This document shows positions 1 to 64,000 of a DNA stretch of 64,000 nucleotides, piece after piece. A model generated the notes under the pieces. It had not been told where the DNA came from and did no database searches. It saw only the letters and a program-made list of their open reading frames with translations. Made by a program: the position numbers and the translations under genes. The stretch is taken from NCBI RefSeq assembly GCF_900109465.1, contig NZ_FOAZ01000032.1, forward strand, positions 1 to 64,000, written 5' to 3'. How positions within the stretch are numbered: position 1 is the first letter of the stretch; each line of letters opens with the position of its first letter. The stretch comes from Streptacidiphilus jiangxiensis (GTDB taxonomy: Bacteria; Actinomycetota; Actinomycetes; Streptomycetales; Streptomycetaceae).

Positions 1-366
1 CAGGCCTTCTGGCTGGTCGACCTGCTGGAATCGGCCGGCTACGACGGCCCGCGCCACTTCGACTTCAAGCCCCCGCGCACCGAGGACCTCTCCGGCGTCT
101 GGGCCTCCGCCGCCGCCTGCATGCGCAACTACCTGCTGCTCGCCGAACGCGCCCGCGCCTTCCGCGCCGACCCGGACGTCGTCGCCGCGCTGACCGCCGC
201 CCGCCTGCCCGAACTCGCCCTCCCCACCGCCCAGGACGGCCTCGCCGGCCTCCTCGCCGACCGGGACGCCTTCGAGGACTTCGACGTCGACACCGCCGCC
301 CGCCGCGGCATGGCCTTCGAGGTCCTGGACCAGCTCGCCATGGAACACCTCCTCGGCGCCCGCTGA
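1..366 (+). CDS. xylA: Xylose isomerase, C-terminal part (5' end outside window)
   Basis: The open frame enters the window at base 1 and runs to a TGA at 364-366, giving the last 121 residues. It contains the [10 protein letters not shown] and AAACMRNYL stretches and ends in [10 protein letters not shown], the ending I recognise from Streptomyces-type xylose isomerases. The enzyme converts D-xylose to D-xylulose in the cytoplasm. A strong hairpin follows 15 nt after the stop. Its place beside a GH10 xylanase and a xyloglucan locus fits use of the xylose those enzymes release. The catalytic metal-binding residues lie upstream of the window and cannot be checked. Confidence 0.93.
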
Positions 367-380
367 ACCCGGAGCGACGT

Positions 381-416
381 CGCATGGTCCGGCAGCCGGA
401 GCCGACGGACCATGCG
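381..416. terminator. Bidirectional terminator between xylA and the xylanase gene
   Basis: A perfect 11-bp inverted repeat, CGCATGGTCCG at 381-391 and its complement at 406-416, with a 14-nt loop. It sits between two convergent genes (stops at 366 and 429). There is no T-run, as is common in high-GC actinomycetes. Confidence 0.7.
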
Positions 417-428
417 GACCGGCAGCGA

Positions 429-1601
429 TCACTCGCCCCCGGCGCCCCCACCGTCGCGGCGCGCGCTGTGCGCGGCCAGCGCCAGGTCCTGCTGGAGGGC
501 GACGTACGCGGCCTTCGGCTGCAGGTTCACGTCGTACAGCAGACCGTAACCCTCGCCACCGAAGGTGCCGGGGATCCAGGAGTCACCGTCGTAGACGCCC
601 CACGCCGTGAAGGAGATGCACTGCCGGACGAGCTCGCACCCCTTGAGCATCTCGGAGAACTCGTACGGCTGGGCGAACTGGGCGAGCTGACTGGTGGGCA
701 CCTGGTCCGTCGCGTTGTTCACGAAGGTGCGCACGTCGGCCTCGGTGACGGCGACCTTCAGCCCCAGGGCGCCATAGGCCTGGAGGTCGGCCTGGAAGCG
801 TTGGGCGTCGAAGCCGTACTGGGTGTCGAGGTGCCCCTGCTCGCCGATGCCGTCGATGGGCACGCCCTGCGCGCGCAGGCCCTTGACGAAGTTGTAGACC
901 GCCTGGAACTTCGCGTTGGTACCGTCCTGGCCGGCGATGTTGTAGTCGTTGTACATGAGCAGCGCCTTCGGGTCCGCCTGGTGCGCCCAGCGGAACGCGT
1001 CGGCGACGATGCCCTCTCCAAGGTGCTGGATCCAGAAGTCGTTGCTGTTCAGGCCGTCGGACGTGGCACTGTCCCAGGAGTTGGCGAAGACCTCGTTGAC
1101 CACGTCCCACTGCCAGATCTCGCCGCGGAAGTGGCTGACCTCGGCGGTGATGTGCTGGTGGAGGATGTCGCGCAGTTCGGAGTCTCCGATGGAACCGTCG
1201 GCGACTCCGGTGGTGAGCCAACTCGGCAGCTGGTTGTGCCACATGAGCGTGTGGCCGCGGACCGACTGCCCGTGCTGCTCGGCGAACTGCACCAACTGGT
1301 CAGCGGGCTTCCAGTCATAGGTCCCACGGGTGGGCTCCACAGCGTCCCACTTCATGACGTTCTCCGGTGTCACGACGGAGAACTGACCGGCGACCGTGTC
1401 GGTGTAGAGCTTGTTGGTCCCCAGCTGTCCCATGTCGACGGCGGTGCCGATGCGCAGACCCTGCTGCGCCGCCAGGGCGCGCAGGGAGTCGCTCGGGACT
1501 GACGGAGCGCCACTTACGTCAGCCGCTGCGACGGCGGACGAGATCAGCATGAGCGCGGTGGCGATGCCAACAGCGACCGTGGACTGGCGACGTAGCTTCA
1601 C
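429..1601 (-). CDS. Secreted GH10 endo-beta-1,4-xylanase
   Basis: A 390-residue GH10 enzyme that cuts the xylan backbone outside the cell. Residues 1-27 are a signal peptide (MKLRRQ, then a hydrophobic run ending SAVAAA). The catalytic barrel shows TPENVMKW at 78-85, the acid/base Glu170 in WDVVNE and the nucleophile Glu287 in TEAD. Length fits a single catalytic domain; there is no carbohydrate-binding module, and the C-terminal 15 residues are Ala/Gly-rich tail. The start is GTG with GGAGAG just upstream. Two CGAAA/TTTCG palindromes lie in its 247-bp upstream region. It is monocistronic and convergent with xylA. Confidence 0.95.
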   Translation of the reverse strand: MKLRRQSTVAVGIATALMLISSAVAAADVSGAPSVPSDSLRALAAQQGLRIGTAVDMGQLGTNKLYTDTVAGQFSVVTPENVMKWDAVEPTRGTYDWKPADQLVQFAEQHGQSVRGHTLMWHNQLPSWLTTGVADGSIGDSELRDILHQHITAEVSHFRGEIWQWDVVNEVFANSWDSATSDGLNSNDFWIQHLGEGIVADAFRWAHQADPKALLMYNDYNIAGQDGTNAKFQAVYNFVKGLRAQGVPIDGIGEQGHLDTQYGFDAQRFQADLQAYGALGLKVAVTEADVRTFVNNATDQVPTSQLAQFAQPYEFSEMLKGCELVRQCISFTAWGVYDGDSWIPGTFGGEGYGLLYDVNLQPKAAYVALQQDLALAAHSARRDGGGAGGE

Positions 1602-1631
1602 TGCGAACTCTCCAGATTGAGGCGGGATTCA

Positions 1632-1646
1632 TTCGAAAGTTTCGAA
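1632..1646. promoter_or_regulatory. Palindromic operator upstream of xylanase gene
   Basis: TTCGAAAGTTTCGAA is a perfect palindrome apart from its central base and lies 31 nt before the GH10 start codon. Palindromes of the CGAAA-n-TTTCG type are known upstream of Streptomyces xylanase genes, where they act as repressor sites; assigning this one to that class is inference from the match. Confidence 0.7.
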
Positions 1647-1775
1647 CTGATTGCCGAACAACCCGGACGCTAAACCTGGTGATCTCGCGCAGTCAATGGT
1701 GCTGCACGTACTGGATCGGGCGATCCCCCTAGTCCTTGTGCCCCACCGGACCACCATGTTGACGAAGAACCAGTT

Positions 1776-1787
1776 CGAAATGTTTCG
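1776..1787. promoter_or_regulatory. Second CGAAA/TTTCG palindrome upstream of xylanase gene
   Basis: CGAAATGTTTCG has the same arms as the site at 1632-1646 but a 2-nt spacer. It is 130 bp farther from the xylanase start and 13 bp from the terminator of the gene to its right, so it may be an auxiliary operator. Confidence 0.5.
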
Positions 1788-1799
1788 GCGGCGGGCGTC

Positions 1800-1836
1800 C
1801 GGCGGACGGTGGCCGTGCAGAGCCCACCGTCCGCCG
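1800..1836 (-). terminator. Terminator of the CBM2 hydrolase gene
   Basis: A perfect 13-bp stem, CGGCGGACGGTGG at 1800-1812 pairing with 1824-1836, with an 11-nt loop, begins 13 nt beyond the stop codon at 1849. Confidence 0.75.
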
Positions 1837-1848
1837 AGCCTGTGCGCC

Positions 1849-4023
1849 TCAGCTGCAGACCGCGCCGTTCAGGGAGAAGCTGTTCGGGGCCTGGTTGGCG
1901 CCCGAGTAGGAGGCGTTGAACCCGACGGTGGTGCTCGCGCCCGACGCCAGCGTGCCGTTGTAGGAGAGGCTGGTCGCCGTCACCGTGCTGCCCGACTGGG
2001 TCCAGGCGGCGTTCCAACCGTTGGTCAGCTGCTGGTTGCCGGGCCAGCGGAAGGAGAGCGTCCAGCCGTTCACCGGCGTGCTGCCGGTGTTGGTGAGCAC
2101 CAGGGTGCCCGTGAAGCCGCCGCCCCAGTCGTTCACCGAGTAGCCGACCTTGCACCCGCCGCCGGTCGCCGCCGCCGTGGTCACCGTGACGGTCCCGGAG
2201 CGGGCCGAGCGGTTGCCCGCCGTGTCCTTGGCGTAGACGGCGAAGGTGTAGGCGGTGCTCGGCTGCAGGCCGCCCACCGTCGCGCTCGGGCCGGCCGGGG
2301 AGGCCACGACGGTCTCGGCGCTGCCGGACACCTGCACCACGTCGTAGCCCGCAAGGCCCGTGGAGCTGGTGGACGGGGTCCAGCTCAGGTTCACGCCGCT
2401 GCTGGTGACGCCCGAGGCGGTCGGCGTGCCGGGGGTGGTCGGCGGGGTCACCGCAGTGCCCGGCTGCAGGGTGAGCAGCACCGCGCTGTACGGCGCGACG
2501 GTCTGCGAACCCGCCGTGCCGATGCTCGCGGTGGTCAGTGCCGCCGCGGGGCCCGCCATCGTGGTCACGGTCGGAGTGCCCGAGGCGGGGTTGAATCCCG
2601 CGTAGGAGAGGTTCACCGCATAGCTGTTGGCCGGGTCGTCGTTCACCAGCAGGACGCGCAGCGAACCGTCGGCGGCCTTCACCGAGTAGGCCTGCAGCAG
2701 GGACTGGCTGGATCCGGTGGAGACCAGGGTGTCCCCGGGGTGGACGAACCGGCTGAGCAGCGTCATGCCGTTGTAGGCCGGGAACGGCGTGTCGGCCGCG
2801 GGCTCGCACAGCTGCGCGCCGCCGACAGCGCCGCAGCTGCCGTCGGCGAGCATGCCGTAGTCACCGTAGCCGGCCGAGCCGTAGAGCGAGGACCCGTTGT
2901 CGCCCGTGGTCACGATGCCGTTGTGGATCTGCCACCAGTCCACACTGGAGACGCCGTTCGCGAGCCACCCGAGGTAGTCCTGTGGCAGGAAGAGCGCGTT
3001 GACCAGGCCGACGGTCTGCTTGCCGGGGTTGGACGAGACGGAGTTGGTCTCGGTCACCATGATCGGCACCGAGCTGCTGCCCTCGTACTGGCCGAGCTGC
3101 GAGCGCAGTGTGCCGACCATGGTGGGGATCTGCGCCGCGTCGGCGAGCAGGCCCGCGTCGGTCGGCCCGGGCGGGGCGACGCTGCTCGGGTTCTGCGGGT
3201 ACCAGTGCACGTCGGCGAAGCCGATCTGACCGGCGAGCGCCGTCATCACGGTCTGGTTCCACGACTGCGGACTGCCCGCCGAGGTGGCGCCGTCCGGCCA
3301 GTTGCCGGGTGCGGTGAGCACCACGCCGACCTGGATGGTCGGGTCGACGGCCTTCATCGCCGCGATGTACGCCTTGGCGTTCTGCGCGTACACCGCGGGA
3401 CCGCAGTCGGTCGGGTTCGTGCCGGTCGAGCAGTGCTTGTCGGTCTCCCAGTCGGCGCCGTAGGTGCCGTTGCCGTAGACCTCGTTGCCGATCTCCCAGT
3501 ACTTGATGTGGTAGTTGTGCGTGATGTTGGCGTACCTCACCCAGTCGGCGGCCAGTTGCGCGCCGGTCTCGGCCGGGCTCTCGGTGGCGCCGATCGTGTC
3601 ACCGCTGCCGTAGTTGACCGTCACCATGCCCTGGGCGCCGGACTGCTGGAGCATGGTGGCGTACTGGTCGAAGTCGACGGCCTGGGTGCCGTTGGTGAGG
3701 TCGCTGTTGGTCTTCCAGTTGTAGCTGTCGGACGAACTTCCGCCCGGAAAGCGCACCAGGCCGACGCCGGCCTGCTTCAGCAGGCCGGGGACGGCGGCAT
3801 CGGTCAGCTTGCTGTCGTAGACCGAGGCGTTGGTGCCGATCCCGGTGGCGGGCACGGTGGCGAGGGACTGAGCGGCGTTCACGCTCACCGTGGCCGTGGT
3901 GGTGGCGGAGACGGCGGCACCGGCGCTCGGCGCGGAACTCCAGAGCGGTACGGCCGCCAGGAGCGCCAGGGCGGCCAGGGTCGCGGGCAGGCGTAACGGG
4001 CGCGACGGGGGTCGCAGGGACAT
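1849..4023 (-). CDS. Secreted clan-A glycoside hydrolase (GH51-like) with FnIII and CBM2
   Basis: A 724-residue secreted enzyme. Residues 1-37 are a signal peptide ending in SAGAA. The catalytic part (about 40-500) has the clan GH-A pattern: RFPGGSSSDSYNW near 91-103, a likely acid/base Glu181 in YWEIGNE and a likely nucleophile Glu325 in MVTETN. It most resembles GH51/GH39-type arabinofuranosidase-like proteins, but the exact family is unsure. A fibronectin type III domain (about 530-612) and a C-terminal CBM2 (about 622-724, WPGNQQLTNGWNAAW, Cys near each end) follow. I chose the ATG at 4023 because GAGAGGAACC precedes it and the signal peptide starts there; the open frame extends 39 codons upstream. 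It probably attacks cellulose-bound hemicellulose. Confidence 0.85.
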   Translation of the reverse strand: MSLRPPSRPLRLPATLAALALLAAVPLWSSAPSAGAAVSATTTATVSVNAAQSLATVPATGIGTNASVYDSKLTDAAVPGLLKQAGVGLVRFPGGSSSDSYNWKTNSDLTNGTQAVDFDQYATMLQQSGAQGMVTVNYGSGDTIGATESPAETGAQLAADWVRYANITHNYHIKYWEIGNEVYGNGTYGADWETDKHCSTGTNPTDCGPAVYAQNAKAYIAAMKAVDPTIQVGVVLTAPGNWPDGATSAGSPQSWNQTVMTALAGQIGFADVHWYPQNPSSVAPPGPTDAGLLADAAQIPTMVGTLRSQLGQYEGSSSVPIMVTETNSVSSNPGKQTVGLVNALFLPQDYLGWLANGVSSVDWWQIHNGIVTTGDNGSSLYGSAGYGDYGMLADGSCGAVGGAQLCEPAADTPFPAYNGMTLLSRFVHPGDTLVSTGSSQSLLQAYSVKAADGSLRVLLVNDDPANSYAVNLSYAGFNPASGTPTVTTMAGPAAALTTASIGTAGSQTVAPYSAVLLTLQPGTAVTPPTTPGTPTASGVTSSGVNLSWTPSTSSTGLAGYDVVQVSGSAETVVASPAGPSATVGGLQPSTAYTFAVYAKDTAGNRSARSGTVTVTTAAATGGGCKVGYSVNDWGGGFTGTLVLTNTGSTPVNGWTLSFRWPGNQQLTNGWNAAWTQSGSTVTATSLSYNGTLASGASTTVGFNASYSGANQAPNSFSLNGAVCS

Positions 4024-4253
4024 GGACCGGTTCCTCTCGACGGGTGGGTACCGCCGGGGCATCGCGGGTGGGGGTGGGCTCGGGCCGCCGACGGTGCCCC
4101 GAGGGTCGGCCGGGGCGTCGACGAACGTCAACGGTGCCACCCGCGCTCGGTGTTGTCGGGTGGGCTCACCTGCGGTGATCGAGGAGGCCGGCGGATGTAG
4201 CTTTCATCGTCCGGGCCGCCGCAGCCGGCCCAGCGGGCGGCAAACACGTCATG

Positions 4254-4291
4254 GTCGGAGCAACCTTTCGGGCCACCAGCGGCAACAAGGG
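4254..4291 (+). promoter_or_regulatory. ECF-sigma-like promoter element upstream of first GH5 gene
   Basis: GTCGG, then CAACCTTTCGG, then 8 nt, then GCGGCAAC. The same pattern recurs at 26765-26798. CAACCT at 4261-4266 and GGCAAC at 4281-4286 are spaced like the -35 and -10 boxes of ECF sigma promoters. The GGCAAC box ends exactly 42 nt before the ATG at 4328, the same distance as in the second copy. Function is inferred. Confidence 0.5.
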
Positions 4292-4327
4292 GACGGATCA
4301 AGTTCGTTCGTCACGAAGGACTGAGAG

Positions 4328-6088
4328 ATGAAGGCAACTCGCCAGGCCGCACGGCACCGTCGTGGCAGGCTCGGGCTGATGGTGGGGACCCCGGTGGCGC
4401 TGATCGCCGCCGGTGGGCTCGTCTACGGCTCCGCGTCGGGTGCGACCACGGGCGGAGCGCCCGGCCAGGCGCCCTCGGCGGTGGCCCACGCGCGGTCGGG
4501 CGCGATGGCGGCCGTGGCCGCGATGCAGCCCGGCTGGAACCTGGGGAACAGCCTGGACGCCATCCCGGCCGAGACCTCGTGGGGCAATCCGGTGGTCGCC
4601 AAGGCGCAACTGGACGCGATCCGCGCGCAGGGCTTCCGCAGCATCCGCATCCCGGTCACCTGGAGCGGCCACCAGGGCTCCGCCCCCGGCTGGACCATCG
4701 ATCCGGCCTACGTCGCCCGGATCAAGCAGGTGGTGAACTGGGCCCTGGCGGACGGCTTCTACGTGGTGCTCAACGTCCACCACGACTCCTGGCAGTGGAT
4801 CGCCGGCATGCCCGCTGACCACGACGGAGTCCTGGCCCGCTACGACGCCACCTGGACGCAGCTCGCCGCGCAGTTCCGCGACGAGTCGGACCACCTGGTC
4901 TTCGAAAGCGTCAACGAGCCCACGTTCACGAACGCGTCGGACGCCCAGAAGGCCGCGCTGCTCGACGAGTTGAACACCTCCTTCCACCGGATCGTGCGCG
5001 CGTCGGGCGGAGCGAACGCGACGCGCCTGCTGGTGCTGCCGACCATCGGCGACACGCCGAGCCAGTCGCTGATGAACGACCTGGCGACCACGATCGCCTC
5101 GCTCCATGACGACCGGATCATCGCGAGCCTGCACTACTACGGCTACTGGCCGTTCAGCTCCTCCAACGCCGGTGTGGACCGGTTCGACGCCGCGAGTCTG
5201 CAGGACATGACGGCCGTCTTCACGCGCATGCACGACACGTTCGTCGCCAAGGGCATCCCCCTCATCCTCGGCGAGTACGGGCTGCTCAGCTACCCCGACA
5301 TCAACCACCCGGACGTGGTCGAACGCGGCGAGGCGCTGAAGTACTTCGAGGAGATCGGCCACCAGGAGCGGATCAACGGCATCACCGGCTTCCTGTGGGA
5401 CAACGGCGCCTACCTGGACCGCACCACGCTGCGCTGGCGGGACCCGGGCCTGTTCGCGGAGATCAAGGACGGCTGGACGACCCGCTCCGGCACGGCCTCC
5501 AGCGACCAGGTCTTCGTCCCGGCGTCGGAGCCCGTCACCGCCCGCACCCTGACGCTCAACCCGAACGGGACCGCCTTCCGCGGCCTGTTCGAGGGCCGTA
5601 CGGCGCTGGTCCAGGGACGCGACTACACGCTGGCCGACAGTCGCCTCACCCTCACCCCGGCCTTGCTCGCCCGCCTGACGGCACACCACGGCTACGGAGT
5701 CGCCGCCACCCTGACGGCCCGGTTCTCGGCGGGGGCGGCGTGGCAGATCCGTGTCGTCTCCTCCGCGACGCCCGTGCTATCCGGCGCCTCGGGCAGCACC
5801 AGTGGGCTCACCGTCCCGGCGCAGTTCCGCGGTGACGTGCTGGCGACGGTGAAGGCCCACTACTCCGATGGCAGCAACGCCGGCCCGAACAACTGGACGC
5901 CGTTCCTGGGCTTCGACACCGACGTCGTCCCCGACTCCGCGCATCACACCCTGACCCTGTCGTCCGAATTCTTCCAGGGGATCAAACAGGGTGCACAGGT
6001 CACCCTCACCGTCCGCTTCTGGAGCGGCGCGACCGTGACCTACCACGTGACGGCGTGGGGCAGCTCCGTCACCGGCACCGCCTCCTGA
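4328..6088 (+). CDS. Secreted GH5 (subfamily 4-like) endo-glucanase / xyloglucanase
   Basis: A 586-residue secreted GH5 enzyme that should cut beta-1,4-glucan backbones such as xyloglucan. A basic N-terminus and a hydrophobic segment (about 15-38) form the signal. The catalytic domain spans about 55-385 with [16 protein letters not shown], the acid/base Glu197 in ESVNEP and the nucleophile Glu316 in LGEYG. Two beta-rich modules follow (about 395-480, CBM_X2/Ig-like, and 490-586, ending in [19 protein letters not shown]46-like), the layout known from GH5_4 enzymes such as Bacillus Cel5B. It is a clear paralogue of the gene at 24975. Its 3' end overlaps the convergent GH95 gene by 49 bp. Subfamily and substrate are inferred. 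Confidence 0.9.
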
Positions 6089-8523
6089 CGCACACGCCCG
6101 TCGGCGTTCGGTGGCTCCCCCGGGAAGGTGAGCCGGTAGGTGCGGCCCGCCTCGAAGTTCAGCCGGAGCAGACCCGCCCCTGGGACAGGGGTCAGTGCGA
6201 CCTCGCGATCCTCCTCGTCCGTGGCGTGCGGACGGCCCCCGCTCTCGGGCAGGCACAGCTCGACCGTCCCGACGCGCCGGGAGCGCAGCTCGACTCGGCG
6301 CAACGCACCCTGCCGCCAACTCAGGTCGACAGCTGTCCCGCCTCGCGCGCGCAGGCCGCGTACCTCGCCGTCCGGCCAGGACGGCGGGAGGGCGGGTAGC
6401 AGCCGCAGGATGCCGTTGTGGCTCTGCAGCAGCATCTCCGCGATGGCGGCGGTGATACCGAGGTTGCCGTCGATCTGGAACAACTGCGGCGGGTGCAGGT
6501 CGAAGAGGTTGGGCGCGATGGACGTCTCCAGCAGGCGTGAGACCGCGTGCCCGGCGAGCGGCCCGTCGCCGAGCCGGGCTGCCAGCGCGGCGACCCAGGC
6601 CAGGCTCCAGCCCGTACCTCCGCCCCCGTGCTGGAGGCGTCGGCCCAACGCGTGGCGCGCGGGGGCCAGGAGGGTGTCGTCGCCGAGCGGGTCGACGGCG
6701 CTGCCCGGGTAGAGGCCGTAGAGGTGGGAGAGGTGCCGGTGACCGGGGTCCTCCTCGGGCAGGTCCTCCCCCCACTCCAGCAGCCGCCCGTCCGCCGCGA
6801 CACCCGGGCGCCGAAGGCGCTTGCGGACGGCGGCCAGTTCCTCGGCGAAGTCCTGGTCGGTGCCGAGCTCGCGCGCGGCGGCGACGGTGGTGTCGAGCAG
6901 CTCGGCGGCGAGCCAGTAGTCCATGGTGCAGCCGGCGGAGACGGCGGCCAAGGTGCCGTCGTCGAGACGGAAGTGGTGCTCGGGCGAGGTGGAGGGACAG
7001 CTGACCAGCTGACCGTCCGCGTCCTCGACCAGCAGGTGGGTCAGGAAGCGGGCGGCCTCGCGCATGACCGGGTAGGCGCGCTCGGCAAGGAAGGCGCGGT
7101 CGCCGTGGAAGAGGTGGTGGTCCCACAGGTGGGCGGCGAGCCACGGCCCGGCCATCGGCCAGTTGGCCCAGACCGGGTCCCCGCCGACGGGATTGGTGGC
7201 CCGCCAGAGGTCGGCGTTGTGGTGGCAGCACCAGCCGGGCGCGTCGTAGTAGGTCCGTGCGGTGTTCCGCCCGGACTCGACGAGGTCGGCGACGAGGTCG
7301 AAGAGCGGCTCGTGGCACTCGGCGAGGCCGGTGCTCTCGGCGGGCCAGTAGTTCATCTGGAGGTTGATGTTGGAGGTCCAGTCGCAGTTCCAGGGCGGGG
7401 TGACCTCGTTGTTCCAGATGCCCTGGAGGTTCGCGGCCTGGGTGCCGGGCCGCGAGCTGGCGATGAGCAGGTAGCGGCCGTAGGCGAAGAGCAGGGCGGC
7501 GAGGCCCGGATCGTCGGCGCCGTCGTTCGCGGCGGCGAGCCGCTCGTCGGTCGGCAGTGCGTCCGCCTCGGCCGACCCGTGGAGACGCAGTCCGGCCGCG
7601 CCGAAGAGCCGCTGGTGGTCGGTCAGGTGGGCGGCGAGGAGCGTGTCGAAGTCCTGCCCCTCCGCCTCGTCCAGCCAGCGGCGCGCCTCGGCGAGCGCCG
7701 TCTCGGGGCCGTCGGGCTGCGTGTGCCATCCCCGGTACCCGGTGCCGACAGCGGCCAGAATCACCGCCCCGTCGGCGCCGGTGACCTCGACGCTGTCCGC
7801 GTCGACGACGACATGCCCGTTCAGGGCCTGCACGCGCAGTTCGGCAGCAAAGCCCGTGCCCGCCTCCGCCTGGTAGGTCACCTCTCCCCGGGCAACGTGC
7901 GCGGGGACGCGACCGTGGATCGCCAAACCCTGGCCATCGGGCCCGGCGGTCATCTCCGCGCCGGGGTGAGGCGTGGTGAAGCCCGCCCGGAAGGAGATGG
8001 CCCCGGGCGTGTCCGCTGTCAGGCGCACCGCCAGCACGCCCGCCGGGGCGGAGACGAAGCTCTCGCGCCGGTACCGCACCCCACCTGCGGTGAACGAGAC
8101 GGTGTGCACGGCCAGGTCGAGATCGAGCACTCGCCGGTAGTCGGTCACGTCGTCCACGCCGGCCGCGAAGGCCGAGCCGACGGACGGGAAGGTCAGCAGC
8201 AGGGCCGCCAGCGGTTGGTACGCCTCGGTGTCGGGGCCCTGGTGGTGGGCGGCGGCGATCGCGTCGGCACGGGCGTAGTCGCGGTCGCGCAGCACCGCCT
8301 CCCGTAGGGCTGGCAGGTGGTCGGCGGCGCCCTCCCGGTCCCGGGGTCCGGGGCCGCCGGACCACAGCGTGTCCGCGTTGAGCTCGATCCGCTCGGTGTG
8401 CACGCCCCCGTACACCAGGGCGCCCAGTCGGCCGTTGCCCAGTGGCAGTGCCTCCAGGAAGGCGTCAGCCGGCCGGCGGTACCAGAGCCGGTCGATGCAG
8501 GAGTGGTGGGAGTCCGTCAGCAC
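6040..8523 (-). CDS. Cytoplasmic GH95 alpha-L-fucosidase
   Basis: An 827-residue GH95 enzyme expected to remove terminal alpha-1,2-L-fucose (some family members act on alpha-L-galactose). Key family residues are visible: Asn385 and Asn387 in [11 protein letters not shown], the acid Glu515 in STSPEHHF and Asp685 in QIDGNLG, matching the Asn/Asn/Glu/Asp set of the Bifidobacterium enzyme. There is no signal peptide, so it acts on imported oligosaccharides. It is the last gene of the leftward operon that starts with GH3. The C-terminal 25 residues lie inside the overlap with the GH5 gene and may be a read-on tail. Confidence 0.93.
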
Positions 8524-8640
8524 GGCGTCATTCCGATCGTGAAGGTCGGCGTCCAGGTGGAGGTGGAGATCGCCATCCGGGCGTAGGAAGGATGCGGGCC
8601 TCGCGGCGGAGACATCACTGTCCTCCCTCGCCTATCCGAC

Positions 8641-9852
8641 CTACCCCGACGCCTGATGGTTCGGCGTCGGCTGCGCCGACAGCCGGTGGGTCAGCCAGCC
8701 GGTCATCGCGCGCACGCCGTGGCCGATCGCCCGCTCGTCGGCGGCGAAGTCGGGGGTGTGCGGGGCGCCGTTCATCCCCGCGTCGGGGTCCGCGACGCCG
8801 AGGTAGAGCTGCGCGCCCGGCGCCTGGTCGAGGAACAGGGCGAAGTCCTCGCAGTTGTACGGCCAGGACGCCCGGGCCCACAGGACGGACTCCGGTCCCA
8901 GCGCCGCGCCCAGGTACCGGCCTGCCGCCGTACTGAGCTCCACGGAGTTCACCAGGGCGGGAACCGGGTCGCCCGAGAACTCGGCATGCCCGCCTGCGGC
9001 CGACGCGATCCGCATGACCCGGGCGCGCAGCTCCGGATGCCGTTCCTGCGGCCAGAAGCGCAGCAGCCCGTTGGGGACCGTCCGGCCGTCAGGTGTCCGC
9101 GCGGTCCACTGGGCGACGCACACGGACTCCTGGACCGACGCGGATCGCCCGGGTTCCGTCAGGGCGTGGAACTGCGCGGTGTAGTCGGCCAGGTCCTGCG
9201 GGAACCCGACCGTGCCGAGCTCCGCCACCTCGGTCTCCACCGCGACGACAGCGGCAGGATCGTCGCCCGGCAGCACGATCCGGAAGTGGTCCAGCCCCGG
9301 CAGGCCGTGCCCCGGAGAGACCGCGATGGTGCCGGACGGGAACGGAGCACAGTGCAGCGCATAGAACTCCCGCGGTGCGAGGCGCTGCACCAACCCGGTC
9401 TCCAGCATCGCGCGAGCGCCCTGCAACGGCTCCTCGGCCGGCTGGAAGACGAACACCAGCCGCCCGCGTACCGGCTCGGCGGCCTGCGCGAGCGTGCGGG
9501 CGATGCCGACGCCGATCGCGGTGTGCAGGTCGTGCCCGCACAGGTGCGCGACGCCGGGGACGCGGGAGGCGAAGGCCTCGTCGACAGCCCGGCCCGACAC
9601 CGGGAACGGCAGCACGTTCGTTCGCGCGTCGACGGCGTCCATGTCCGCCCGGTACGCCAGTGTCGGGCCGTCCGCGGAGCCGTCGAGCACCGCGACTACT
9701 CCGTGCCCGCCGACGCCGGTCGTCACCTCCAGTCCGGCCGCGCGCAGCTGCTCCGCGACCAGTCCGGCCGTCTCCCGCTCCTCACCGGCCAGCTCGGGGT
9801 GGCGGTGGATCTCCCGGCGGAGCTCGATCAGCTCGTCTTCGAGGCTCGTCAC
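8641..9852 (-). CDS. M20D-type metal-dependent amidohydrolase
   Basis: A 403-residue cytoplasmic M20 family hydrolase of the IAA-amino-acid hydrolase / N-acyl amino acid amidohydrolase type. It shows IHRHPEL near the N-terminus, YRADMDA, HLCGHDLHTA, FQPAEE and a late HTPDF, which carry the metal ligands and catalytic Glu. The GTG start overlaps the stop of the GH31 gene by 4 bp (9849-9852), so the two are probably translationally coupled. Amide-bond cleavage is not an expected step in xyloglucan breakdown, so its substrate is unknown; an acyl-amide or a wall-linked conjugate is possible. Confidence 0.88.
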   Translation of the reverse strand: MTSLEDELIELRREIHRHPELAGEERETAGLVAEQLRAAGLEVTTGVGGHGVVAVLDGSADGPTLAYRADMDAVDARTNVLPFPVSGRAVDEAFASRVPGVAHLCGHDLHTAIGVGIARTLAQAAEPVRGRLVFVFQPAEEPLQGARAMLETGLVQRLAPREFYALHCAPFPSGTIAVSPGHGLPGLDHFRIVLPGDDPAAVVAVETEVAELGTVGFPQDLADYTAQFHALTEPGRSASVQESVCVAQWTARTPDGRTVPNGLLRFWPQERHPELRARVMRIASAAGGHAEFSGDPVPALVNSVELSTAAGRYLGAALGPESVLWARASWPYNCEDFALFLDQAPGAQLYLGVADPDAGMNGAPHTPDFAADERAIGHGVRAMTGWLTHRLSAQPTPNHQASG

Positions 9853-12137
9853 TCCCGCCCCCGGTACGGGAAGTCGGCGGCCCCGGTGCCGGCGGGGCAG
9901 GCGTGGACGGTTCCGTGCGGTCCGCCGAGGCGCAGCTGCCAGGGGTGGGGGCTGTCGGTGGTGACGTGGAGCCGGTCGCCCTCGCGGAGCAGATGGAAGC
10001 GGGCCGACTCGCCCGGGTCGTTCGGGCTCAGGATCACCAGCGTGCGTTCAACCCCGTCGGCGAAGGCGTGGACCCGCAGTTCGACGCCGTCCGCCCAGGC
10101 GGAGACGGGGTGCTGGTCGTCGGCGCCGAACGGAATGACGGAGTCGGGCCGGGCGAGCAGCGGCAGGGTGTGGAAGCCGTGCTGTTCGCGCGTCCAGCGC
10201 GGGCCGGTGACCTGCTCCCCCGTCAGGATGTTGGTCCAGGTTCCCTCCGGGACGTAGTAGTCGACCGTTCCGTCGTCGGTGAACACCGGGGCGACGAGCA
10301 GGTCGTCGCCGAGCAGGTACTGCCGGTCGAGGGTGGCGGCCGCCGGGTCGTCGGGGAACTCCAGGACCATGGCGCGCATCACCGGGACGCCGGTGGCGTG
10401 CGCCTGCTGGGCCGCGCGGTGCAGGTAGGGGGCAAGGCGGTGCTTGAGGAGGGTGAACGCGCGGGTCACGTCGACGGCCTCCTCACCGTAGTCCCACGGG
10501 ACCCGGTAGGACCTGCTGCCGTGCAGGCGGCTGTGGGAGGAGAGCAGACCGAACTGCACCCAGCGCTTGAAGACGGTCGGTGTCGGGGTGCCCTCGAAGC
10601 CGCCGATGTCGTGGCTCCAGAAGCCGAAGCCGGACAGGCCGAGGGAGAGCCCGCCGCGCAGTGACTCGGCCATGGCGTTGAAGTGGGACTCGCAGTCCCC
10701 GCCCCAGTGCACCGGATACTGCTGGCCGCCGGCCGTGGCGGAGCGGGCGAAGAGCATGACCTCGCCCTCGCCGCGCTCCTCGCGCAGCAGCTCGAAGACG
10801 GCCTTGTTGTAGAGGTGCGTGTAGTAGTTGTGCATCCGCTCCGGGTCGGAGCCGTCGTGCCAGATGACGTCGGTGGGGACGCGCTCGCCGAAGTCGGTCT
10901 TGAAGCAGTCCACGCCCTGGGCGAGCAGCTTGCGCAGCTCGGCGGTGTACCAGTCACGCGCGGCGGGATTGGTGAAGTCCACCAGGGCCATACCGGGCTG
11001 CCACAGGTCCCACTGCCACACGCTGCCGTCGGCGCGCCGCATCAGATAGCCGGCGCGCCGGCCCTCCTCGAACAGGTGCGACTTCTGGGCGATGTAGGGG
11101 TTGATCCAGGCGCAGATCCGCAGCCCCTGCTCCTTGAGCCGGGCCAGCATGCCGACCGGGTCGGGGAAGGTCTGCGCGTCCCAGGTGAAGTCGGACCACT
11201 GGTACTCGCGCATCCAGAAGCAGTCGAAGTGGAAGACGCTGAGCGGAATGCCGCGCTCGGCCATGCCGCCGACGAAGCGGTTGACGGTGGCCTCGTCGTA
11301 GTCGGTGGTGAACGAGGTGGTCAGCCAGAGGCCCAGTGCCCAGGCCGGGGGCAGCGCGGGGCGTCCGGTCAGGGCGGTGTAGCGGGTGAGGATCTCCTTC
11401 GGCGTGGGCCCGTACACGACGAAGTACTCCAGCGACTGGTCCTCGACGCTGAACTGGACCTGTCCGACGGACTCGGAGCCGACCTCGTAGCTGACCTTGC
11501 CGGGGTGGTTGACGAAGACGCCGTAGCCCTGGTTGGTCAGGTGGAACGGGATGTTCTTGTAGGCCAGTTCACTGGTGGTGCCGCCGTCGGCCTGCCAGAT
11601 GTCCACCGTCTGGCCGTTTCTGACGAAGGGGGTGAACCGCTCGCCGAGCCCGTAGACCAGCTCGCCGACCGACAGGGAGAGCTGGCCGAGCATGTGGTGG
11701 CGTCCCTCGGCGTCGGTGACGAAGCCGGTGCCGCGCTCCCCCGCCGCCGTCAGCACCCGTCCGTCGGCGACGAACTCCAGTCTCCACGGCTGGGAAGCGT
11801 CGACGCGCAGCGTCAGCGCGCCCGAGCTCAGCTGCACCACCTCGCCGTCGCGGTGGACCTTCCCGGCGCCCTCCTCGGCGCCGGGAAGGGCGAACTCCGG
11901 TCCGCGGTCGACCGTTCCGGCGTGGTGGGTGGCGCGCACCCCGATCACGCCCTCGGCGGGCGACCAGCACTCGACGGTCAGCAGCGGGCTGTTGAGGGTG
12001 TCACCACGTCCGTGCACGTGCTTGACCGGCGCGTAGAGCGTCAGCCGGCGCTCGTCGGCCCGGATGTCGGCGACCTCGGCGGCGTAGCGCGCGGTGCAGC
12101 CGGGCCGCATCAGCCAGTAGCCGTCGGTGAACTTCAT
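9849..12137 (-). CDS. Cytoplasmic GH31 alpha-xylosidase
   Basis: A 762-residue enzyme of the YicI type, which releases alpha-1,6-linked xylose from the non-reducing end of xyloglucan oligosaccharides. The nucleophile is Asp415 in CFKTDFGE and the acid/base is Asp481 in HWGGDCES, close to Asp416 and Asp482 of E. coli YicI. FHFDCFWM at 302-309 is the motif typical of alpha-xylosidases rather than alpha-glucosidases. No signal peptide. Third gene of the GH3 operon, 74 bp after the esterase gene and overlapping the M20 gene. This enzyme is the strongest single pointer to xyloglucan as substrate. Confidence 0.95.
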   Translation of the reverse strand: MKFTDGYWLMRPGCTARYAAEVADIRADERRLTLYAPVKHVHGRGDTLNSPLLTVECWSPAEGVIGVRATHHAGTVDRGPEFALPGAEEGAGKVHRDGEVVQLSSGALTLRVDASQPWRLEFVADGRVLTAAGERGTGFVTDAEGRHHMLGQLSLSVGELVYGLGERFTPFVRNGQTVDIWQADGGTTSELAYKNIPFHLTNQGYGVFVNHPGKVSYEVGSESVGQVQFSVEDQSLEYFVVYGPTPKEILTRYTALTGRPALPPAWALGLWLTTSFTTDYDEATVNRFVGGMAERGIPLSVFHFDCFWMREYQWSDFTWDAQTFPDPVGMLARLKEQGLRICAWINPYIAQKSHLFEEGRRAGYLMRRADGSVWQWDLWQPGMALVDFTNPAARDWYTAELRKLLAQGVDCFKTDFGERVPTDVIWHDGSDPERMHNYYTHLYNKAVFELLREERGEGEVMLFARSATAGGQQYPVHWGGDCESHFNAMAESLRGGLSLGLSGFGFWSHDIGGFEGTPTPTVFKRWVQFGLLSSHSRLHGSRSYRVPWDYGEEAVDVTRAFTLLKHRLAPYLHRAAQQAHATGVPVMRAMVLEFPDDPAAATLDRQYLLGDDLLVAPVFTDDGTVDYYVPEGTWTNILTGEQVTGPRWTREQHGFHTLPLLARPDSVIPFGADDQHPVSAWADGVELRVHAFADGVERTLVILSPNDPGESARFHLLREGDRLHVTTDSPHPWQLRLGGPHGTVHACPAGTGAADFPYRGRE

Positions 12138-12211
12138 CAGGCAGGTTCCTTAGTCCGCGCGGTGCGCGGTGATCAGGGGCGGTTCTTCGGTTCGGAGGAG
12201 AGCGGCTGGTG

Positions 12212-13195
12212 TCAGGGCCGAGGAGTCAGCCCGCGCTCGGCGAGCCACTCCAGTTGGGTGGGCGGCGTGGAGCCGCAGCCGCCGCCGTGGTCGGCGAAGG
12301 GCCAGACGGTCATGGTCCGGTCCTCGCCCGCGTAGTGGTTGAATGCGGCGTAGACCGTGGACGCCGGGCAGACGGGGTCCATCAGGGCGACGCTGAACAG
12401 GACCGGTGCGGTGGCCCGCTGGGCGAAGTGGACGCCGTCGACGTAGTCGAGGGTGGCGAAGGTCTGCTCGACCTTGTCGCGGCTGTGCCAGCGCAGGTAG
12501 TTGACGATCTCCGGGTAGGGGCCCTCCCCGGCGATCTGGACCGCGCGACGGAAGTGGCACAGGAACGGCACGTCGGGCATCACTGCAGCCACCCGCTCCC
12601 CGAGCAGTCCCGCGACGGCGAGGGCCAGTCCGCCGCCCTGGCTGCCGCCGGTCACCACGATCCGGTCGGCGTCGAGGCCGGGCAGCTCCGCGACGGCGTC
12701 CACCGCCCGCGCGCAGTCGGTGATCAGGCGCCGGTAGTAGTGGTTCTCGGGTGAGTCGATGCCGCGCGTCATGAAGCCCTCGACCCACTGTGTGCCGTCG
12801 CCCTGGGGCCGGTCCGGGGTGTCGTGGCCCTGGCCGCGGCTGTCGACGACGAGTTGGGCGTAGCCGGCCGCGGACCAGAAGAGGTGTTCGGTGGGCAGGC
12901 CGCGTCCACCGCTGTAACCGATGTAGGTGACAACGACCGGCAGCAGCCCTTCGGCTCCCTGCGGGCGCAGCAACCAGGCGGCCACCGGCTCGCCGTTCCA
13001 GCCGGGGAAGCGCACGTCGTCGACCTCGACGGTGTACAGCCGGTACCGGTCGGTGACGCGTTCGCCCTTCACCGCGCCCCCCTGCGCGCGGGCCTCGTCG
13101 AGGGTGCCCTGCCAGAAGGCGTCGAAGTCGTGCGGGGCGGGCGACTCCGGTCGGTAGTGGGCGAGTTCGTCGGCGCCGAAGTCCGTCAGCGGCAT
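12212..13195 (-). CDS. CE7 acetyl esterase (acetyl xylan esterase / cephalosporin C deacetylase family)
   Basis: A 327-residue cytoplasmic alpha/beta hydrolase. It has the CE7 signature RGQG at 120-123, the nucleophile Ser185 in GGSQGG, Asp273 in LMDP and His303 in ADHGGG. CE7 enzymes remove O-acetyl groups from short sugars. In plants, galactose on xyloglucan is often O-acetylated, so deacetylating imported oligosaccharides before GH42 acts is a reasonable role (inference). It lies 88 bp downstream of GH3 in the same operon. Confidence 0.92.
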   Translation of the reverse strand: MPLTDFGADELAHYRPESPAPHDFDAFWQGTLDEARAQGGAVKGERVTDRYRLYTVEVDDVRFPGWNGEPVAAWLLRPQGAEGLLPVVVTYIGYSGGRGLPTEHLFWSAAGYAQLVVDSRGQGHDTPDRPQGDGTQWVEGFMTRGIDSPENHYYRRLITDCARAVDAVAELPGLDADRIVVTGGSQGGGLALAVAGLLGERVAAVMPDVPFLCHFRRAVQIAGEGPYPEIVNYLRWHSRDKVEQTFATLDYVDGVHFAQRATAPVLFSVALMDPVCPASTVYAAFNHYAGEDRTMTVWPFADHGGGCGSTPPTQLEWLAERGLTPRP

Positions 13196-13283
13196 GGGCT
13201 GTCTCCGAGTTCAGGTGGGGGCGTGTGCGGAGGCGGCGGCCCGCCACCCTCAAGGCGGGCCGCCGCCGGTCCAGTGGTGGCGG

Positions 13284-16145
13284 TCAGTCGGTGGTGCGGG
13301 AGGAACCGAAGCGGAACGCCGCAAGCCGGAAGGCTCCGTGCAGGACGAGGGTCAGGTCGTGGACTCCGTCCTCCGCTCCGGGCAGCTCCGCGCCCACGGT
13401 GGTCCATGCGTAGTGGTCGCCGGTCACGGGCACCGCGAACCGGGTGAGCTCCCGCTCTCCGGCGCGGATCTCTAGGCGCGCCTCGCCCGCGTCGCCGTCC
13501 GCACGGGCCACCTCGACATCGACACGGGCCGCGCCGGTCAGGTCGACGGAGCGGAACAGCAGCGTCGCGGGCCGGTCGGGATCGGCCGGGGTGACGGCGT
13601 CACCGCCGACGCGGTTCACGTCGACGAGGGTGAGGGCCGCGTGGTCGTCGAAGTCGACGGTCAGGGTTCGACGGTCGACGACCACGCGGGGCTGGGGGGC
13701 CGTCCCGGTCACCGTGAGCGGTGCGGTCAGGACGACGTATTCGGCGGAACGGGCGACCAGGATCTCGTAGGCGCCGGGGTCGACGGTGAACGTCCCGGTG
13801 GCCACGTCCCAGTGGGTGAGCCGCTCTGCGGGGAGCTCGAAGGTCAGCTCCCGGCTCTCGCCGGCTTCCAGGCGCACCTTGCGGAAGTCGGCCAGGCGCA
13901 GCCGGGGCGCCTCGTAGCGGGCGTCGAGCGCGCGGACGTAGAGCTGGACGATCTCGCTGCCGGTCCGCGCACCGGAGTTGGCGAGCGTGACAGTGACGTC
14001 GACCGATCCGCCGGCCGCGATCGAGTCCCGCGAGAGCCGCAGGTCGCGGTGGGTGAAGGCGGTGTAGGACAGGCCGTGGCCGTAGGGGTAGAGCGGGGCG
14101 GCTCGGTGGTACTGGTAGGTCCAGCCGGCCTGGATGATGTCGTAGTCGAGTGCGTCGGGCAGCGGGTCCTCGCCCCGGTACCAGGTCTGCGGCAGGCGGC
14201 CGGCCGGCTCGGCCGCGCCCAGCAGGACGTCGGACAAGGCGTGGCCTGTCTCCTGCCCGCCGTGGGAGGTCCACACCACCGCGGGCAGGTGCTCGTCGGC
14301 CCAGTCGAGGGCGTAGGGGTAGCTGCTCATCACCACGAGCGCCGTCTCCGGGCGGACGGCGGCGACCTCGCGCAGCAGTGCCTCCTGCCCGGCGGGCAGC
14401 GCGGTGTCGACGCGGTCCTCGGTCTCGCGTCCGTTGACCATCGGGTGGTTGCCCAGCACGACGACCGCGACGTCGGCGGCCTCTGCCGCCGCCCGCGCCT
14501 CGGCCGCGCCGTCGCGCAGCAGTTCGCGCTGCCAGCGCTCGGCCGTCTCCGGGGTCTCGGCGGTGACAGCGGCCCGGCCGTCGACGGGGTCGACGGCGGC
14601 GTAGCGGCCGGTCAGCACGGAGCGCAGCAGCACGGTGCCGTCCTCGGCGGGCTCCAGCCGGAAGGTCTCGTGCACGTCCCAGGTCTTGAGCACTTCCCGG
14701 TCGGCGACGAGGGAACCGTCGTCCTTGAGGCTGAGGTAGCGGCCGGTGTCGGCGTCGCGCAGGGTCAGCATGGAGCGTCCCCAGTCGACGACGTCGAACG
14801 CCGTCTTTCCGAGCAGTTCCCCGCTGGTGCGCGAACGCAGTGCGATCCGGTCGGTGCCCTCCTCCTGGACCACCTCGCCTCCGTGAGCGCCGAGTGCCGC
14901 GCCGAGCCCGGCCGCGACGGTGACCTGGTACGGGAGGGTGGCGCTGTACCAGTCCTCACACAGCATCCCCGCGAGCGGTCCGATGACGGCGACGCGTGGC
15001 GTGCGGGCGGGGTCGAGCGGCAGCAGGCCGGTGTTCTTGAGCAGCACCACGGACTCCGTCGCCGCCCGGCGGGCGAGGGCGCGGTGCTCGGGGCAGCCGA
15101 TCACCTCGGGGCCGATGCCGGCATACGGGTCCAGGTCGGGGTCGAACTCGCCGAGCCGGAAGCGCAGTTCGAGCTGGCGGCGGACGGCGCGGTCGATGTC
15201 GGTCTCGTCGATCAGGCCGCGTTCGCGTGCCTCGCGCAGCCGGCCGACGGGAGTGGCGCTGTCCTCGCCATGGTCGGTGAAGCTGTCGATGCCCGCCTTG
15301 AGCGCGGCGGCATGGGACTCGGCATGGTCGTCGAAGTAGTGCTCGGGGTCGACCAGGTTGGAGGGGGCCTCGGCGTCGCTGACGACGAAGAGCTCGTGCC
15401 CGGTGGGCCCGGCCCAGCGGCGCAGCTCCGTCTCGATGAGCGGGGAGACGTGACAAGGGCGGCCGTTGACCAGGTTGTAGGCGGCCATCGCGCCGGTGGC
15501 GGCACCGGAGGCGACGACGGGGCGGAAGGCCGCAAGGTCGTACTCGTGCAGCACGCGCGGTCGCACACCGGAGGAGGTGGTGCAGCGGTCGTCCTCGTTG
15601 TTGTAGGCGAGGAAGTGCTTGAGGACGGGCGCGGCCCGCAGGTGGTCGGGGTGGTCCCCGGCCAGGCCGCGGCAGAAGGCCTCGCCGAGGCGGGCGGTGT
15701 GCACCGGGTCCTCGGCGTAGCCCTCCTCGTTACGGCCCCAGCGCGGGTCGCGCAGCAGGTTCAGCACCGGCGCCCAGGCCTGGAGGCTGATCGGTCCGCG
15801 CCCGGGGGCCGTCAGCGGCTCGCGGTGGTGGTGGAAGGCGCGCAGCTCGACCGAGGTGGCCTCACCGACCTGCCGGACCAGCTCCTCGTCCCAGGTCGCA
15901 CCGAGCCCCACGGCCTGCGGGAAGACCGTCGCCTCGCCGAGCCAGGCGACGCCGTGCAGGGCCTCGGACCCGGTGCGGAACGCCGCGAGACCGAGCCGCA
16001 GGACGGCCGGCGCGTACTGGTGCAGCATCGCGATCCGCTCGTCGGGAGTGAGCCGTTCGAGCAGGTCGTCGACGCGCTTGCGCAGCGGCAGCGCCGGATC
16101 GCGGAACGGAAGCCGGTCGGTTGCGGACACGGACGGGGAACTCAC
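13284..16145 (-). CDS. GH3 beta-glucosidase-like enzyme with fascin-like insert and CBM6-like C-terminus
   Basis: A 953-residue cytoplasmic GH3 enzyme, first gene of the leftward operon. N-terminal barrel with KHFLAYNNE and the nucleophile Asp in VVSDAEA. The alpha/beta sandwich carries an insertion of about 90 residues (RSRTSGELLGKTAF to LTGRYAAV) that reads like a fascin/actin-crosslinking fold, then YPYGHGLSYT and an FnIII-like domain. The last 110 residues look like a CBM6-type jelly roll. I chose the GTG at 16145 because AAGGAT stands 7 nt upstream; the open frame extends 21 codons further. It probably trims glucose (or xylose) from debranched oligosaccharides. It reads away from the ABC transporter across a shared promoter region. 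Confidence 0.88.
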   Translation of the reverse strand: MSSPSVSATDRLPFRDPALPLRKRVDDLLERLTPDERIAMLHQYAPAVLRLGLAAFRTGSEALHGVAWLGEATVFPQAVGLGATWDEELVRQVGEATSVELRAFHHHREPLTAPGRGPISLQAWAPVLNLLRDPRWGRNEEGYAEDPVHTARLGEAFCRGLAGDHPDHLRAAPVLKHFLAYNNEDDRCTTSSGVRPRVLHEYDLAAFRPVVASGAATGAMAAYNLVNGRPCHVSPLIETELRRWAGPTGHELFVVSDAEAPSNLVDPEHYFDDHAESHAAALKAGIDSFTDHGEDSATPVGRLREARERGLIDETDIDRAVRRQLELRFRLGEFDPDLDPYAGIGPEVIGCPEHRALARRAATESVVLLKNTGLLPLDPARTPRVAVIGPLAGMLCEDWYSATLPYQVTVAAGLGAALGAHGGEVVQEEGTDRIALRSRTSGELLGKTAFDVVDWGRSMLTLRDADTGRYLSLKDDGSLVADREVLKTWDVHETFRLEPAEDGTVLLRSVLTGRYAAVDPVDGRAAVTAETPETAERWQRELLRDGAAEARAAAEAADVAVVVLGNHPMVNGRETEDRVDTALPAGQEALLREVAAVRPETALVVMSSYPYALDWADEHLPAVVWTSHGGQETGHALSDVLLGAAEPAGRLPQTWYRGEDPLPDALDYDIIQAGWTYQYHRAAPLYPYGHGLSYTAFTHRDLRLSRDSIAAGGSVDVTVTLANSGARTGSEIVQLYVRALDARYEAPRLRLADFRKVRLEAGESRELTFELPAERLTHWDVATGTFTVDPGAYEILVARSAEYVVLTAPLTVTGTAPQPRVVVDRRTLTVDFDDHAALTLVDVNRVGGDAVTPADPDRPATLLFRSVDLTGAARVDVEVARADGDAGEARLEIRAGERELTRFAVPVTGDHYAWTTVGAELPGAEDGVHDLTLVLHGAFRLAAFRFGSSRTTD

Positions 16146-16184
16146 GTGGCAGATCCTTCGGGCAGGTGGGGTCCGAAACTTCAA

Positions 16185-16200
16185 GTCGAAGCGCATCGAC
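16185..16200. promoter_or_regulatory. LacI-type operator, left copy
   Basis: GTCGAAGCGCATCGAC is a 16-bp palindrome with one mismatched pair and a central CG, as LacI-family operators have. It lies 40 bp upstream of the GH3 start. Together with the copy at 16306-16319 it defines the consensus TCGAAGCGCTTCGA. The likely ligand-binding repressor is the LacI protein at 20071. Confidence 0.65.
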
Positions 16201-16305
16201 GCTGACACGCGGCCGACGACCTGTCAACAGCCCCAGTACCAACGAGTTTTTGATTTGTTCAGGGCCTTGCCGAACCTGTAACGCGTCGTTAGTCTCGCCG
16301 CAACA

Positions 16306-16319
16306 TCCAAGCGCTTCGA
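16306..16319. promoter_or_regulatory. LacI-type operator, right copy
   Basis: TCCAAGCGCTTCGA shares 12 of 14 bases with the site at 16186-16199 and is 35 bp upstream of the start of the solute-binding protein gene. Two matching sites flanking a divergent promoter, spaced 120 bp apart, suggest coordinate repression of both operons, possibly with looping. Confidence 0.65.
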
Positions 16320-16354
16320 CACTTCATCGTCGCCGGAGAAGGGGCCGCCCCACC

Positions 16355-18037
16355 ATGAGCACAGCGTTGAACCGCAGAGCGTTCGTGAGCGCCGCCGTCT
16401 CGATCGCGGGAGCCACCGCGATGACCCCGCTTCTGTCCGCCTGCGGCGGCGGCTCACAGCACAGGACGGGCGCGAACACGGCCCAGGGCCTCAAGTCCGC
16501 ACTGCCGGCCTACGTCCCCAGCACCGCTCTCAAGGCCGACCTCCCGTCCGTGGCGGGGGGCCCGGACGCGGCCACCGATCCCGGCTTCCTGAGCTACCCG
16601 GCCAACCCCGTCGCCACCGTCTCGGGCGTGCCGGGCAAGGGTGGCAGCTACACCGCGGTCACGCCGCTGTGGGGCACCGTGCCGCCGGTCGGCAACTCCT
16701 TCTACCAGGCCATGAACAAGGCCCTCGGCGTCAATCTGACCGTCAAGCCGGCGGACGGGAACAACTACGCCACGATCATCCCCACCATGACGGCCGCCAA
16801 GAAGCTGCCCGACTGGATCCAGCTGCCGTCCTGGTGGGACCCGAACTTCAACGTGGGCGAGCTGGCCGGCACGCAGCTCGCGGACCTGACGCCGTACCTG
16901 TCCGGCGACAACATCAAGAAGTACCCCAACCTGGCCGCGATACCCACGGCCGCGTGGCGGGTCGGCGCGTGGGACGACAAGATCTACGGAATCCCCTCCT
17001 TCTCCACCGGCTTCGCGATCGCGGGCACCACCTTCCACCGCCGCGACATTCTCGACTCGCATGGCATCACCGCCGACCAGGTGACCTCCGCGGCCGACCT
17101 GATGAGCCTCGGCAAGGAACTGACCGACGCCAAAAGCGGTGTGTGGGCCTTCGACGACGTGTGGACCTACCTCTTCACGTTCTTCGGCGCCCCGCTGAAC
17201 TGGCGGCTGGACGGCGGCAAGCTGGTCTACAAGTACGAGACCCCCGAGTTCCTCGAGGCCCTGGACTGGCACTACCGGCTGGCCAACTCCGGTTACATGC
17301 ACCCGGACGCGTTGGCCGGCAACGCAGCCGACGCGAGCACCCGCTTCTACGCCGGCAAGGTGCTGATCGCCGGCGGCGGAACCGGCGCCTGGAACCTCGC
17401 CGACTACCAGTCCGGCACCGCCGCGAACAAGAACTACCGCCGCGGCTCGTTCAACGCCTTCTCGGCCGACGGCAAGAGCACGCCCCAGTTCTACATGGGC
17501 GCCTCCACGAGCATCCTCAGCTACCTGAACGCCAACCTGAAGCCCGGCCAGATCGAGGAGCTGCTCTCGGTCGCCAACTACCTGGCCGCGCCCTACGGTT
17601 CGGCCGAGTACACGATGGTGAACTTCGGCGTGGAGGGCGTGCACCACACCCGGCAGAACGGCGTGCCGACCTTCACCGACGAGGGCAAGAAGGACGCGCA
17701 GCCGACCACCTACGCGTTCCTCGCCTCCTCCCCCTCCGTGATCAGCAACCCCGGGGCCGACATCGTCACCAAGGACTACGCCGCCTGGCAGGCCGCGAAC
17801 GTCAAGACCCTGACGAAGCCCCTCTTCTGGGGCATGAACATCACCATGCCGCAGGAGATGGCGACCGCCAACGCCGCGCAGGCCGTCGAGGACACCATCA
17901 AGGACTGCTACCACGGCAAGAAGAAGGTGTCCGACGTGCAGGCCGCCATCGCCACCTGGAAGTCCAACGGCGGCGGCGACCGGCTCACCCAGTGGATGAC
18001 CACCAACGTCCTCGACAAGCACGGCACGGGCCAGTGA
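16355..18037 (+). CDS. Sugar ABC transporter solute-binding lipoprotein
   Basis: A 560-residue extracellular lipoprotein. The N-terminus NRRAFVSAA, a hydrophobic run and the lipobox LLSAC at about 27-31 indicate lipidation; the twin arginines also allow Tat export. Long family-1-like binding proteins of this size (LipO/YtcQ group) pair with LplB/YtcP-type permeases and bind oligosaccharides. GGAGAAGGGG precedes the ATG. Its GTGA overlap with the next permease shows tight coupling. Given the surrounding enzymes the likely cargo is xyloglucan oligosaccharide. Confidence 0.88.
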   Translation: MSTALNRRAFVSAAVSIAGATAMTPLLSACGGGSQHRTGANTAQGLKSALPAYVPSTALKADLPSVAGGPDAATDPGFLSYPANPVATVSGVPGKGGSYTAVTPLWGTVPPVGNSFYQAMNKALGVNLTVKPADGNNYATIIPTMTAAKKLPDWIQLPSWWDPNFNVGELAGTQLADLTPYLSGDNIKKYPNLAAIPTAAWRVGAWDDKIYGIPSFSTGFAIAGTTFHRRDILDSHGITADQVTSAADLMSLGKELTDAKSGVWAFDDVWTYLFTFFGAPLNWRLDGGKLVYKYETPEFLEALDWHYRLANSGYMHPDALAGNAADASTRFYAGKVLIAGGGTGAWNLADYQSGTAANKNYRRGSFNAFSADGKSTPQFYMGASTSILSYLNANLKPGQIEELLSVANYLAAPYGSAEYTMVNFGVEGVHHTRQNGVPTFTDEGKKDAQPTTYAFLASSPSVISNPGADIVTKDYAAWQAANVKTLTKPLFWGMNITMPQEMATANAAQAVEDTIKDCYHGKKKVSDVQAAIATWKSNGGGDRLTQWMTTNVLDKHGTGQ

Positions 18038-18981
18038 GCACCGCGCGGGCCGAGAGGGCCCGACGCCCCCCGCGGCTGAACTGGCGGATCAGGCTGCGCC
18101 GTGACAAGTCCTTGATCCTGATGACGGTTCCCGCCGTCGTCCTGCTGCTGGCCTTCAACTACCTGCCACTGTTCGGCCTCGCCACCGCCTTCCAGGACTA
18201 CGACCCGCTCGTCGGCGTCTGGCACAGCGACTGGGTCGGCTTCGACCAGTTCCGGCAGCTCTTCTCGGACCCGCTGTTCTGGGAGTCGATGAAGAACACG
18301 CTCTACCTCAGCTTCGTCCAGCTGATCCTGTTCTTCCCGGTCCCCGTCGCGCTGGCGCTGCTGCTCAACTCGGTGCTGAGCGAACGACTGCGCAACTTCA
18401 TCCAGTCGGTGGCCTACCTGCCCCACTTCTTCTCGTGGGTGCTGACCATCACGGTCTTCCAGCAGATGCTCGGCGGCGCCGGCGCGCTCAACCAGTTCCT
18501 GCGCCAGCACAACATGGGCACCTGGGACATCATGACCAACCCGCACACCTTCGCGCTGCTGGTCACCTCCCAGGCGGTGTGGAAGGAGGCGGGCTGGGGG
18601 ATCATCGTCTTCCTGGCCGCCCTCGCCGGCATCAACCAGGAGCTCTACGAGGCCGCCGCGGTGGACGGGGCCGGCCGGTTCCGGCGGATGTGGCACATCA
18701 CCCTGCCAGGGATGCGCGGCGTCGTCGTGCTCATGCTGGTGCTGCGCCTGGGCAACGCGCTGTCGGTCGGATTCGAGCAGTTCCTGATCCAGCGCGACGC
18801 CGTCGGCCACGACGCGGCGGACGTGCTCGACACCTTCTCCTTCTACTACGGCATCGCCACCGGCAACTACAGCTACGGCGCGGCGGCCGGGCTCTTCAAG
18901 AGCGTGATCTCGCTGCTGCTCATCTGGGGTGCGAACAGGCTGGCGCACGCCTTCGGAGAGGACGGGTTGTACCGCGGATGA
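18034..18981 (+). CDS. Sugar ABC transporter permease (LplB type)
   Basis: A 315-residue inner-membrane permease with about six membrane segments; the first is near residues 29-49. The coupling loop EAAAVDGAGRFRRMWHITLP (about 211-230) is the EAA motif that contacts the ATPase. The GTG start overlaps the upstream stop (18034-18037), and ATGA couples it to the next gene. No ATPase gene is present, so a shared MsiK-type ATPase elsewhere in the genome is expected. Confidence 0.93.
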   Translation: MSTARAERARRPPRLNWRIRLRRDKSLILMTVPAVVLLLAFNYLPLFGLATAFQDYDPLVGVWHSDWVGFDQFRQLFSDPLFWESMKNTLYLSFVQLILFFPVPVALALLLNSVLSERLRNFIQSVAYLPHFFSWVLTITVFQQMLGGAGALNQFLRQHNMGTWDIMTNPHTFALLVTSQAVWKEAGWGIIVFLAALAGINQELYEAAAVDGAGRFRRMWHITLPGMRGVVVLMLVLRLGNALSVGFEQFLIQRDAVGHDAADVLDTFSFYYGIATGNYSYGAAAGLFKSVISLLLIWGANRLAHAFGEDGLYRG

Positions 18982-19952
18982 CGAACACACTCACCATCGG
19001 ACGCAAAGCACGCGAGCGCAGCACGACGGCATCAGTCCCCCGGCACAGGACGCGGTCGGCGCGCCCGCCGTGGCAGGAGCCGCCGACCACCGTCGGCCAG
19101 GCGGCCAAAGGACTGACCCTCGGCGGCATGCTGGCCGTGGTCCTGGTGCCTCTGTGGATCATCGTGGTGACCAGCTTCTCCACGCCGGGCGCGATCAACC
19201 GCGCCGGCGGTCTGGTGGTCTGGCCGGACGGGCTGACCACCGAGGCCTACCGGGAGATGCTGGGCGACCCGACCGTGAGCACCTCCCTGCTGGTGAGCCT
19301 CGCCATCACCGGGGTCGGCACGGCGGTCTCCATGGTGGTCTCGGTCCTGTGCGCCTACGGCCTCTCGCGACCGCGCTCGCTGGGCCACCGCTTCGTCCTG
19401 GTGCTGCTGATCATCACGATGTTCGTCAGCGGCGGGCTCATCCCCACCTTCCTGGTGGTCACCGGCCTCGGCGGCTACGACCAGTGGTGGGCGCTGATCC
19501 TTCCGGGCTGCGTCTCGGTCTTCAACATCCTGATCCTGCGGTCCTTCTACAGCGAGACCTCAGCCGAGCTGATCGACGCCGCGCGGATGGACGGCGCGGG
19601 CGACTGGCGCATCCTGTGGTCGGTCGTGCTGCCCACCTCGCGGGCGGTGACCGCGGTGATCGCACTGTTCTACGCCGTGGGCTACTGGAACTCGTTCTTC
19701 AACGTCATGCTCTACATGCCGACGGACAGCCAGAAGTGGCCGCTGCAGTACGTGCTGCTCACCTACGTGAACCGCGGAGTCGGGCTGCCGGGTTCGATCA
19801 ACGCCGGCTTCGGCAACACTCACGCCCAGACCGCGCCGCTGTCCCTGCAGATGGCGGTGGTGGTGCTCACGCTGGTGCCGCTGCTGATCGTCTACCCGTT
19901 CGTGCAGAAGCACTTCCGCACCGGTGTCCTCACCGGCGCGATCAAGGGCTGA
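18978..19952 (+). CDS. Sugar ABC transporter permease (YtcP/MalG type)
   Basis: A 324-residue permease with a polar N-terminal extension of about 40 residues and six predicted membrane segments. The EAA loop reads ELIDAARMDGAGDWRILWSV (about 195-214). The start ATG overlaps the previous stop by 4 bp. It completes the transporter; a hairpin-rich 118-bp gap separates it from the lacI gene. Confidence 0.92.
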   Translation: MTNTLTIGRKARERSTTASVPRHRTRSARPPWQEPPTTVGQAAKGLTLGGMLAVVLVPLWIIVVTSFSTPGAINRAGGLVVWPDGLTTEAYREMLGDPTVSTSLLVSLAITGVGTAVSMVVSVLCAYGLSRPRSLGHRFVLVLLIITMFVSGGLIPTFLVVTGLGGYDQWWALILPGCVSVFNILILRSFYSETSAELIDAARMDGAGDWRILWSVVLPTSRAVTAVIALFYAVGYWNSFFNVMLYMPTDSQKWPLQYVLLTYVNRGVGLPGSINAGFGNTHAQTAPLSLQMAVVVLTLVPLLIVYPFVQKHFRTGVLTGAIKG

Positions 19953-19987
19953 CGCGGACCGCCGTCGACGGACGGTCCACACTGACC

Positions 19988-20040
19988 GGGAGCGGTTCCC
20001 GCGCGAATCCCCGCCGCGTGACAGAGAAGGAACCGCTCCC
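19988..20040 (+). terminator. Hairpin between permease and lacI genes
   Basis: GGGAGCGGTTCC at 19988-19999 pairs perfectly with 20029-20040 across a 29-nt loop. A second, smaller stem (GGACCG to CGGTCC, 19955-19977) sits just after the permease stop. They may weaken read-through from the transporter into lacI; there is no T-run. Confidence 0.5.
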
Positions 20041-20070
20041 CCAGCCCGAACCGACCCGAAGGAAGCACAG

Positions 20071-21111
20071 ATGGCGACCATTGCCGACGTGGCCAAGCAC
20101 GCAGGCGTCTCGTCGAGCACGGTGAGCTACGCGCTCAGCGGCAAGCGCTCGATCTCGGGCGAGACCCGGCAGCGGATCGAGCAGGCCATCACGGAGCTCG
20201 GCTACCACCCCAACGCCGGTGCCCGCGCACTGGCGGGCAAGCGCTCGCACATCATCGCCCTGGTGGTGCCCCTGCACACCAACGTGTACGTGCCCACGAT
20301 GATGGAGATCGCCATCGCCGTCACCATGGCGGCCCGTCAGTACGGCTACGACGTCCTGCTCATCACCAACGACGAGGGCCCCGAGGGCGTGCGCCGGGTC
20401 GCCGGCAGCGGCCTGGCCGACGGGGTGATCCTCATGGACGTCCGCCTCGACGACGACCGCGTCCCGGTCCTGCGCGCCCAGGGCATCCCCGCGGCCCTCA
20501 TCGGCATCCCCGACGACCCGCACGGCCTGTCCTGCGTCGACCACGACTTCGCCGCGGCGGGCGCCCTCTGCGCCGACCACCTGGCCGACCTCGGCCACCG
20601 CGACGTCGCGTTCATCGGCTACGCCGCCGGCGTCTACCAACGCCACGCCGGCTACGCCGAGCGGACCCTGAACGGCTTCCGCGACCAGGCGGAACAGCGC
20701 GACCTGCGCTTCCTGCACCGCCCGTGCGAGGGCACCTACGAAAGCACGGCGGGCACCCTGGCCCGCATCCTCTCCGACCGCCCGGCGACCACGGGGTTCG
20801 TGGTGCAGAACGAGGGAGCGATCGGCCCGCTGCTGAGCCTGCTGCGCGCAACCGGGCGGACCGTCCCCGAGGACGCCTCGGTCATGGCCATCTGCCCCGA
20901 CCAGCTGGCGGAGCAGTACGCGCCCCGGCTCACGGCCGTCACGGGCCCGCCGAACGAGCTCGGCTCGGTCGCCGTCGAGCAGGTCATGGCCAGGATCTCC
21001 GCAGCCGCCGACGGCGCCCCGCAGCCGGAGGACGGGCTGCTGCTGCTCTCGCCGGACCTGGTGGTCCGCGAGAGCACGGCGCCCGCGCCGCGTCGGCGCA
21101 CCGACCATTGA
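20071..21111 (+). CDS. LacI-family repressor of the xyloglucan locus
   Basis: A 346-residue regulator. The helix-turn-helix is at residues 1-22 (TIADVAKHAGVSSSTVSYAL), followed by the hinge helix NAGARALAGKRS and a periplasmic-binding-like effector domain to about 335. ATG at 20071 is preceded by GAAGGAAG. It lies inside the rightward operon between the permeases and GH42, so it likely represses its own operon and the divergent GH3 operon through the two TCGAAGCGCTTCGA-like sites, releasing on a sugar from xyloglucan (inference). Confidence 0.93.
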   Translation: MATIADVAKHAGVSSSTVSYALSGKRSISGETRQRIEQAITELGYHPNAGARALAGKRSHIIALVVPLHTNVYVPTMMEIAIAVTMAARQYGYDVLLITNDEGPEGVRRVAGSGLADGVILMDVRLDDDRVPVLRAQGIPAALIGIPDDPHGLSCVDHDFAAAGALCADHLADLGHRDVAFIGYAAGVYQRHAGYAERTLNGFRDQAEQRDLRFLHRPCEGTYESTAGTLARILSDRPATTGFVVQNEGAIGPLLSLLRATGRTVPEDASVMAICPDQLAEQYAPRLTAVTGPPNELGSVAVEQVMARISAAADGAPQPEDGLLLLSPDLVVRESTAPAPRRRTDH

Positions 21112-21133
21112 CGCCTCCATCCAAGGAGTCCCC

Positions 21134-23119
21134 ATGACGACCCGTCGCCTGACAGACCGCCTCGGCGGCCTCGCCTTCGGCGGTGACTACAACCCGGAGC
21201 AGTGGGACGAGGAGGTCTGGAAGCAGGACGACGAGCTGATGCGCCGGGCCGGGGTCAACCTGGCCACGGTCGGCGTCTTCTCCTGGGCCTTGCTGGAGCC
21301 GGAGGAGGGCCGCTACGACTTCGCCTGGCTCGACGCCCACCTGGACCGCCTGCACACCAACGGCGTCGCCGTCGACCTGGCCACGCCGACCGCCTCCCCG
21401 CCCCCGTGGTTCACCCTCGCCCACCCGGACGCCCTGCCGGTCGGCCCCGACGGCACGCGGCTGACGCACGGCAGCCGCGACACCTACTGCCTGGCCGCCC
21501 CCGCCTACCGCGACGCTGCCCGCGGCCTCGCGAGCGTCCTGGCCGAGCGCTACGGCGACCATCCGGCAGTGGTGCTGTGGCACGTGCACAACGAGTACGT
21601 GACGCTGTGCTGGTGCGACCGGACCGCAGCTGCCTTCCGGGTCTGGCTGCGGGCCCGGCACGGTTCGCTCGACGCCCTCAACGAGGCCTGGGGAACGGCG
21701 TTCTGGAGCCAGCGGTACACCTCCTGGGAGCAGGTCCTGCCGCCACGCGCCACGCAGTGGCACAAGAACCCCGGGCAGGCACTCGACTTCCGGCGCTTCT
21801 GGTCCGACGAGACCCTCGCCGCCTACCGCGAGCAGCGCGACGCCATCCGCGCCCACAGTGACCGGCCGGTGACGACGAATCTGATGCTGCCCGGCTACCA
21901 GAACCTGGACCTGTGGGATTTCGGTCGCGAGGTCGACCTCGTCAGCATCGACCACTACCCGACCGCTCCGGGCGTGGACGCCGCCGCCGACACCGCCTTC
22001 GGCGCCGACCGCGCCCGCTCCTTCGCGGGCGGTGCGCCCTGGCTGCTGATGGAGCAGGGCACCAACACCGTCTACGCCGGGGACCGCACGCTCGGCAAGG
22101 AGCCCGGCGAGATCCTGCGGCACTCGCTCGGCCACATCGCTCGCGGCTCCGAGGGCGCACTGTTCTTCCAGTGGCGCCAGTCGCGGGCCGGTGCGGAGAC
22201 CTGGCACTCGGCGATGGTGCCGCACGCCGGACCGGACAGCCGTACCTTCCGCGAGGTCGCCCGGACCGGTGCGGCCGTCGGCCGCCTCGGTGAGCTCGCC
22301 GGCTCCACGGTGCGGGCCGAGGTGGCGGTGCTGCACGACTCCGACGCCTGGTGGGCGCTGGACGTCGACGGCCTGCCCTCGGCCGAACTCGACTACCACG
22401 CGGCGCTGCGCCGCGCCCACCGCGCCCTGTGGGACGCGGGCGTCACCACGGACTTCGCCCATCCGGAGCAGGAACTCGGCCGCTACCGCCTCGTGGTCGC
22501 CCCGGCGCTCTTCCTGCTCTCCGACGCTGGCGCCGTCAACCTGCGCCGCTACGTCGAGGGCGGCGGCACGCTGTTCGTCCAGCACGCGACGGGCTACGTC
22601 GACGACCGCCTGCACGCCCGCCTCGGCGGCTACCCGGCCGCGCCGTTGCGCGAGGCCCTCGGCATCCGCGTCGAGGAGTACCGCCCGCTGCGGCGGGAGG
22701 AGCGGATCACGCTGTCCGACGGCTCGCACGCCACGGCGTGGAGTGAGTCGCTGCGCGCCGAGGGCGCCGAGACGATCGCCTCCTACACCCACGGCCTGCT
22801 CGCGGGCACCCCCGCGCTCACCCGCCACAGTTTCGGCGCCGGCCAGGGCTGGTACCTTTCCGCCCGCCTCGACGACACCGACCACGCCGCGCTGGTCGCC
22901 CGGCTGCTCGATGCCACCGGTGTCCGGCCCGAGCTGCCCGGACTGCCGCCGGGCGTCGAAGCCGTCACCCGGCACGCGGCGGACGGCCGCCGCTGGCACG
23001 TGGTCATGAACCACGGCGCCGAGCCCGCACAGCTGCCGCAGCCCCTGCACGACCTGCTGACCGACGGCCCGGTGAGCGCGCTGCCGCCCGGCGGCTGCGC
23101 GGTCCTGCGCGCTCGCTGA
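21134..23119 (+). CDS. Cytoplasmic GH42 beta-galactosidase
   Basis: A 661-residue GH42 enzyme expected to remove beta-D-galactose, here probably from xyloglucan side chains after fucose is gone. The start FGGDYNPEQW is typical. Acid/base Glu154 lies in WHVHNEY and nucleophile Glu307 in LLMEQGTN. A trimerization-type domain (about 395-590) and a small C-terminal beta domain follow. No signal peptide. It starts 22 bp after lacI with AAGGAG in between, in the same operon. Confidence 0.95.
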   Translation: MTTRRLTDRLGGLAFGGDYNPEQWDEEVWKQDDELMRRAGVNLATVGVFSWALLEPEEGRYDFAWLDAHLDRLHTNGVAVDLATPTASPPPWFTLAHPDALPVGPDGTRLTHGSRDTYCLAAPAYRDAARGLASVLAERYGDHPAVVLWHVHNEYVTLCWCDRTAAAFRVWLRARHGSLDALNEAWGTAFWSQRYTSWEQVLPPRATQWHKNPGQALDFRRFWSDETLAAYREQRDAIRAHSDRPVTTNLMLPGYQNLDLWDFGREVDLVSIDHYPTAPGVDAAADTAFGADRARSFAGGAPWLLMEQGTNTVYAGDRTLGKEPGEILRHSLGHIARGSEGALFFQWRQSRAGAETWHSAMVPHAGPDSRTFREVARTGAAVGRLGELAGSTVRAEVAVLHDSDAWWALDVDGLPSAELDYHAALRRAHRALWDAGVTTDFAHPEQELGRYRLVVAPALFLLSDAGAVNLRRYVEGGGTLFVQHATGYVDDRLHARLGGYPAAPLREALGIRVEEYRPLRREERITLSDGSHATAWSESLRAEGAETIASYTHGLLAGTPALTRHSFGAGQGWYLSARLDDTDHAALVARLLDATGVRPELPGLPPGVEAVTRHAADGRRWHVVMNHGAEPAQLPQPLHDLLTDGPVSALPPGGCAVLRAR

Positions 23120-23196
23120 GCCGCTTGGTCCTCCGACCTCCCTCCAGCTCTGCCGCTGATCGCCATCCCTCGCCCTTCCCACCCGGAGGCGCACGC

Positions 23197-23347
23197 ATGA
23201 GAGCGCTCACACTGCGTCAGCGCATGACCGCCGTCGCTGCGACCCTGTCGCTCGCGGCACTCGGCACGCTCACCGCCACCGCCACCGCCACCGCCCGCGG
23301 CCGCTGTGACCGGCGTGTCGGTGTCGGCGGCCTGCGCGATCGGCTGA
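23197..23347 (+). pseudogene. Orphan signal-peptide gene fragment
   Basis: ATG at 23197 with GGAGGC upstream starts MRALTLRQRMTAVAATLSLA and an Ala/Thr-rich run, a textbook signal peptide. About 35 codons in, the frame stops making sense; shifting by one base gives PAAAVTGVSVSAACAIG and a TGA at 23345-23347. This looks like the remains of a secreted-protein gene between GH42 and GH43 whose body has been lost. The rest of the 315-bp gap holds only the hairpin at 23359. Confidence 0.5.
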
Positions 23348-23358
23348 GCCCCAGGACC

Positions 23359-23401
23359 GGTGGTGCCCCGGCCGCGACCCCAGGAGCGCCGTGGCACCAC
23401 C
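23359..23401 (+). terminator. Hairpin upstream of GH43 gene
   Basis: GGTGGTGCC at 23359-23367 pairs perfectly with 23393-23401 over a 25-nt loop, ending 33 nt before the GH43 start. It could be the terminator of the lost gene or an attenuator. Confidence 0.4.
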
Positions 23402-23434
23402 ACCCCCTCCTCGCAAAGGAAAGGAACTGACCGC

Positions 23435-24937
23435 ATGTCAGCGCAGCACCCGAAGAGCGACACCGTCGCCAATCCCGTCATCCCCGGCTTCCATCCCGAC
23501 CCCAGCGTGTGCCGGGTCGGCGACGACTACTACCTCGTCTGCTCCAGCTTCGAGTACTTCCCCGGCATCCCCGTCTTCCACAGCCGGGACCTGGTGCGCT
23601 GGACGCAGCTCGGCAACGCCCTCGACCGGCCGAGCCAGCTGCGACTGCCGCTCGACATGCCGTCCTCGGCCGGGATCTACGCCCCCACGCTGCGTCACCA
23701 CGGCGGCCGCTTCTGGCTGATCGTCACGAACGTGGGCGACGGCGGCAACATGCTCTTCACGGCCACCGACCCGACCGGGCCCTGGTCGGATCCGATCCGG
23801 CTGCCTGACGTCCCCGGCATCGATCCCGACCTCGCCTGGGACGAGGACGGCACCTGCTGGGTCACCGTCGCCGGGATCTCCCAACTCCCCATCGACCCGC
23901 ACACCGGCGAGGCCCTCGGGCCGGCGCACCGCCTGTGGTCCGGCACGCCGGGCGCGCTGGCCCCGGAGGCGCCGCACCTCTACCGGATCGGCGACTACTG
24001 GTATCTGCTGATCGCCGAGGGCGGCACCGAGCGCGGCCACGGCGTGTCCGTCGCCCGCGGCCTCACGCCCACCGGCCCTTTCGAGCCATGCCCGGCCAAC
24101 CCGATCCTGACGCACCGCAGCACCGACCGTCCCGTCCAGAACACCGGCCACGCGGATCTCGTGCAGGGCCCCGACGGCTCGTGGTGGCTGGTGCTGCTGG
24201 GCGTGCGACCGGGCGGCGGCACCCCCGGCTGGCATGTGCTGGGCCGCGAGACCTTCCTCGCACCGGTCACCTGGGTGGACGGCTGGCCCGTCGTCGGCGA
24301 GCTCACCCCCGAGATCGCCGCGCCCACCTGGCCGCTCCAACCCGCCCCAGCCGTTCCCGCACGCGACGACTTCGACCAGCCCGAGCTGCACCCGCGCTGG
24401 ATCTCCGTGCGGCAGCGTCCGGTCGAGCTGTGCTCGACCAAGGAGCGGCCCGGCTGGCTGACCCTCCACGCTGCCGGCAGCTCCCTCGACGAGCCGGACG
24501 CGGTCTTCGTGGGCCGCCGCCAGCAGCACCTGGCCTGCGAGGCGCGCACGCTGGTCGACCCGTCCGACGGGCGTGGCGGCCTGGCCGTCCGGCTGGACGA
24601 GAGCCACCACTACGAGATCGAGGCGGGCCCGGGCGAGGTCACGGTCTTCGCCCGCATCGGTCCGCTGCGCACGGAGGTGGCCTCCCGACCGGTGCCCACC
24701 GGTGCGGTGGTCCTCGGCGTCGACATCGCCCCACTGCAGCCGCGCGACGCGCGCACCGGCCCCGACCTGCTCTCCTTCGGCGTCGAGGCGCCGGACGGCA
24801 CCTTCACCGTGCTCGCCGAACTAGAAGGCCGCTACCTCTCCACGGAGGTCGCCGGCGGCTTCACCGGCCGCGTGATCGGCCCGTACGCCGCCTCCGGCTC
24901 CGTCCACTTCGACTGGTGCGACTACCGGTCGCGCTGA
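23435..24937 (+). CDS. Cytoplasmic GH43 beta-xylosidase / alpha-L-arabinofuranosidase
   Basis: A 500-residue GH43 enzyme. The five-bladed propeller shows the catalytic base Asp22 in FHPDPS, Asp130 in PGIDPDLAWD and the acid Glu178 in PEAPHLY. Residues about 335-500 form the concanavalin-like C-terminal domain common in beta-xylosidase-type GH43 proteins. The opening, with SSFEYFPGIPVFHS, resembles the subfamily 12 group that includes the arabinofuranosidases of Bacteroides xyloglucan loci. ATG at 23435 follows AAAGGAAAGGAA. No signal peptide. Activity on xylose or arabinose side residues cannot be told from sequence. Confidence 0.9.
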   Translation: MSAQHPKSDTVANPVIPGFHPDPSVCRVGDDYYLVCSSFEYFPGIPVFHSRDLVRWTQLGNALDRPSQLRLPLDMPSSAGIYAPTLRHHGGRFWLIVTNVGDGGNMLFTATDPTGPWSDPIRLPDVPGIDPDLAWDEDGTCWVTVAGISQLPIDPHTGEALGPAHRLWSGTPGALAPEAPHLYRIGDYWYLLIAEGGTERGHGVSVARGLTPTGPFEPCPANPILTHRSTDRPVQNTGHADLVQGPDGSWWLVLLGVRPGGGTPGWHVLGRETFLAPVTWVDGWPVVGELTPEIAAPTWPLQPAPAVPARDDFDQPELHPRWISVRQRPVELCSTKERPGWLTLHAAGSSLDEPDAVFVGRRQQHLACEARTLVDPSDGRGGLAVRLDESHHYEIEAGPGEVTVFARIGPLRTEVASRPVPTGAVVLGVDIAPLQPRDARTGPDLLSFGVEAPDGTFTVLAELEGRYLSTEVAGGFTGRVIGPYAASGSVHFDWCDYRSR

Positions 24938-24974
24938 TCCCCACCGCACCCGACAGCGAAAGGCAGACAACGAC

Positions 24975-26723
24975 ATGACGCACCACCTGCCCGTGGCACG
25001 CCACCGCGCACGCGGGGCGAGCCTGGCCGCGACCGCCGCTCTGCTCCTGTTGGCCCCGGCCACGATCGGCGGCACGGCCTTCGCCGTCGACAGCACGGCC
25101 CCCACAACCCCCACCGACGCGACCCCGATGGTCCACAACCGGGCCATGGACACCGTCGCGCGGATGCAGCCCAGCTGGAACATGGGCAACAGCCTGGACG
25201 CCATCCCCGACGAGACCTCCTGGGGCAACCCGCCCGCGACCAAGGCGCTGTTCGACTACATCAAGTCGCAGGGCTTCCGCAGCGTCCGCATCCCCGTCGC
25301 CTGGAGCAACGGCCAGTCGGCGACCGCCCCGTACACCATCGACCCGACCTACCTGGCCCGGGTCAAGCAGGTCGTCGACTACGCCCTGGCCGACGGCCTG
25401 TACGTGGACATGAACGTCCACCACGACTCCTGGCAGTGGATCACCAACATGCCCACCCAGCACGACCAGGTGCTGGCCCGGTTCGACGCGACCTGGACGC
25501 AGCTCGCGGAGACCTTCCGCAACGAGTCGGACCGGCTGCTCTTCGAGAGCGTCAACGAGCCCGGCTTCACGGGCGCCACCGGCGACGCCCAGAAGATGTC
25601 GCTGCTGGACGAGTTGAACAACTCCTTCCACAGCATCGTGCGCCGGTCGGGCGGCGGGAACGCCACCCGCCTGCTCATCCTTCCGCCCGTCGGCTCCAGC
25701 CCGGACCAGACCTCCATGGAGCATCTGGCCGCCGACATGGCGACGCTGAACGACCCCGACCTGGTCGCCACCGTGCACTACTACAGCTTCTGGCCGTTCA
25801 GCGTGAACATCGCGGGCTACACCACCTTCAATGCCCAGACGCAGCAGGACCTCACCGACGCCTTCAACCGGATGCGGGACATCTTCACCTCCAAGGGCAT
25901 CCCCGTGTACCTCGGCGAGTACGGACTGCTGAGCGAGCCCGACTCCGGCATCGTCGAGCGCGGCGAAATGCTCAAGTACTTCCAGGAGGTGGCCTATCAG
26001 GCGCGCCTCGACCACGTGACCACCGCGCTGTGGGACGACGGCAACTTCCTGGACCGCAACGCGCTGCAGTGGCGCGACCCGGCCCTGTTCTCCTGGATCA
26101 AGTCGAGCTACCACACCGAGTCCGGCACCGCCTCCACCGACCAGGTCTTCGTCTCGAAGTCCGGTCCCGTCAGCGCCCAGACGCTCACGCTGAACCTCAA
26201 CGGGACGGATTTCCTCAGCATCTGGCAGGACGACACCCGCCTGGTCCGTGGCCGGGACTACGCCGTCTCCGGCAACCAGCTCACCCTGACCGCGGCCGAA
26301 CTCGCGAAGTTGACCGGCACGGGGGCGTACGGCGTCAACTCCACCCTCCAGGTCCACTTCTCCCGGGGCCTGCCCTGGCAGATTCAGGTGATCACCAACG
26401 ACACGCCGGCGCTCTCGGGCGCGACCGGCACCAGCGACTCCCTCGCCATCCCCACCCAGTTCCACGGCGACCGGATCGCCACCATGGAGGCCTCCTACGC
26501 CGACGGCACCGGCGCCGGCCCCGCCTCCTGGACCACCTACCAGGAGTTCGGCACCGCCTTCTCCCCCGACTACACGGGCGGCGCACTGACCCTCACCTCC
26601 GCGTTCCTGACCTCGCTCAAGGACGGCGCGCCGGTGACGCTCACCTTCCACTTCTGGAGCGGCACCAGCGATACCTACCACCTGACCAAGTCCGGGACCT
26701 CGGTCACCGGCACCTCCTCCTGA
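24975..26723 (+). CDS. Secreted GH5 (subfamily 4-like) endo-glucanase / xyloglucanase, second copy
   Basis: A 582-residue paralogue of the protein at 4328, alike over its full length. Signal peptide about 1-37 (LLLLAPATIGGTAFA). Catalytic domain about 50-385 with NMGNSLD, MNVHHDSW, acid/base Glu195 in ESVNEP and nucleophile Glu315 in LGEYG. The same two C-terminal beta modules end in WSGTSDTYHL. Unlike the first copy it sits inside the LacI-controlled operon, 38 bp after GH43, and lacks the upstream promoter element. Two differently regulated copies of one activity are thus likely. A terminator follows at 26741. Confidence 0.9.
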   Translation: MTHHLPVARHRARGASLAATAALLLLAPATIGGTAFAVDSTAPTTPTDATPMVHNRAMDTVARMQPSWNMGNSLDAIPDETSWGNPPATKALFDYIKSQGFRSVRIPVAWSNGQSATAPYTIDPTYLARVKQVVDYALADGLYVDMNVHHDSWQWITNMPTQHDQVLARFDATWTQLAETFRNESDRLLFESVNEPGFTGATGDAQKMSLLDELNNSFHSIVRRSGGGNATRLLILPPVGSSPDQTSMEHLAADMATLNDPDLVATVHYYSFWPFSVNIAGYTTFNAQTQQDLTDAFNRMRDIFTSKGIPVYLGEYGLLSEPDSGIVERGEMLKYFQEVAYQARLDHVTTALWDDGNFLDRNALQWRDPALFSWIKSSYHTESGTASTDQVFVSKSGPVSAQTLTLNLNGTDFLSIWQDDTRLVRGRDYAVSGNQLTLTAAELAKLTGTGAYGVNSTLQVHFSRGLPWQIQVITNDTPALSGATGTSDSLAIPTQFHGDRIATMEASYADGTGAGPASWTTYQEFGTAFSPDYTGGALTLTSAFLTSLKDGAPVTLTFHFWSGTSDTYHLTKSGTSVTGTSS

Positions 26724-26740
26724 CCACTCCGTTGGATCGG

Positions 26741-26764
26741 CCCGCGCGAAAAACCTCGCGCGGG
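26741..26764 (+). terminator. Terminator of the GH42-GH43-GH5 operon
   Basis: CCCGCGCGA at 26741-26749 pairs perfectly with TCGCGCGGG at 26756-26764 around a short A-rich loop, 18 nt after the GH5 stop. Confidence 0.8.
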
Positions 26765-26798
26765 TCGGCAACCTTTCCGCGCCCGGCGGCAACGAAGC
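26765..26798 (+). promoter_or_regulatory. ECF-sigma-like promoter element upstream of expansin gene
   Basis: GTCGGCAACCTTTCCG, then 8 nt, then GCGGCAACGAAG. It matches the element at 4254-4291 over both boxes. CAACCT is at 26769-26774 and GGCAAC at 26788-26793, ending 42 nt before the ATG at 26835. Spacing between boxes is 13 nt here and 14 nt in the other copy. Confidence 0.5.
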
Positions 26799-26834
26799 GG
26801 TGGTAACACCGACTCGACAGGGGCGAACGAACGG

Positions 26835-27800
26835 ATGGGCATGAGGGGAACGAGGCGCGCCGCGCCGCATTCACGACACGGACGCGAGCAGGGACGCGGG
26901 TTGACCACGGGCGTTCCGGCCGCGTTGCTGGCGGTCGGGGTGCTGACCTGCCTGGTGCTGGCCTTCCTGCCGGACGGCGGTCCCACCGACGCAGGGCGTG
27001 CCCTCGCGGCCGCCCGGACGGGCGCCCTGCCCGGCACCGCACCGGTGGCCGCTTCCGGTGCCGCCGGGGCGGTGGCCTCGTCGTCGCTGCCGCCGCACAC
27101 CGGAACCGCCTCGGCGTCGGTGTCCTCACCCCACTCGGCGACCGGCGGCGCCGCTTCGCTCGCCGGGTCGGCGGTGGCGCCCCTGGCCGGGCGGATCAAG
27201 CCCGGCGTCGCCTACCACGGCGTCGCCACCGCCTACGCCGCTGCGGACGGCAACGGCGCGTGCCTGTTCGGGCCGACCAGTGACCTGATGGTCGCGGCCA
27301 TGAACTACACCGACTACGAGTCGTCCAAGGCCTGCGGGGACTACGTGCTCGTGCACGCCGCCAACGGCGCCTCGCTGACGGTGCGGATCGTGAACGAGTG
27401 CCCCCTGCCCTGCGCGCCCGGCCAACTCGACCTGAGTCAGCAGGCGTTCGCGCGCCTCGCCGACCTCAGGGTCGGCCGTCTGCCGATCACCTGGACGCTG
27501 CTGAGCCCCGCCTCGCTCGGCCCGCTCTCCCTGCGGTACAAGACCGGCTCCACCCAGTGGTGGTGCGCGATCCAGGTGATCGGTCACCGGAACCCGGTCG
27601 CCCTGCTGGAGGTCCGGACGGCGGGCGGCTGGCGTCGGCTCCCACGCACCGACTACGACTACTTCGTCTCCGCCGACGGCAGCGGCTGCGGCGGGCCGGT
27701 CAGGATCACCGACATCTACGGCCAGCAGCTGACCGTCGACGGGATCGCGCTGCGGCCGGATGTCGCGCAGCCGACCGGCGTCCAGTTCGCCCGGCATTGA
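26835..27800 (+). CDS. Secreted expansin-like protein (DPBB plus CBM63)
   Basis: A 321-residue protein resembling bacterial expansins such as EXLX1. A basic N-terminus and a hydrophobic segment (about 25-46) form a signal or membrane anchor, then an Ala/Ser/Pro linker to about 120. The double-psi beta-barrel (about 123-212) starts GVATAYAAADGNGACLFG and contains Asp199 in GQLDLS, the position needed in expansins. The C-terminal CBM63 (about 218-315) has WWCAIQVIGH and aromatic residues typical of the cellulose-binding face. Expansins loosen cellulose/xyloglucan contacts without hydrolysis. It follows the xyloglucan operon and precedes an ECF sigma gene. Confidence 0.9.
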   Translation: MGMRGTRRAAPHSRHGREQGRGLTTGVPAALLAVGVLTCLVLAFLPDGGPTDAGRALAAARTGALPGTAPVAASGAAGAVASSSLPPHTGTASASVSSPHSATGGAASLAGSAVAPLAGRIKPGVAYHGVATAYAAADGNGACLFGPTSDLMVAAMNYTDYESSKACGDYVLVHAANGASLTVRIVNECPLPCAPGQLDLSQQAFARLADLRVGRLPITWTLLSPASLGPLSLRYKTGSTQWWCAIQVIGHRNPVALLEVRTAGGWRRLPRTDYDYFVSADGSGCGGPVRITDIYGQQLTVDGIALRPDVAQPTGVQFARH

Positions 27801-27856
27801 CCGGGCAGCCATCCAGCCGCCCGGTCTCGTTGACGACCGCTGCTACCCTCACGCGT

Positions 27857-27870
27857 TGTTAACGCGCACA
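27857..27870. promoter_or_regulatory. LacI-operator-like sequence upstream of ECF sigma gene
   Basis: TGTTAACGCGCACA, 26 nt before the sigma start, differs by one base from TGTTAACGCTCACA inside the GH127 gene (34982). The central CG and TGT/ACA ends are LacI-like, but the arms pair at only four of seven positions. Also part of the imperfect stem GCGTT-GTT-AACGC. Confidence 0.3.
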
Positions 27871-27895
27871 TGGCAAGAAAGGGCGACCGAGGGAG

Positions 27896-28426
27896 ATGCT
27901 CCCCGACGACGCGTCCGCAGAGTTCCACGACTTCTTCGAACGCCACTACGCCGAACTGGCGCGCTTCGCCCACCTGCTGACCGGCGAGGCGGATGCGGCC
28001 GACGACCTGGCCGCCGACGCCCTGGTCACGCTCTGGCAGAACTGGGACCGACTCCGCGCGGCCGAGCACCCGCGCGCCTACGCGCGCGGCGTGGTGGCCA
28101 ACATGGCCCGCGAACGGGTTCGGAGCACGGTCCGGGAGCGCCGGCGGATCACGCTCTTCTGGTCCCGCGTCCCGGAGCGGACGGAAGGACCCGACGTGGC
28201 CGCCGTGCTCGACGTGCGCACCGCGCTGACGCGGCTGCCGTTCCGCAGACGGGCCTGCGTCGTGCTGCGGCACGCCTTCGACCTGTCGGAGAAGGACACC
28301 GCGATGGCGCTCGGCATATCGGTCGGTACGGTCAAGAGCCAGACCTCGAAGGGGCTGGCCGAGCTGGAACGCATACTCGGCGTACGATCCGCCGAGGTGT
28401 TGGTGGCAGGGAGGAGGGTTTCGTGA
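27896..28426 (+). CDS. ECF RNA polymerase sigma factor (SigE-family type)
   Basis: A 176-residue group 4 sigma factor. Region 2 (about 13-78) includes FFERHYAELARFAHLLTG and DDLAADALVTLWQNW; region 4 (about 108-165) includes LTRLPFRRRACVVLRHAF and GISVGTVKSQTSKGLAEL for -35 recognition. The stop overlaps the start of the next gene by 4 bp (28423-28426), the usual arrangement of a sigma factor with its anti-sigma partner. It lies 96 bp after the expansin gene and may recognise the CAACCT/GGCAAC elements at 4261 and 26769 (inference). Confidence 0.92.
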   Translation: MLPDDASAEFHDFFERHYAELARFAHLLTGEADAADDLAADALVTLWQNWDRLRAAEHPRAYARGVVANMARERVRSTVRERRRITLFWSRVPERTEGPDVAAVLDVRTALTRLPFRRRACVVLRHAFDLSEKDTAMALGISVGTVKSQTSKGLAELERILGVRSAEVLVAGRRVS

Positions 28427-29187
28427 GCGAGGAGATCAAGCGGCAGCTGCGCGAGTCCGCCCGGGTCTACCAGCCGGACCGCGCGAGGATGCTGGCCCGC
28501 GCGGAGCGCGGCCTGGCCGGTCCCGTCGTCCGTCACCGCACCCGTTCCTTCACCAGGTCGGGCCCGCGGACCGTCCTCGCCGGGCTGGCCACGGCGGGCC
28601 TGCTGGCGACCGGCGGCTTCGCCGTCGCCGACATCGTGCACGGCCCGTCGCCGTCGACCACCGTCACCACGCCCACCGAATCGCCGTCGCCCATGCCCCG
28701 CCCGACACCCTCGGATTCCGCCACCACCCCCGCGACGCCGTCGACCGCGGCCGGGGGCGGGCATCAGCCTCAGCCCACCGGTCCGCGGCCCGCGGCCGGA
28801 CCGCTCTGGTCGGCAGGCTCGGTGGACCCGCACAGCACCGTCTACTGGTCGCAGAGCGACTTCGTCCTGCGGACCAAGCAGCCGCTCACCTCGCTCACGC
28901 TGGAGCTGCGCGTCGCGCAGACCGGCGGCGTGCAGAGCACGGGCAGCTGGCGCACCCTGCCGGTCGACGAGTTCACCGTCACCGTGCGGGAGGTCGGCGG
29001 CGCGCTGGTCTACCGCTGGGTGCTCAAACCCGGCCTGACCGTGCCAGCCGGGCAGTACGAGTTCGCCGCCCAGTTCAACCACTCCGTCGGCGTGCGTGAC
29101 GCGGGCGGCGACGGCTACCGGGTGGACGTGCGGACCTCGGCCGGTTCCCCGGTGGCGGTCTGGGGCGGGTTCCTGCCGGCCCGGTAG
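28423..29187 (+). CDS. Single-pass membrane protein, candidate anti-sigma factor with extracellular sensor domain
   Basis: A 254-residue protein. Residues 1-46 are polar, helical and cytoplasmic (IKRQLRESARVYQPDRARML); a membrane helix follows at about 48-70; then a Thr/Ser/Pro linker (about 74-126) and a beta-rich extracellular domain (about 127-254) with many aromatic and Thr residues. There is no HxxxCxxC zinc motif, so it is not a ZAS-type anti-sigma. Overlap with the sigma gene and the topology support a sigma-regulator role by analogy with RsgI proteins of cellulolytic clostridia, which sense polysaccharide outside the cell. I do not recognise the extracellular domain family. GGGAGGAGGG precedes the GTG. 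Confidence 0.65.
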   Translation: MSEEIKRQLRESARVYQPDRARMLARAERGLAGPVVRHRTRSFTRSGPRTVLAGLATAGLLATGGFAVADIVHGPSPSTTVTTPTESPSPMPRPTPSDSATTPATPSTAAGGGHQPQPTGPRPAAGPLWSAGSVDPHSTVYWSQSDFVLRTKQPLTSLTLELRVAQTGGVQSTGSWRTLPVDEFTVTVREVGGALVYRWVLKPGLTVPAGQYEFAAQFNHSVGVRDAGGDGYRVDVRTSAGSPVAVWGGFLPAR

Positions 29188-29204
29188 GGCCCGTCCAGAA
29201 CCCG

Positions 29205-29247
29205 CACACCGATGGGCGCGAGGGAGAGCCTCGCGCCCGCCGGTGTG
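29205..29247. terminator. Strong bidirectional terminator
   Basis: GGGCGCGAGG at 29214-29223 pairs with 29229-29238 across a 5-nt loop; an outer CACACCG/CGGTGTG stem (29205-29211 with 29241-29247) extends it. It separates two convergent genes. Confidence 0.85.
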
Positions 29248-29261
29248 CCCGGGGTGGGGTC

Positions 29262-31019
29262 TCAGCGGGCGGTCAGGGTCCAGAGGTGGTCGGCGGTGCC
29301 GTTGTCGTCCCACTGGAGGACCTGGGCGCCGGAGCTGGTGCTCATGCCGGTGACGCCGAGGAGCAGGCCGCTGTTGTAGTTGGCGATCTTGTCGTGACCG
29401 GCGCCGTCGGGGATCAGCTGCCACAGGTGGTCGGCGGTGCCGCTGTCGCCCCAGATGAGCGCGTCCCCGCCGTCGCCGGTGCTCATGTTCTGGACGCCGA
29501 GCAGCAGACCGCTCGCCTGGTTCACCAGCTTGTAGAGGCCGGAACCCGCCGCGACGAGGGTCCAGTTCTGGGTGGTGCTGCCGCTCGGGGTCGCCTGGTC
29601 GACCAGCGTGCCCTGGGCGGTGCCTGAACCCTGGGTGTCGAGCGCCTGGCCGCTGTTGAGGTTGGTGATCTGGTAGCGGCCGGCCAGCGAGCTGGTCGCG
29701 CCGGTCGGGGTGACGACGAGGTGGTAGCCGTAGGCGGGGTTCATCGCGACGGGCACGGTGAGGGATCCGTTCGAGACGGTGTACGTCGTCTGCGAGATCG
29801 TGACCGGCCCGGAGACCGCCGCCGTGCGGCCGAGGGACGGCGTGTACTCGAGTTTCACGTTCACCGTGCCGCCGAAGGCCGCGAGGGAGTTCAGGCCGTT
29901 GACGGTCACGGCCGTCGCGCCGCTGCCGCCGCCGAAGACGACGCTGACCTGGTTCCGCGCGCTGTTGACGGACGCAGCGCCGTCGATCCCGGTCTGGGCC
30001 GGGGGCGTGGTGACGACCATGCTGCCGCTCATGTCGCCGTACCACTTGTAGAGCCAGTACGCGCCGTTGGGTGCGGCGCCGGTGTCGGTCAGGGTGTCGC
30101 CGAGGGTGCCGTAGTGGTTCCAGAACGCCATCTCGGCGTCGTGGACACCCGCCCGCTCGAACTTGGCGATGTAGCCGACCATCGCGCCGGGCACGCCGAC
30201 CTCGCCGGTCGTCCCGTACTCCTCGATCGCGATCGGACGCGGGCTGATCCCGAGGCTCGACTCCAGAGCGCGGTAGGCGGCGACGTCGGCGGCGATGTTC
30301 TGGGCACCCCCGAGTTCGTGCCAGCTGACGACGTCGGGCACGGTTCCGCTGTTCTTTGCGTCGGTGAGGAAGGTGGTCATCCAGCCCTGGTTCCAGGCGG
30401 AATAGCTGGGGCCCTGGATCGGCGTGGCAGCGTCCTTCGACCGCACCTCCTGGTAGGTGCGGGCCCACCCGGCGTCGAAGGAGCCCGCGTTGGTGGTGTC
30501 CCAGGTCCAGTCGGGCTCGTTCCACAGCTCGTAGGCGGCGATGTTCGTCGCGCCGGAGGACTTCACGGAGGCGACCTGGGTGTCGACGGCGGAGAGCCAG
30601 TTGCTCCAGCTGACCCACTTGTAGGGGAAGTTCGGGTACCAGTCGGGCATCCGCACGACGACCTTGGCCCCGGCCTTCGCCGCCTCCGGTGCGACGACGA
30701 GGGCGTCGCCGCCGGGTCCGCTCTCGCCGTTGGGCAGCTGCGAGCCGCCGGGGGCCATCTGCACGAAGGTGTTGGGCTTGAGCGGCTCGACCAGGCTGTC
30801 GGCCGGGACGGTCGCGGTGTCCAGCCCGTAGAGGCTGCCCGAGGCGACGTGGGTGACGCCGCGCAGGGTCTGGTTGGCGTTGACGACCAGGGTGGTCAAG
30901 GCGGTGGGGGCGGCCTGGGCCGGGGCGGCGGCGAGCGGCGTCGCCACGGCGGCCAGGGTGAAGGCGGCGAGCAGGGCGGCGGCTCGCCGCCCTGCCCGGT
31001 GGTCCGGGGTGGTGGTCAC
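29262..31019 (-). CDS. Secreted clan-A glycoside hydrolase (GH39-like) with ricin-type lectin domain
   Basis: A 585-residue secreted enzyme. Signal peptide about 1-37 (ending AAPAQAA). The barrel (about 45-340) has acid/base Glu168 in YELWNEPDW and a likely nucleophile at Glu266 or Glu267 in IAIEEYG. A beta-sandwich follows, then a ricin B-type trefoil (about 445-585) with repeated Gln-x-Trp-like motifs (TQNWTL, DHLWQL, DHLWTL), a CBM13 fold that binds galactose, xylose or arabinose. GTG start with AGGAGAG upstream. It is last of the second sugar operon direction, with the transporter upstream. Family is tentative; an arabinoside is a possible substrate given GH127. Confidence 0.8.
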   Translation of the reverse strand: MTTTPDHRAGRRAAALLAAFTLAAVATPLAAAPAQAAPTALTTLVVNANQTLRGVTHVASGSLYGLDTATVPADSLVEPLKPNTFVQMAPGGSQLPNGESGPGGDALVVAPEAAKAGAKVVVRMPDWYPNFPYKWVSWSNWLSAVDTQVASVKSSGATNIAAYELWNEPDWTWDTTNAGSFDAGWARTYQEVRSKDAATPIQGPSYSAWNQGWMTTFLTDAKNSGTVPDVVSWHELGGAQNIAADVAAYRALESSLGISPRPIAIEEYGTTGEVGVPGAMVGYIAKFERAGVHDAEMAFWNHYGTLGDTLTDTGAAPNGAYWLYKWYGDMSGSMVVTTPPAQTGIDGAASVNSARNQVSVVFGGGSGATAVTVNGLNSLAAFGGTVNVKLEYTPSLGRTAAVSGPVTISQTTYTVSNGSLTVPVAMNPAYGYHLVVTPTGATSSLAGRYQITNLNSGQALDTQGSGTAQGTLVDQATPSGSTTQNWTLVAAGSGLYKLVNQASGLLLGVQNMSTGDGGDALIWGDSGTADHLWQLIPDGAGHDKIANYNSGLLLGVTGMSTSSGAQVLQWDDNGTADHLWTLTAR

Positions 31020-31062
31020 GGTTGCTCTCCTGACGGGTGGGAGGTGGGTGGGACAGCAGAGC

Positions 31063-31106
31063 GGTGCGTGTGAGGGGCGTTCGGGGTGCGCGTGAGGGGC
31101 GTTCGG
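31063..31106. repeat. 22-bp tandem direct repeat
   Basis: Two head-to-tail copies, 31063-31084 and 31085-31106, differing at one base (core GTGAGGGGCGTTCGG). They lie between the permease stop (31119) and the GH39-like start (31019), and could be a regulator site or replication slippage product. Confidence 0.6.
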
Positions 31107-31118
31107 AACGAGCGGGGC

Positions 31119-31943
31119 TCAGTCCTTGACGGCGCCCGCGGTGACGCCGGCGGCGACGTAGCGCTGGGCCAGAACGAGCAGCAGCGCAGCCGGAACGGAG
31201 GCGACCACGGCGGTGGCCATGATGGCGTTCCACTCCTGGTTGTTGTTGCCGATGTAGCGGTAGATGCCGAGCGTGATCGGTCGCCAGTCGCCGCCGCTGT
31301 CGAGGGTGTTGGCGAAGACGAAGTCGGACCAGGCCCACAGGAAGCCGAACAGCGAGACGGTGACGAGCGCGTTGCGGCTGACCGGGAGGATCACCGACCA
31401 GAAGGTGCGGAAGGTCCCGGCGCCGTCCACCTTGGCGGCGGCGGTCAGCTCGTCGGGGATGCCGGACATGAACGCGATGAAGATCATCACCCCGAAGGGG
31501 ACGGCGATGGTCGAGTCGGCGACGATCAGACCCCACCAGGTGTTCATCAGGCCGAGGTCCAGGAAGATCCCGTAGAAGCCCATGGCCATGACGATGCCGG
31601 GGATCATCTGGGCGACCAGCAGCACGATCGACAGCGCTCCCCCGCCGCGCGGGCGCAGCTTGGCCAGCGCGTAACCGGCGGGCGCGGAGATCAGCAGGGT
31701 GAGGGCCACCGTGCCGAGGCCGATGAGAAGGCTGGTGAGCAGGTAGGGCAGTTGGTCCTGGAGGACCGCCTGGTAGCCCGCGAAGGTGGGGTGCAGCGGG
31801 AACAGGTCCGGCGGGGTCCGGCGCATGTCCTGCTGCGGGGTGAGCGAGACGTTGAGCATCCAGTAGACGGGGAAGAGCATCAGCGCCGTGAGCACGAGGC
31901 CGATCACCGTGGTTCCCGTGCTGCGGCGTGCGGGCGTGGTCAT
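31119..31943 (-). CDS. Sugar ABC transporter permease (MalG type)
   Basis: A 274-residue inner-membrane permease with six predicted membrane segments and the EAA loop ELTAAAKVDGAGTFRTFWSV near 166-185. I chose the ATG at 31943, whose ATGA overlaps the stop of the upstream permease; the longer open frame runs into that gene. It works with the permease at 31940 and the binding protein at 32978. No ATPase gene is nearby. Confidence 0.93.
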   Translation of the reverse strand: MTTPARRSTGTTVIGLVLTALMLFPVYWMLNVSLTPQQDMRRTPPDLFPLHPTFAGYQAVLQDQLPYLLTSLLIGLGTVALTLLISAPAGYALAKLRPRGGGALSIVLLVAQMIPGIVMAMGFYGIFLDLGLMNTWWGLIVADSTIAVPFGVMIFIAFMSGIPDELTAAAKVDGAGTFRTFWSVILPVSRNALVTVSLFGFLWAWSDFVFANTLDSGGDWRPITLGIYRYIGNNNQEWNAIMATAVVASVPAALLLVLAQRYVAAGVTAGAVKD

Positions 31944-32917
31944 GCTTCCTGCCTCCTCTGGACGCGGATGTAGAGCAGCCCGAAGACCAGGGCAATCAGG
32001 ATGAGGATGTTGCCGACCGCCGCCCCGGGCCCGAACTGCGGCAGCAGCGAGCCGAAGCCGAGGCGGTAGGACCAGGTGGCCAGGGTGTTCGAGGAGTCGC
32101 CAGGCCCGCCCTTGGTCATGATCCAGATCAGGTCGAAGACCTTGAGCGTGTAGACGAAGCCCAGCAGCAGCACGATCGCGGAGACGGGCCGCAGCAGCGG
32201 GAAGGTGATCCGACGGAACTGCTGCCAGGCACCCGCACCGTCCAGTGCGGCGGCCTCGTAGAGCTCGCCGGGGATGTTCTGCAGACCGGAGTGCAGGATC
32301 ACCAGGTTGAACGGAATGCCGATCCAGATGTTGGCGAGGATGACGGAGTTCAGCGCCCAACCGGGCGAGGTCAGCCAGTCGACCGGCGCGACGCCGATCA
32401 GGTGCAGGCCGTAGTTCACCACGCCCGACTCACTGTTGAGCATCCACGCCCAGGTGGACGAGGAGACGATCAGCGGCAGCAGCCAGGGGATCAGGAACAG
32501 CGCACGCAGCAGTCCGGAGAGCCGGAAGCGCCGGTTGAAGAAGACCGCGAGGCCGAGCCCGGCGCCGTACTGGAGCGCGATCGAGACGAGGGTGAACACC
32601 ATCGTGTTGCGCAGCGCCGGCCAGAACGTCGGGTCGTCCAGCACCTGCCGGAAGTTGTCGAGGCCCGAGAAGGGCGCGTCGCCGTCGACGAAGGAACGGA
32701 CGGTGTAGTGGTGCAGGCTCAGGTCGAGGTTGCGGTAGAGCGGGTAGAGGTAGAACGCGGCCAGATAGACGATCAGGGGCGCGACGAAGGCCCAGGAGGT
32801 GAGCCGGCCGCGCAGGCGCCGGCGGCGGGCGTCACCGGCGTCGGCGGCGGTCGCGGTCGCGGTCGCCCTGGACGCGGCCGGTGACCGCTGTGGGCGGTCG
32901 GCGCGGGCGAGGGTCAT
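31940..32917 (-). CDS. Sugar ABC transporter permease (MalF type)
   Basis: A 325-residue permease with a 35-residue polar N-terminus, six membrane segments and the EAA loop ELYEAAALDGAGAWQQFRRI near 221-240. It starts 60 bp downstream of the solute-binding protein gene and is coupled to the next permease by a 4-bp overlap. Confidence 0.93.
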   Translation of the reverse strand: MTLARADRPQRSPAASRATATATAADAGDARRRRLRGRLTSWAFVAPLIVYLAAFYLYPLYRNLDLSLHHYTVRSFVDGDAPFSGLDNFRQVLDDPTFWPALRNTMVFTLVSIALQYGAGLGLAVFFNRRFRLSGLLRALFLIPWLLPLIVSSSTWAWMLNSESGVVNYGLHLIGVAPVDWLTSPGWALNSVILANIWIGIPFNLVILHSGLQNIPGELYEAAALDGAGAWQQFRRITFPLLRPVSAIVLLLGFVYTLKVFDLIWIMTKGGPGDSSNTLATWSYRLGFGSLLPQFGPGAAVGNILILIALVFGLLYIRVQRRQEA

Positions 32918-32977
32918 ACGGGTGCTCCTTGCTGCGGGTGGAGGCGTCCAGGGACGGCATCGGGGTGCGGGTGGGGA

Positions 32978-34237
32978 TCAGCCCTGGTGGTTGGCGACGG
33001 CCTGCTGTGCGGCGCCGAGCGCCGCCTGCGGGCTCTGGCCGCCGGACAGGGCGGACTGCACGGCGGTCCACAGCTGCTGCGAGATGACCGGGTACTTGGT
33101 GCCGAGGCCGCCGCTGGTGCGGCCACGTGCCGCGGCGACCGCGGCCACCCAGGGCCCCAGCGCCGGGTTCGCCTGCACCTGCTGCGTCTGCACGGCGGAG
33201 GTCGGGGCGACGTAGGAGAGGGTGGTGTCGGTGGCCAGCAGGTTCCGGGCGCTGATCAGGCACTCGACGATCTTCTTGTCGGTGGCGTAGCGGGAGCTGT
33301 CCTTCTGCACGGGCACCGTGACGAACTCGCCGCCGGTGGGCGCGGGTGCGGAGCCGCCGTTGCGGCCGGGGATGCTGATGACGCCGTAGGGGAAGCCCGC
33401 CTTGGCGGCGTTGCCCAGCTGCCAGGTGCCGTTCTCGCCGAAGGCGTAGTCGCCGGTGGCGAACTCCTGCCAGCTGGTGGTCTGGGTGTTCTGCAGCACG
33501 TCGTTGGGGGCCAGGCCCTGCGAGACCCAGCTCTTCCACAGGGTCAGCGCGGCCACCGCGTTTGCGTCGTCCAGCTTGGTCAGGTCACCGCCCGCGCCCC
33601 AGAACCAGGGCAGGAACTGGAAACTGCCCTCCTCGGTGCCGATCGCGGAGAAGGTGATGCCCTTCTTGCCGGCGGCCTTGACCTTCTGCAGGGCGGCGGT
33701 GAGGGACGCCCAGTCCTTGATCGACGCCGGGTCGACCCCTGCCGCCTTCAGGACGTTCTTGTTGTAGTAGAGGGCGAGGGTGTTAGCGCCGATCGGTACG
33801 ACGTAGGCGGAACCGTCGACGACGCCCGCGCCGATGACGTTCTTCTGGATGGCGGTGGTGTCCAGGGCCAGGTCGCTGGTCTTGTTGAGGATGCCGGCCT
33901 GGACGAGGGTGGAGACCACGGGGTTGTCGACGAGCATGATGTCCGGGTCGTTGCCCTGCTGCGCGGCGAGCAGCGCCTTGTTCCCGAGGTCGGTGGTGTC
34001 CATACCGGTGCGCTTGACGGTGACCCCGGCGGCGGTGCCGCAGGCGGTGACGGTGCGTCCCCAGTTGGAGTCCGTGTCGAACTGCGGGTAGGGGTCCCAG
34101 AAGGTGTAGGTGCCTCCCGCGCCGGAGCCGGAACCGGCGGTGGCGGCCGAGCCGGATCCGGAGGAGCAGGCGGCGACGGCGGCCAGCGTGGTACCGGCCA
34201 GGGCGACGGCGAGCAGGGTACGGGGCAGGTGTCTCAT
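32978..34237 (-). CDS. Sugar ABC transporter solute-binding lipoprotein (MalE type)
   Basis: A 419-residue lipoprotein; signal peptide with lipobox AVAAC at about 20-24, followed by a Ser/Gly linker. The body matches the family 1 extracellular binding fold (ALYYNKNVLKAAGVDP, FQFLPWFWGAGGD). It lies 76 bp downstream of GH127 and heads the transporter genes. Cargo is unknown; neighbours suggest arabinose-containing oligosaccharides. Confidence 0.92.
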   Translation of the reverse strand: MRHLPRTLLAVALAGTTLAAVAACSSGSGSAATAGSGSGAGGTYTFWDPYPQFDTDSNWGRTVTACGTAAGVTVKRTGMDTTDLGNKALLAAQQGNDPDIMLVDNPVVSTLVQAGILNKTSDLALDTTAIQKNVIGAGVVDGSAYVVPIGANTLALYYNKNVLKAAGVDPASIKDWASLTAALQKVKAAGKKGITFSAIGTEEGSFQFLPWFWGAGGDLTKLDDANAVAALTLWKSWVSQGLAPNDVLQNTQTTSWQEFATGDYAFGENGTWQLGNAAKAGFPYGVISIPGRNGGSAPAPTGGEFVTVPVQKDSSRYATDKKIVECLISARNLLATDTTLSYVAPTSAVQTQQVQANPALGPWVAAVAAARGRTSGGLGTKYPVISQQLWTAVQSALSGGQSPQAALGAAQQAVANHQG

Positions 34238-34313
34238 GGTGGGCGGCCTCGATCTGAAGGTGTGGGCGGGGTCGTTGACGATCGGAGTCGTGCGCGGTGC
34301 GGCGGGGGCGTGG

Positions 34314-36341
34314 TCAGCCGGTGGGCAGCCAGACGCGCATCGAGCCGGAGCCGCGGTTGGCCCAGGCGAAGTAGGGAACGGCCGTCAGCTCCAGCGGGAC
34401 GCCGCGCAGCGCGGCGTCCGCCGCACCCGGCTCGGTCGTGGCCTCGGCCGAGCCGTCCGCAGCGGCAGGGTGGACGGCGTCGGCGGGCTCGGTGGCGCCC
34501 GCTGCGTCGGCGGGGCGGTAGGGCCACCAGTCCGTGGCGGGCAACGGCCTGCGGTGTCCGCCCGCCACGACGGTGACGACCCCGCCGAGCAGTTCGGGGC
34601 GCTCCTTGACGGCGAGCGGGACCCCGAGGTCCACGGTCACCTCGTCCAAGCCACCGCCGGGGTGGTCCACCTGCTCCAGGCAGTGGACCAGCGGACCGCG
34701 CTCGATCGCGACGCAGCCGCGCACCGCATCCACGCGCGGATCGGCGACGACCAGGCGCGGGTGCAGCTCCAGGTCCAGCACCACCCGCTCCCCCGGCGCC
34801 CACGCGCGCTCGACCCGCAGCCAGCCGTCGTCCAGGACCGCGCTCTCGACGGGCGGGCCGTCGTGGCCGTGAGCGAGGCGGTACCGGCCGCACCACTGGG
34901 GGACGCGCAGCGACAGTGTCCACGGCCGGGTCGGGGTCTGCTCGACGGTGATCTCGATGCGGCCCTGCCACGGATAGTCCGTGTTAACGCTCACAACTAT
35001 GGGCCGACTGTGCGCCTCCCCCTCGAAGCGCCCCGAGGCGTACTGGTGCAGTTGCAGGCCGCGACCGTCGGTGGAGGCGAGGTAGTGCGCCAGGCTGCCG
35101 AGCAACCGCATCACATTCGGCGGGCAGCAGGCGCAGCGGAACCAGCGGGTGCGGCGGGAGGACTGGTCACCGCCCGCGTCCACGTAGCCGTCGCGGACCT
35201 GGAGCGGGTTGACGTAGAGCCAGCTCTCGCCGTCCAGCGACATGCCGGCCAGGAAGCCGTTGAAGAGGGTGCGCTCGACGAGGTCGCTGTAGCGGGCCTG
35301 GCCGGTGAGCAGCGCCATGCGCCAGCCGAACTGGATCGACGCGATCGCGGCGCAGGTCTCGCAGTAGGCGCGTTCGTTGGGCAGTTCGAACGGGTCGCCG
35401 AAGTCCTCCTTGTCGTGATGGGCGCCGACGCCGCCGGTCAGGTGCGTCTTGGTGGCCGCCATGGCGTGCCAGAGCCGGACGCAGGCCTCGATGAGCGCAG
35501 GTTCTCCGGTCTCGGTGGCGAGGTCCGCCGCCGCGGCGAGGAGGTAGAGCTGCCGCACGGCATGGCCCTCGACGGTCTCGGCCTCGCGCAGCGGCACCCG
35601 GTCCTGGCAGTAGGCCTCGTGGCGGTGGGCGCCGTGGCCGTGGCGGTCGACGAAGTAGGCGGCGAGGTCCAGGTAGCGCCGCTCGCCCGTCTCCCGATGG
35701 AGCTCGACGAGCGCGGTCTCCACCTCCGGGTGCGCGTCGAAGGTGTCCAGCGGCCTGCCGCTGCCCTCGGGCCCGAAGGTCGCGTCGATGTGGTCGGCGA
35801 AACGGCGGGCCACGTCCAGCAGTTCCTCGCGGCCGGTGGCGCGGTGGTGGGCGACGGCGGCCTGGATCAGGTGGCCCGCGCAGTAGAGCTCGTGGCCCCA
35901 CCGCAGGTCCGAGTAGCGCCCCTCTCCCTTGCCGGACTGGAACCAGGTGTTGAGGTAGCCGTCCTCCTGCTGCGCGGCGGCGACCAGGGCGACGATCCGC
36001 TCCACGTCCGCGGCGAGCTCGTCCTGAGGGTCGTCCGTGAGCTGCGCGAGCTGCCAGGAGGCGGCCTCAAGCCACTTGTAGACGTCGGTGTCCTGGAAGG
36101 GGTAGTCGCCGACGAAGGATCCCTCGGTCGCCCCGGCGACCAGGCGCAGGTTGTGCAGGTTGCCCGCGGCCTCCAGCAGCGCCGGCCCCTGCGGGATGCC
36201 GACCCGGGCGTTGACCCGGCGGCGCTCGTGCCAGAAGCCCGAGGTCACCTCGGCCGCGACGACGGGCCACAGCGCTGCGCGCGCCTGCGGCCCGAGTCGG
36301 ACCGGGCCGCTCGATGGACGGGACGGGGGCGTGCGGGACAT
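34314..36341 (-). CDS. Cytoplasmic GH127 beta-L-arabinofuranosidase
   Basis: A 675-residue enzyme of the HypBA1 family, which removes terminal beta-L-arabinofuranose with a cysteine nucleophile. The zinc-cysteine site is intact: Glu328 and Cys330 in YCETC, Cys405 and Cys406 in CACCPPN, matching Glu338, Cys340, Cys417 and Cys418 of HypBA1. No signal peptide. It is the first gene of the leftward operon (GH127, binding protein, two permeases, GH39-like) and divergent from a LacI regulator. Likely substrates are arabinosides of extensin, arabinan or arabinosylated xyloglucan. Confidence 0.94.
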   Translation of the reverse strand: MSRTPPSRPSSGPVRLGPQARAALWPVVAAEVTSGFWHERRRVNARVGIPQGPALLEAAGNLHNLRLVAGATEGSFVGDYPFQDTDVYKWLEAASWQLAQLTDDPQDELAADVERIVALVAAAQQEDGYLNTWFQSGKGEGRYSDLRWGHELYCAGHLIQAAVAHHRATGREELLDVARRFADHIDATFGPEGSGRPLDTFDAHPEVETALVELHRETGERRYLDLAAYFVDRHGHGAHRHEAYCQDRVPLREAETVEGHAVRQLYLLAAAADLATETGEPALIEACVRLWHAMAATKTHLTGGVGAHHDKEDFGDPFELPNERAYCETCAAIASIQFGWRMALLTGQARYSDLVERTLFNGFLAGMSLDGESWLYVNPLQVRDGYVDAGGDQSSRRTRWFRCACCPPNVMRLLGSLAHYLASTDGRGLQLHQYASGRFEGEAHSRPIVVSVNTDYPWQGRIEITVEQTPTRPWTLSLRVPQWCGRYRLAHGHDGPPVESAVLDDGWLRVERAWAPGERVVLDLELHPRLVVADPRVDAVRGCVAIERGPLVHCLEQVDHPGGGLDEVTVDLGVPLAVKERPELLGGVVTVVAGGHRRPLPATDWWPYRPADAAGATEPADAVHPAAADGSAEATTEPGAADAALRGVPLELTAVPYFAWANRGSGSMRVWLPTG
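34982..34995. promoter_or_regulatory. LacI-operator-like sequence inside GH127 gene
   Basis: TGTTAACGCTCACA resembles actinobacterial LacI operators (arms match at five of seven positions). It encodes SVNTDY within GH127 and uses the very rare TTA-containing string GTTAAC. It may be an intragenic auxiliary operator or chance. Confidence 0.3.
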
Positions 36342-36443
36342 GGGACTCCCCAGCTAGGGCCGAAGGCGGCGCTCATGACGATCCGTTGTGCAAGGCCGTG
36401 AGCAACTGCGCAAACCTTTTCCGAGCCCGAAACGTATGGCGCC

Positions 36444-36460
36444 CTTGAGGGAGCGTCAAG
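36444..36460. promoter_or_regulatory. Candidate operator in GH127/lacI divergent promoter
   Basis: CTTGA-GGGAGCG-TCAAG inverted repeat midway between the divergent GH127 (36341) and LacI (36559) starts. No second copy was found, so this is weak. Confidence 0.3.
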
Positions 36461-36558
36461 ACTTCGCACCACGTGAGTTCTCGTTCGCCGATGACTGGGC
36501 AAGCGGCTGCGCAGGGTGGCACGATGGACGGAACAGCCGCATGAGAAAAGGATTGCGC

Positions 36559-37581
36559 GTGTCGAAGCCGAGCCACCTCGCCCCGAAGGTCAGAGCCACC
36601 CTCACCGACGTGGCCGCTCACGCCGGTGTGAGTGTGGGCACCGCCTCGAAGGCGCTCAGCGGCACCGGCCGGATGCGCCCGGAGACCCGCCAGCGAGTCC
36701 TCGACGCCGTGCGCGCACTCGACTTCCGTCCCAACCAGCAGGCCCAGAGCCTGCACTCGGGCCGCAGCTGGACCGTCGGGCTGATGACGACCGACGGGAT
36801 CGGCCGCTTCAGCACGCCCGTCCTGCTCGGCGCGGAGGACGCGCTCGGGGCCGGCAAGATCTCCGTCCTGCTCTGCGACACCCGCGGCGACGCCATCCGC
36901 GAGCAGCACCACCTGCGCAACCTGATGGACCGGCGGGTCGACGGCATCATCGTCACCGGACGCCGCACCGACCCCCGGCCGCCGCTCTCGGGCATCCACG
37001 ACGGCGTTCCCGTCGTCTACGCCCTGTCCCCCTCCATGGACCCGGAGGACATCTCCGTCGTCTCCGACGACGCCCAGGGCTGCCGCCTCGCGATCGAGCA
37101 CCTGCTGGCCATCGGCCGCAGTCGGATCGCCCATGTCACCGGCCCCGGCCACCACGCGGCGGCGCAGGACCGGGCCCGGTACACCCGGACGCTGCTCGAC
37201 GAGGCCTCACTCGAACTCTCCACCGGGCGCGTCCACTTCGGGGACTGGAGCGAGGCATGGGGGCGCCGCGCCGCCGAGGCGGTGCTGCGGGCCGCGCCCG
37301 ACACCGACGCGTTCTTCTGCGGCAACGACCAGATCGCGCGCGGCGTGACGGACACCCTGCGCGAGCGCGCCGTCCGCGTGCCGGAGGAGATCGCGGTCGT
37401 CGGCTACGACAACTGGGACACCATGGCCCTGGCCGCCCGCCCCCCGCTGACGACCATCGACGTCGACCTGACGGAGATCGGCCGCGTCGCGGCGCTGCGC
37501 CTGCTGGCCGCCATCGACGAGAACCCGCAGCCGGGGGGGGTCCAGGTGCCGTGCCGCCTGGTCGTGCGCGAGTCCGCGTAG
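36559..37581 (+). CDS. LacI-family regulator of the arabinoside locus
   Basis: A 340-residue repressor. Helix-turn-helix at about 11-32 (TLTDVAAHAGVSVGTASKAL), hinge RPNQQAQSLHSGRS, then a sugar-sensing domain. I chose the GTG at 36559 because AAAAGGA stands 6 nt upstream; in-frame ATGs at 36541 and earlier lack a site. It reads away from GH127 and probably controls that operon. Confidence 0.9.
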   Translation: MSKPSHLAPKVRATLTDVAAHAGVSVGTASKALSGTGRMRPETRQRVLDAVRALDFRPNQQAQSLHSGRSWTVGLMTTDGIGRFSTPVLLGAEDALGAGKISVLLCDTRGDAIREQHHLRNLMDRRVDGIIVTGRRTDPRPPLSGIHDGVPVVYALSPSMDPEDISVVSDDAQGCRLAIEHLLAIGRSRIAHVTGPGHHAAAQDRARYTRTLLDEASLELSTGRVHFGDWSEAWGRRAAEAVLRAAPDTDAFFCGNDQIARGVTDTLRERAVRVPEEIAVVGYDNWDTMALAARPPLTTIDVDLTEIGRVAALRLLAAIDENPQPGGVQVPCRLVVRESA

Positions 37582-37584
37582 GGG

Positions 37585-37728
37585 GTGATCACCCGCCTCC
37601 GACCGCACGGCCTCGGCCACGCCACCCGCCTCGTCGTCGACCACGCCCCGTGCCCCGTCCTCCTGGTCTGGCCGAAGGCCGCCCCGAGGCTGACGGCCCT
37701 TCCTCCTCCGCCTCCCTCACCCCACTGA
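37585..37728 (+). pseudogene. Universal stress protein C-terminal fragment
   Basis: A 47-codon open frame beginning 3 nt after the lacI stop. It contains GLGHATRLVVDHAPCPVLLV, which reads as the last strand and helix of UspA-type proteins (usual length 140-300 residues). The nucleotide-binding N-terminal part is absent, so this is probably a remnant fused behind lacI. Confidence 0.45.
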
Positions 37729-37743
37729 GCTGCCCGGTGGGCG

Positions 37744-38577
37744 TCACGCGACCGCGCTGCCGCCCTGGTCGGCCGCACGGCGTTCGAGGGCGGCGTCCAG
37801 CTCGGCGAAGAGCGCGGTCGGGGCCGTTCGCCCGTGGCGGGCGGAGATCGCCGACCAGAGGCGACCGCCCAGTCCCGACGCCGCACGCAGCGCCCCGACC
37901 AGCTCCTGCGGCGAAGCGGGAGCCGTGGCCGCCCTCAGCCCCGCCACCGTGTGCGCCGACAACTCACGCTCGGCTCCGCGCGACGGAGTCAACCAGTGCG
38001 CAGTCGACTCCTCGGCGAGGCGGGCCATCCACAGCAGATGGCGCTGAGCGTGCCCGAGCGCGTCCCACGCGCGCAGGTCCTCACCGCGTGCCGCCAGATG
38101 GTGCGCCAGCACCAGCCAGTTGACGAAGGGGTCGCAGTACTTCGCGATGGTCTCGGGACTGTCGACCGGCGGCTCGTAGCGCTGCGGCAGTCCGGTGAGC
38201 ACCGGAGCCAGCGCTCCGCTGCGATCCACCATCAGCATCCGCTCGACCGCGGCACCGCGCGCCGGCCACTGCGCCACACCGGCGATCTCGTCCACGGTCG
38301 CGAAGTGGAACTCACCACGCACGAGACCGGGGAAGAACGCCACATAAGTGCCGAACTCGTTGACCAGGCCGTAGCGCGTCGGCGCGATGCCGGCACACCA
38401 CGCCGGCGGGTGGATCTCGGCACGCCTCCGCTCGGTGAAGAACAGCCAGAACTCGATGTCGCTGTGCTCGTCCGCCTCCCCGGCGGCGAACGATCCGTAC
38501 ATCAGGGCCGCGTCCAGGCCCTCGTCGGCCTCGCACGCGGCGCGGACACGCCCGATCAGCTCCTCCTGGAACAGCAC
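37744..38577 (-). CDS. Lincosamide nucleotidyltransferase-like protein (Lnu(B)/Lnu(F) type)
   Basis: A 277-residue nucleotidyltransferase. The N-terminal domain has ALMYGSFAAGEADEHSDIEF, the GSxxxG and DxE catalytic pattern of the polymerase-beta superfamily, followed by LVNEFGTYVAFF and GEFHF as in Lnu(F)-type lincosamide transferases. Family members adenylylate lincomycin or clindamycin. The GTG at 38577 gives an N-terminus (VLFQEELIGRV) that matches the family; a TTG at 38613 is the alternative. Whether it acts on lincosamides or another compound is unknown. Confidence 0.75.
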   Translation of the reverse strand: MLFQEELIGRVRAACEADEGLDAALMYGSFAAGEADEHSDIEFWLFFTERRRAEIHPPAWCAGIAPTRYGLVNEFGTYVAFFPGLVRGEFHFATVDEIAGVAQWPARGAAVERMLMVDRSGALAPVLTGLPQRYEPPVDSPETIAKYCDPFVNWLVLAHHLAARGEDLRAWDALGHAQRHLLWMARLAEESTAHWLTPSRGAERELSAHTVAGLRAATAPASPQELVGALRAASGLGGRLWSAISARHGRTAPTALFAELDAALERRAADQGGSAVA

Positions 38578-38687
38578 GGCAACACCCAAGCACCCGACGC
38601 TCGGGCCCGGCAACGCGATATCGACGCGTCCGGTCGACCCATGGCGGTGAAACCCCGGAGCCCGTCGGCAGGCCCTAGGGTGGTGGC

Positions 38688-39065
38688 ATGGACGAGTACG
38701 CGGTCCCGATCCTCCCGAGCCGGGACCTCGACGAGACGCTGGAGTTCTACGGCCGGCTGGGCTTCGAGCCCCGTGGTCGCTGGGACGGGCCGGACGGCTA
38801 CCTGATCGTCGTCCGCGGCACGGTGGAACTCCACTTCCGTCACGACCCCGAGGTGGACCCCCTGGCCACCGCCGGCAGCTGCTACCTCCAGGTCCGGGAC
38901 GCGGGCGCGCTGCATCAGGACTGGGCCCGGATCGGTGTCCCGACCGAGCCGACCACCGGCAGCCGACTGACGCCGGTGACCGACACCGACTACCGCATGC
39001 GGGAGTTCGCCCTGGTCGATCGCAGCGGCAACCTCCTGCGGATCGGCAGCCGGCGCGGTTCCTAG
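38688..39065 (+). CDS. VOC-superfamily protein (bleomycin-binding/glyoxalase fold)
   Basis: A 125-residue single VOC protein. It has the opening VPILPSRDLDETLEFYGRLG, paired beta-alpha-beta units and a closing FALVDRSGNLLRIG, close to bleomycin-binding resistance proteins (BLMT/Shble-like). Such proteins work as dimers that bind drug. It is divergent from the nucleotidyltransferase gene with 110 bp between them, so the two may form a small resistance pair. Confidence 0.85.
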   Translation: MDEYAVPILPSRDLDETLEFYGRLGFEPRGRWDGPDGYLIVVRGTVELHFRHDPEVDPLATAGSCYLQVRDAGALHQDWARIGVPTEPTTGSRLTPVTDTDYRMREFALVDRSGNLLRIGSRRGS

Positions 39066-39087
39066 CCCTGCTTCGGTCGCGGAAGCG

Positions 39088-39897
39088 CTACCGCGGTCCC
39101 GGCGGCCGCACGGCGAAGCGGCTGTGCAGGTCGGCCCGGACGGCGCGGGGAGAGGCGCCCAGGGCGCGGCGGCAGGCCTTGTTGAAGGCCTGGAGGTCGG
39201 GGATGCCGACCGAGGCCGCGACGGCGGGGATGGACAAGGTGGTGGCCTGCAGGAAGTGGCGGGCCCGCTCCATCCGTCGAGCGCGGAGGTAACCGACGAC
39301 GGTCTCCCCCGTGGCGGCGCGGAAGAGCCTGGTCAGGTGGTTGTGCGAGACGCCCGCCGCCTTCGCGATCCCCGCCACGCTCAGCGGCTCCGCCAACCGG
39401 GCCTCGATCAGGGCCAGGGCCGCCGTGACCGCAGGATGGGTGGCAGCGACCCCGCCCGTGGGCCGCGAGGTCAGCTCCGCCACCCGCCACAGCGCGGCCC
39501 ACACCTCGGCCCTCGCCCGCGCGGGCGCGTGCGGCCAGGCCGCGAGGGCGCTCTGCAACTGCGCGGCCAGCGGCACGAGTTCGGTCCCGGCGTCCTGGAT
39601 CACCGGGATGCCGAGCGGCGCGCCCTCCGATCCGAGGCGCAGGTGCACGTACAGGTGCTCGGAGCGGCCCCGGTAGCGGTAGCGCACCGTGGTGCCGGGC
39701 GGGACCAGGCTGACCCGCCCCGGCCGGATCGCGTGCGCGGTGTCGTCCACCGTCAGGTCGGCGTCGTAGCCGTAGAGATGCAGCTGCCAGAGGTTCGGCA
39801 GCGAGAAGACGTCCGTGCGGCTGGCGCAGCCGTGCACTCCGATTCCGACGGCGGCCAGGTCGGGGGGCTCGTCGAGATGGGCGAGGGCCGTGTGCAT
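39088..39897 (-). CDS. AraC-family transcriptional regulator with cupin domain
   Basis: A 269-residue regulator with an N-terminal cupin-like sensing domain (about 20-110, VPPGTTVRYRYRG) and a C-terminal double helix-turn-helix (about 165-260: PLSVAGIAKAAGVSHNHLTRLF, then SIPAVAASVGIPDLQAFNKA). It is divergent from the dioxygenase gene at 40009 (111 bp between starts), which is the likely target. Confidence 0.9.
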   Translation of the reverse strand: MHTALAHLDEPPDLAAVGIGVHGCASRTDVFSLPNLWQLHLYGYDADLTVDDTAHAIRPGRVSLVPPGTTVRYRYRGRSEHLYVHLRLGSEGAPLGIPVIQDAGTELVPLAAQLQSALAAWPHAPARARAEVWAALWRVAELTSRPTGGVAATHPAVTAALALIEARLAEPLSVAGIAKAAGVSHNHLTRLFRAATGETVVGYLRARRMERARHFLQATTLSIPAVAASVGIPDLQAFNKACRRALGASPRAVRADLHSRFAVRPPGPR

Positions 39898-40008
39898 CCC
39901 GGAGTTCTACCACGCCTGCCGCGGCCGCGAGGGGCGGTGAGAATTGACCACTGGACGGCGTTCCGGGCCCACTCGCAGCGGCGGCACGCGGCCCTAGCGT
40001 CTGTCGGC

Positions 40009-40824
40009 ATGGACAACCAACCGATCCTGCTCAACTCGGTGCAGATGGCCCGCTTCGTGGCCCACGGATCTCTCCGGCTGGACGCGGTCGTGCCCGCGGA
40101 GCTGAACGCCGAGGCGCTGGCGGTGCTGGCGCAGGGCGTGCCGCCGGTCGACTACGGGACGCCCCTGTCGAAGGCCTACGCCCCGGACTCCTTCCCCGCC
40201 AGGCTGCTGGCGGTCCCGCTGGTCGCAGGCGCGCTGCGCAGCCTGGTCGGCCCGGAACCGCTCGTGGACCACCACGCCGTGCACGTCCGCGAGCCCCACG
40301 GCGGGGAGGCGCAGGCGCTGCACGCGGACGCCATCATCGACGTCCGACCGGACGCCTTCGACGTGCAACTGATGTACTACCCGCAGACGGTGACACTCGA
40401 GATGGGTGGCACCCTCAGCGTCCCCGGCAGCCACCTGCGCCGGATCAACGAGTCGGACACCGGCCGCTACCAGAACCTCCGCGGCCAGGACCGGCTGGTC
40501 TGTCCGGCCGGAACGGTGGTGTTCGTGCACCACGGCCTCTGGCACGGCGGTCGCCGCAACGACAGCGACACGACCCGCTACATGTTCAAGATCCGCTTCA
40601 ACCCGACGGTCCGCCAGCGCCGCCTGTGGGACGCCTCGGACCTGCACGACCCACGCGTGGTCTCCGAACTGGACGTCGCGTTCCCCTGGTACGAACAGGC
40701 GACCGGGCGTCTCGAGCGCTACAACCGCGCCCTGCTGTGGCGCGAGCTGACCGGCGACCCCGGCTTCGACCTCGACCACTGGGTGACCAGGGTCTCCAAC
40801 CGCCCGCAGGAGGCGACGGCATGA
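40009..40824 (+). CDS. Phytanoyl-CoA dioxygenase (PhyH)-like Fe(II)/2-oxoglutarate oxygenase
   Basis: A 271-residue protein with the 2-His-1-carboxylate pattern: His and Asp in LHADAI, a distal His in HHGLWHGG and an Arg-containing strand RYMFKIRF for 2-oxoglutarate. The jelly-roll core includes GGTLSVPGSHLRR. Substrate unknown. Its TGA overlaps the ATG of the next (broken) gene, so they were once one operon. Confidence 0.8.
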   Translation: MDNQPILLNSVQMARFVAHGSLRLDAVVPAELNAEALAVLAQGVPPVDYGTPLSKAYAPDSFPARLLAVPLVAGALRSLVGPEPLVDHHAVHVREPHGGEAQALHADAIIDVRPDAFDVQLMYYPQTVTLEMGGTLSVPGSHLRRINESDTGRYQNLRGQDRLVCPAGTVVFVHHGLWHGGRRNDSDTTRYMFKIRFNPTVRQRRLWDASDLHDPRVVSELDVAFPWYEQATGRLERYNRALLWRELTGDPGFDLDHWVTRVSNRPQEATA

Positions 40825-41133
40825 CGATCGACTCGCCCTCATCCACCCCCACGCTCCGTCAGCAGGTACTCGTGCTCTACCTGCTGAACTCCGCACTGGA
40901 CGCGGAGGTGGTCGGTTGGTCGCGGTACGACGGCACCGGCCGCACGTCCCCGACCACGGGGGACGGCGCGGAACCGCCGTACGCGACCGGACTCGACGCG
41001 CTCAGGGACGGCTGGCGGCTGATCCAGGCCGCCCAGCTCGTCCCGCCCTACCCCGGGCCACGAGTACGACGTCTCCTTCCTCAAGCACGAGTTCTTCTTC
41101 GAGCGGCTCGAAAAGCTCCACGCCGCTCTGTGA
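40821..41133 (+). pseudogene. Frameshifted small gene after the PhyH-like gene
   Basis: ATG overlaps the upstream stop. The frame reads LRQQVLVLYLLNSALDAEVVG and continues to QLVPPYPG; at 41058 one extra C throws it out of frame. Skipping that base restores HEYDVSFLKHEFFFERLEKL and a TGA at 41131-41133, giving about 103 residues. Either a true frameshift mutation or a base error. I do not recognise the family; the coupled position suggests a partner of the dioxygenase. Confidence 0.7.
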
Positions 41134-41462
41134 CCCGCGCCCCTGGGCACGGACCGCGGTTGAACCGGTCCACGTCACGGGTCGGCGCCAGGCGGGCACC
41201 GGGGCGCGGGCAACCAGCAGCGGGCAGGACACCAAGCGGCGTGCCGGCGCCGACATTTCGGCGCGCCAACGCGGGACTGCATGGGACCGAGCCCCGATCG
41301 GGCGGCGCCGTCATCCGCCGCGCCTCCTGGTCGGCTCTCCGGAGCGAGGAGGGACTGCGTCATCGTCGGGGCGAGCCGGTGCTCGATGCGGTCCCCTCCC
41401 CAGCCGCGGCGGTCGCCCCGGCCTTCGCGCAGGCCGAAACGCATGGCCGAAGGGCTGGTGCG
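41134..41462. other. Non-coding stretch, nothing recognised
   Basis: About 330 bp between the frameshifted gene and the duplicated OYE fragment. No reading frame with recognisable protein features, no clear hairpin; the long open frames here are GC-bias artefacts. Confidence 0.4.
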
Positions 41463-41545
41463 TCAGGCGCGGGCGTACTGGTCGAGCTTGGGGGGGTCGT
41501 GGCCGAGGACAGTGGCCGCGTGGCGGGCCCCGCACGGGTCGGGAT
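41463..41545 (-). pseudogene. Copied 3' end of the OYE-family reductase gene
   Basis: About 83 bp that match 45793-45875, the end of the intact reductase gene, at roughly 85% by eye. The translation GARHAATVLGHDPPKLDQYARA compares with WARHAATTLGHDLPKLDQYARA of the intact gene, with stop codons in the same place. The rest of the gene is missing upstream. Confidence 0.7.
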
Positions 41546-41678
41546 GGCACGCCCATGCCGGCGTAGTCACCGAAGACGGCACCACCCAGGCGGGGTCGTT
41601 TGTCGAGACAGCGACGAATCGATGCGCAGGCGATGCCCTTGGCATGCCTACCGGGCGACCGAGTCCAAATCTCTGACC

Positions 41679-42239
41679 ATGTCTCACAGCCACCTTGCCG
41701 GCCTCCAGATCGAGCAATGCCTGAGCGCGGCGGCGGCCGGTGATCACGAGGCGTTCGTCGGCGTCTACACGGGTCTCCTGCCGCTCGTGTGGGCCACGGC
41801 CCGGCGGGTGCTGCCCGACTCCGCGCAGACCGACGAGGTCGCCCAGGAGGTGATAGTGGAACTCTGGACCCTTGCCGGCCGCTTTCAGCCTGAGCGCGGA
41901 AACCCCCGGGCCTGGGCCGCGTCCATCGCTCGCCGACGGGCGATCGACCGGGTCCGTCACCAGCGTGCGCAACACCGTCTCGAACAGCGCGCCTCAGCTC
42001 TGACTCCGCCGCCGGTCCACGACAGTGTTGCGGAGCATGTAGAACGGGTCTTGGAATCCGAGCACCTGCATCGCGTCCTGATGAACCTGACTCCGCTTCA
42101 AGGTGAGGCGATCAGACTCGCCTTCTACGAGCACTGCACCTACACGCAAGTCGCCCTGCGATTGGGCATCCCGGTCGGAACCGCCAAAAGTCGCATCCGC
42201 AGTGCGTTGATCCGGCTCCGTCGAGAACTCGAGGCGTGA
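41679..42239 (+). CDS. ECF RNA polymerase sigma factor (SigK-like)
   Basis: A 186-residue group 4 sigma factor. Region 2 (about 25-95) has FVGVYTGLLPLVWATARRVL, DEVAQEVIVELWTLAGRF and RAWAASIARRRAIDRVR; region 4 (about 125-180) has LTPLQGEAIRLAFYEHCTYTQVA and GIPVGTAKSRIRSALIRL. It resembles the SigK group, usually paired with a membrane anti-sigma (RskA), but none is next to it. Surrounding gene fragments suggest the partner was lost or moved. Confidence 0.92.
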   Translation: MSHSHLAGLQIEQCLSAAAAGDHEAFVGVYTGLLPLVWATARRVLPDSAQTDEVAQEVIVELWTLAGRFQPERGNPRAWAASIARRRAIDRVRHQRAQHRLEQRASALTPPPVHDSVAEHVERVLESEHLHRVLMNLTPLQGEAIRLAFYEHCTYTQVALRLGIPVGTAKSRIRSALIRLRRELEA

Positions 42240-42334
42240 CCTGGCCGGTTGCCCACCGGATACGTCGCGGCAGCCGCCGTCCGGCCCGCTGACACACGAG
42301 GCGGGTCGACGCTGAGCCGGACGCCGCGCGGCGA

Positions 42335-42364
42335 TCAGGGAGTGTGGTGGTCGAATCTCCCTGA
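42335..42364 (+). terminator. Hairpin after the SigK-like gene
   Basis: TCAGGGAG at 42335-42342 pairs perfectly with CTCCCTGA at 42357-42364 (14-nt loop), 96 nt after the sigma stop. Confidence 0.5.
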
Positions 42365-42681
42365 CCGCCGCCGGCCGGTGCCCCGCAGTACTACTCGTGC
42401 CGGGGACCGGCGTCCGTGCTCACATCACGGCCCCGCACACGCCCTGCGCGCATGTGGCATCGTTGCCGCAGCGCACCGCCGGGCTTGGGAGCGGTCCGGT
42501 CCCGATGGGGCGTAGGCCGAGGTCTGCGGTGAGAGGCACTTGTCCGGCGGCCCGGGGATCAAGGAGCCGATCATCGAATCCCGCCCCTGCTTCGGGCGGT
42601 GGGGTGTCGTGCTGTTCGGCGGGCCGGCCGACGACGGGAGGGCCGAGCGAGCGTTGTGCACGGCATCGCCCAGCACCAGGC
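42365..42681. other. Non-coding stretch with a hairpin
   Basis: No gene recognised. It contains CCCGCCC/GGGCGG pairing near 42583-42602 and a CCCCG/CGGGG pair near 42381-42405. One part looks superficially like a tRNA T-arm but no cloverleaf forms. Confidence 0.35.
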
Positions 42682-42860
42682 TCAATTCTCGAAGCAGAAG
42701 GCGTGTGCCGCGGCGATGAGCTGCTCGGGGTTGATCCCGGGCCGCCCTCGAAGCGGGACTTGTAGGTGACGCCTCCGGTGATGCTGCCGCCGGCGGTGAA
42801 CTCGCCGGAGCCGGTGGGGATGTCGCCGTGCCAGGCGGCGTGGGCCTTCGAGACGGGCAT
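42682..42860 (-). pseudogene. Truncated, frameshifted OsmC/Ohr-type peroxiredoxin gene
   Basis: From ATG at 42860 the translation reads MPVSKAHAAWHGDIPTGSGE and TYKSRFEGGPG, the N-terminus of OsmC-type organic hydroperoxide reductases. One base is missing near 42735-42742; the next frame continues INPEQLIAAAHAFCF and stops at 42682. About 60 of the usual 140 residues remain. The peroxidatic Cys position is just reached (HAFCF), but the second half of the fold is gone. Confidence 0.75.
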
Positions 42861-42890
42861 GGGTCTCCTGATGGTGGGCGGGTGGTGCGG

Positions 42891-43070
42891 TCAGGCCTTC
42901 CTGGCGGCGATCTCGGCGATCTGAGCGCGAGCGGCCGTGACGAGGTCGGCGTTGGTGTGGGCCTTGCCCGCGAGGCCCCAGCCGCCGTCCGGGGCCTCGG
43001 TCAGCAGCACCCAGGTGCGTTCGACGAGCGTGGGGTCGTCGGCGGCTGCAGCGACCCTGGCGACAGTTGG
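42891..43070 (-). pseudogene. C-terminal fragment of an unidentified gene
   Basis: In one frame, ending at the stop 42891-42893, the translation reads LVERTWVLLTEAPDGGWGLA then GKAHTNADLVTAARAQIAEI, a well-behaved protein end. No start or upstream domain is present and the frame decays near 43070. It may be the tail of a tautomerase-like small enzyme; not certain. It directly follows on the side of the osmC remnant. Confidence 0.5.
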
Positions 43071-43339
43071 TCGGCCCCGTCACCCGCTCAGCCCAACGGC
43101 GCCGCGATCCGCTCCGACCGAACTTCAGCGGTGCAACGACTGGCAATCTGGTCCTTCAGCTGCCGTCTTAGCTCAAAGCTCACTGCGCACCGGGGCTAGT
43201 TGAGCGCCGCTAGGCCCACACTGGCGAAAGACGGTGGCTGGAAACCGAGCCCGCGACCAGCCTGGTAGTCGTCATGTCCTTCGTGTCCGGGCTCGTCACG
43301 GGCACGCTCAGCCACCGCAGCAGCAAGGCAAGGTCCCTC

Positions 43340-44407
43340 ATGCCAGTAGATCGCATCGGACTGGTCGTCCACCAAGGTCACGCCTCTGCCCTGGCCGCCG
43401 CCCGCGACGTGCACGCCTGGTCCCGGGCGCACGGGATCCGCTGCACCGACATCGACGTGTGGTCGGCCGACCACGAACGCCGCTCCGGCCGCGAGGAAGC
43501 CCACGCGGCCGGGGACCCTGACCTGGTCGTCACACTCGGCGGGGATGGGACGTTCCTGCGTGGAGCCCGGATCGCCATCAAGACGGGGGCCAGTGTGCTA
43601 GGCGTCGACCTGGGCAAGGTCGGCTTCCTCACTGAGGTGCCGGTCGGCGACGCCATCTCCGCCCTGGAGGCTGTCCACGCGGACGGGGCCTTGGTGGAGG
43701 AACGCATGACGTTGACCATGCGCGCCTCCCGGCAACCGGAAGTTCCCGCCGAGATGGAGGCGCTCCTCTGCTACGGACGCGGCTCTGCACTGCCCCCGCC
43801 ACCGGTTCGGGCTACGACGTCCACGACCGCCACGGACAACAGCTGGGGCGTGCCCCTGGACGTCAACGCACTCAACGACATCGTGGTGGAGAAGCTGGCC
43901 CGTGACCACCAGGTCTCCGCCGGCGTCTACATCTCCGGTCGCTTGCTCGCGGCGTATTCCGCGGACGCGCTGGTGGTGGCCACGCCCACCGGCTCCACCG
44001 CCTACTCCTTCGCCGCCGGCGGCCCGGTGCTCTCCCCGCACATGGACGCCGTCGTGTTCACCCCGATCGCGCCGCACATGACCTTCAACCGCACCGTCGT
44101 GGCAGCCCCGGACGAGCCAATCGCGCTGCGCATGCTGCCGCACTCCGGTCGCGCGGCCGTGAGCATCGACGGCCAGCCCCGCGGGGTACTCGACCCGGGC
44201 GACTGGATCGGCGTCTACCGAGCCCCGCACCGGCTCCGCCTCATCCGCCTCCACCCGACCGACTTCTACGGCCGCCTCCGCGACCGCTTCCGCCTCACTG
44301 ACGCCCCCGCCACCGCGACCGACGGCGAGTCAGCACCCTTCTTCCGTCGCGACTCCCCCGTCCCACCAGAACTCGCGGATCTGCGCCTGCCGCCCTCCGC
44401 CAGCTAG
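43340..44407 (+). CDS. nadK: NAD kinase
   Basis: A 355-residue ATP-NAD kinase making NADP. The diagnostic GGDGTFLRGARIA is at about 71-83, followed by LGVDLGKVGFLTEV; the second diacylglycerol-kinase-like domain has ADALVVATPTGSTAYSFAAGGPV. I prefer the ATG at 43340 (MPVDRIGLVVHQG), which starts at the first strand of the family; an upstream in-frame ATG at 43274 adds 22 residues of unlikely sequence. The stop overlaps the convergent gene at 44404. It may be a second NAD kinase besides the usual housekeeping copy. Confidence 0.92.
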   Translation: MPVDRIGLVVHQGHASALAAARDVHAWSRAHGIRCTDIDVWSADHERRSGREEAHAAGDPDLVVTLGGDGTFLRGARIAIKTGASVLGVDLGKVGFLTEVPVGDAISALEAVHADGALVEERMTLTMRASRQPEVPAEMEALLCYGRGSALPPPPVRATTSTTATDNSWGVPLDVNALNDIVVEKLARDHQVSAGVYISGRLLAAYSADALVVATPTGSTAYSFAAGGPVLSPHMDAVVFTPIAPHMTFNRTVVAAPDEPIALRMLPHSGRAAVSIDGQPRGVLDPGDWIGVYRAPHRLRLIRLHPTDFYGRLRDRFRLTDAPATATDGESAPFFRRDSPVPPELADLRLPPSAS

Positions 44408-44871
44408 GGCCCGGCCGGCCGATCTTGCTGTTGTGACGGAACGAGCAGGACCTTGCCGAGGTCTCGGCATCTGCGGCGCCACCACGGCCAAGTTCTTGGG
44501 GCGCGGGGGTTGGGCAGGGTACGTGCCAGGAAGTCTCTGTCGACGTCTTTGATGATCGAGGCGACTTCCCGGGCCGCTCGTCTGTCAACACTGCCGATGG
44601 CACGCTCGATCAGCAGACGGTCGTCCCAGAGGTCGAAGCCCGGGAGGCCAGATTCTGGCAGGTAGAGCGGCCATCCCGGTTGGCTCGCGAAGGCCCGCCA
44701 CCTGCTGATGGCGTCTTCGAGCACCCGGGGAGTCAGGCCACGTTCGGCCTCGAAGCGTGCGGCTTTGCCGCGAGTGCGAGTCGAGAATTCTGATGGCCGA
44801 CGCCGATAGTCTCGAAGATGGGACTGGCAGATGGCGTCCAGACGTAGAGCAGCCGCGGTCTTCCGGGGCAT
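44404..44871 (-). CDS. Conserved-looking hypothetical protein
   Basis: A 155-residue soluble, basic, Trp/Arg-rich protein (RAFASQPGWPLYLPESG, FDLWDDRLLIERAIGS, PRTWPWWRRRCRD). No family recognised. ATG start with AAGAAGAG upstream. GC content is a little lower than its neighbours. The reading frame shows normal codon bias, so it is probably real. Confidence 0.6.
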   Translation of the reverse strand: MPRKTAAALRLDAICQSHLRDYRRRPSEFSTRTRGKAARFEAERGLTPRVLEDAISRWRAFASQPGWPLYLPESGLPGFDLWDDRLLIERAIGSVDRRAAREVASIIKDVDRDFLARTLPNPRAPRTWPWWRRRCRDLGKVLLVPSQQQDRPAGP

Positions 44872-44942
44872 GGCTCTTCTTTCGAAGGTAGTGAGCGTCC
44901 GGCACGCACTCTACTTTCCGCGCTCTGGGTCACGGCAGTCAT

Positions 44943-44987
44943 GTCCTGAGCCGGATGATCAGCGCAGCCGATCATCCGGCTCAGGAC
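44943..44987 (-). terminator. 18-bp perfect inverted repeat, terminator
   Basis: GTCCTGAGCCGGATGATC at 44943-44960 pairs without mismatch with 44970-44987 across a 9-nt loop, 41 nt beyond the stop of the gene at 45029. One of the strongest hairpins in the window. Confidence 0.85.
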
Positions 44988-45028
44988 CGGCTACGCGCTA
45001 CCCAACGTCCAGGCAGGACGGCACACGG

Positions 45029-45538
45029 TCAGACGTGGTCCCACGCCTCTTGCGGCAGCATGTGATACACGTCGTCCATCGCCTCGGCCGGCAGGAAGAC
45101 CGGTCGCGTGAGCAGACGGTCGCCCGCCCGCTGCACGCACAGCACCACGCCGAGCGTGTTCGAACCGGCTTGTGCCCCGGGCAGATAGACGACATCCGTG
45201 CCGAGTCCCCGGTTTTCAGCGCGTTCGAACAGCCAGGCCTCCAGCTCCGAGGGAACCCGGCCGACCAGAGGCATCCCGTCCACCTGCACCTGCGGTCCCC
45301 GCAATGCATCGACCGAGACTGCCCACAACCGGTCAGCCTCGTCATAGTGGATCTCGAGGCCCACTTCCTCGGGATAGATACGGAATGCCGTCCCCGACTC
45401 AAGGCCGGGGACACACCCTTCGAGCGCGGCAGACACCTCGGCCGACGTCATTCCGAACCGCAACGGGCCCACGCTCTCAAACGGATCCAAGATCCACGAC
45501 AGTCGTTCACTGTCCGGCAAGACGTCCCGCAACCTCAT
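45029..45538 (-). CDS. Hypothetical protein
   Basis: A 169-residue acidic protein. It has PFESVGPLRFGMTSAEVSAA near 23-42, a pattern seen in small proteins that pair with toxins or in uncharacterised actinobacterial families, but I cannot name it. ATG at 45538 gives the compact protein; the open frame extends 53 codons upstream through an inverted repeat and is unlikely to be translated there. Terminator at 44943. Confidence 0.6.
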   Translation of the reverse strand: MRLRDVLPDSERLSWILDPFESVGPLRFGMTSAEVSAALEGCVPGLESGTAFRIYPEEVGLEIHYDEADRLWAVSVDALRGPQVQVDGMPLVGRVPSELEAWLFERAENRGLGTDVVYLPGAQAGSNTLGVVLCVQRAGDRLLTRPVFLPAEAMDDVYHMLPQEAWDHV

Positions 45539-45555
45539 AGGGCCCAGCCTATGAC

Positions 45556-45627
45556 GAGCTGTCCGGCCGTGATTCAAGCTTCCCGGCTCCGCACCGGCGC
45601 ACAGGCGAGTGATCGGCCGGACAGCTC
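45556..45627. repeat. Long-spaced 14-bp inverted repeat
   Basis: GAGCTGTCCGGCCG at 45556-45569 and its exact complement at 45614-45627, 44 nt apart, starting 18 bp upstream of the gene at 45029-45538. Could be a 5' leader hairpin, regulator site or remnant of an element end. Confidence 0.6.
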
Positions 45628-45640
45628 CTAAGGGCCCGCG

Positions 45641-45727
45641 GAGAGGGAGGACCAGTGGGGCGCGACTCCGGCATGTCACTGCGCCGGGCTGTGACACCCC
45701 GCGAAAGCCGAAGCAGCGCCTGGTCCC
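45641..45727 (+). ncRNA. Possible degraded cobalamin-riboswitch-like segment
   Basis: Contains GCGACTCCGGC, then GTCACTGCGCCGGGCTGTGAC, which recalls the GGUGcgAcUCCGGC...CCCGCCACUGUGA core of cobalamin riboswitches, closed by GGACCAG (45649-45655) pairing with CTGGTCC (45720-45726) and TGTCAC/GTGACA. No gene on the plus strand follows. Low confidence without covariance scoring. Confidence 0.25.
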
Positions 45728-45792
45728 CCGCGTCTTGGTGAACCGCTTCCGCGCGGTCGGCAGTCATCCACCGCTGGGCGTGCGCGGGCACG

Positions 45793-46872
45793 TCACGCGC
45801 GGGCGTACTGGTCGAGCTTGGGGAGGTCGTGGCCGAGCGTGGTGGCCGCGTGGCGGGCCCAGTACGGGTTGCGGAGCAGCTCGCGGCCCAGGAGGACCGC
45901 GTCGGCATCGCCGGAGGCGAGGATCTGCTCGGCCTGGTGCGGGTCGGTGATGAGGCCGACGGCCGCGGTGGCGAGGCCGGCCTCGTTGCGGACCCGGGCC
46001 GCGAAGGGGACCTGGTAGTCGGGCTCGACCGGGATGCGGGCGTCCGGGACGTTGCCGCCCGTGGAGACGTCGACCAGGTCCACGCCCCGGGCCTGCAGCT
46101 CCTTGGCCAGCAGAACGGTGTCGTCGGCCGTCCAGCCGCCCTCGTCCAACCAGTCCGTGGCCGAGACGCGGAAGAAGACCGGCAGCTCGTCCGGCCACAC
46201 CGCGCGAACCGCCTCGGTGACCTCCAGCGCGAACCGCATCCGGTTCTGCAACGAGCCGCCGTAGGCGTCGACGCGGTGGTTGGAGGCCGGGGAGAGGAAC
46301 TCGTGCACGAGGTAGCCGTGCGCGCCGTGGATCTCCGGGACCTGGAAGCCCGCCGCGAGGGCCCGCTCGGCCGCGTCCGCGAACTGCCGCACGATCACGG
46401 CGATCTGATCGACGCTCAGCTCCGACGGCGCCGTCATCGCGCCGAAGGCGCGGTCGCTCGGGCCCACCGTCCGCCAGGCCAGCGGGTGGCCGGAGGGCAG
46501 CGAGCCGCCCGGCACGTCCCACGGACGGAACGACGAGGCCTTGCGCCCCGCGTGCGCGAGCTGGATGCCGGGGACGGTGCCCAGCTCGCGCAGGAACGCG
46601 GTGATCCGACCGAACGCGTCGCGCTGACGGTCGTTCCACAGGCCCAGGTCCCAGGGGCTGATCCGACCCTCGGGCGCCACGGCGGTGGCCTCGGTGAGGA
46701 TCAGGCCCGTGCCGCCGGCCGCCCGGGAGGCCAGGTGCTGGAAGTGCCACTCCCCCGGTGCGCCGGTGTCGGGCCCCTCGGCCGGTGCCGAGTACTGGCA
46801 CATCGGCGCCATCCAGACCCGGTTGGGTAGGGTGACGTCACGCAGGGCGAGGGGCTCGAACAGCAGGCTCAT
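45793..46872 (-). CDS. Old-yellow-enzyme-type NAD(P)H:flavin oxidoreductase (YqjM/XenA class)
   Basis: A 359-residue FMN-dependent ene reductase. It opens LFEPLALRDVTLPNRVWMAP, has MCQYSA (the class III Cys), IQLAHAGRKAS, EIHGAHGYLVHEFLSP with the His-Asn/His substrate pair region, and LGRELLRNPYW near the C-terminus. It reduces activated C=C bonds. It lies 43 bp downstream of the alcohol dehydrogenase gene on the same strand, probably one operon. Its last 83 bp are duplicated at 41463. Confidence 0.94.
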   Translation of the reverse strand: MSLLFEPLALRDVTLPNRVWMAPMCQYSAPAEGPDTGAPGEWHFQHLASRAAGGTGLILTEATAVAPEGRISPWDLGLWNDRQRDAFGRITAFLRELGTVPGIQLAHAGRKASSFRPWDVPGGSLPSGHPLAWRTVGPSDRAFGAMTAPSELSVDQIAVIVRQFADAAERALAAGFQVPEIHGAHGYLVHEFLSPASNHRVDAYGGSLQNRMRFALEVTEAVRAVWPDELPVFFRVSATDWLDEGGWTADDTVLLAKELQARGVDLVDVSTGGNVPDARIPVEPDYQVPFAARVRNEAGLATAAVGLITDPHQAEQILASGDADAVLLGRELLRNPYWARHAATTLGHDLPKLDQYARA

Positions 46873-46915
46873 CGGGGGAAGTGCTCCTGAACGTGGTGGG
46901 TGGGCCGCCGGATCG

Positions 46916-47968
46916 TCAGATCGTGGCGGTGTCGATCACGAATCGGTAGCGGACGTCGCTGGCGAGAACGCGGTCGTAGGCCTCGTTGACCTGGTCCGCG
47001 CGAATCACCTCGATCTCCGCTCCGATGCCGTGCTCCGCGCAGAAGTCCAACATCTCCTGCGTCTCGGGGATTCCGCCGATCATGGAACCCGCCAGGGTCT
47101 TGTTCCCGCCGATGAGGGAGAAGACCGCGACCGGCACCGGCACCGGCGGGGCGCCGACCTGGACCATGGCACCCGTGGGCTTGAGCAGCGCCAGGTAGGC
47201 GTTGAGGTCGATCTCCGCCGAGACGGTGTTGACGATCAGGTCGAAGGTCCCGGCCAGCTGCTCGAAGGTGGCCGGGTCACTGGTGGCGAAGTAGTGGTCC
47301 GCGCCCAGCTTGAGGCCCTCCTCCTTCTTGCGCAGCGACTGCGAGAGCACCGTCACCTCGGCGCCCTTGGCGTGGGCGATCTTGACGCCCATGTGGCCGA
47401 GACCACCCAGGCCCACGACGGCGACCTTCTTGCCCGGGCCGGCGCCGAAGCGGGCGAGCGGGGAGTAGGTGGTGATGCCCGCGCACAGCAGCGGCGCGGC
47501 GGCGTCCAGCGGGATGCCCTCGGGGATCTTGAGCGCGAAGCGCTCGGTCACCACGACCTGCTTGGCGTAGCCGCCGTAGGTCGGCTCACCGTCGCGGCCG
47601 GTGTCGTTGTAGGTGCCGGTGGCACCACCGGGGCCGGTGCAGAACTGCTCGAAACCGGCGGTGCACTGCTCGCACGCGCCGCAGGAGTCGACCAGACAGC
47701 CGACACCGACGCGGTCGCCGACCTGGTGGCGGGTCACGGCCGAGCCGACCTCGGCGACGGTGCCGGCGATCTCGTGGCCGGGGACCATCGGGAAGATCGC
47801 CGGGCCCCACTCCTCGTTGACCTGGTGGATGTCGGAGTGGCAGATACCGGCGTAGGCGATGTCGATGAGGATGTCGTGCGGGCCGAGCTCGCGGCGCGGC
47901 ACGGTGGTGCGCTCCAGCGGGGCCTTCGCGGCCGGGGCGGCATACGCGGGGATCGTGCTCGTAGTCAT
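46916..47968 (-). CDS. Zinc-dependent NAD(P) alcohol dehydrogenase (YahK/cinnamyl-alcohol type)
   Basis: A 350-residue MDR enzyme. Catalytic zinc Cys/His in GICHSD and GHE; structural zinc cysteines in [15 protein letters not shown]; cofactor motif [15 protein letters not shown] at 47968 is the natural start; upstream in-frame codons lie in the shared promoter. It acts on aldehydes/alcohols, possibly with the OYE reductase in unsaturated aldehyde detoxification. It reads away from the XRE regulator at 48070. Confidence 0.94.
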
Positions 47969-48026
47969 GGTGACCAGCGTGCCGGGTGAGCGAGGGTGCA
48001 GCCAGCCCCTCGTTGAACGTACGCCT

Positions 48027-48053
48027 GGTGTTCCTACCACTGGGAGGAACACC
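48027..48053. promoter_or_regulatory. Operator between alcohol dehydrogenase and XRE regulator
   Basis: GGTGTTCCT at 48027-48035 and its exact complement AGGAACACC at 48045-48053, in the 101-bp divergent gap. It lies 17 nt before the regulator start, so the regulator is the likely binder. Confidence 0.6.
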
Positions 48054-48069
48054 CTCATACTTGGCAGAC

Positions 48070-48987
48070 ATGAGCTCCTCCGAACCGTCCCCCCTCGATC
48101 CGCTCGACCCGCGCAACGAGCTGAGCGAGTTCCTGCGGACCCGCCGCGCCCGACTGCAGCCGGAGGACGTGGGCCTGCCGTACTTCGGCGCCCGCCGCCG
48201 GGTGCCGGGCCTGCGCCGGGAGGAGCTGGCTCAGCTGGCCGGGGTGAGCGCCGCCTACTACACGCGGCTGGAGCAGGGCAACGCGCGCAACGTGTCGGCG
48301 GCGGTGCTGGAGGCGATCGCGGACGCGTTGCGCCTGGACCGTGCCGAACGCGAGCACCTGGACCACCTGGCCAAGCCCGCGCCGCGCCGCGGTCGCGCGG
48401 TTCCGCCGCGCCCGCAGCGGGTGCGCCCGCAGCTGCAGCACCTGCTGGACGCGATGGACTCCGTCCCCGCGTACGTGCTGGGCCGCCGCTGCGACATCCT
48501 CGCCTGGAACCGGCTGGCCTGTGCGCTCCTCGGCGATTTCGCGGCGCTGCCGCCGGAGCAGCGGAACATGGCGTGGCTGGTCTTCATGGAGCCGGCCACC
48601 CGCGAGCTGTACGACGACTGGGAGGGCAAGGCCCGCGACATGGTCGCGGGCCTGCGGATGCACGCGGGCCGCTCCCCCGACGACCCGCGGCTGGCCGCGC
48701 TGATCGGCGAGCTGTCGGTCAAGAGCCCCGAGTTCCGCCAGTGGTGGGCCGCGCACGACGTGCGGGGGACGGGCCCGTGCACCAAGGAGCTGCACCACCC
48801 CGTGGTCGGCCGCCTCACCCTCGCCAACGAGTCGATGGTGCTGCCCGCCGATCCCGACCAGCTCCTGGTGACCTACGCCGCGGAGCCCGGCTCCGCCTCG
48901 GCCGAGGCGCTGCGACTGCTGGCGAGCTGGACCGCCGAGGTGGCGCAGTCCGCGGCGACTGCGGAGGCGTCGGACAACAGGGCATAG
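48070..48987 (+). CDS. XRE-family regulator with MmyB-like ligand domain
   Basis: A 305-residue regulator common in actinomycetes. The helix-turn-helix (about 40-72) reads [22 protein letters not shown]; the C-terminal MmyB-like domain (about 110-285) has [15 protein letters not shown] and [10 protein letters not shown]. Such proteins typically repress a divergent oxidoreductase gene, here the alcohol dehydrogenase. Confidence 0.92.
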
Positions 48988-49089
48988 GGGCGCGGCCCCC
49001 CTGCCGAAGGACCTGGAACGGGGTGTTAACTAGGCCCGAAGCGTGGGCAAGTCCTCCATGTCCCGCTCGACAGTTAGGACGGTCCCGGC

Positions 49090-49317
49090 ATGCATCAGCA
49101 GCTGACTCCCCTGCACGCGCTCGCGCTGTACACGCTGCTCACCGTCGCGGGCCTGTGGACGCTGATGGGCGTGCGCGCCGTATGGCTGGCCACGTTCCGG
49201 CCGTGGGCGGTCGGCAGCAGCGGGATCGGACTGCACCCGCTGGAGCAGGTCTCGCTCTCCCGCGCGGAGCGCCGGGCGTTCGTCGCGATAGCGAACGAGC
49301 TGAACGCCGCGCGCTGA
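49090..49317 (+). CDS. Small membrane-associated protein
   Basis: 75 residues with one hydrophobic helix (about 8-35, ALALYTLLTVAGLWTLMGV) and a basic, amphipathic tail (SLSRAERRAFVAIANEL). No family recognised. Codon bias is normal and the start is ATG, but the ribosome-binding site is weak (GGACGG). Confidence 0.5.
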   Translation: MHQQLTPLHALALYTLLTVAGLWTLMGVRAVWLATFRPWAVGSSGIGLHPLEQVSLSRAERRAFVAIANELNAAR

Positions 49318-49441
49318 CCGGGCCACGACCTCCGGACCCCCCGTGTCACAGGCACCGACCTCGTCTCCGCGCTGAACGAGCACCAACGGGGCCGACCCGC
49401 CCGGTGCCGAACCCGGCTGTCTGCAGCGGGCACCGACTTCC

Positions 49442-50482
49442 TTACCGGTTCCTCTCGTCGTGGGCGGCGAGGATCGCTGCTTCCTTGTCCGGGGAGAGGA
49501 AGGGCGTCCAGGTGCCGACTTGGCGGTAGTCCTCGAAGGCCTCCGACTCGCCGCCCGGGGTGAAGAGCCAGGCGGCCGTCTCGTGGACGGAGGTCGCGAG
49601 GGGGCGGCAGCGCAGGCCTGCGGCGAGGGCCTTGGCGCAGGAGGCGTCCCAGGTGGCGACGAACTCCTCCCGGCCTGCCGGGAGCCAGAGGGGGACCTCT
49701 GTCCAGGGTTCGACGTCGTGGTCGACGAAGAGGCTGTCGTCGACGTAGGTGAGCTCGGCCCGCGCTCCGGTCGCGGCGACGCATGCGGCCAGGTAGTCGC
49801 CCCAGGTGCCGTTGTCGGGGGCGCCGGGCAGGAGGTAGTCCTCGACGGCGTCGCGCGGGGCTCCCGCGAGGAGGTCGAGGCCGAACGCCGCGAGGTCGCG
49901 CACGTCGATGAGGCGCAGGGCGCGGTCGGCGGTGCCGGGCACGGCCATGCGGCCTCCCCGCGCGGCGCGGCGCAGCCAGGCCGTGGTGCGCCGGGCGCGG
50001 TCGTGGGGGCCGACGATCATGCCGGGCTGCAGCACGACGACGCGGCCGGGGAACGCGGCGCGGACCGCCTGCTCGCAGCCGTCCTTGAGCCAGCCGTAGT
50101 CACCCTCTCCCGGGCCGGCGTCGGCCCGACCGCCGTGCCGGCGGGAGGACTCGTCGGTGGGCAGGGCCGGGTAGTCGGGGTAGACGTTGATCGTCGACAC
50201 GAACAGGTAGGCGTCCGCGCTCTGCGCGAGCGCGGCGGCGGAGCGGGCGACCTCGGTCGGGACGTAGCCGCAGACGTCGACGACGGCGTCGTAGGGGCCG
50301 GCGGCGGCGAGCGCGGCGAGGTCCGCCTCGTCGGTGCGGTCACCGCGCAGCGAGCGGACGCCTGCGGGATCGTCCTGGGTCCGGCCGCGGTTGAAGACGG
50401 TCACCTCCCAGCCCCGGCGCACGCCCTCCTCGGCGAAGGCCCGTCCGACGAACACCGATCCACCGATCACGAGAAGTCTCAT
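49442..50482 (-). CDS. NAD-dependent epimerase/reductase (extended SDR)
   Basis: A 346-residue Rossmann protein. Cofactor motif VIGGSVFVG at 5-13 (variant GGxxFxG as in plant CSP41/isoflavone-reductase-like SDRs), FVSTINVYPDYP with the active-site Ser/Tyr region, and LRLIDVRDLAAFGLDLL. ATG at 50482; the longer open frame adds an Arg-rich run without family likeness. Substrate unknown. Confidence 0.88.
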   Translation of the reverse strand: MRLLVIGGSVFVGRAFAEEGVRRGWEVTVFNRGRTQDDPAGVRSLRGDRTDEADLAALAAAGPYDAVVDVCGYVPTEVARSAAALAQSADAYLFVSTINVYPDYPALPTDESSRRHGGRADAGPGEGDYGWLKDGCEQAVRAAFPGRVVVLQPGMIVGPHDRARRTTAWLRRAARGGRMAVPGTADRALRLIDVRDLAAFGLDLLAGAPRDAVEDYLLPGAPDNGTWGDYLAACVAATGARAELTYVDDSLFVDHDVEPWTEVPLWLPAGREEFVATWDASCAKALAAGLRCRPLATSVHETAAWLFTPGGESEAFEDYRQVGTWTPFLSPDKEAAILAAHDERNR

Positions 50483-50632
50483 GAGCAGGAGTCTGCGCAC
50501 CGGACGGCCCGCCGGAACCCGGATGCGCGCTGGGCGAACGAGTTGCGCGGACGGCGAACGGCCGCGCGCCACGTCTGCTCGGACGGCGAAGTCGTGGCGT
50601 GCGCGCTTCGGCGGCCGTCCTGCCGCGGCACG

Positions 50633-50680
50633 GATCGCGTCGGCGATCGCGTCGGCGATCCCGTCGGCGATCCCGTCGGC
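50633..50680. repeat. Four tandem 12-bp repeats
   Basis: GATCGCGTCGGC twice, then GATCCCGTCGGC twice, in the 244-bp gap between two leftward genes. Slipped-strand origin is likely; no spacers, so not CRISPR. Confidence 0.75.
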
Positions 50681-50726
50681 GCGGGTGCGGCGGCCGGTCC
50701 AGGTGGCGAGGTGGGACTTCTCGGGC

Positions 50727-51509
50727 TCAGCCGAACTGGAGGGAGCGCTTGGACAGGCCCATCCAGAAGCCGTCGATCACGCTGCGCCCGCTGCCCAACT
50801 CGTTCTCGGACGCGCCGAGGGTGACGAAGAGCGGGGCGAAGTGCTCGGTGCGCGGGTGGACGAGGTGGCCGGCCGGTGCCTTGTGCTCGAAGTCGAGGAG
50901 GGCGTCGATGTCCTGGGCCTCCAGGGCGCGGCGGCCCCAGTCGTCGAACTCGGTCATGATCGAGTGGACGCTGCCGTCCTGCGTGAGCGCCCGCAGATTG
51001 TGGGTGAAGAAGCCGCTGCCGACGATGAGAACGCCCTCGTCGCGCAGGGGTGCGAGCTTGCGGCCGATCTTCATCAGCTCGGTGGGATCGAGGGTGGGCA
51101 GGGAGATCTGGAGCACGGGCACGTCCGCGTCGGGGTACATCTCGACGAGCGGGACGTAGGCACCGTGGTCGAGGCCGCGGTCCGGGATGTCCTGGACGGG
51201 CGTGCCGGCGCCACGCAGCAGCTTGCGCACGGAGTCGGCGAGCCCGGGCGCGCCGGGGGCCGCGTAGGTGACCTCGTAGTAGTGCTGCGGGAAGCCCCAG
51301 AAGTCGTAGACCAGCGGCAGGGTCGTGGTCGCGCCGAGCGCCAGCGGCGCCTCCTCCCAGTGGGCGGAGACCATGAGGACGGCCGTGGGCTTGGGCAGGT
51401 CGGCCGCCCAGTGCGCGAGCTGGCTGGTCCACAGGGCGTCGTCGGCGAGGGGCGGGGCACCGTGGCCCAGGTAGAGGGCGGGCATCCGCGCTGCCGTGGG
51501 GGTGGTCAT
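50727..51509 (-). CDS. Class III extradiol ring-cleavage dioxygenase (LigB/DODA family)
   Basis: A 260-residue metal enzyme. Metal-binding His are seen in YLGHGAPPL, SAHWE and the motif DHGAYVPL, with HFAPL near the end. Family members cleave catechols or DOPA, or act as aromatic ring-opening enzymes. ATG at 51509 follows GAGGAAG. A large inverted repeat lies 20 bp upstream and probably controls it. Confidence 0.92.
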   Translation of the reverse strand: MTTPTAARMPALYLGHGAPPLADDALWTSQLAHWAADLPKPTAVLMVSAHWEEAPLALGATTTLPLVYDFWGFPQHYYEVTYAAPGAPGLADSVRKLLRGAGTPVQDIPDRGLDHGAYVPLVEMYPDADVPVLQISLPTLDPTELMKIGRKLAPLRDEGVLIVGSGFFTHNLRALTQDGSVHSIMTEFDDWGRRALEAQDIDALLDFEHKAPAGHLVHPRTEHFAPLFVTLGASENELGSGRSVIDGFWMGLSKRSLQFG

Positions 51510-51528
51510 GGCTTCCTCGTTCCACTGG

Positions 51529-51574
51529 TTCAAATCTGAACTACCTTGAGAGTAGCCCCACGTTCAGATTTGAA
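51529..51574. promoter_or_regulatory. Paired operator upstream of the LigB-type dioxygenase
   Basis: TTCAAATCTGAAC at 51529-51541 and its exact complement at 51562-51574; each arm is itself nearly palindromic (TTCA-AATC-TGAA). Between them is CTAC...GTAG. MarR- or HxlR-type dimers would fit; no such regulator gene is adjacent. The AT-rich stretch is striking in 72% GC DNA. Confidence 0.7.
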
Positions 51575-51838
51575 CAACATATGCCGCGACGCACCGCGGC
51601 GACCGGTCGGGTCTGCCCCCCGCGCAGACCCGACCGCTCACCGCGCGTCGCTGGTGACTCCAGCTTCGCCCCCCGCCGCGGGTCCACGCCACGGCGCAGA
51701 CCTGGCGTTCGTCTGGCGTTTCGGGGCAACCGCGCCATAAGGTCAGCGACTGGACGCCTCGGGTCCGCTTCTGCCGCGACCAGCGGCACCGAGCGGCGAC
51801 GAGCGCGAAGGGCACGAAGGACTCGAGGGACAGGGGCC

Positions 51839-54708
<2,870 letters not shown>

Positions 54709-54721
<13 letters not shown>

Positions 54722-55119
54722 TCCACCGCCGGCTGCGCGGCGACGCGACGCCGGGCGTCGTCCCAGGAGATCGGCAGCTCGCCGACCGGGACCTCCCAGA
54801 AGGTGAAGACGGACTCGCGCATGGTGGGGTGCAGCTCGCGCATGATCGTCCGGTGCGGTTCGGCGGCCGCGAACGCGTTCAGCTGCTCACGACCCTCCCA
54901 TGCCGAGAGGGTCCAGAAGGTGCGCCGCAGCGGCTGGGCCACCAGGGAGGCGCCGAGGGCTCCGCGCGCCTGACGCAGCTGCTTCCAGGCGGCGAGGGAG
55001 CGGAGGAAGAAGCGCGGCACGTCGCGCAGGGTGCGGACCTCGAAGCGGGAGGCCATCACGAGCGCGGTGGCGGTGCCGGGGGCGGGCTGATTCGGGGTCG
55101 TCCAAGGGATGGTGGGCAT
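54709..55119 (-). CDS. Small monooxygenase-like / DUF3291-type protein
   Basis: A 136-residue protein with a dimeric alpha-beta barrel look: TALVMASRFEVRTLRDVPRF at the start and RTFWTLSAWEGREQLNAFAA in the middle, as in spheroidene monooxygenase-like and antibiotic-monooxygenase-fold proteins. ATG at 55119 with GGAAGG upstream. It is divergent from the MerR gene and its 3' end overlaps the STAND gene by 13 bp. Confidence 0.75.
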
Positions 55120-55152
55120 GGCCGTGCCTTCCTGGATCCGCGTCAACACATC

Positions 55153-55191
55153 GGATAGTTCCACTATCCATGATAGACAGTAGAACTATCC
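55153..55191. promoter_or_regulatory. MerR-type operator between the monooxygenase-like gene and merR
   Basis: GGATAGTTC at 55153-55161 and its exact complement at 55183-55191, with GATAGT-TCC-ACTATC nested inside the left half. AT-rich, 25 nt before the MerR start; fits autoregulation and control of the divergent gene. Confidence 0.6.
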
Positions 55192-55216
55192 ATAGGCGAG
55201 CGGAAAGCGAATCAGG

Positions 55217-55846
55217 ATGCGGATCTCGGAACTCAGCCGTCGGAGCGGGGTCTCCGTGCCCACGATCAAGTACTACATCCGCGAGGAGTTGCTCCCAGCG
55301 GGCCGGCTCACCTCTCCGAACCAGGCCGACTACGACGAACAGCACCTGCGCCGCCTGCGGCTGATCCGCGCGCTGATCGGCGTGCGTGGCCTCTCCGTGG
55401 ACGCGACGCGGCAGGTGCTGGGCGCGCTCGCGGAGCAGCAGGCCAGCCCGCACCTCGTCCTGGGCCTGGCTCTCGGCGTCATCCCGCCCGCCGAGGGCGA
55501 GGGCACGGCGGCGGAGGCGCCGACGGAGCAGGACGGCGCGGTCGACGCGCTGGTCCGGGAGCTCGGCTGGCAGGTCTACGAGGGCTCTCCCGCGCGCGCC
55601 GAGCTGGCCAGGACCATGGCCGGCCTGCGGGAGTTCGGCGTCGCGCTGGACTGGACCGGCCTGCTCCCCTACGCACGACTGGCGGAGCAGACGGCCCGTC
55701 TCGACCTGGACGCGCTGGAGGGCGCGCCCGATCCGCTGGAGATGGCCGAGCGCGCCGTCGTGCTGACGACCCTGCTGGAACCGGCCCTGATGGCGCTGCG
55801 CAGGCTCGCCCAGGAGGACGAGTCCGCCCGGCGCCACGGCGGCTGA
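55217..55846 (+). CDS. MerR-family transcriptional regulator
   Basis: A 209-residue regulator. The winged helix-turn-helix fills residues 1-70 (MRISELSRRSGVSVPTIKYYIREELL, LRLIRALIGVRGLSV). The C-terminal part (about 95-200) is helical with LDWTGLLPYARLAEQ and no cysteine pair, so it senses an organic signal rather than metal. Probable target is the divergent gene at 54709. Confidence 0.92.
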   Translation: MRISELSRRSGVSVPTIKYYIREELLPAGRLTSPNQADYDEQHLRRLRLIRALIGVRGLSVDATRQVLGALAEQQASPHLVLGLALGVIPPAEGEGTAAEAPTEQDGAVDALVRELGWQVYEGSPARAELARTMAGLREFGVALDWTGLLPYARLAEQTARLDLDALEGAPDPLEMAERAVVLTTLLEPALMALRRLAQEDESARRHGG

Positions 55847-56103
55847 CGCCGCGCCCGGCCGTGACGGGCGCGCCTGGCGTGGCCACAGGGGGCGCGAGGC
55901 TCTGCTGATCTGCGGCTCCTCCCCCGCCTTGGGCCGGGAGATGCCCCCTGACTGGGAGCGAGAAGCCACCCTGGGCGCGACAAGCAACCCTGCGTGGTGA
56001 GTCGCTCAGCGAGCGGGGCCATCCGCACGCCGGTGGAGGCTCGCGCAGTTCCTCGGGCCCCTGACGCCTGCAACCGGCTGATCGCCGCCCGCGCAGGAAG
56101 CGG

Positions 56104-57459
56104 TCAGCCCAGGGGCACGTCGAGGCGGGCCTTGCGGTGGCTGAAGGTGGCGATCGAATGCTGCCCGTGGTAGGCGCCCATGCCGCTCTCGCCGACACCA
56201 CCGAACGGCAGGGCCGGGACGCGCAGGTGGGCCATCGGCAGGCCGAAGCCGAGGCCGCCGCTGGACGTCTCGGCCGCGAGGCGCCGCCGGGTGGACTCGT
56301 CCTCCGTGAACCCGTACAGGGCCAGGGGCTTGTCGCGGTCGTTGACGAACGCGATCGCCTCCGTCAGGTCGGCGACGGTCACGATCGGCAGCACCGGACC
56401 GAAGATCTCCTCCTGCATCACCGGCTCGTCCGGGCGCACGTCCAGCAGCACCGTCGGCTCGATGTAGCGGTCCGCCCGGTCGGCGCGCCCGCCGAAGGCG
56501 GTGCGACCGGAGGCGAGCAGCGCGGCGACGCGGTCGAAGTGGCGCTCGTTGACCAGGCGTCCGTAGGCCGCCGAGGTCTGCGGGTCCGCGCCGAACAGGG
56601 CCTTGGTCGCGCGCTCCAACGCCTCGGCGAGGGCCGGCGCGGTGGCCGCGTCGGTCAGCACGTAGTCCGGGGCCACGCAGGTCTGGCCGGCGTTGCGGAA
56701 CTTCGCGTCCGCCAGCCGCCGGGCGACGGCATCGACGTCCACGCCGCGGTCGACGAAGACCGGGGACTTGCCGCCGAGCTCGAGCGTGACGGGGGTCAGG
56801 TGCTCGGCGGCGGCCCGCATGACGATCCGGCCGACGGTGCCGTTGCCGGTGTAGAAGATGTGGTCGAAGCGCTGCGCCAGCAGCGCGGTGGTCTCGGCGA
56901 CCCCGCCCTCGACCACGGTCACCGTCTCGGGATCGAGGTGGCGCGGGATCAGACGGGCCATCAACGCGGAGGTCGCGGGCGCCAGTTCGCTGGGCTTGGC
57001 CACTACCGTGTTCCCCGCCGCCAGCGCGCCCGCGATCGGGACCAGCAGCAGCTGGACGGGGTAGTTCCACGGCGCGATGACCAGGACGGTGCCGAGCGGC
57101 TCGTACGTGGCGCTCGCCGTGGTGCCCTCGGGCAGCCCCGCGAGCTCCTCGGCGGCGACCGGCTCGGGCGCGAGCCACTGCTCGAGGTGCGCCAGCGTGT
57201 GGTCGATCTCGCGGACGGGCAGGTCGATCTCGGCGGCACCGGCCTCCGCACGCGGCTTGCGCAGGTCCGCGTGGAGGGCGTCGGCGATCGCCTCACGGTT
57301 CTCGGTCAGCAGCGCGCGCAGGCGGCCGAGCTGCTCCCTGCGCCAGGCGAGCGGCTTGGTGCGGCCGCTGCGGTGGACCGCGCGGTGACGCGTGACGAGG
57401 GCGCCGGCGTCGGCCTCGGTGAAGAGCTGGGCGGCTTCGGGTGTCGGGGTGGTGCTCAT
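56104..57459 (-). CDS. Aldehyde dehydrogenase (class 3 / coniferyl-aldehyde type)
   Basis: A 451-residue ALDH, short like class 3 enzymes. It shows APWNYPVQLLL near 120, the general base Glu in LELGGKSPV and the catalytic Cys in GQTCVAPDYV, then EEIFGPVLP. ATG at 57459 follows AGGAAG. It oxidises aldehydes with NAD(P). Transcribed away from the DJ-1 gene region on the same strand, 176 bp downstream of it with a terminator between. Confidence 0.94.
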   Translation of the reverse strand: MSTTPTPEAAQLFTEADAGALVTRHRAVHRSGRTKPLAWRREQLGRLRALLTENREAIADALHADLRKPRAEAGAAEIDLPVREIDHTLAHLEQWLAPEPVAAEELAGLPEGTTASATYEPLGTVLVIAPWNYPVQLLLVPIAGALAAGNTVVAKPSELAPATSALMARLIPRHLDPETVTVVEGGVAETTALLAQRFDHIFYTGNGTVGRIVMRAAAEHLTPVTLELGGKSPVFVDRGVDVDAVARRLADAKFRNAGQTCVAPDYVLTDAATAPALAEALERATKALFGADPQTSAAYGRLVNERHFDRVAALLASGRTAFGGRADRADRYIEPTVLLDVRPDEPVMQEEIFGPVLPIVTVADLTEAIAFVNDRDKPLALYGFTEDESTRRRLAAETSSGGLGFGLPMAHLRVPALPFGGVGESGMGAYHGQHSIATFSHRKARLDVPLG

Positions 57460-57503
57460 GCTTCTGGTGCTTCCTGTGATGCGGCGCTGCCTGCCCAAGG
57501 GGG

Positions 57504-57547
57504 CCCGGTCGGCGGGTCGTCAGGGCGGTGGGCGCCCGCCGACCGGG
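57504..57547 (-). terminator. Terminator after the DJ-1/PfpI gene
   Basis: CCCGGTCGGCGGG at 57504-57516 pairs perfectly with 57535-57547 over an 18-nt loop. Confidence 0.75.
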
Positions 57548-57606
57548 AGGAGGAGGTGGAGCAGGACGAGCGCAGGAATGACGGCAGGGGTGGTCCGGGG
57601 CTGCGG

Positions 57607-57658
57607 TCAGGCCGGCTGCTCGAGCAACTCGCCGTTCAGGCCATCTGCTCGAGCAGCT
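57607..57658. repeat. Duplicated 3' end of DJ-1/PfpI gene
   Basis: A 23-bp stretch at 57607-57629 repeats the last codons of the gene (57636-57658) with three differences, 29 bp apart; both encode LLEQ-x-A-stop. A small tandem duplication at the gene end. Confidence 0.65.
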
Positions 57659-58334
57659 GGACGGCGAGCGGCCCGGAGGAGGCAGGGTTCTGGCCGGTGA
57701 CGAGGTTGCCGTCGACGACGACGTGCGGCAACCAGGGCTCGCCGACCTGCACCTCGACGCCCGCGTCGGTCAAGCGGTCCTGGAGCAGCCACTTCGCCCT
57801 GTCGGCAAGACCCGCCTGGGTCTCCTCCGCGTTGGTGAACGCGGCGATCCTTCGGCCCTTGAACGCGTTGCTTCCGTCCGCCTCGACGGCGGCCAGCAAC
57901 GCGGCCGGCGCGTGACAGACGACGCCGAGCGGCTTGCCGGACTTCAGCGCGAGCGTCAGCAGCGAGCCGGAGACGGGGTCGACGGCCAGGTCCTCCATGG
58001 GCCCGTGCCCGCCGGGGTAGAAGACGGCGTCGTAGTCGTCGAGCACGACGTCCTCCAGCTTGACGGGGCGCTGGAGCTCCGCCATCGCCGCCAGGCCCTC
58101 GGCGACCTGCCGCGCCCCCTCCTCGCCGCCGTTGACCTGCGGCGCGAGGCTGCCGGCGTCGACGGTCGGCACCACGCCGCCCGGGGTGGCGACGGTGATC
58201 GTGTGGCCCGCACCGGTGAACGCCTCGTACGGCGCGACGGCCTCCTCGGCCCAGAAGCCGGTCGGGTGCCGGGTGCCGTCGGCGAGTGTCCAGTAGTCGA
58301 CGCCGGTCATCACGAAAAGGATCTTCTTCGGCAT
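57636..58334 (-). CDS. DJ-1/PfpI-superfamily protein (Hsp31/glyoxalase III-like)
   Basis: A 232-residue type 1 glutamine-amidotransferase-like protein. The nucleophile elbow is VCHAPAALL, with PGGHGPMEDL before it and YWTLADGTRHPTGFWAEE at the N-terminus, the pattern of Hsp31-like glyoxalases and chaperones. ATG at 58334; divergent from LysR at 58555, which likely controls it. Confidence 0.92.
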   Translation of the reverse strand: MPKKILFVMTGVDYWTLADGTRHPTGFWAEEAVAPYEAFTGAGHTITVATPGGVVPTVDAGSLAPQVNGGEEGARQVAEGLAAMAELQRPVKLEDVVLDDYDAVFYPGGHGPMEDLAVDPVSGSLLTLALKSGKPLGVVCHAPAALLAAVEADGSNAFKGRRIAAFTNAEETQAGLADRAKWLLQDRLTDAGVEVQVGEPWLPHVVVDGNLVTGQNPASSGPLAVQLLEQMA

Positions 58335-58554
58335 GGTGCGGTCTCCGCTGCTCGGGTCCACTGATCGGGACCACTGATCGGGTCCACGCGCAGACGCTCA
58401 GGTCAGCGCGGTTCATGACCTCAAAGGTAGACTTCATCAAGCATCTGGACCAATAGAAATGCCGATGACCGGTATCGGTAGACCGATGGCTGATCTGCCT
58501 GGCCACAACGGTATCGCCACCCCGCCCCGGTCGCCTCTCCCCTACGCTCGAAGG

Positions 58555-59568
58555 GTGAGCAATCGGGATTCCCATGCCTCCGGCCCGCTGGACCTGAACC
58601 TGCTGCGCACCTTCCTTGCGGTCTACCGCAGCGGGTCGTTCACCGCTGCGGCAGCGCGGCTCGGCGTCTCGCAGCCCACCGTCACCGCGCAGATCCGTGC
58701 CTTGGAACAGCGGCTGGGCCAGGAGTTGTTCGACCGCCGCGCCCGCGGCGTCGCCGCGAACCCCTACGCCGACGAGCTCGCCGGGCAGCTGGCCGGGCCC
58801 CTGGACCAGCTCGCGGACGTGGCCGGCGCCGGGCCGGACCGCTCGCCGGAGCCCGTGCACCTGGCCGGACCGGCCGAGTTCCTGTGCACGGTGCTGCTCG
58901 GCGTGCTGGCACCGCTCGCCGCCGACGGTGTCCGGCTGCGGGTCGCCGTCGGGATGACCGATCCGCTGCTGGAGGAGCTGGCCGCCGGGCGCCACGACCT
59001 GGTGGTCGCCACCCAACGGCCGCGCGGGCGCACCCTGGAGGCCGAGCCGTTCGCCGACGAGGAGTTCGTCCTGGTCGCCGCCCCGACCTGGGCGGACCGG
59101 CTCGCCGCGGACCGAGCTGCTGCGGACGGGCCTGCTGCGGACGGGCCTGGCGGGGACGGGCCGGGCAGGGTCGGGCCGGGCGCGGACGGGTCGGGCCCGG
59201 ACGAGCCAGCGGGCCGAGAGCTGCCCGACCTCCTCGCCGACGCGCCGATGGTCGCTTACGCCGAGGACCTGCCGATCGCCCGACGCTACTGGCGCCACGT
59301 CTTCGGCCGCCGCCTCCAGGCCCGGGCCGCCGTGACCGTCCCCGACCTGCGCGGTGTCCTCGCCGCGGTGACCGCGGGCGCGGGCTGGACGGTCCTGCCC
59401 AGCTACCTGTGCCGCACCGAAATCGCCTCAGGCGCGCTGCGCCTGCTGCACCGGCCGGAGGATCCACCCATCAACACCGCCTACCTGGTCCAGCGCCCCG
59501 GCCCCTCGCCCAACCCGCACGTCGCGCTGGTCCGCGAGCGCCTGCTCACGACGGCACGGTCCTGGTGA
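58555..59568 (+). CDS. LysR-family regulator with low-complexity insert
   Basis: A 337-residue regulator. Helix-turn-helix at about 14-70 (NLLRTFLAVYRSGSFTAAAA, GVSQPTVTAQIRALEQRLG). The effector domain (about 100-330) carries an insertion of about 40 residues made of repeated Asp-Gly-Pro units (near 183-222), coded by imperfect GGACGGGCC repeats at 59120-59210. GTG start with AAGG upstream. The 220-bp divergent gap holds an imperfect CCGAT...ATCGG palindrome (58462-58478). Likely controls the DJ-1 gene. Confidence 0.9.
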   Translation: MSNRDSHASGPLDLNLLRTFLAVYRSGSFTAAAARLGVSQPTVTAQIRALEQRLGQELFDRRARGVAANPYADELAGQLAGPLDQLADVAGAGPDRSPEPVHLAGPAEFLCTVLLGVLAPLAADGVRLRVAVGMTDPLLEELAAGRHDLVVATQRPRGRTLEAEPFADEEFVLVAAPTWADRLAADRAAADGPAADGPGGDGPGRVGPGADGSGPDEPAGRELPDLLADAPMVAYAEDLPIARRYWRHVFGRRLQARAAVTVPDLRGVLAAVTAGAGWTVLPSYLCRTEIASGALRLLHRPEDPPINTAYLVQRPGPSPNPHVALVRERLLTTARSW

Positions 59569-59636
59569 ACGCACGATCCCCCGCCTCCCTCGACAGCGGT
59601 CGGACCACGCGGCTACGCTCACGGTGCGAGAAATAC

Positions 59637-59648
59637 TCAACTTGTTGA
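59637..59648. promoter_or_regulatory. TCAAC-TT-GTTGA palindrome upstream of SnoaL-like gene
   Basis: Perfect arms with a 2-nt spacer, 14 nt before the start codon, overlapping the expected core promoter of the gene at 59663; a MarR/PadR-type operator is possible. Confidence 0.5.
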
Positions 59649-59662
59649 CTAGGGAGCAAGCC

Positions 59663-60130
59663 GTGCACCCCTTCCGCGCAGCCGTCGAGGCCGGTGACCA
59701 CGACGCCCTGGAGGCGCTGCTGGCCGAGGACGTCGTCTTCACCAGTCCCGTCGTGTTCAAGCCCTACCCGGGCAAGGCCATCACCGCCGCGATCCTGCGC
59801 GGCGCCGGGCGGGTCTTCGAGGACCTCCGCTACGTCCGCGAGATCAACGGCGCCGACGACCGCGACCACGCCTTCGTCTTCAAGGCCACCGTCGACGGCC
59901 GCGAGGTGCACGGCTGCGACTTCCTGCACTTCGACGAGGACGGCCTGATCGACGAGTTCACGGTGATGGTCCGCCCGCTCTCCGGCGCGCAGGCCCTCGC
60001 CGCGGCCATGGGCGCCCAGTTCGAGCGGATCACCGCCGAGGCCCTGGAGGCCGCGGCGGCCGAGGCCGTGGCCCCGCACGCGCCCGGCGCCGCCGCCACG
60101 ACCGACACGGCCGACACGGCCGGAGCGTGA
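59663..60130 (+). CDS. SnoaL/NTF2-like fold protein
   Basis: A 155-residue small cone-fold protein: HPFRAAVEAGDHDALEALLA, then EDVVFTSPVVFKPYPGK and a C-terminal FDEDGLIDEFTVMVRPL, as in SnoaL-like polyketide cyclase relatives. GTG at 59663 is chosen because AGGGAG is 7 nt upstream; an in-frame GTG at 59624 precedes the palindrome. The stop overlaps the next gene (GTGA), so they form an operon. Confidence 0.85.
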   Translation: MHPFRAAVEAGDHDALEALLAEDVVFTSPVVFKPYPGKAITAAILRGAGRVFEDLRYVREINGADDRDHAFVFKATVDGREVHGCDFLHFDEDGLIDEFTVMVRPLSGAQALAAAMGAQFERITAEALEAAAAEAVAPHAPGAAATTDTADTAGA

Positions 60131-60924
60131 GTGCGACGAGTCCTCGCTTCCGTCGCTACGTCGCCGTCGGGGACAGCCAGACCGAGGGCCTGGGCGACGG
60201 CGACGAGGCGACGGGCTGGCGGGGCTGGGCGGACCGCCTGGCCGAGACGATCGCACAACAGGAACCCGACCTGCTCTACGCCAACCTCGCCGTGCGCGGG
60301 CGCCTCGCCGGGCAGGTGCGGGCGGAGCAGCTCGCCCCTGCCCTGGCCCTGCAGCCGGACCTGGTCAGCGTGGTCGCCGGGATGAACGACCTGATGCGTC
60401 CAGGCGTCGACACGGCCGCCGTCACGGCCGACCTGGAGGCCATGTTCGTCGCCTTCACGGCCACGGGGGCACGGGTGCTGACCTTCACCTTTCCCGACAT
60501 CGGCCGGATCGCGCCGCCGGCCCGCGCGCTGCGACCCCGGGTGCTCGACCTGAACGCCAGGATCCGCGCGGCCGCCGAGCGCCACGGCGTCGTGGTCGTC
60601 GACTTCTTCCCGCGGGCGGCGACGACCGATCCGCGCATGTGGAGTGCGGACCGGTTGCACGCCAGTCCGCTCGGCCACGCCCGGATCGCCGCGGCCGCGG
60701 CCGAGGCACTCCCGCTGCCCGGCAGCGACAGCGGCTGGGCCGAGCCCTTGCCGCCGCTGGCCCCCGTGGGCCTCCCGCGACGGGCCGTGCAGGAGGCGGC
60801 CTGGATCGGCAGCTTCCTCGGGCCCTGGCTGCTGCGCCGCGTACGCGGCCGCTCCTCGGGCGACGGGCGCACCGCGAAGCGCCCCGACCTGCGACCCGTC
60901 ACGGCACCGCAGCCCGTGCGCTGA
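60127..60924 (+). CDS. SGNH/GDSL-family hydrolase (esterase or lipase)
   Basis: A 265-residue serine hydrolase. Block I GDSQTEG (nucleophile Ser17), block III GMND, and the Asp/His pair in SADRLHASPLGH. No signal peptide. Coupled by 4 bp to the SnoaL-like gene. The last 60 residues are basic and resemble the tail of Streptomyces cytoplasmic SGNH proteins. Substrate unknown. Confidence 0.92.
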   Translation: MSATSPRFRRYVAVGDSQTEGLGDGDEATGWRGWADRLAETIAQQEPDLLYANLAVRGRLAGQVRAEQLAPALALQPDLVSVVAGMNDLMRPGVDTAAVTADLEAMFVAFTATGARVLTFTFPDIGRIAPPARALRPRVLDLNARIRAAAERHGVVVVDFFPRAATTDPRMWSADRLHASPLGHARIAAAAAEALPLPGSDSGWAEPLPPLAPVGLPRRAVQEAAWIGSFLGPWLLRRVRGRSSGDGRTAKRPDLRPVTAPQPVR

Positions 60925-60949
60925 ACAGGTGTCAGCCGCCCGGGCGACC

Positions 60950-61007
60950 GGACGCTCGGGCAACTGGACGCTCGGGCGGCCGGGCTGGACCGCGCGGACG
61001 CTCGGGC
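60950..61007. repeat. Three copies of GGACGCTCGGGC
   Basis: Direct repeats at 60950-60961, 60966-60977 and 60996-61007 in the gap between two convergent genes; spacers are 4 and 18 nt. Confidence 0.7.
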
Positions 61008-61015
61008 GGCCGAGG

Positions 61016-61642
61016 TCAGCCAGAACCCGGCGCGACAGCGGACTCGGCGCCGAGCGGCTCAGCGACCAGCGGAACAGCAGCGGCCGGCCGGCCGGCACGC
61101 CGGTCCAGGACGGCGAGCGCCTGCTCGCACCAACGCTGGTTCTCACGCTCGAACGACAGGCCGCGCATCAGCGTCAGATAGGGGCCGACGCGCTCAGCCA
61201 CGGCCAGGTAGTCGTCCTCGAAGCGGCCGTCCAGCAGCCTCGCCCGCAACCGCTCGTAGCGCGCGACCTTGGCCTGCGCCGACGCAAGGCGCTCGCCCAA
61301 CGCCGTCCGCACGGCCTCCGCGTCGCCCGCGTCGACGGCCTGCACCTGCACGAGCAGCTCGTCACGGATCGCGGACGGCCGAGGCGCGGCCGCGGTGAAC
61401 TCCCGCAGCGCCGCGCGGCCGGCCTCGGTCAAGGAGAAAAGGCGCTTGTTCGGCCGCCGCTCCTGCTCGACGACACGGGCGCGGATCAGCCCCTCGGCCG
61501 CCATCCGGTCCAGCTCCCGGTAGAGCTGCTGGGGCGTGGCCATCCAGAAGTTGGCCACGGACGCGTCGAAGGCCTTGGCCAGGTCGTACCCCGAGGCCTC
61601 GCCCTCGAGCAGGGTCGACATGATCGCGTTGCGCAGTGCCAT
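61016..61642 (-). CDS. PadR-family transcriptional regulator
   Basis: A 208-residue regulator. Winged helix at 1-85 (ALRNAIMSTLLEGEASGYDLA, TPQQLYRELDRMAAEGLI) and a helical dimerisation domain (about 95-185). ATG at 61642. A GTCGTC-GA-GACGAC palindrome stands 23 bp upstream, fitting autoregulation. Confidence 0.93.
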   Translation of the reverse strand: MALRNAIMSTLLEGEASGYDLAKAFDASVANFWMATPQQLYRELDRMAAEGLIRARVVEQERRPNKRLFSLTEAGRAALREFTAAAPRPSAIRDELLVQVQAVDAGDAEAVRTALGERLASAQAKVARYERLRARLLDGRFEDDYLAVAERVGPYLTLMRGLSFERENQRWCEQALAVLDRRAGRPAAAVPLVAEPLGAESAVAPGSG

Positions 61643-61664
61643 GCGCCCAGCCTATCGGCGCACG

Positions 61665-61678
61665 GTCGTCGAGACGAC
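61665..61678. promoter_or_regulatory. Palindrome upstream of padR
   Basis: GTCGTCGAGACGAC, perfect 6-bp arms, 23 bp from the PadR start. A second small repeat GGAGT...ACTCC is at 61686-61700, between padR and the DUF1905 gene. Confidence 0.5.
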
Positions 61679-61712
61679 TAATCGTGGAGTTGTCCACTCC
61701 GGCTCGCTCGGC

Positions 61713-62006
61713 CTACCGGCCGAGCTGGACCGTCATCTCCACGCGTACCTCGTCGCCCGTCCGCAGGCCCTCCGGGAGGCGGACCGCGTTCTTGACGGGC
61801 AGCAGGTAGGCGCCGTCTTTCGGGAAGAGCGAGGTCGTGAACGCGGTGCCGCCGATCCTGGCCTCGACGGGGATCACGCCCCAGCCGTAGCTGGCCCGGG
61901 TGGCGACCTCACGGATGTCGGCGGAGGGCTCGTCGGGCACGGCGACGAAGTAGTACGGCGCAGGCCCGCGCCACTCGAACACGCGACCGTCGAAAACGAG
62001 GTCCAC
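61713..62006 (-). CDS. DUF1905-domain protein
   Basis: A 97-residue protein: FDGRVFEWRGPAPYYFVAVP, GWGVIPVEARIGGTAFTTSLFP, YLLPVKNAVRL, the full DUF1905 pattern (small beta barrel of unknown role). GTG at 62006 is preferred since GGGAGG lies 10 nt upstream; a GTG at 62024 is also in frame. Confidence 0.88.
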   Translation of the reverse strand: MDLVFDGRVFEWRGPAPYYFVAVPDEPSADIREVATRASYGWGVIPVEARIGGTAFTTSLFPKDGAYLLPVKNAVRLPEGLRTGDEVRVEMTVQLGR

Positions 62007-62173
62007 AGGCCTGTCCTCCCACACGTGCCGTCCATCGCCGCCGAATCCCGCTCAGCGTAGAGCCCTGCGCCAACAGCCAGGCGGTCACGGCAGCAGGGCG
62101 GCGGGCTCCAGCTCCGGCGCGGCGCGGCGATGGCGGGCGCCGAGGCGCGTCAACGGTTCGTTGAAATTTGCCG

Positions 62174-63502
62174 TCAGCTCGCATCCGGCCGCGGGGCGGT
62201 GGTGGCGACGGTGCGCAGGAACTCCGTGTTGCCCGGGGACTGCTTCAGGCGGTCCAGCAGCAGTTCGGTGGCCTGCTGGGTGTCGAGGGCGCTGAGCACG
62301 CGGCGCAGCGTGCGCACGCCGGGTGTGCGGGCGGCGCCGAGGAGCAACTCCTCGCGCCGGGTGCCGGACGCCTTCGCGTCGACGGCCGGGAAGATCCGCT
62401 TCTCGGCGAGCCGGCGGTCCAGGCGCAGCTCCATGTTGCCGGTGCTCTTGAACTCCTCGAAGATCAGGTCGTCCATCTTGGAGCCCGTGTCGACCAGGGC
62501 CGTGGCGATGATCGTCAGAGAGCCGCCGTTCTCCACGTTGCGGGCGGCGCCGAAGAACCTCTTCGGCTTGTGCAGCGCGGCGGCGTCGACACCGCCGCTG
62601 AGGATGCGCCCGGAGGCGGGCGCGGCCGTGTTGTAGGCGCGGGCCAGTCGGGTGATCGAGTCGAGCAGCACCACGACGTCCTGCCCGAGCTCGACCAGCC
62701 GCTTGGCGCGCTCGATCGCGAGCTCCGCCAGCGCGATGTGCTCGCGGGCCGGCCGGTCGAAGGTGGAGGCGAGCACCTCGCCCCGGACCGAGCGCCGCAT
62801 GTCGGTGACCTCCTCGGGTCGCTCGTCGATGAGCAGCACCATCAGGTGCGCGTCGGGGTGGTTGCGGTTCACGGCGGCGGCGATCGCCTGCAGGACGACG
62901 GTCTTGCCGGTCTTGGGCGGCGCGACGACCAGGCCGCGCTGGCCCTTGCCGATGGGCGCGACCAGATCGATCAGCCGGGTGCTGAGCAGGCCCTGGTCGG
63001 TCTCCAGGCGCAGTTGCTCGGTGGGGTGCAGGGGCGTCAGGTCGGCGAAGTCCGCCCGCACCCGCGCCCGCTCGGGCGCCTGGCCGTTGACGGTCTCGAT
63101 CCGGGCGAGCCCAGGACGGCGCTCCTGCTTGCCACCGCGCCCGTTCTTCACGGCGGGCGCGGCGCCGGCGACGGCGCCGGTGATGGCGTCACCGGTGCGC
63201 AGCCCGAGGTTGCGGACTTGAGCCTGCGACACGAACAGATCCCCCGGCCCGGGTTGGTATCCGGAGACGCGCAGGAAGGCGTTGCCGTCCCTGATGTCGA
63301 GAACACCGGAGACGTGATCGGGGTCGGTGGGAGCGGGGGCACGCTCGGGAGCCGGCTTCTCGGCGGCCCGCTTGGCGGTGATGGCTTCGACGAGCTCACC
63401 CTTGCGCAGCCGACCGGCGCCGGTGACGCCGAGGGAGGTCGCGAGCTGGTGCAGCTCGGCACGGAGGAGGTGGTCGAGTGAGGGTTCGATGACGGTGGTC
63501 AT
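62174..63502 (-). CDS. Transcription termination factor Rho, short paralogue
   Basis: A 442-residue Rho. It has an N-terminal SAP-like Rho_N helix pair (about 8-42, [10 protein letters not shown]), an RNA-binding cold-shock-like domain (about 58-110, [20 protein letters not shown]), Walker A PPKTGKT, Q-loop [11 protein letters not shown] and the R-loop region [20 protein letters not shown]. It lacks the long Arg/Asp-rich N-terminal insert of the main actinobacterial Rho (600-700 residues), so it is probably a second copy. ATG at 63502; an ATG at 63562 is in frame. A 260-nt leader with hairpins precedes it. Confidence 0.92.
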
Positions 63503-63769
63503 GAGAGAAATCCACTTCTGTGTAAGGCGAAGGAGCCCACGCCGAGAGACGGCGGTGGACATGCGGCATCACGGAGTCCTCACGTGATGCGCTGCGATGC
63601 GTGTACGTGTGACGTGTGTCTGGTCTGCTTGGTGTGTCTGGTGGAACAAACCCGGCGGCAGTCAGATACCTGGCCGAAGCTCTACCGCGAACACTCGCGG
63701 GAGCAGACGGAGGCGACAGCGCTCCGTTGCCTCCAATGTAGCAGAACACTTCCCCCGTGTTGTCAAATC
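63503..63769 (-). other. Hairpin-rich leader of the rho gene
   Basis: No protein gene recognised. It contains CCGCGA-ACAC-TCGCGG (63685-63700) and ACGGAG/CTCCGT pairing near 63707-63726, plus a GT-rich stretch (63590-63640) on the plus strand, that is C/A-rich and unstructured in the transcript, as Rho loading regions are. Autoregulation by attenuation is plausible. Confidence 0.45.
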
Positions 63770-63800
63770 CCCGGATCGGGGCAGCCGGCCCCGATCCGGG
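63770..63800. terminator. Terminator upstream of rho leader
   Basis: CCCGGATCGGGG at 63770-63781 pairs perfectly with 63789-63800 over a 7-nt loop; on the minus strand it is followed by ATTTGACA. It probably ends transcription arriving from the right. Confidence 0.7.
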
Positions 63801-63911
63801 AAGGGGACCGCCCGGTCCGTCACCCCAGCGGCTCCCCGGTCAGGGGGAAGGCGGCACGCGGGGTCGTTCCGGGGCCGTGGCTGCCGCGTGGGCCGAAGGT
63901 CTCCATCGACG

Positions 63912-63946
63912 CGGCCGGAGGCGGCCACTCCTGCCGCCTCCGGCCG
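63912..63946. terminator. Second strong hairpin at window end
   Basis: CGGCCGGAGGCGG at 63912-63924 pairs perfectly with 63934-63946 over a 9-nt loop. Between it and the hairpin at 63770, the minus strand has a 27-codon frame from ATG 63904 without a convincing ribosome-binding site. Confidence 0.6.
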
Positions 63947-64000
63947 GTCGGGACACCGCCTGGCCGCGTGCCACTCTCCCGCGCTGAACATTCCTCTCCT

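Follow-up and report, generated by a model that had tools for sequence, protein, structure and literature searches.

The window analysed here, a 64,000-nt stretch of the Streptacidiphilus jiangxiensis genome, contains a short repeat at two places (Table 1). Site 1 precedes a gene coding for a secreted GH5 protein with CBM_X2 and CBM46 domains, and site 2 precedes a cluster of three genes encoding an expansin, an ECF sigma factor and a putative membrane anti-sigma. The sigma factor matches TIGR02983 with 163.4 bits (cut-off 141.55) and contains Sigma70_r2 and r4_2, such that the criterion for membership of the family is satisfied, and there is an overlap of 4 nt between the sigma stop codon and the partner gene. 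The closest structure to the GH5 protein is 4v2x, a GH5-CBM_X2-CBM46 endoglucanase, and the xyloglucanase activity assigned to it by an earlier reading made from the sequence alone (the sequence-only reading) is plausible, although it has not been shown. A second GH5-CBM_X2-CBM46 gene (24975-26723), 56% identical to the first, is located just 5′ of the expansin gene and lacks the motif.

Table 1. Features of the two motif-bearing regions of the window (all on the forward strand).
Feature	Coordinates	Strand	Details
Site 1, putative variant ECF promoter	4258..4286	+	GAGCAACC (-35-like) ... GCGGCAAC (-10-like), inner spacer 9 nt
Secreted GH5 with CBM_X2 and CBM46, predicted target gene 1	4328..6088	+	
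A/T-rich block AAAAACC	26749..26755	+	12-19 nt 5′ of the -35-like box; UP-element-like (inferred)
Site 2, putative canonical ECF promoter	26766..26793	+	CGGCAACCTTTCCG-N4-CGGCGGCAAC; ~48 of a possible 53.5 bits
Secreted expansin, EXLX1 family, predicted target gene 2 and first in the sigma cluster	26835..27800	+	NF041144, E 8.7e-71
Extended -10-like sequence	27841..27849	+	TGCTACCCT; directly 5′ of the sigma gene
ECF sigma factor, TIGR02983 SigE-like	27896..28426	+	176 aa, regions 2 and 4
Putative membrane anti-sigma	28423..29187	+	~45 aa inside, one TM helix, P/T/S linker, extracellular domain
Extracellular nine-strand beta-sandwich, proposed sensor	28798..29184	+	AF2 pLDDT 93

On the plus strand, the core of site 1 (CAACCTTTCGGGCCACCAGCGGCAAC) occupies 4261-4286 and that of site 2 (CAACCTTTCCGCGCCCGGCGGCAAC) occupies 26769-26793. 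Both include CAACCTTTC followed by GCGGCAAC, the inner spacer being 1 nt longer at site 1 (9 nt) than at site 2 (8 nt). The sequence-only reading had reported the repeat at 4254-4291 and 26765-26798, with its GGCAAC box ending exactly 42 nt before each start codon and unrelated DNA in between. The repeat is indeed present at both, the leaders are unrelated, and the distance to the annotated ATG is 42 nt in each case (4286 to 4328, and 26793 to 26835), although this is not a general rule, as other sites span 38-118 nt; an ATG at 26841 is also a possible start for the expansin. The GTCGG that had been included in the shared box does not belong to it, as it is out of register between the sites (GTCGG-AG-CAACC at site 1, GTCGG-CAACC at site 2), and at site 2 it begins at 26764 rather than 26765.

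The repeat occurs far more often than expected by chance. The pattern CAACCTTTC-N7-11-GCGGCAAC is found twice in the 9.5-Mb genome, both times within the window, and the reversed control is not found at all. Across 14 Streptacidiphilus genomes there are 11 matches to the same pattern versus a single control match, all 11 being in four of the 14, and a close form of the motif has 36 matches in 28 genomes versus one for the reversed control among 394 Streptomycetaceae genomes. The sequence-only reading had proposed a genome-wide scan with a looser pattern and a test for secreted CAZymes downstream. Taken as CAACCT-N12-15-GGCAAC, this pattern has 15 matches versus five in the organism's own genome, with TTTC present only in the two window sites; run family-wide, the motif scan does find secreted CAZymes downstream. 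A relaxed pattern, GGCAACC-N13-16-CGGCVAC, is at background level in the same genome (18 matches versus 19 for the control), and further targets there thus cannot be claimed from a relaxed search. Conversely, a strict Streptomyces-type pattern with GGCGAC yields only two matches and misses L283, L285 and L292. The shortened form CAACCTTTC-N6-11-GGCAAC lacked the length needed to be informative against viral contigs and was set aside.

The consensus derived from 34 distinct sites is CGGCAACCTTTCSG-N4-CGGCGGCAAC-YRRGGRGYGRA, which includes columns outside of the search pattern. The sites also share an upstream block in which the A/T fraction is 0.59 at -18 to -13, as compared to about 0.3 around it, and no TANNNT is present downstream in the 34 sites (20-nt windows tested, 26-100 nt), so the element is unlike an activator site ahead of a sigma-70 promoter. 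Taken together, the consensus, the A/T-rich block and the lack of a downstream sigma-70 -10 sequence are best read as an ECF promoter itself. If the transcription start is placed at the conserved YG step, box 1 falls at -35 and box 2 at approximately -15 to -9. The AAC-containing -35 sequence at a fixed distance from the -10 that is expected of ECF promoters is present (CGGCAACC), but the usual CGTC-type -10, which is not required of all groups, is not, the box being CGGCGGCAAC or GGCCAC/GGCGAC. ECF -10 sequences are usually of the CGTC type, and a GGCAAC-like -10 differs from these, which counts against the promoter reading.

The strong conservation of the element and its location 38-118 nt from start codons could also reflect a riboswitch or other RNA leader controlling the genes from the 5′ UTR. 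However, the element has no Rfam match, only two short boxes at a fixed spacing are conserved and the sequence of the spacer between them is not, the leaders have no sequence in common, and the conservation reaches upstream into the A/T-rich block; we see hardly any room for this explanation.

The motif is closely associated with the sigma gene. A homologue of the sigma factor (E 1e-40 or better) is present in all 28 genomes containing the motif versus 218 of the 394 overall (hypergeometric P 2.8e-8), and 14 of the 36 exact sites are no more than 5 kb from the sigma gene where about 0.05 would be expected, with some others located far from it in the genome. With a matrix built from the exact sites, the 60 sigma regions retrieved and the window together give 92 matches, as compared to 0.2 with permuted matrices and two with the reversed matrix. 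Of 80 named homologous sigma loci, gathered by sigma homology alone, 75 contain a site scoring 20 bits or more within about 4 kb (none with the reversed matrix). No such site is present at any of 23 loci belonging to sigma paralogues of greater distance, although the paralogue loci are shorter (79 kb in all versus 653 kb). These linkage probabilities overstate independence owing to relatedness among the species and the overlap of some loci with other sets. The positive loci include representatives of Kribbella, Kibdelosporangium, Lentzea and Amycolatopsis, suggesting that the unit has been transferred as a whole.

A single dedicated sigma factor of soil actinobacteria very probably uses the two boxes as its promoters, a conclusion reached from comparative sequence data and without transcript, footprint or binding data. 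Points that do not favor it, besides the atypical -10, are the distance of some sites from the sigma gene and the presence of only two sites in the organism's own genome. A further one is that the GGCAAC boxes form a near-identical direct repeat 21 bp apart (two helical turns), which could also be bound by a dimeric activator, and the element would then be the operator of a transcription factor (activator or repressor) with the sigma gene merely among its targets. A LacI-type regulator is encoded in seven of 61 sigma regions, but no single transcription factor gene is shared by the majority of them, in contrast to the sigma gene that accompanies the motif in all 28 motif genomes. The sites are oriented towards their own genes, lack a sigma-70 -10 downstream, and vary more in one box than in the other: the CGGCAACC core of box 1 is nearly invariant (with TTTC variable), whereas box 2 drifts among CGGCGGCAAC, GGCCAC and GACCAC, and is GGCGAC ahead of PL3-like pectate lyase genes (L292, L293) that lie beside a Streptomyces-type sigma of 75-79% identity. 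Such asymmetric drift fits -35 and -10 sequences, and the 1-nt variation in the inner spacing (8 or 9 nt) is typical of promoters. We therefore give the operator interpretation little credence and favor recognition by the sigma factor.

Outside of the window, nearly all of the exact sites are 38-118 nt 5′ of an open reading frame with a signal-peptide-like start. The exceptions (L134 and L136) lack an intact downstream frame, and the start of the frame at L136 looks like a remnant of a GH74-like protein. Pfam matches place the target proteins among the rhamnogalacturonan lyases (PL4 and PL11) and pectate lyases (PL1 and PL3, and a PL9-like helix), with further matches to GH10 and the alginate lyase family; one target is a fusion of pectate lyase and pectinesterase, and one ricin-lectin protein has no known function. 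A ricin-lectin target with BNR repeats is read as GH74-like, and expansins are also among the targets. By family, the targets are mostly pectin and hemicellulose enzymes. There are about ten families in all, and they are mutually unrelated. The proposal of the sequence-only reading that the sigma factor encoded at 27896 reads the promoters of both the GH5 and expansin genes is thus supported by comparative data, through the co-occurrence in 28 of 28 genomes, the contrast between 75 of 80 and 0 of 23 loci, the physical linkage, the position of the motif at the sigma operon, and the spread of target families. The motif-bearing ricin-lectin genes at L124, L125, L141 and L148 (past position 1525, on the motif strand) code for secreted proteins with a conserved C-terminal region that has no Pfam match, and which possibly represents a new enzyme family.

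Site 1 is a weaker variant, scoring 29 bits (with the +1 spacer) versus 48 bits for site 2, and its membership of the regulon is consequently less certain. Its likeness to site 2 might be fortuitous, with only site 2 belonging to the sigma regulon, as GAGCAACC replaces CGGCAACC, its inner spacer measures 9 nt, and a more distant GH5 homologue (61% identical, in genome G003) has no site. Against this, the pattern is expected by chance only about 0.003 times per genome (one control match in 394 genomes), and the orthologous GH5 gene in S. pinicola (L301) is preceded by both boxes (GAGCAACCTT...GCGGCAAC) with the same 9-nt spacing and at the same distance, even though the spacer sequence has diverged. 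Other sites with the 9-nt spacing precede a PL11 gene (L150) and a gene coding for a secreted GH74-like protein of 912 aa (L359). A chance resemblance is therefore unlikely, and we retain site 1 as a probable member of the regulon.

The majority of regions have the motif at the head of an expansin-sigma-anti-sigma cluster, and where the expansin gene is elsewhere or absent (L248, L273, L282, L284, L286 and L385) the motif is still found roughly 150-330 nt 5′ of the sigma gene. In S. neutrinimicus (L243) the expansin gene is mostly deleted and the promoter and sigma gene are kept, with a spacing in the same range. The sigma operon thus appears to be autoregulated from its own promoter, although this is supported only by position and conservation, and there are no transcription data. 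The extended -10-like sequence immediately ahead of the sigma gene conforms to TGnTAnnnT, a pattern shared by 70 of the 77 leaders of homologous sigma genes, and is probably a second, basal promoter. Just 3′ of it is a conserved GTTGTTAACGCGCACA (27855-27870), represented in Streptomyces by GTTGTTAAACGCGCAACCAACGCGCACAT, which is possibly an operator or leader element. A hairpin (CCGGGC-N12-GCCCGG, 27801-27824) is located immediately 3′ of the expansin stop codon and before the sigma gene, and may attenuate read-through from site 2.

The sigma partner has no Pfam or NCBIfam match, and no recognised anti-sigma domain (zf-HC2, RskA or RsgI) was found in it; nor does Pfam identify an RsgI N-terminal domain, a CBM or a known sensor ectodomain. 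Its TM segment and ectodomain are nevertheless conserved in 60 loci, satisfying the criterion of an adjacent, single-TM anti-sigma (co-transcription has not been measured), and it appears to hold the sigma factor, although this is an inference in the absence of binding or genetic data. The best-conserved part of the partner in these 60 loci is the outer domain of ~128 residues, a conserved extracellular domain without a Pfam family that AlphaFold models as a beta-sandwich. The top Foldseek matches of this domain include Cellulomonas fimi CBM2 and CBM3a, but also integrin, cohesin and toxin domains, and VIA Z scores of 10-12 are obtained alike for pilins, adhesins, cohesins and adaptor subunits. 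The fold is common to many Ig-like domains that do not bind sugars, and it does not settle the ligand. A profile search of the anti-sigma against solved structures returned only TrwE, a weak match (E 0.03) aligning just the TM and linker stretch, which was rejected as a structural match.

The same outer domain is present on two kinase-like membrane proteins (L418, 1370-3715; L419, 1151-3082), in which PF07714 scores just above the cut-off, and in one membrane protein where it is followed by a C-terminal CBM2 (L420, 2190-3401). Because it is placed externally on different signalling proteins, it is most likely a sensor. It may sense plant polysaccharide, but this is inferred, and no ligand has been shown.

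These observations suggest a small, self-controlled ECF regulon for plant cell wall breakdown. The predicted promoter would consist of a -35 CGGCAACC(TTTC), 15-16 nt, and a -10 CGGCGGCAAC (with GGCCAC, GACCAC and GGCGAC as variants), with the A/T-rich block just 5′, and transcription would start about 8 nt past the -10 at a YR step, the exact position being inferred only. At rest, the extended -10 promoter would supply low levels of the sigma factor and its membrane partner, and the partner would hold the sigma. Binding of a ligand at the outer beta-sandwich, with plant polysaccharides or their fragments as the likeliest candidates, would release the sigma factor, which would then recognise the element and transcribe the expansin-sigma-anti-sigma cluster from site 2, providing positive feedback, and the GH5 gene from site 1. 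We assign a probability of roughly 0.86 to the part of this model that joins promoter, sigma factor and targets, as the comparative data give good support to the motif, its linkage to the sigma gene, the set of targets, the autoregulatory position and the domain structure. The sensing part is evenly balanced, as the holding of the sigma factor, the ligand and the release step are inferred only.

Insoluble plant polymers are unable to enter the cell, and their sensing by streptomycetes is known mainly through sugar-binding repressors that act on small sugars. The sigma-I/RsgI systems that control cellulosome genes in Clostridium thermocellum are autoregulated. They are similar to the system described here in combining an alternative sigma factor and a membrane anti-sigma with an extracellular domain in the control of plant-cell-wall enzymes (PMC10766802), but differ in that here the sigma is a small TIGR02983 ECF factor, the promoter sequence is different, and no ligand has been shown. 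The sigma factor belongs to the same sequence family as the TIGR02983 SigE-like actinobacterial ECF sigmas, and the searchable literature yielded neither a regulon nor a promoter for the clade; likewise, nothing relevant was found on the motif, or on an actinobacterial ECF regulon with an expansin or pectate lyase. In ECF52 and ECF53 (e.g. SCO4117), an extracellular domain is suspected to see carbohydrate, and the anti-sigma, TM and carbohydrate domains are fused to the sigma, whereas here the partner is encoded by a separate gene (PMC5826349, PMC10766802). The long C-terminal extension of the ECF52/ECF53 type, with TM and carbohydrate-binding parts, is absent, as the sigma ends at 176 aa. The motif reported for SCO4117 is CSGYN-17-SRHA, and it has been linked to differentiation (PMC5826349, PMC10766802); a review of hemicellulase regulation describes carbohydrate domains on actinobacterial ECF proteins as predicted and untested (PMC10766802).

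More broadly, a previously undescribed class of sensor domain, carried by anti-sigmas and by kinase-like and CBM2-bearing membrane proteins, may read plant cell-wall polysaccharide and, through an ECF sigma whose -10 is of an unusual GGCAAC type, run a pectin and xyloglucan regulon across the Streptomycetaceae and in Kribbella, Lentzea, Amycolatopsis and relatives, probably spread by horizontal transfer. This is tentative, and we place it slightly below even odds. As comparative evidence joins the promoter and sigma factor to the partner and to a compact group of enzymes for pectin and xyloglucan, the question of sensing is directly testable in a laboratory Streptomyces or Streptacidiphilus, and the promoter-sigma pair has a possible use in enzyme production.

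Several Streptacidiphilus genomes (L168, and also L167, L169, L178, L190 and L191) encode a sigma paralogue that is 62% identical and has the same type of partner. At L168 there is a related element, GGGCAACCTTTCCC-GTCT-CCCGGACCAC, which scores 11.5 bits, so a sister promoter may serve the paralogue. In S. neutrinimicus (G007, contig C151, 52255-53613), fragments of a second sigma gene and outer domain lie some 1 kb away from a motif with one mismatch, and probably correspond to a decaying second copy of the system.

Follow-up and report, generated by a model that had tools for sequence, protein, structure and literature searches.

The window, the whole stretch of 64,000 nt of DNA that was analysed, contains the gene of an ECF sigma factor followed by that of a one-pass membrane protein, and both lie directly downstream of an expansin gene. 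The GTGA common to the two open reading frames constitutes a 4-bp overlap. The pair, the parts of the partner protein and the predicted target genes in the window are as follows:

27896..28426, +: ECF sigma factor of the SigE family, 176 aa, limited to regions 2 and 4 (TIGR02983; Sigma70_r2, r4_2)
28423..29187, +: one-pass partner, putative anti-sigma factor or sensor, 254 aa, GTG start (assigned from overlap, transmembrane segment and gene order)
28423..28560, +: cytoplasmic segment of the partner, residues 1-46, conserved LR..A...PDR..MLAR in alignments, two predicted helices
28573..28629, +: transmembrane segment of the partner, residues 51-69 (hydropathy, single hydrophobic stretch)
28630..28797, +: Pro/Ser/Thr-rich linker of the partner, residues about 70-125 (translation; low pLDDT)
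28798..29172, +: outer beta-sandwich domain of the partner, residues 126-250 (alignment; AlphaFold2 model)
26835..27800, +: expansin of the EXLX1 family, predicted target (NF041144)
4328..6088, +: predicted target, a GH5 endoglucanase that carries CBM_X2 and CBM46
24975..26723, +: second gene of GH5-CBM_X2-CBM46 type, adjoining the expansin gene on its upstream side

The sigma factor scores 163.4 bits against TIGR02983 (cut-off 141.55) over model positions 3-158 of 162, which places it in the SigE family. Its partner fits no family in Pfam or NCBIfam. AlphaFold2 predicts helices at residues 3-15 and 20-31 of the cytoplasmic segment with pLDDT values of 71-79 over residues 1-30, and at this moderate model confidence the two-helix segment would resemble short anti-sigma factors. 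The translated partner contains no cysteine and therefore lacks the zinc anti-sigma motif (Hx3Cx2C); RsgI_N (searched at E<=1) and zinc anti-sigma domains are absent from 40/40 full-length homologues, among which we found no recognised anti-sigma domain. Weak matches to the partner within its own genome (L003-L006) were dropped as chance similarity in the linker or the N-terminus. The initial annotation had described a 4-bp overlap with a one-pass protein that carries a Pro/Ser/Thr linker and an outer beta-domain and is devoid of a zinc anti-sigma motif; open reading frames, hydropathy and model agree with the former, and the missing cysteine confirms the latter.

Conserved neighbourhood and co-occurrence

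We collected 80 homologous loci in a scan of one genome per species, belonging to the genera Streptomyces, Kitasatospora, Streptacidiphilus, Streptantibioticus, Kribbella and Catenulispora. The sigma gene adjoins the partner gene in 77/80 loci, with the NTGA overlap kept in 56 of those, and the preservation of this order argues that the pairing is not due to chance. An expansin gene is found directly upstream of the pair in 28/80 loci and an expansin remnant in 15; no expansin is adjacent in 34/80. The remnants are C-terminal scraps of some 30-90 residues just upstream of the sigma gene in 15 Streptomyces-type loci (L111, L113, L117-L121, L124, L131, L134, L136, L142, L149, L151 and L177), where the sigma-partner pair is kept, usually together with GH10-GH62.

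A Pfam scan of the neighbours at 33 non-redundant loci returned ricin-type lectins (16), expansins (15), GH10 (7), pectate lyases (7+2), GH74-like repeats (5), LacI (5), GH62 (4) and CBM2 (4). The neighbours of 13 other TIGR02983 sigma factors of the same genome served as a control and show none of these families repeatedly. In the window, the expansin scores 237.2 bits against NF041144 (cut-off 100) and is thus a member of the EXLX1 family, and the genes around the pair encode two GH5-CBM46 proteins, GH95, GH31, GH3, GH42, GH43, AXE1 and GH127, a cluster that looks like one for xyloglucan and arabinoside utilisation, mostly of the xyloglucan type. The neighbours had been called wall-active from the outset, and both the expansin directly upstream and the glycoside hydrolase and pectinase families that recur across loci bear this out.

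The expansin and the partner also occur together across genomes. In a sample of 61 genomes (that of the window and 60 relatives) an expansin is present in 17, and a partner homologue accompanies it in 16/17 of those vs 11/44 of the others (Fisher p=8e-7, calculated on related genomes, which are not independent samples). Within the genus, a strong partner homologue is present in 6/6 expansin genomes vs 0/8 others (p=3e-4).

Arabinose operator and outer domain

The elements predicted to control the sigma gene, and a further operator copy in the window, are as follows:

27841..27849, +: extended -10-like element TGCTACCCT of the sigma gene, TGnTANNCT kept in most orthologues
27857..27870, +: LacI-type operator TGTTAACGCGCACA, shared with araBDA, 26-39 bp ahead of the sigma start
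34982..34995, +: further LacI-type operator copy, inside the GH127 gene (34314-36248, -)

The operator of the sigma gene, TGTTAACGCKCACA, is the LacI-type operator of the araBDA operon. We searched the 9.5-Mb genome with the 14-mer, allowing K at position 10 and at most one mismatch, and obtained four sites. Two of them lie in the interval from a LacI-family gene to araB-araD-araA, one belongs to the sigma gene and one to the GH127 gene. Across the 61 genomes, the exact operator occurs at 42 sites in 16 genomes (control 0), and most of the identifiable ones among 30 sites that were fetched lie at LacI/araB, arabinose-type ABC genes, GH127 and the sigma pair. The strict operator stands at the corresponding place in 20/80 loci. 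Its sequence assigns the sigma gene to the arabinose (LacI family) regulon, and because the site is shared with LacI/araBDA, it is very likely that the arabinose repressor also controls synthesis of the sigma factor by repression. Simple autoregulation as the main control of the sigma gene was rejected, the element before the gene being the LacI/araBDA operator and not an autoregulatory ECF promoter. GH127 is a beta-L-arabinofuranosidase, and the operator lies inside its coding region in another genome (L212) as well.

The outer domain delineates a family of about 125 aa that has no entry in Pfam, and member 1 has no Pfam match. Modelled by AlphaFold2 with 70 homologues, it forms a nine-stranded beta-sandwich with a mean pLDDT of 91.3. 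Foldseek matches in the PDB are numerous and generic (integrin, YcnI, cohesin and CBM2, at TM about 0.5); the CBM family models do not match the domain, neither the partner nor the outer-domain profiles have a convincing relative by sequence in the PDB, and a viral fold library returned nothing informative. Among the outer domains there are only single weak matches to CBM_AftD, Wzt_C and CBM_17_28, so that the domain is assigned to no known carbohydrate-binding family. The comparison with CBM folds proposed in the initial annotation has thus yielded a confident beta-sandwich and, in place of a CBM-specific match, generic folds with CBM2 among them. Three tryptophans, W142, W176 and W199, are strictly conserved in the alignment. 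Conserved aromatic residues are usual in sugar-binding faces; these three may instead be core residues.

The domain is also found in other protein contexts. Two one-pass proteins combine it with a degenerate kinase-like N-terminus (L089:5544-7718 and L092:5415-7085), and in L095:6679-7701, which a SpoIIE-type phosphatase gene precedes, it is joined to a cellulose-binding CBM2. Judged by sequence, the kinase-like proteins and the CBM2 fusion fit an exchangeable sensor module. In L105:6987-8171 (-), a remnant of sigma region 2, devoid of region 4, shares one open frame with the transmembrane segment, linker and outer domain; this joined frame could be a natural fusion or decay. In L100 the outer domain seems to be fused to an M56 peptidase, but we discarded this fusion as apparent only, the middle of the frame looking non-coding.

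The signal that the outer domain receives admits a second reading, in which the regulon is the same, the domain monitors a secreted protein or the condition of the cell's own wall, and the plant polymer enters via arabinose and LacI alone. We consider this unlikely, yet the strongest of the alternatives: the domain matches no CBM and adopts a generic Ig/cohesin/YcnI-like fold, the arabinose operator could supply substrate specificity by itself, and other SigE-family pairs use the same layout with unrelated outer domains, whereas outer-domain homologues adjoin pectin, xylan and galacturonate genes even at loci without an expansin, one of them is fused to CBM2, and the tryptophans are strictly conserved, with the reservation about core residues given above. 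In the preferred reading, the outer domain would respond to plant-wall polymers or their breakdown products.

Predicted target promoter

Two copies of a candidate promoter are located in the window:

26766..26793, +: predicted expansin promoter CGGCAACCTTT-N9-GCGGCAAC
4260..4286, +: second promoter copy, ahead of the GH5-CBM46 gene and with a spacer longer by one base

Where expansin, GH10 and ricin-type genes lie near the pair, their upstream regions have the pattern GGCAACCTTT-N11-SGNNAC in common. In the 80 loci, the ECF-type promoter occurs at 61 sites in 47/80 loci vs 0 for the reversed pattern. The 59 genes behind it include 28 with ricin-type lectin, 22 with GH10, 21 with GH62, 17 with expansin and 5 with GH79-like assignments, and in 3/59 cases the promoter stands before the sigma gene itself. 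Written as GCAACCTTT-N11/12-GGCMAC, it has exactly two sites in the whole 9.5-Mb genome, one before the expansin gene and one before the first GH5-CBM46 gene, both in the window; no own copy was seen at the second GH5-CBM_X2-CBM46 gene (24975..26723). A looser scan of the same genome (3 mismatches) performed no better than its reversed control and was left out of the analysis.

The 61 whole genomes contain 24 sites of GCAACCTTT-N11/12-GGCMAC vs 2 for the control. The genes behind them are mostly expansins, glycoside hydrolases and lectin enzymes; some of these expansins are remote from the pair, also in genomes of another family. Where a genome has a close orthologue of the pair the promoter is present (6/6), vs 6/55 others (p=1.7e-5). 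Together with the remote expansins, this distribution is, on statistics drawn from related genomes, the signature of a trans-acting sigma factor. At L253 and L265, the promoter precedes secreted peptidase G1 (eqolisin)-like proteins, judged by eye, which are unexpected in a plant-wall regulon. The promoter-gene stretches of GH5-CBM46 (4260-6088) and expansin (26766-27800) resemble each other beyond the promoter, as both encode a basic leader of similar sequence at the N-terminus; promoter and leader may thus have been shuffled as one unit.

The promoter might be read by another SigE-type sigma factor, in which case the pair would stand among wall genes through shared repression or hitch-hiking. 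The -35 part of the GCAACCTTT promoter resembles SigE-type promoters, and in genome G038, the exception to the co-occurrence described above, an expansin is preceded by GCAACCTTT as -35 part only and no partner was detected, so that this part may be read by another sigma factor. Given that the promoter tracks the presence of the pair, reaches unlinked expansins and precedes the sigma gene in three loci, we regard this explanation as improbable and retain the sigma factor of the pair as the one that would read the promoter. Taken together, the conserved neighbourhood, the shared ECF promoter, the arabinose operator on the sigma gene and the co-occurrence of expansin and partner support, at the level of sequence, that the pair belongs to plant-wall polysaccharide breakdown.

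Proposed switch and known systems

We consider it likely that the pair is an arabinose-gated, membrane-sensor-controlled ECF switch for a small regulon of plant-wall loosening and hemicellulose attack. On comparative sequence evidence, the sigma-partner operon would be transcribed from a housekeeping-type extended -10 promoter that a LacI-family arabinose repressor would block at TGTTAACGCKCACA. The two-helix cytoplasmic segment of the partner may hold the sigma factor until the outer beta-sandwich meets a plant-wall polymer or breakdown product and the sigma factor is released, perhaps by proteolysis. Free sigma factor is predicted, again from comparison of sequences, to recognise GCAACCTTT-N11/12-GGCMAC and to transcribe the expansin and GH5-CBM46 genes. 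In relatives, its targets would also include genes for GH10-GH62 arabinoxylanase along with GH74-like and pectinolytic ones. Intracellular arabinose and extracellular polymer would jointly form an AND gate, and the feedback would be positive, since GH62, GH127 and enzymes like them release further arabinose. The 34/80 loci without an adjacent expansin, the window cluster, which is mostly of the xyloglucan type and has only two promoter copies, the generic fold of the outer domain and genome G038 count against this switch.

The roles of the partner as sigma inhibitor and of its outer domain as polymer reader are what we infer from anatomy and precedent. The precedents are the class II and class III anti-sigma factors CnrY and RsbN (PMC7406223, PMC8103513), and anti-sigma segments of <50 residues are considered class II-like (PMC7406223). 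Like these types, the partner has a short, zinc-free cytoplasmic segment, here predicted to be helical, and is membrane anchored; it differs from them in signal and outer domain, and sequence similarity to solved CnrY/RsbN-type structures is undetectable. A partner that acts on the sigma factor as positive co-factor or membrane tether and not as inhibitor would agree with 0/40 homologues carrying a recognised anti-sigma domain but is very improbable, since membrane anti-sigma factors are typically recognised by translational coupling, one-pass topology and a short, conserved two-helix segment in the cytoplasm.

The closest known parallel is provided by the SigI/RsgI sensors of Clostridium thermocellum (PMC4711584, PMC6056542), to which the initial annotation had likened the topology while noting that the protein families differ. 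In both systems the sigma factor is co-transcribed with a one-pass protein with an outer domain (here by a 4-bp overlap and adjacency in 77/80 loci), there are paralogous sets with differing outer domains, the regulon (here a predicted one) comprises plant-wall enzymes and targets are adjacent. The likeness ends with the layout, as neither an RsgI_N nor a zinc domain is present. SigI is not an ECF SigE-family sigma factor, in contrast to that of the window, for which TIGR02983 is the best model and no SigI model is among the best 25 of 78. The N-terminal domain of C. thermocellum RsgI comprises ~165 aa and is combined with a CBM (PMC4711584), whereas the partner has about 46 aa without an RsgI_N match; RsgI1-6 end in known CBMs and the partner in a beta-sandwich without a family match; sigI is autoregulated and the window sigma gene mainly shows a LacI-type arabinose operator. 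The pair would thus work like SigI/RsgI but would not be a member of that system.

ECF52 and ECF53 are actinobacterial ECF sigma factors coupled to membrane and predicted carbohydrate-binding parts (PMC10766802, PMC8999054), the latter being fused to the sigma factor and predicted without experimental validation (PMC10766802). Unlike ECF52/53, where anti-sigma, membrane and carbohydrate domains are all fused to the sigma factor, the pair consists of two genes and a minimal 176-aa sigma factor. LacI-type AraR regulons have the operator at LacI-araB and arabinose-import genes, the same operator as at the sigma gene, but the predicted regulon here includes the sigma-sensor operon as a second layer. 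We found no paper on this sigma-partner pair in the open-access literature, to which the search was confined.

In streptomycetes and their relatives, perception of insoluble plant polymers is attributed for the most part to repressors responding to small sugars. The chances are, in our estimate, even that the pair represents an undescribed class of plant-polymer sensing in Gram-positive aerobes, composed of a SigE-family sigma factor, a two-helix anti-sigma factor, a new carbohydrate-sensing module, an arabinose/polymer AND gate and an expansin as core target. With operator, promoter and regulon predicted, the pair is a conserved and testable candidate for a sigma-sensor system linked to the genes of expansin and arabinoxylanase; it would supply a signal class for one of many pairs of SigE-family sigma factor and membrane protein (13 in its own genome), and its outer domain defines a new family of ~125 aa, also present in other proteins that resemble receptors.

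The layout itself is common. In the genome of the window, 15 sigma factors score above the TIGR02983 cut-off, and 13/15 are followed by a one-pass partner with a short N-terminus: the window sigma factor, its contig 44 paralogue and 11/13 of the remaining ones; of the last two, one has an atypical partner and one has none. The outer domains of these partners are unlike one another. The window pair is therefore one member of a large set and not a lone architecture, and what distinguishes it from the other SigE-family pairs is its tie to plant-wall breakdown. The claim of a new actinobacterial sensing pair consequently survives in its plant-wall link and fails as that of an isolated new architecture, as the same genome has about 13 similar pairs and Streptomycetales, Catenulispora and Kribbella together have at least 80 homologues. 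The individual loci (L007-L021, L187-L199), in which 13/15 SigE-family sigma factors have a similar partner, usually with a 4-bp overlap and with unrelated outer domains, indicate a family-wide sensory design of sigma/one-pass pairs. A further sigma-like stretch, at 66.8 bits below the TIGR02983 cut-off, is located at 41748-42236 (+) of the window within a 763-aa open frame.
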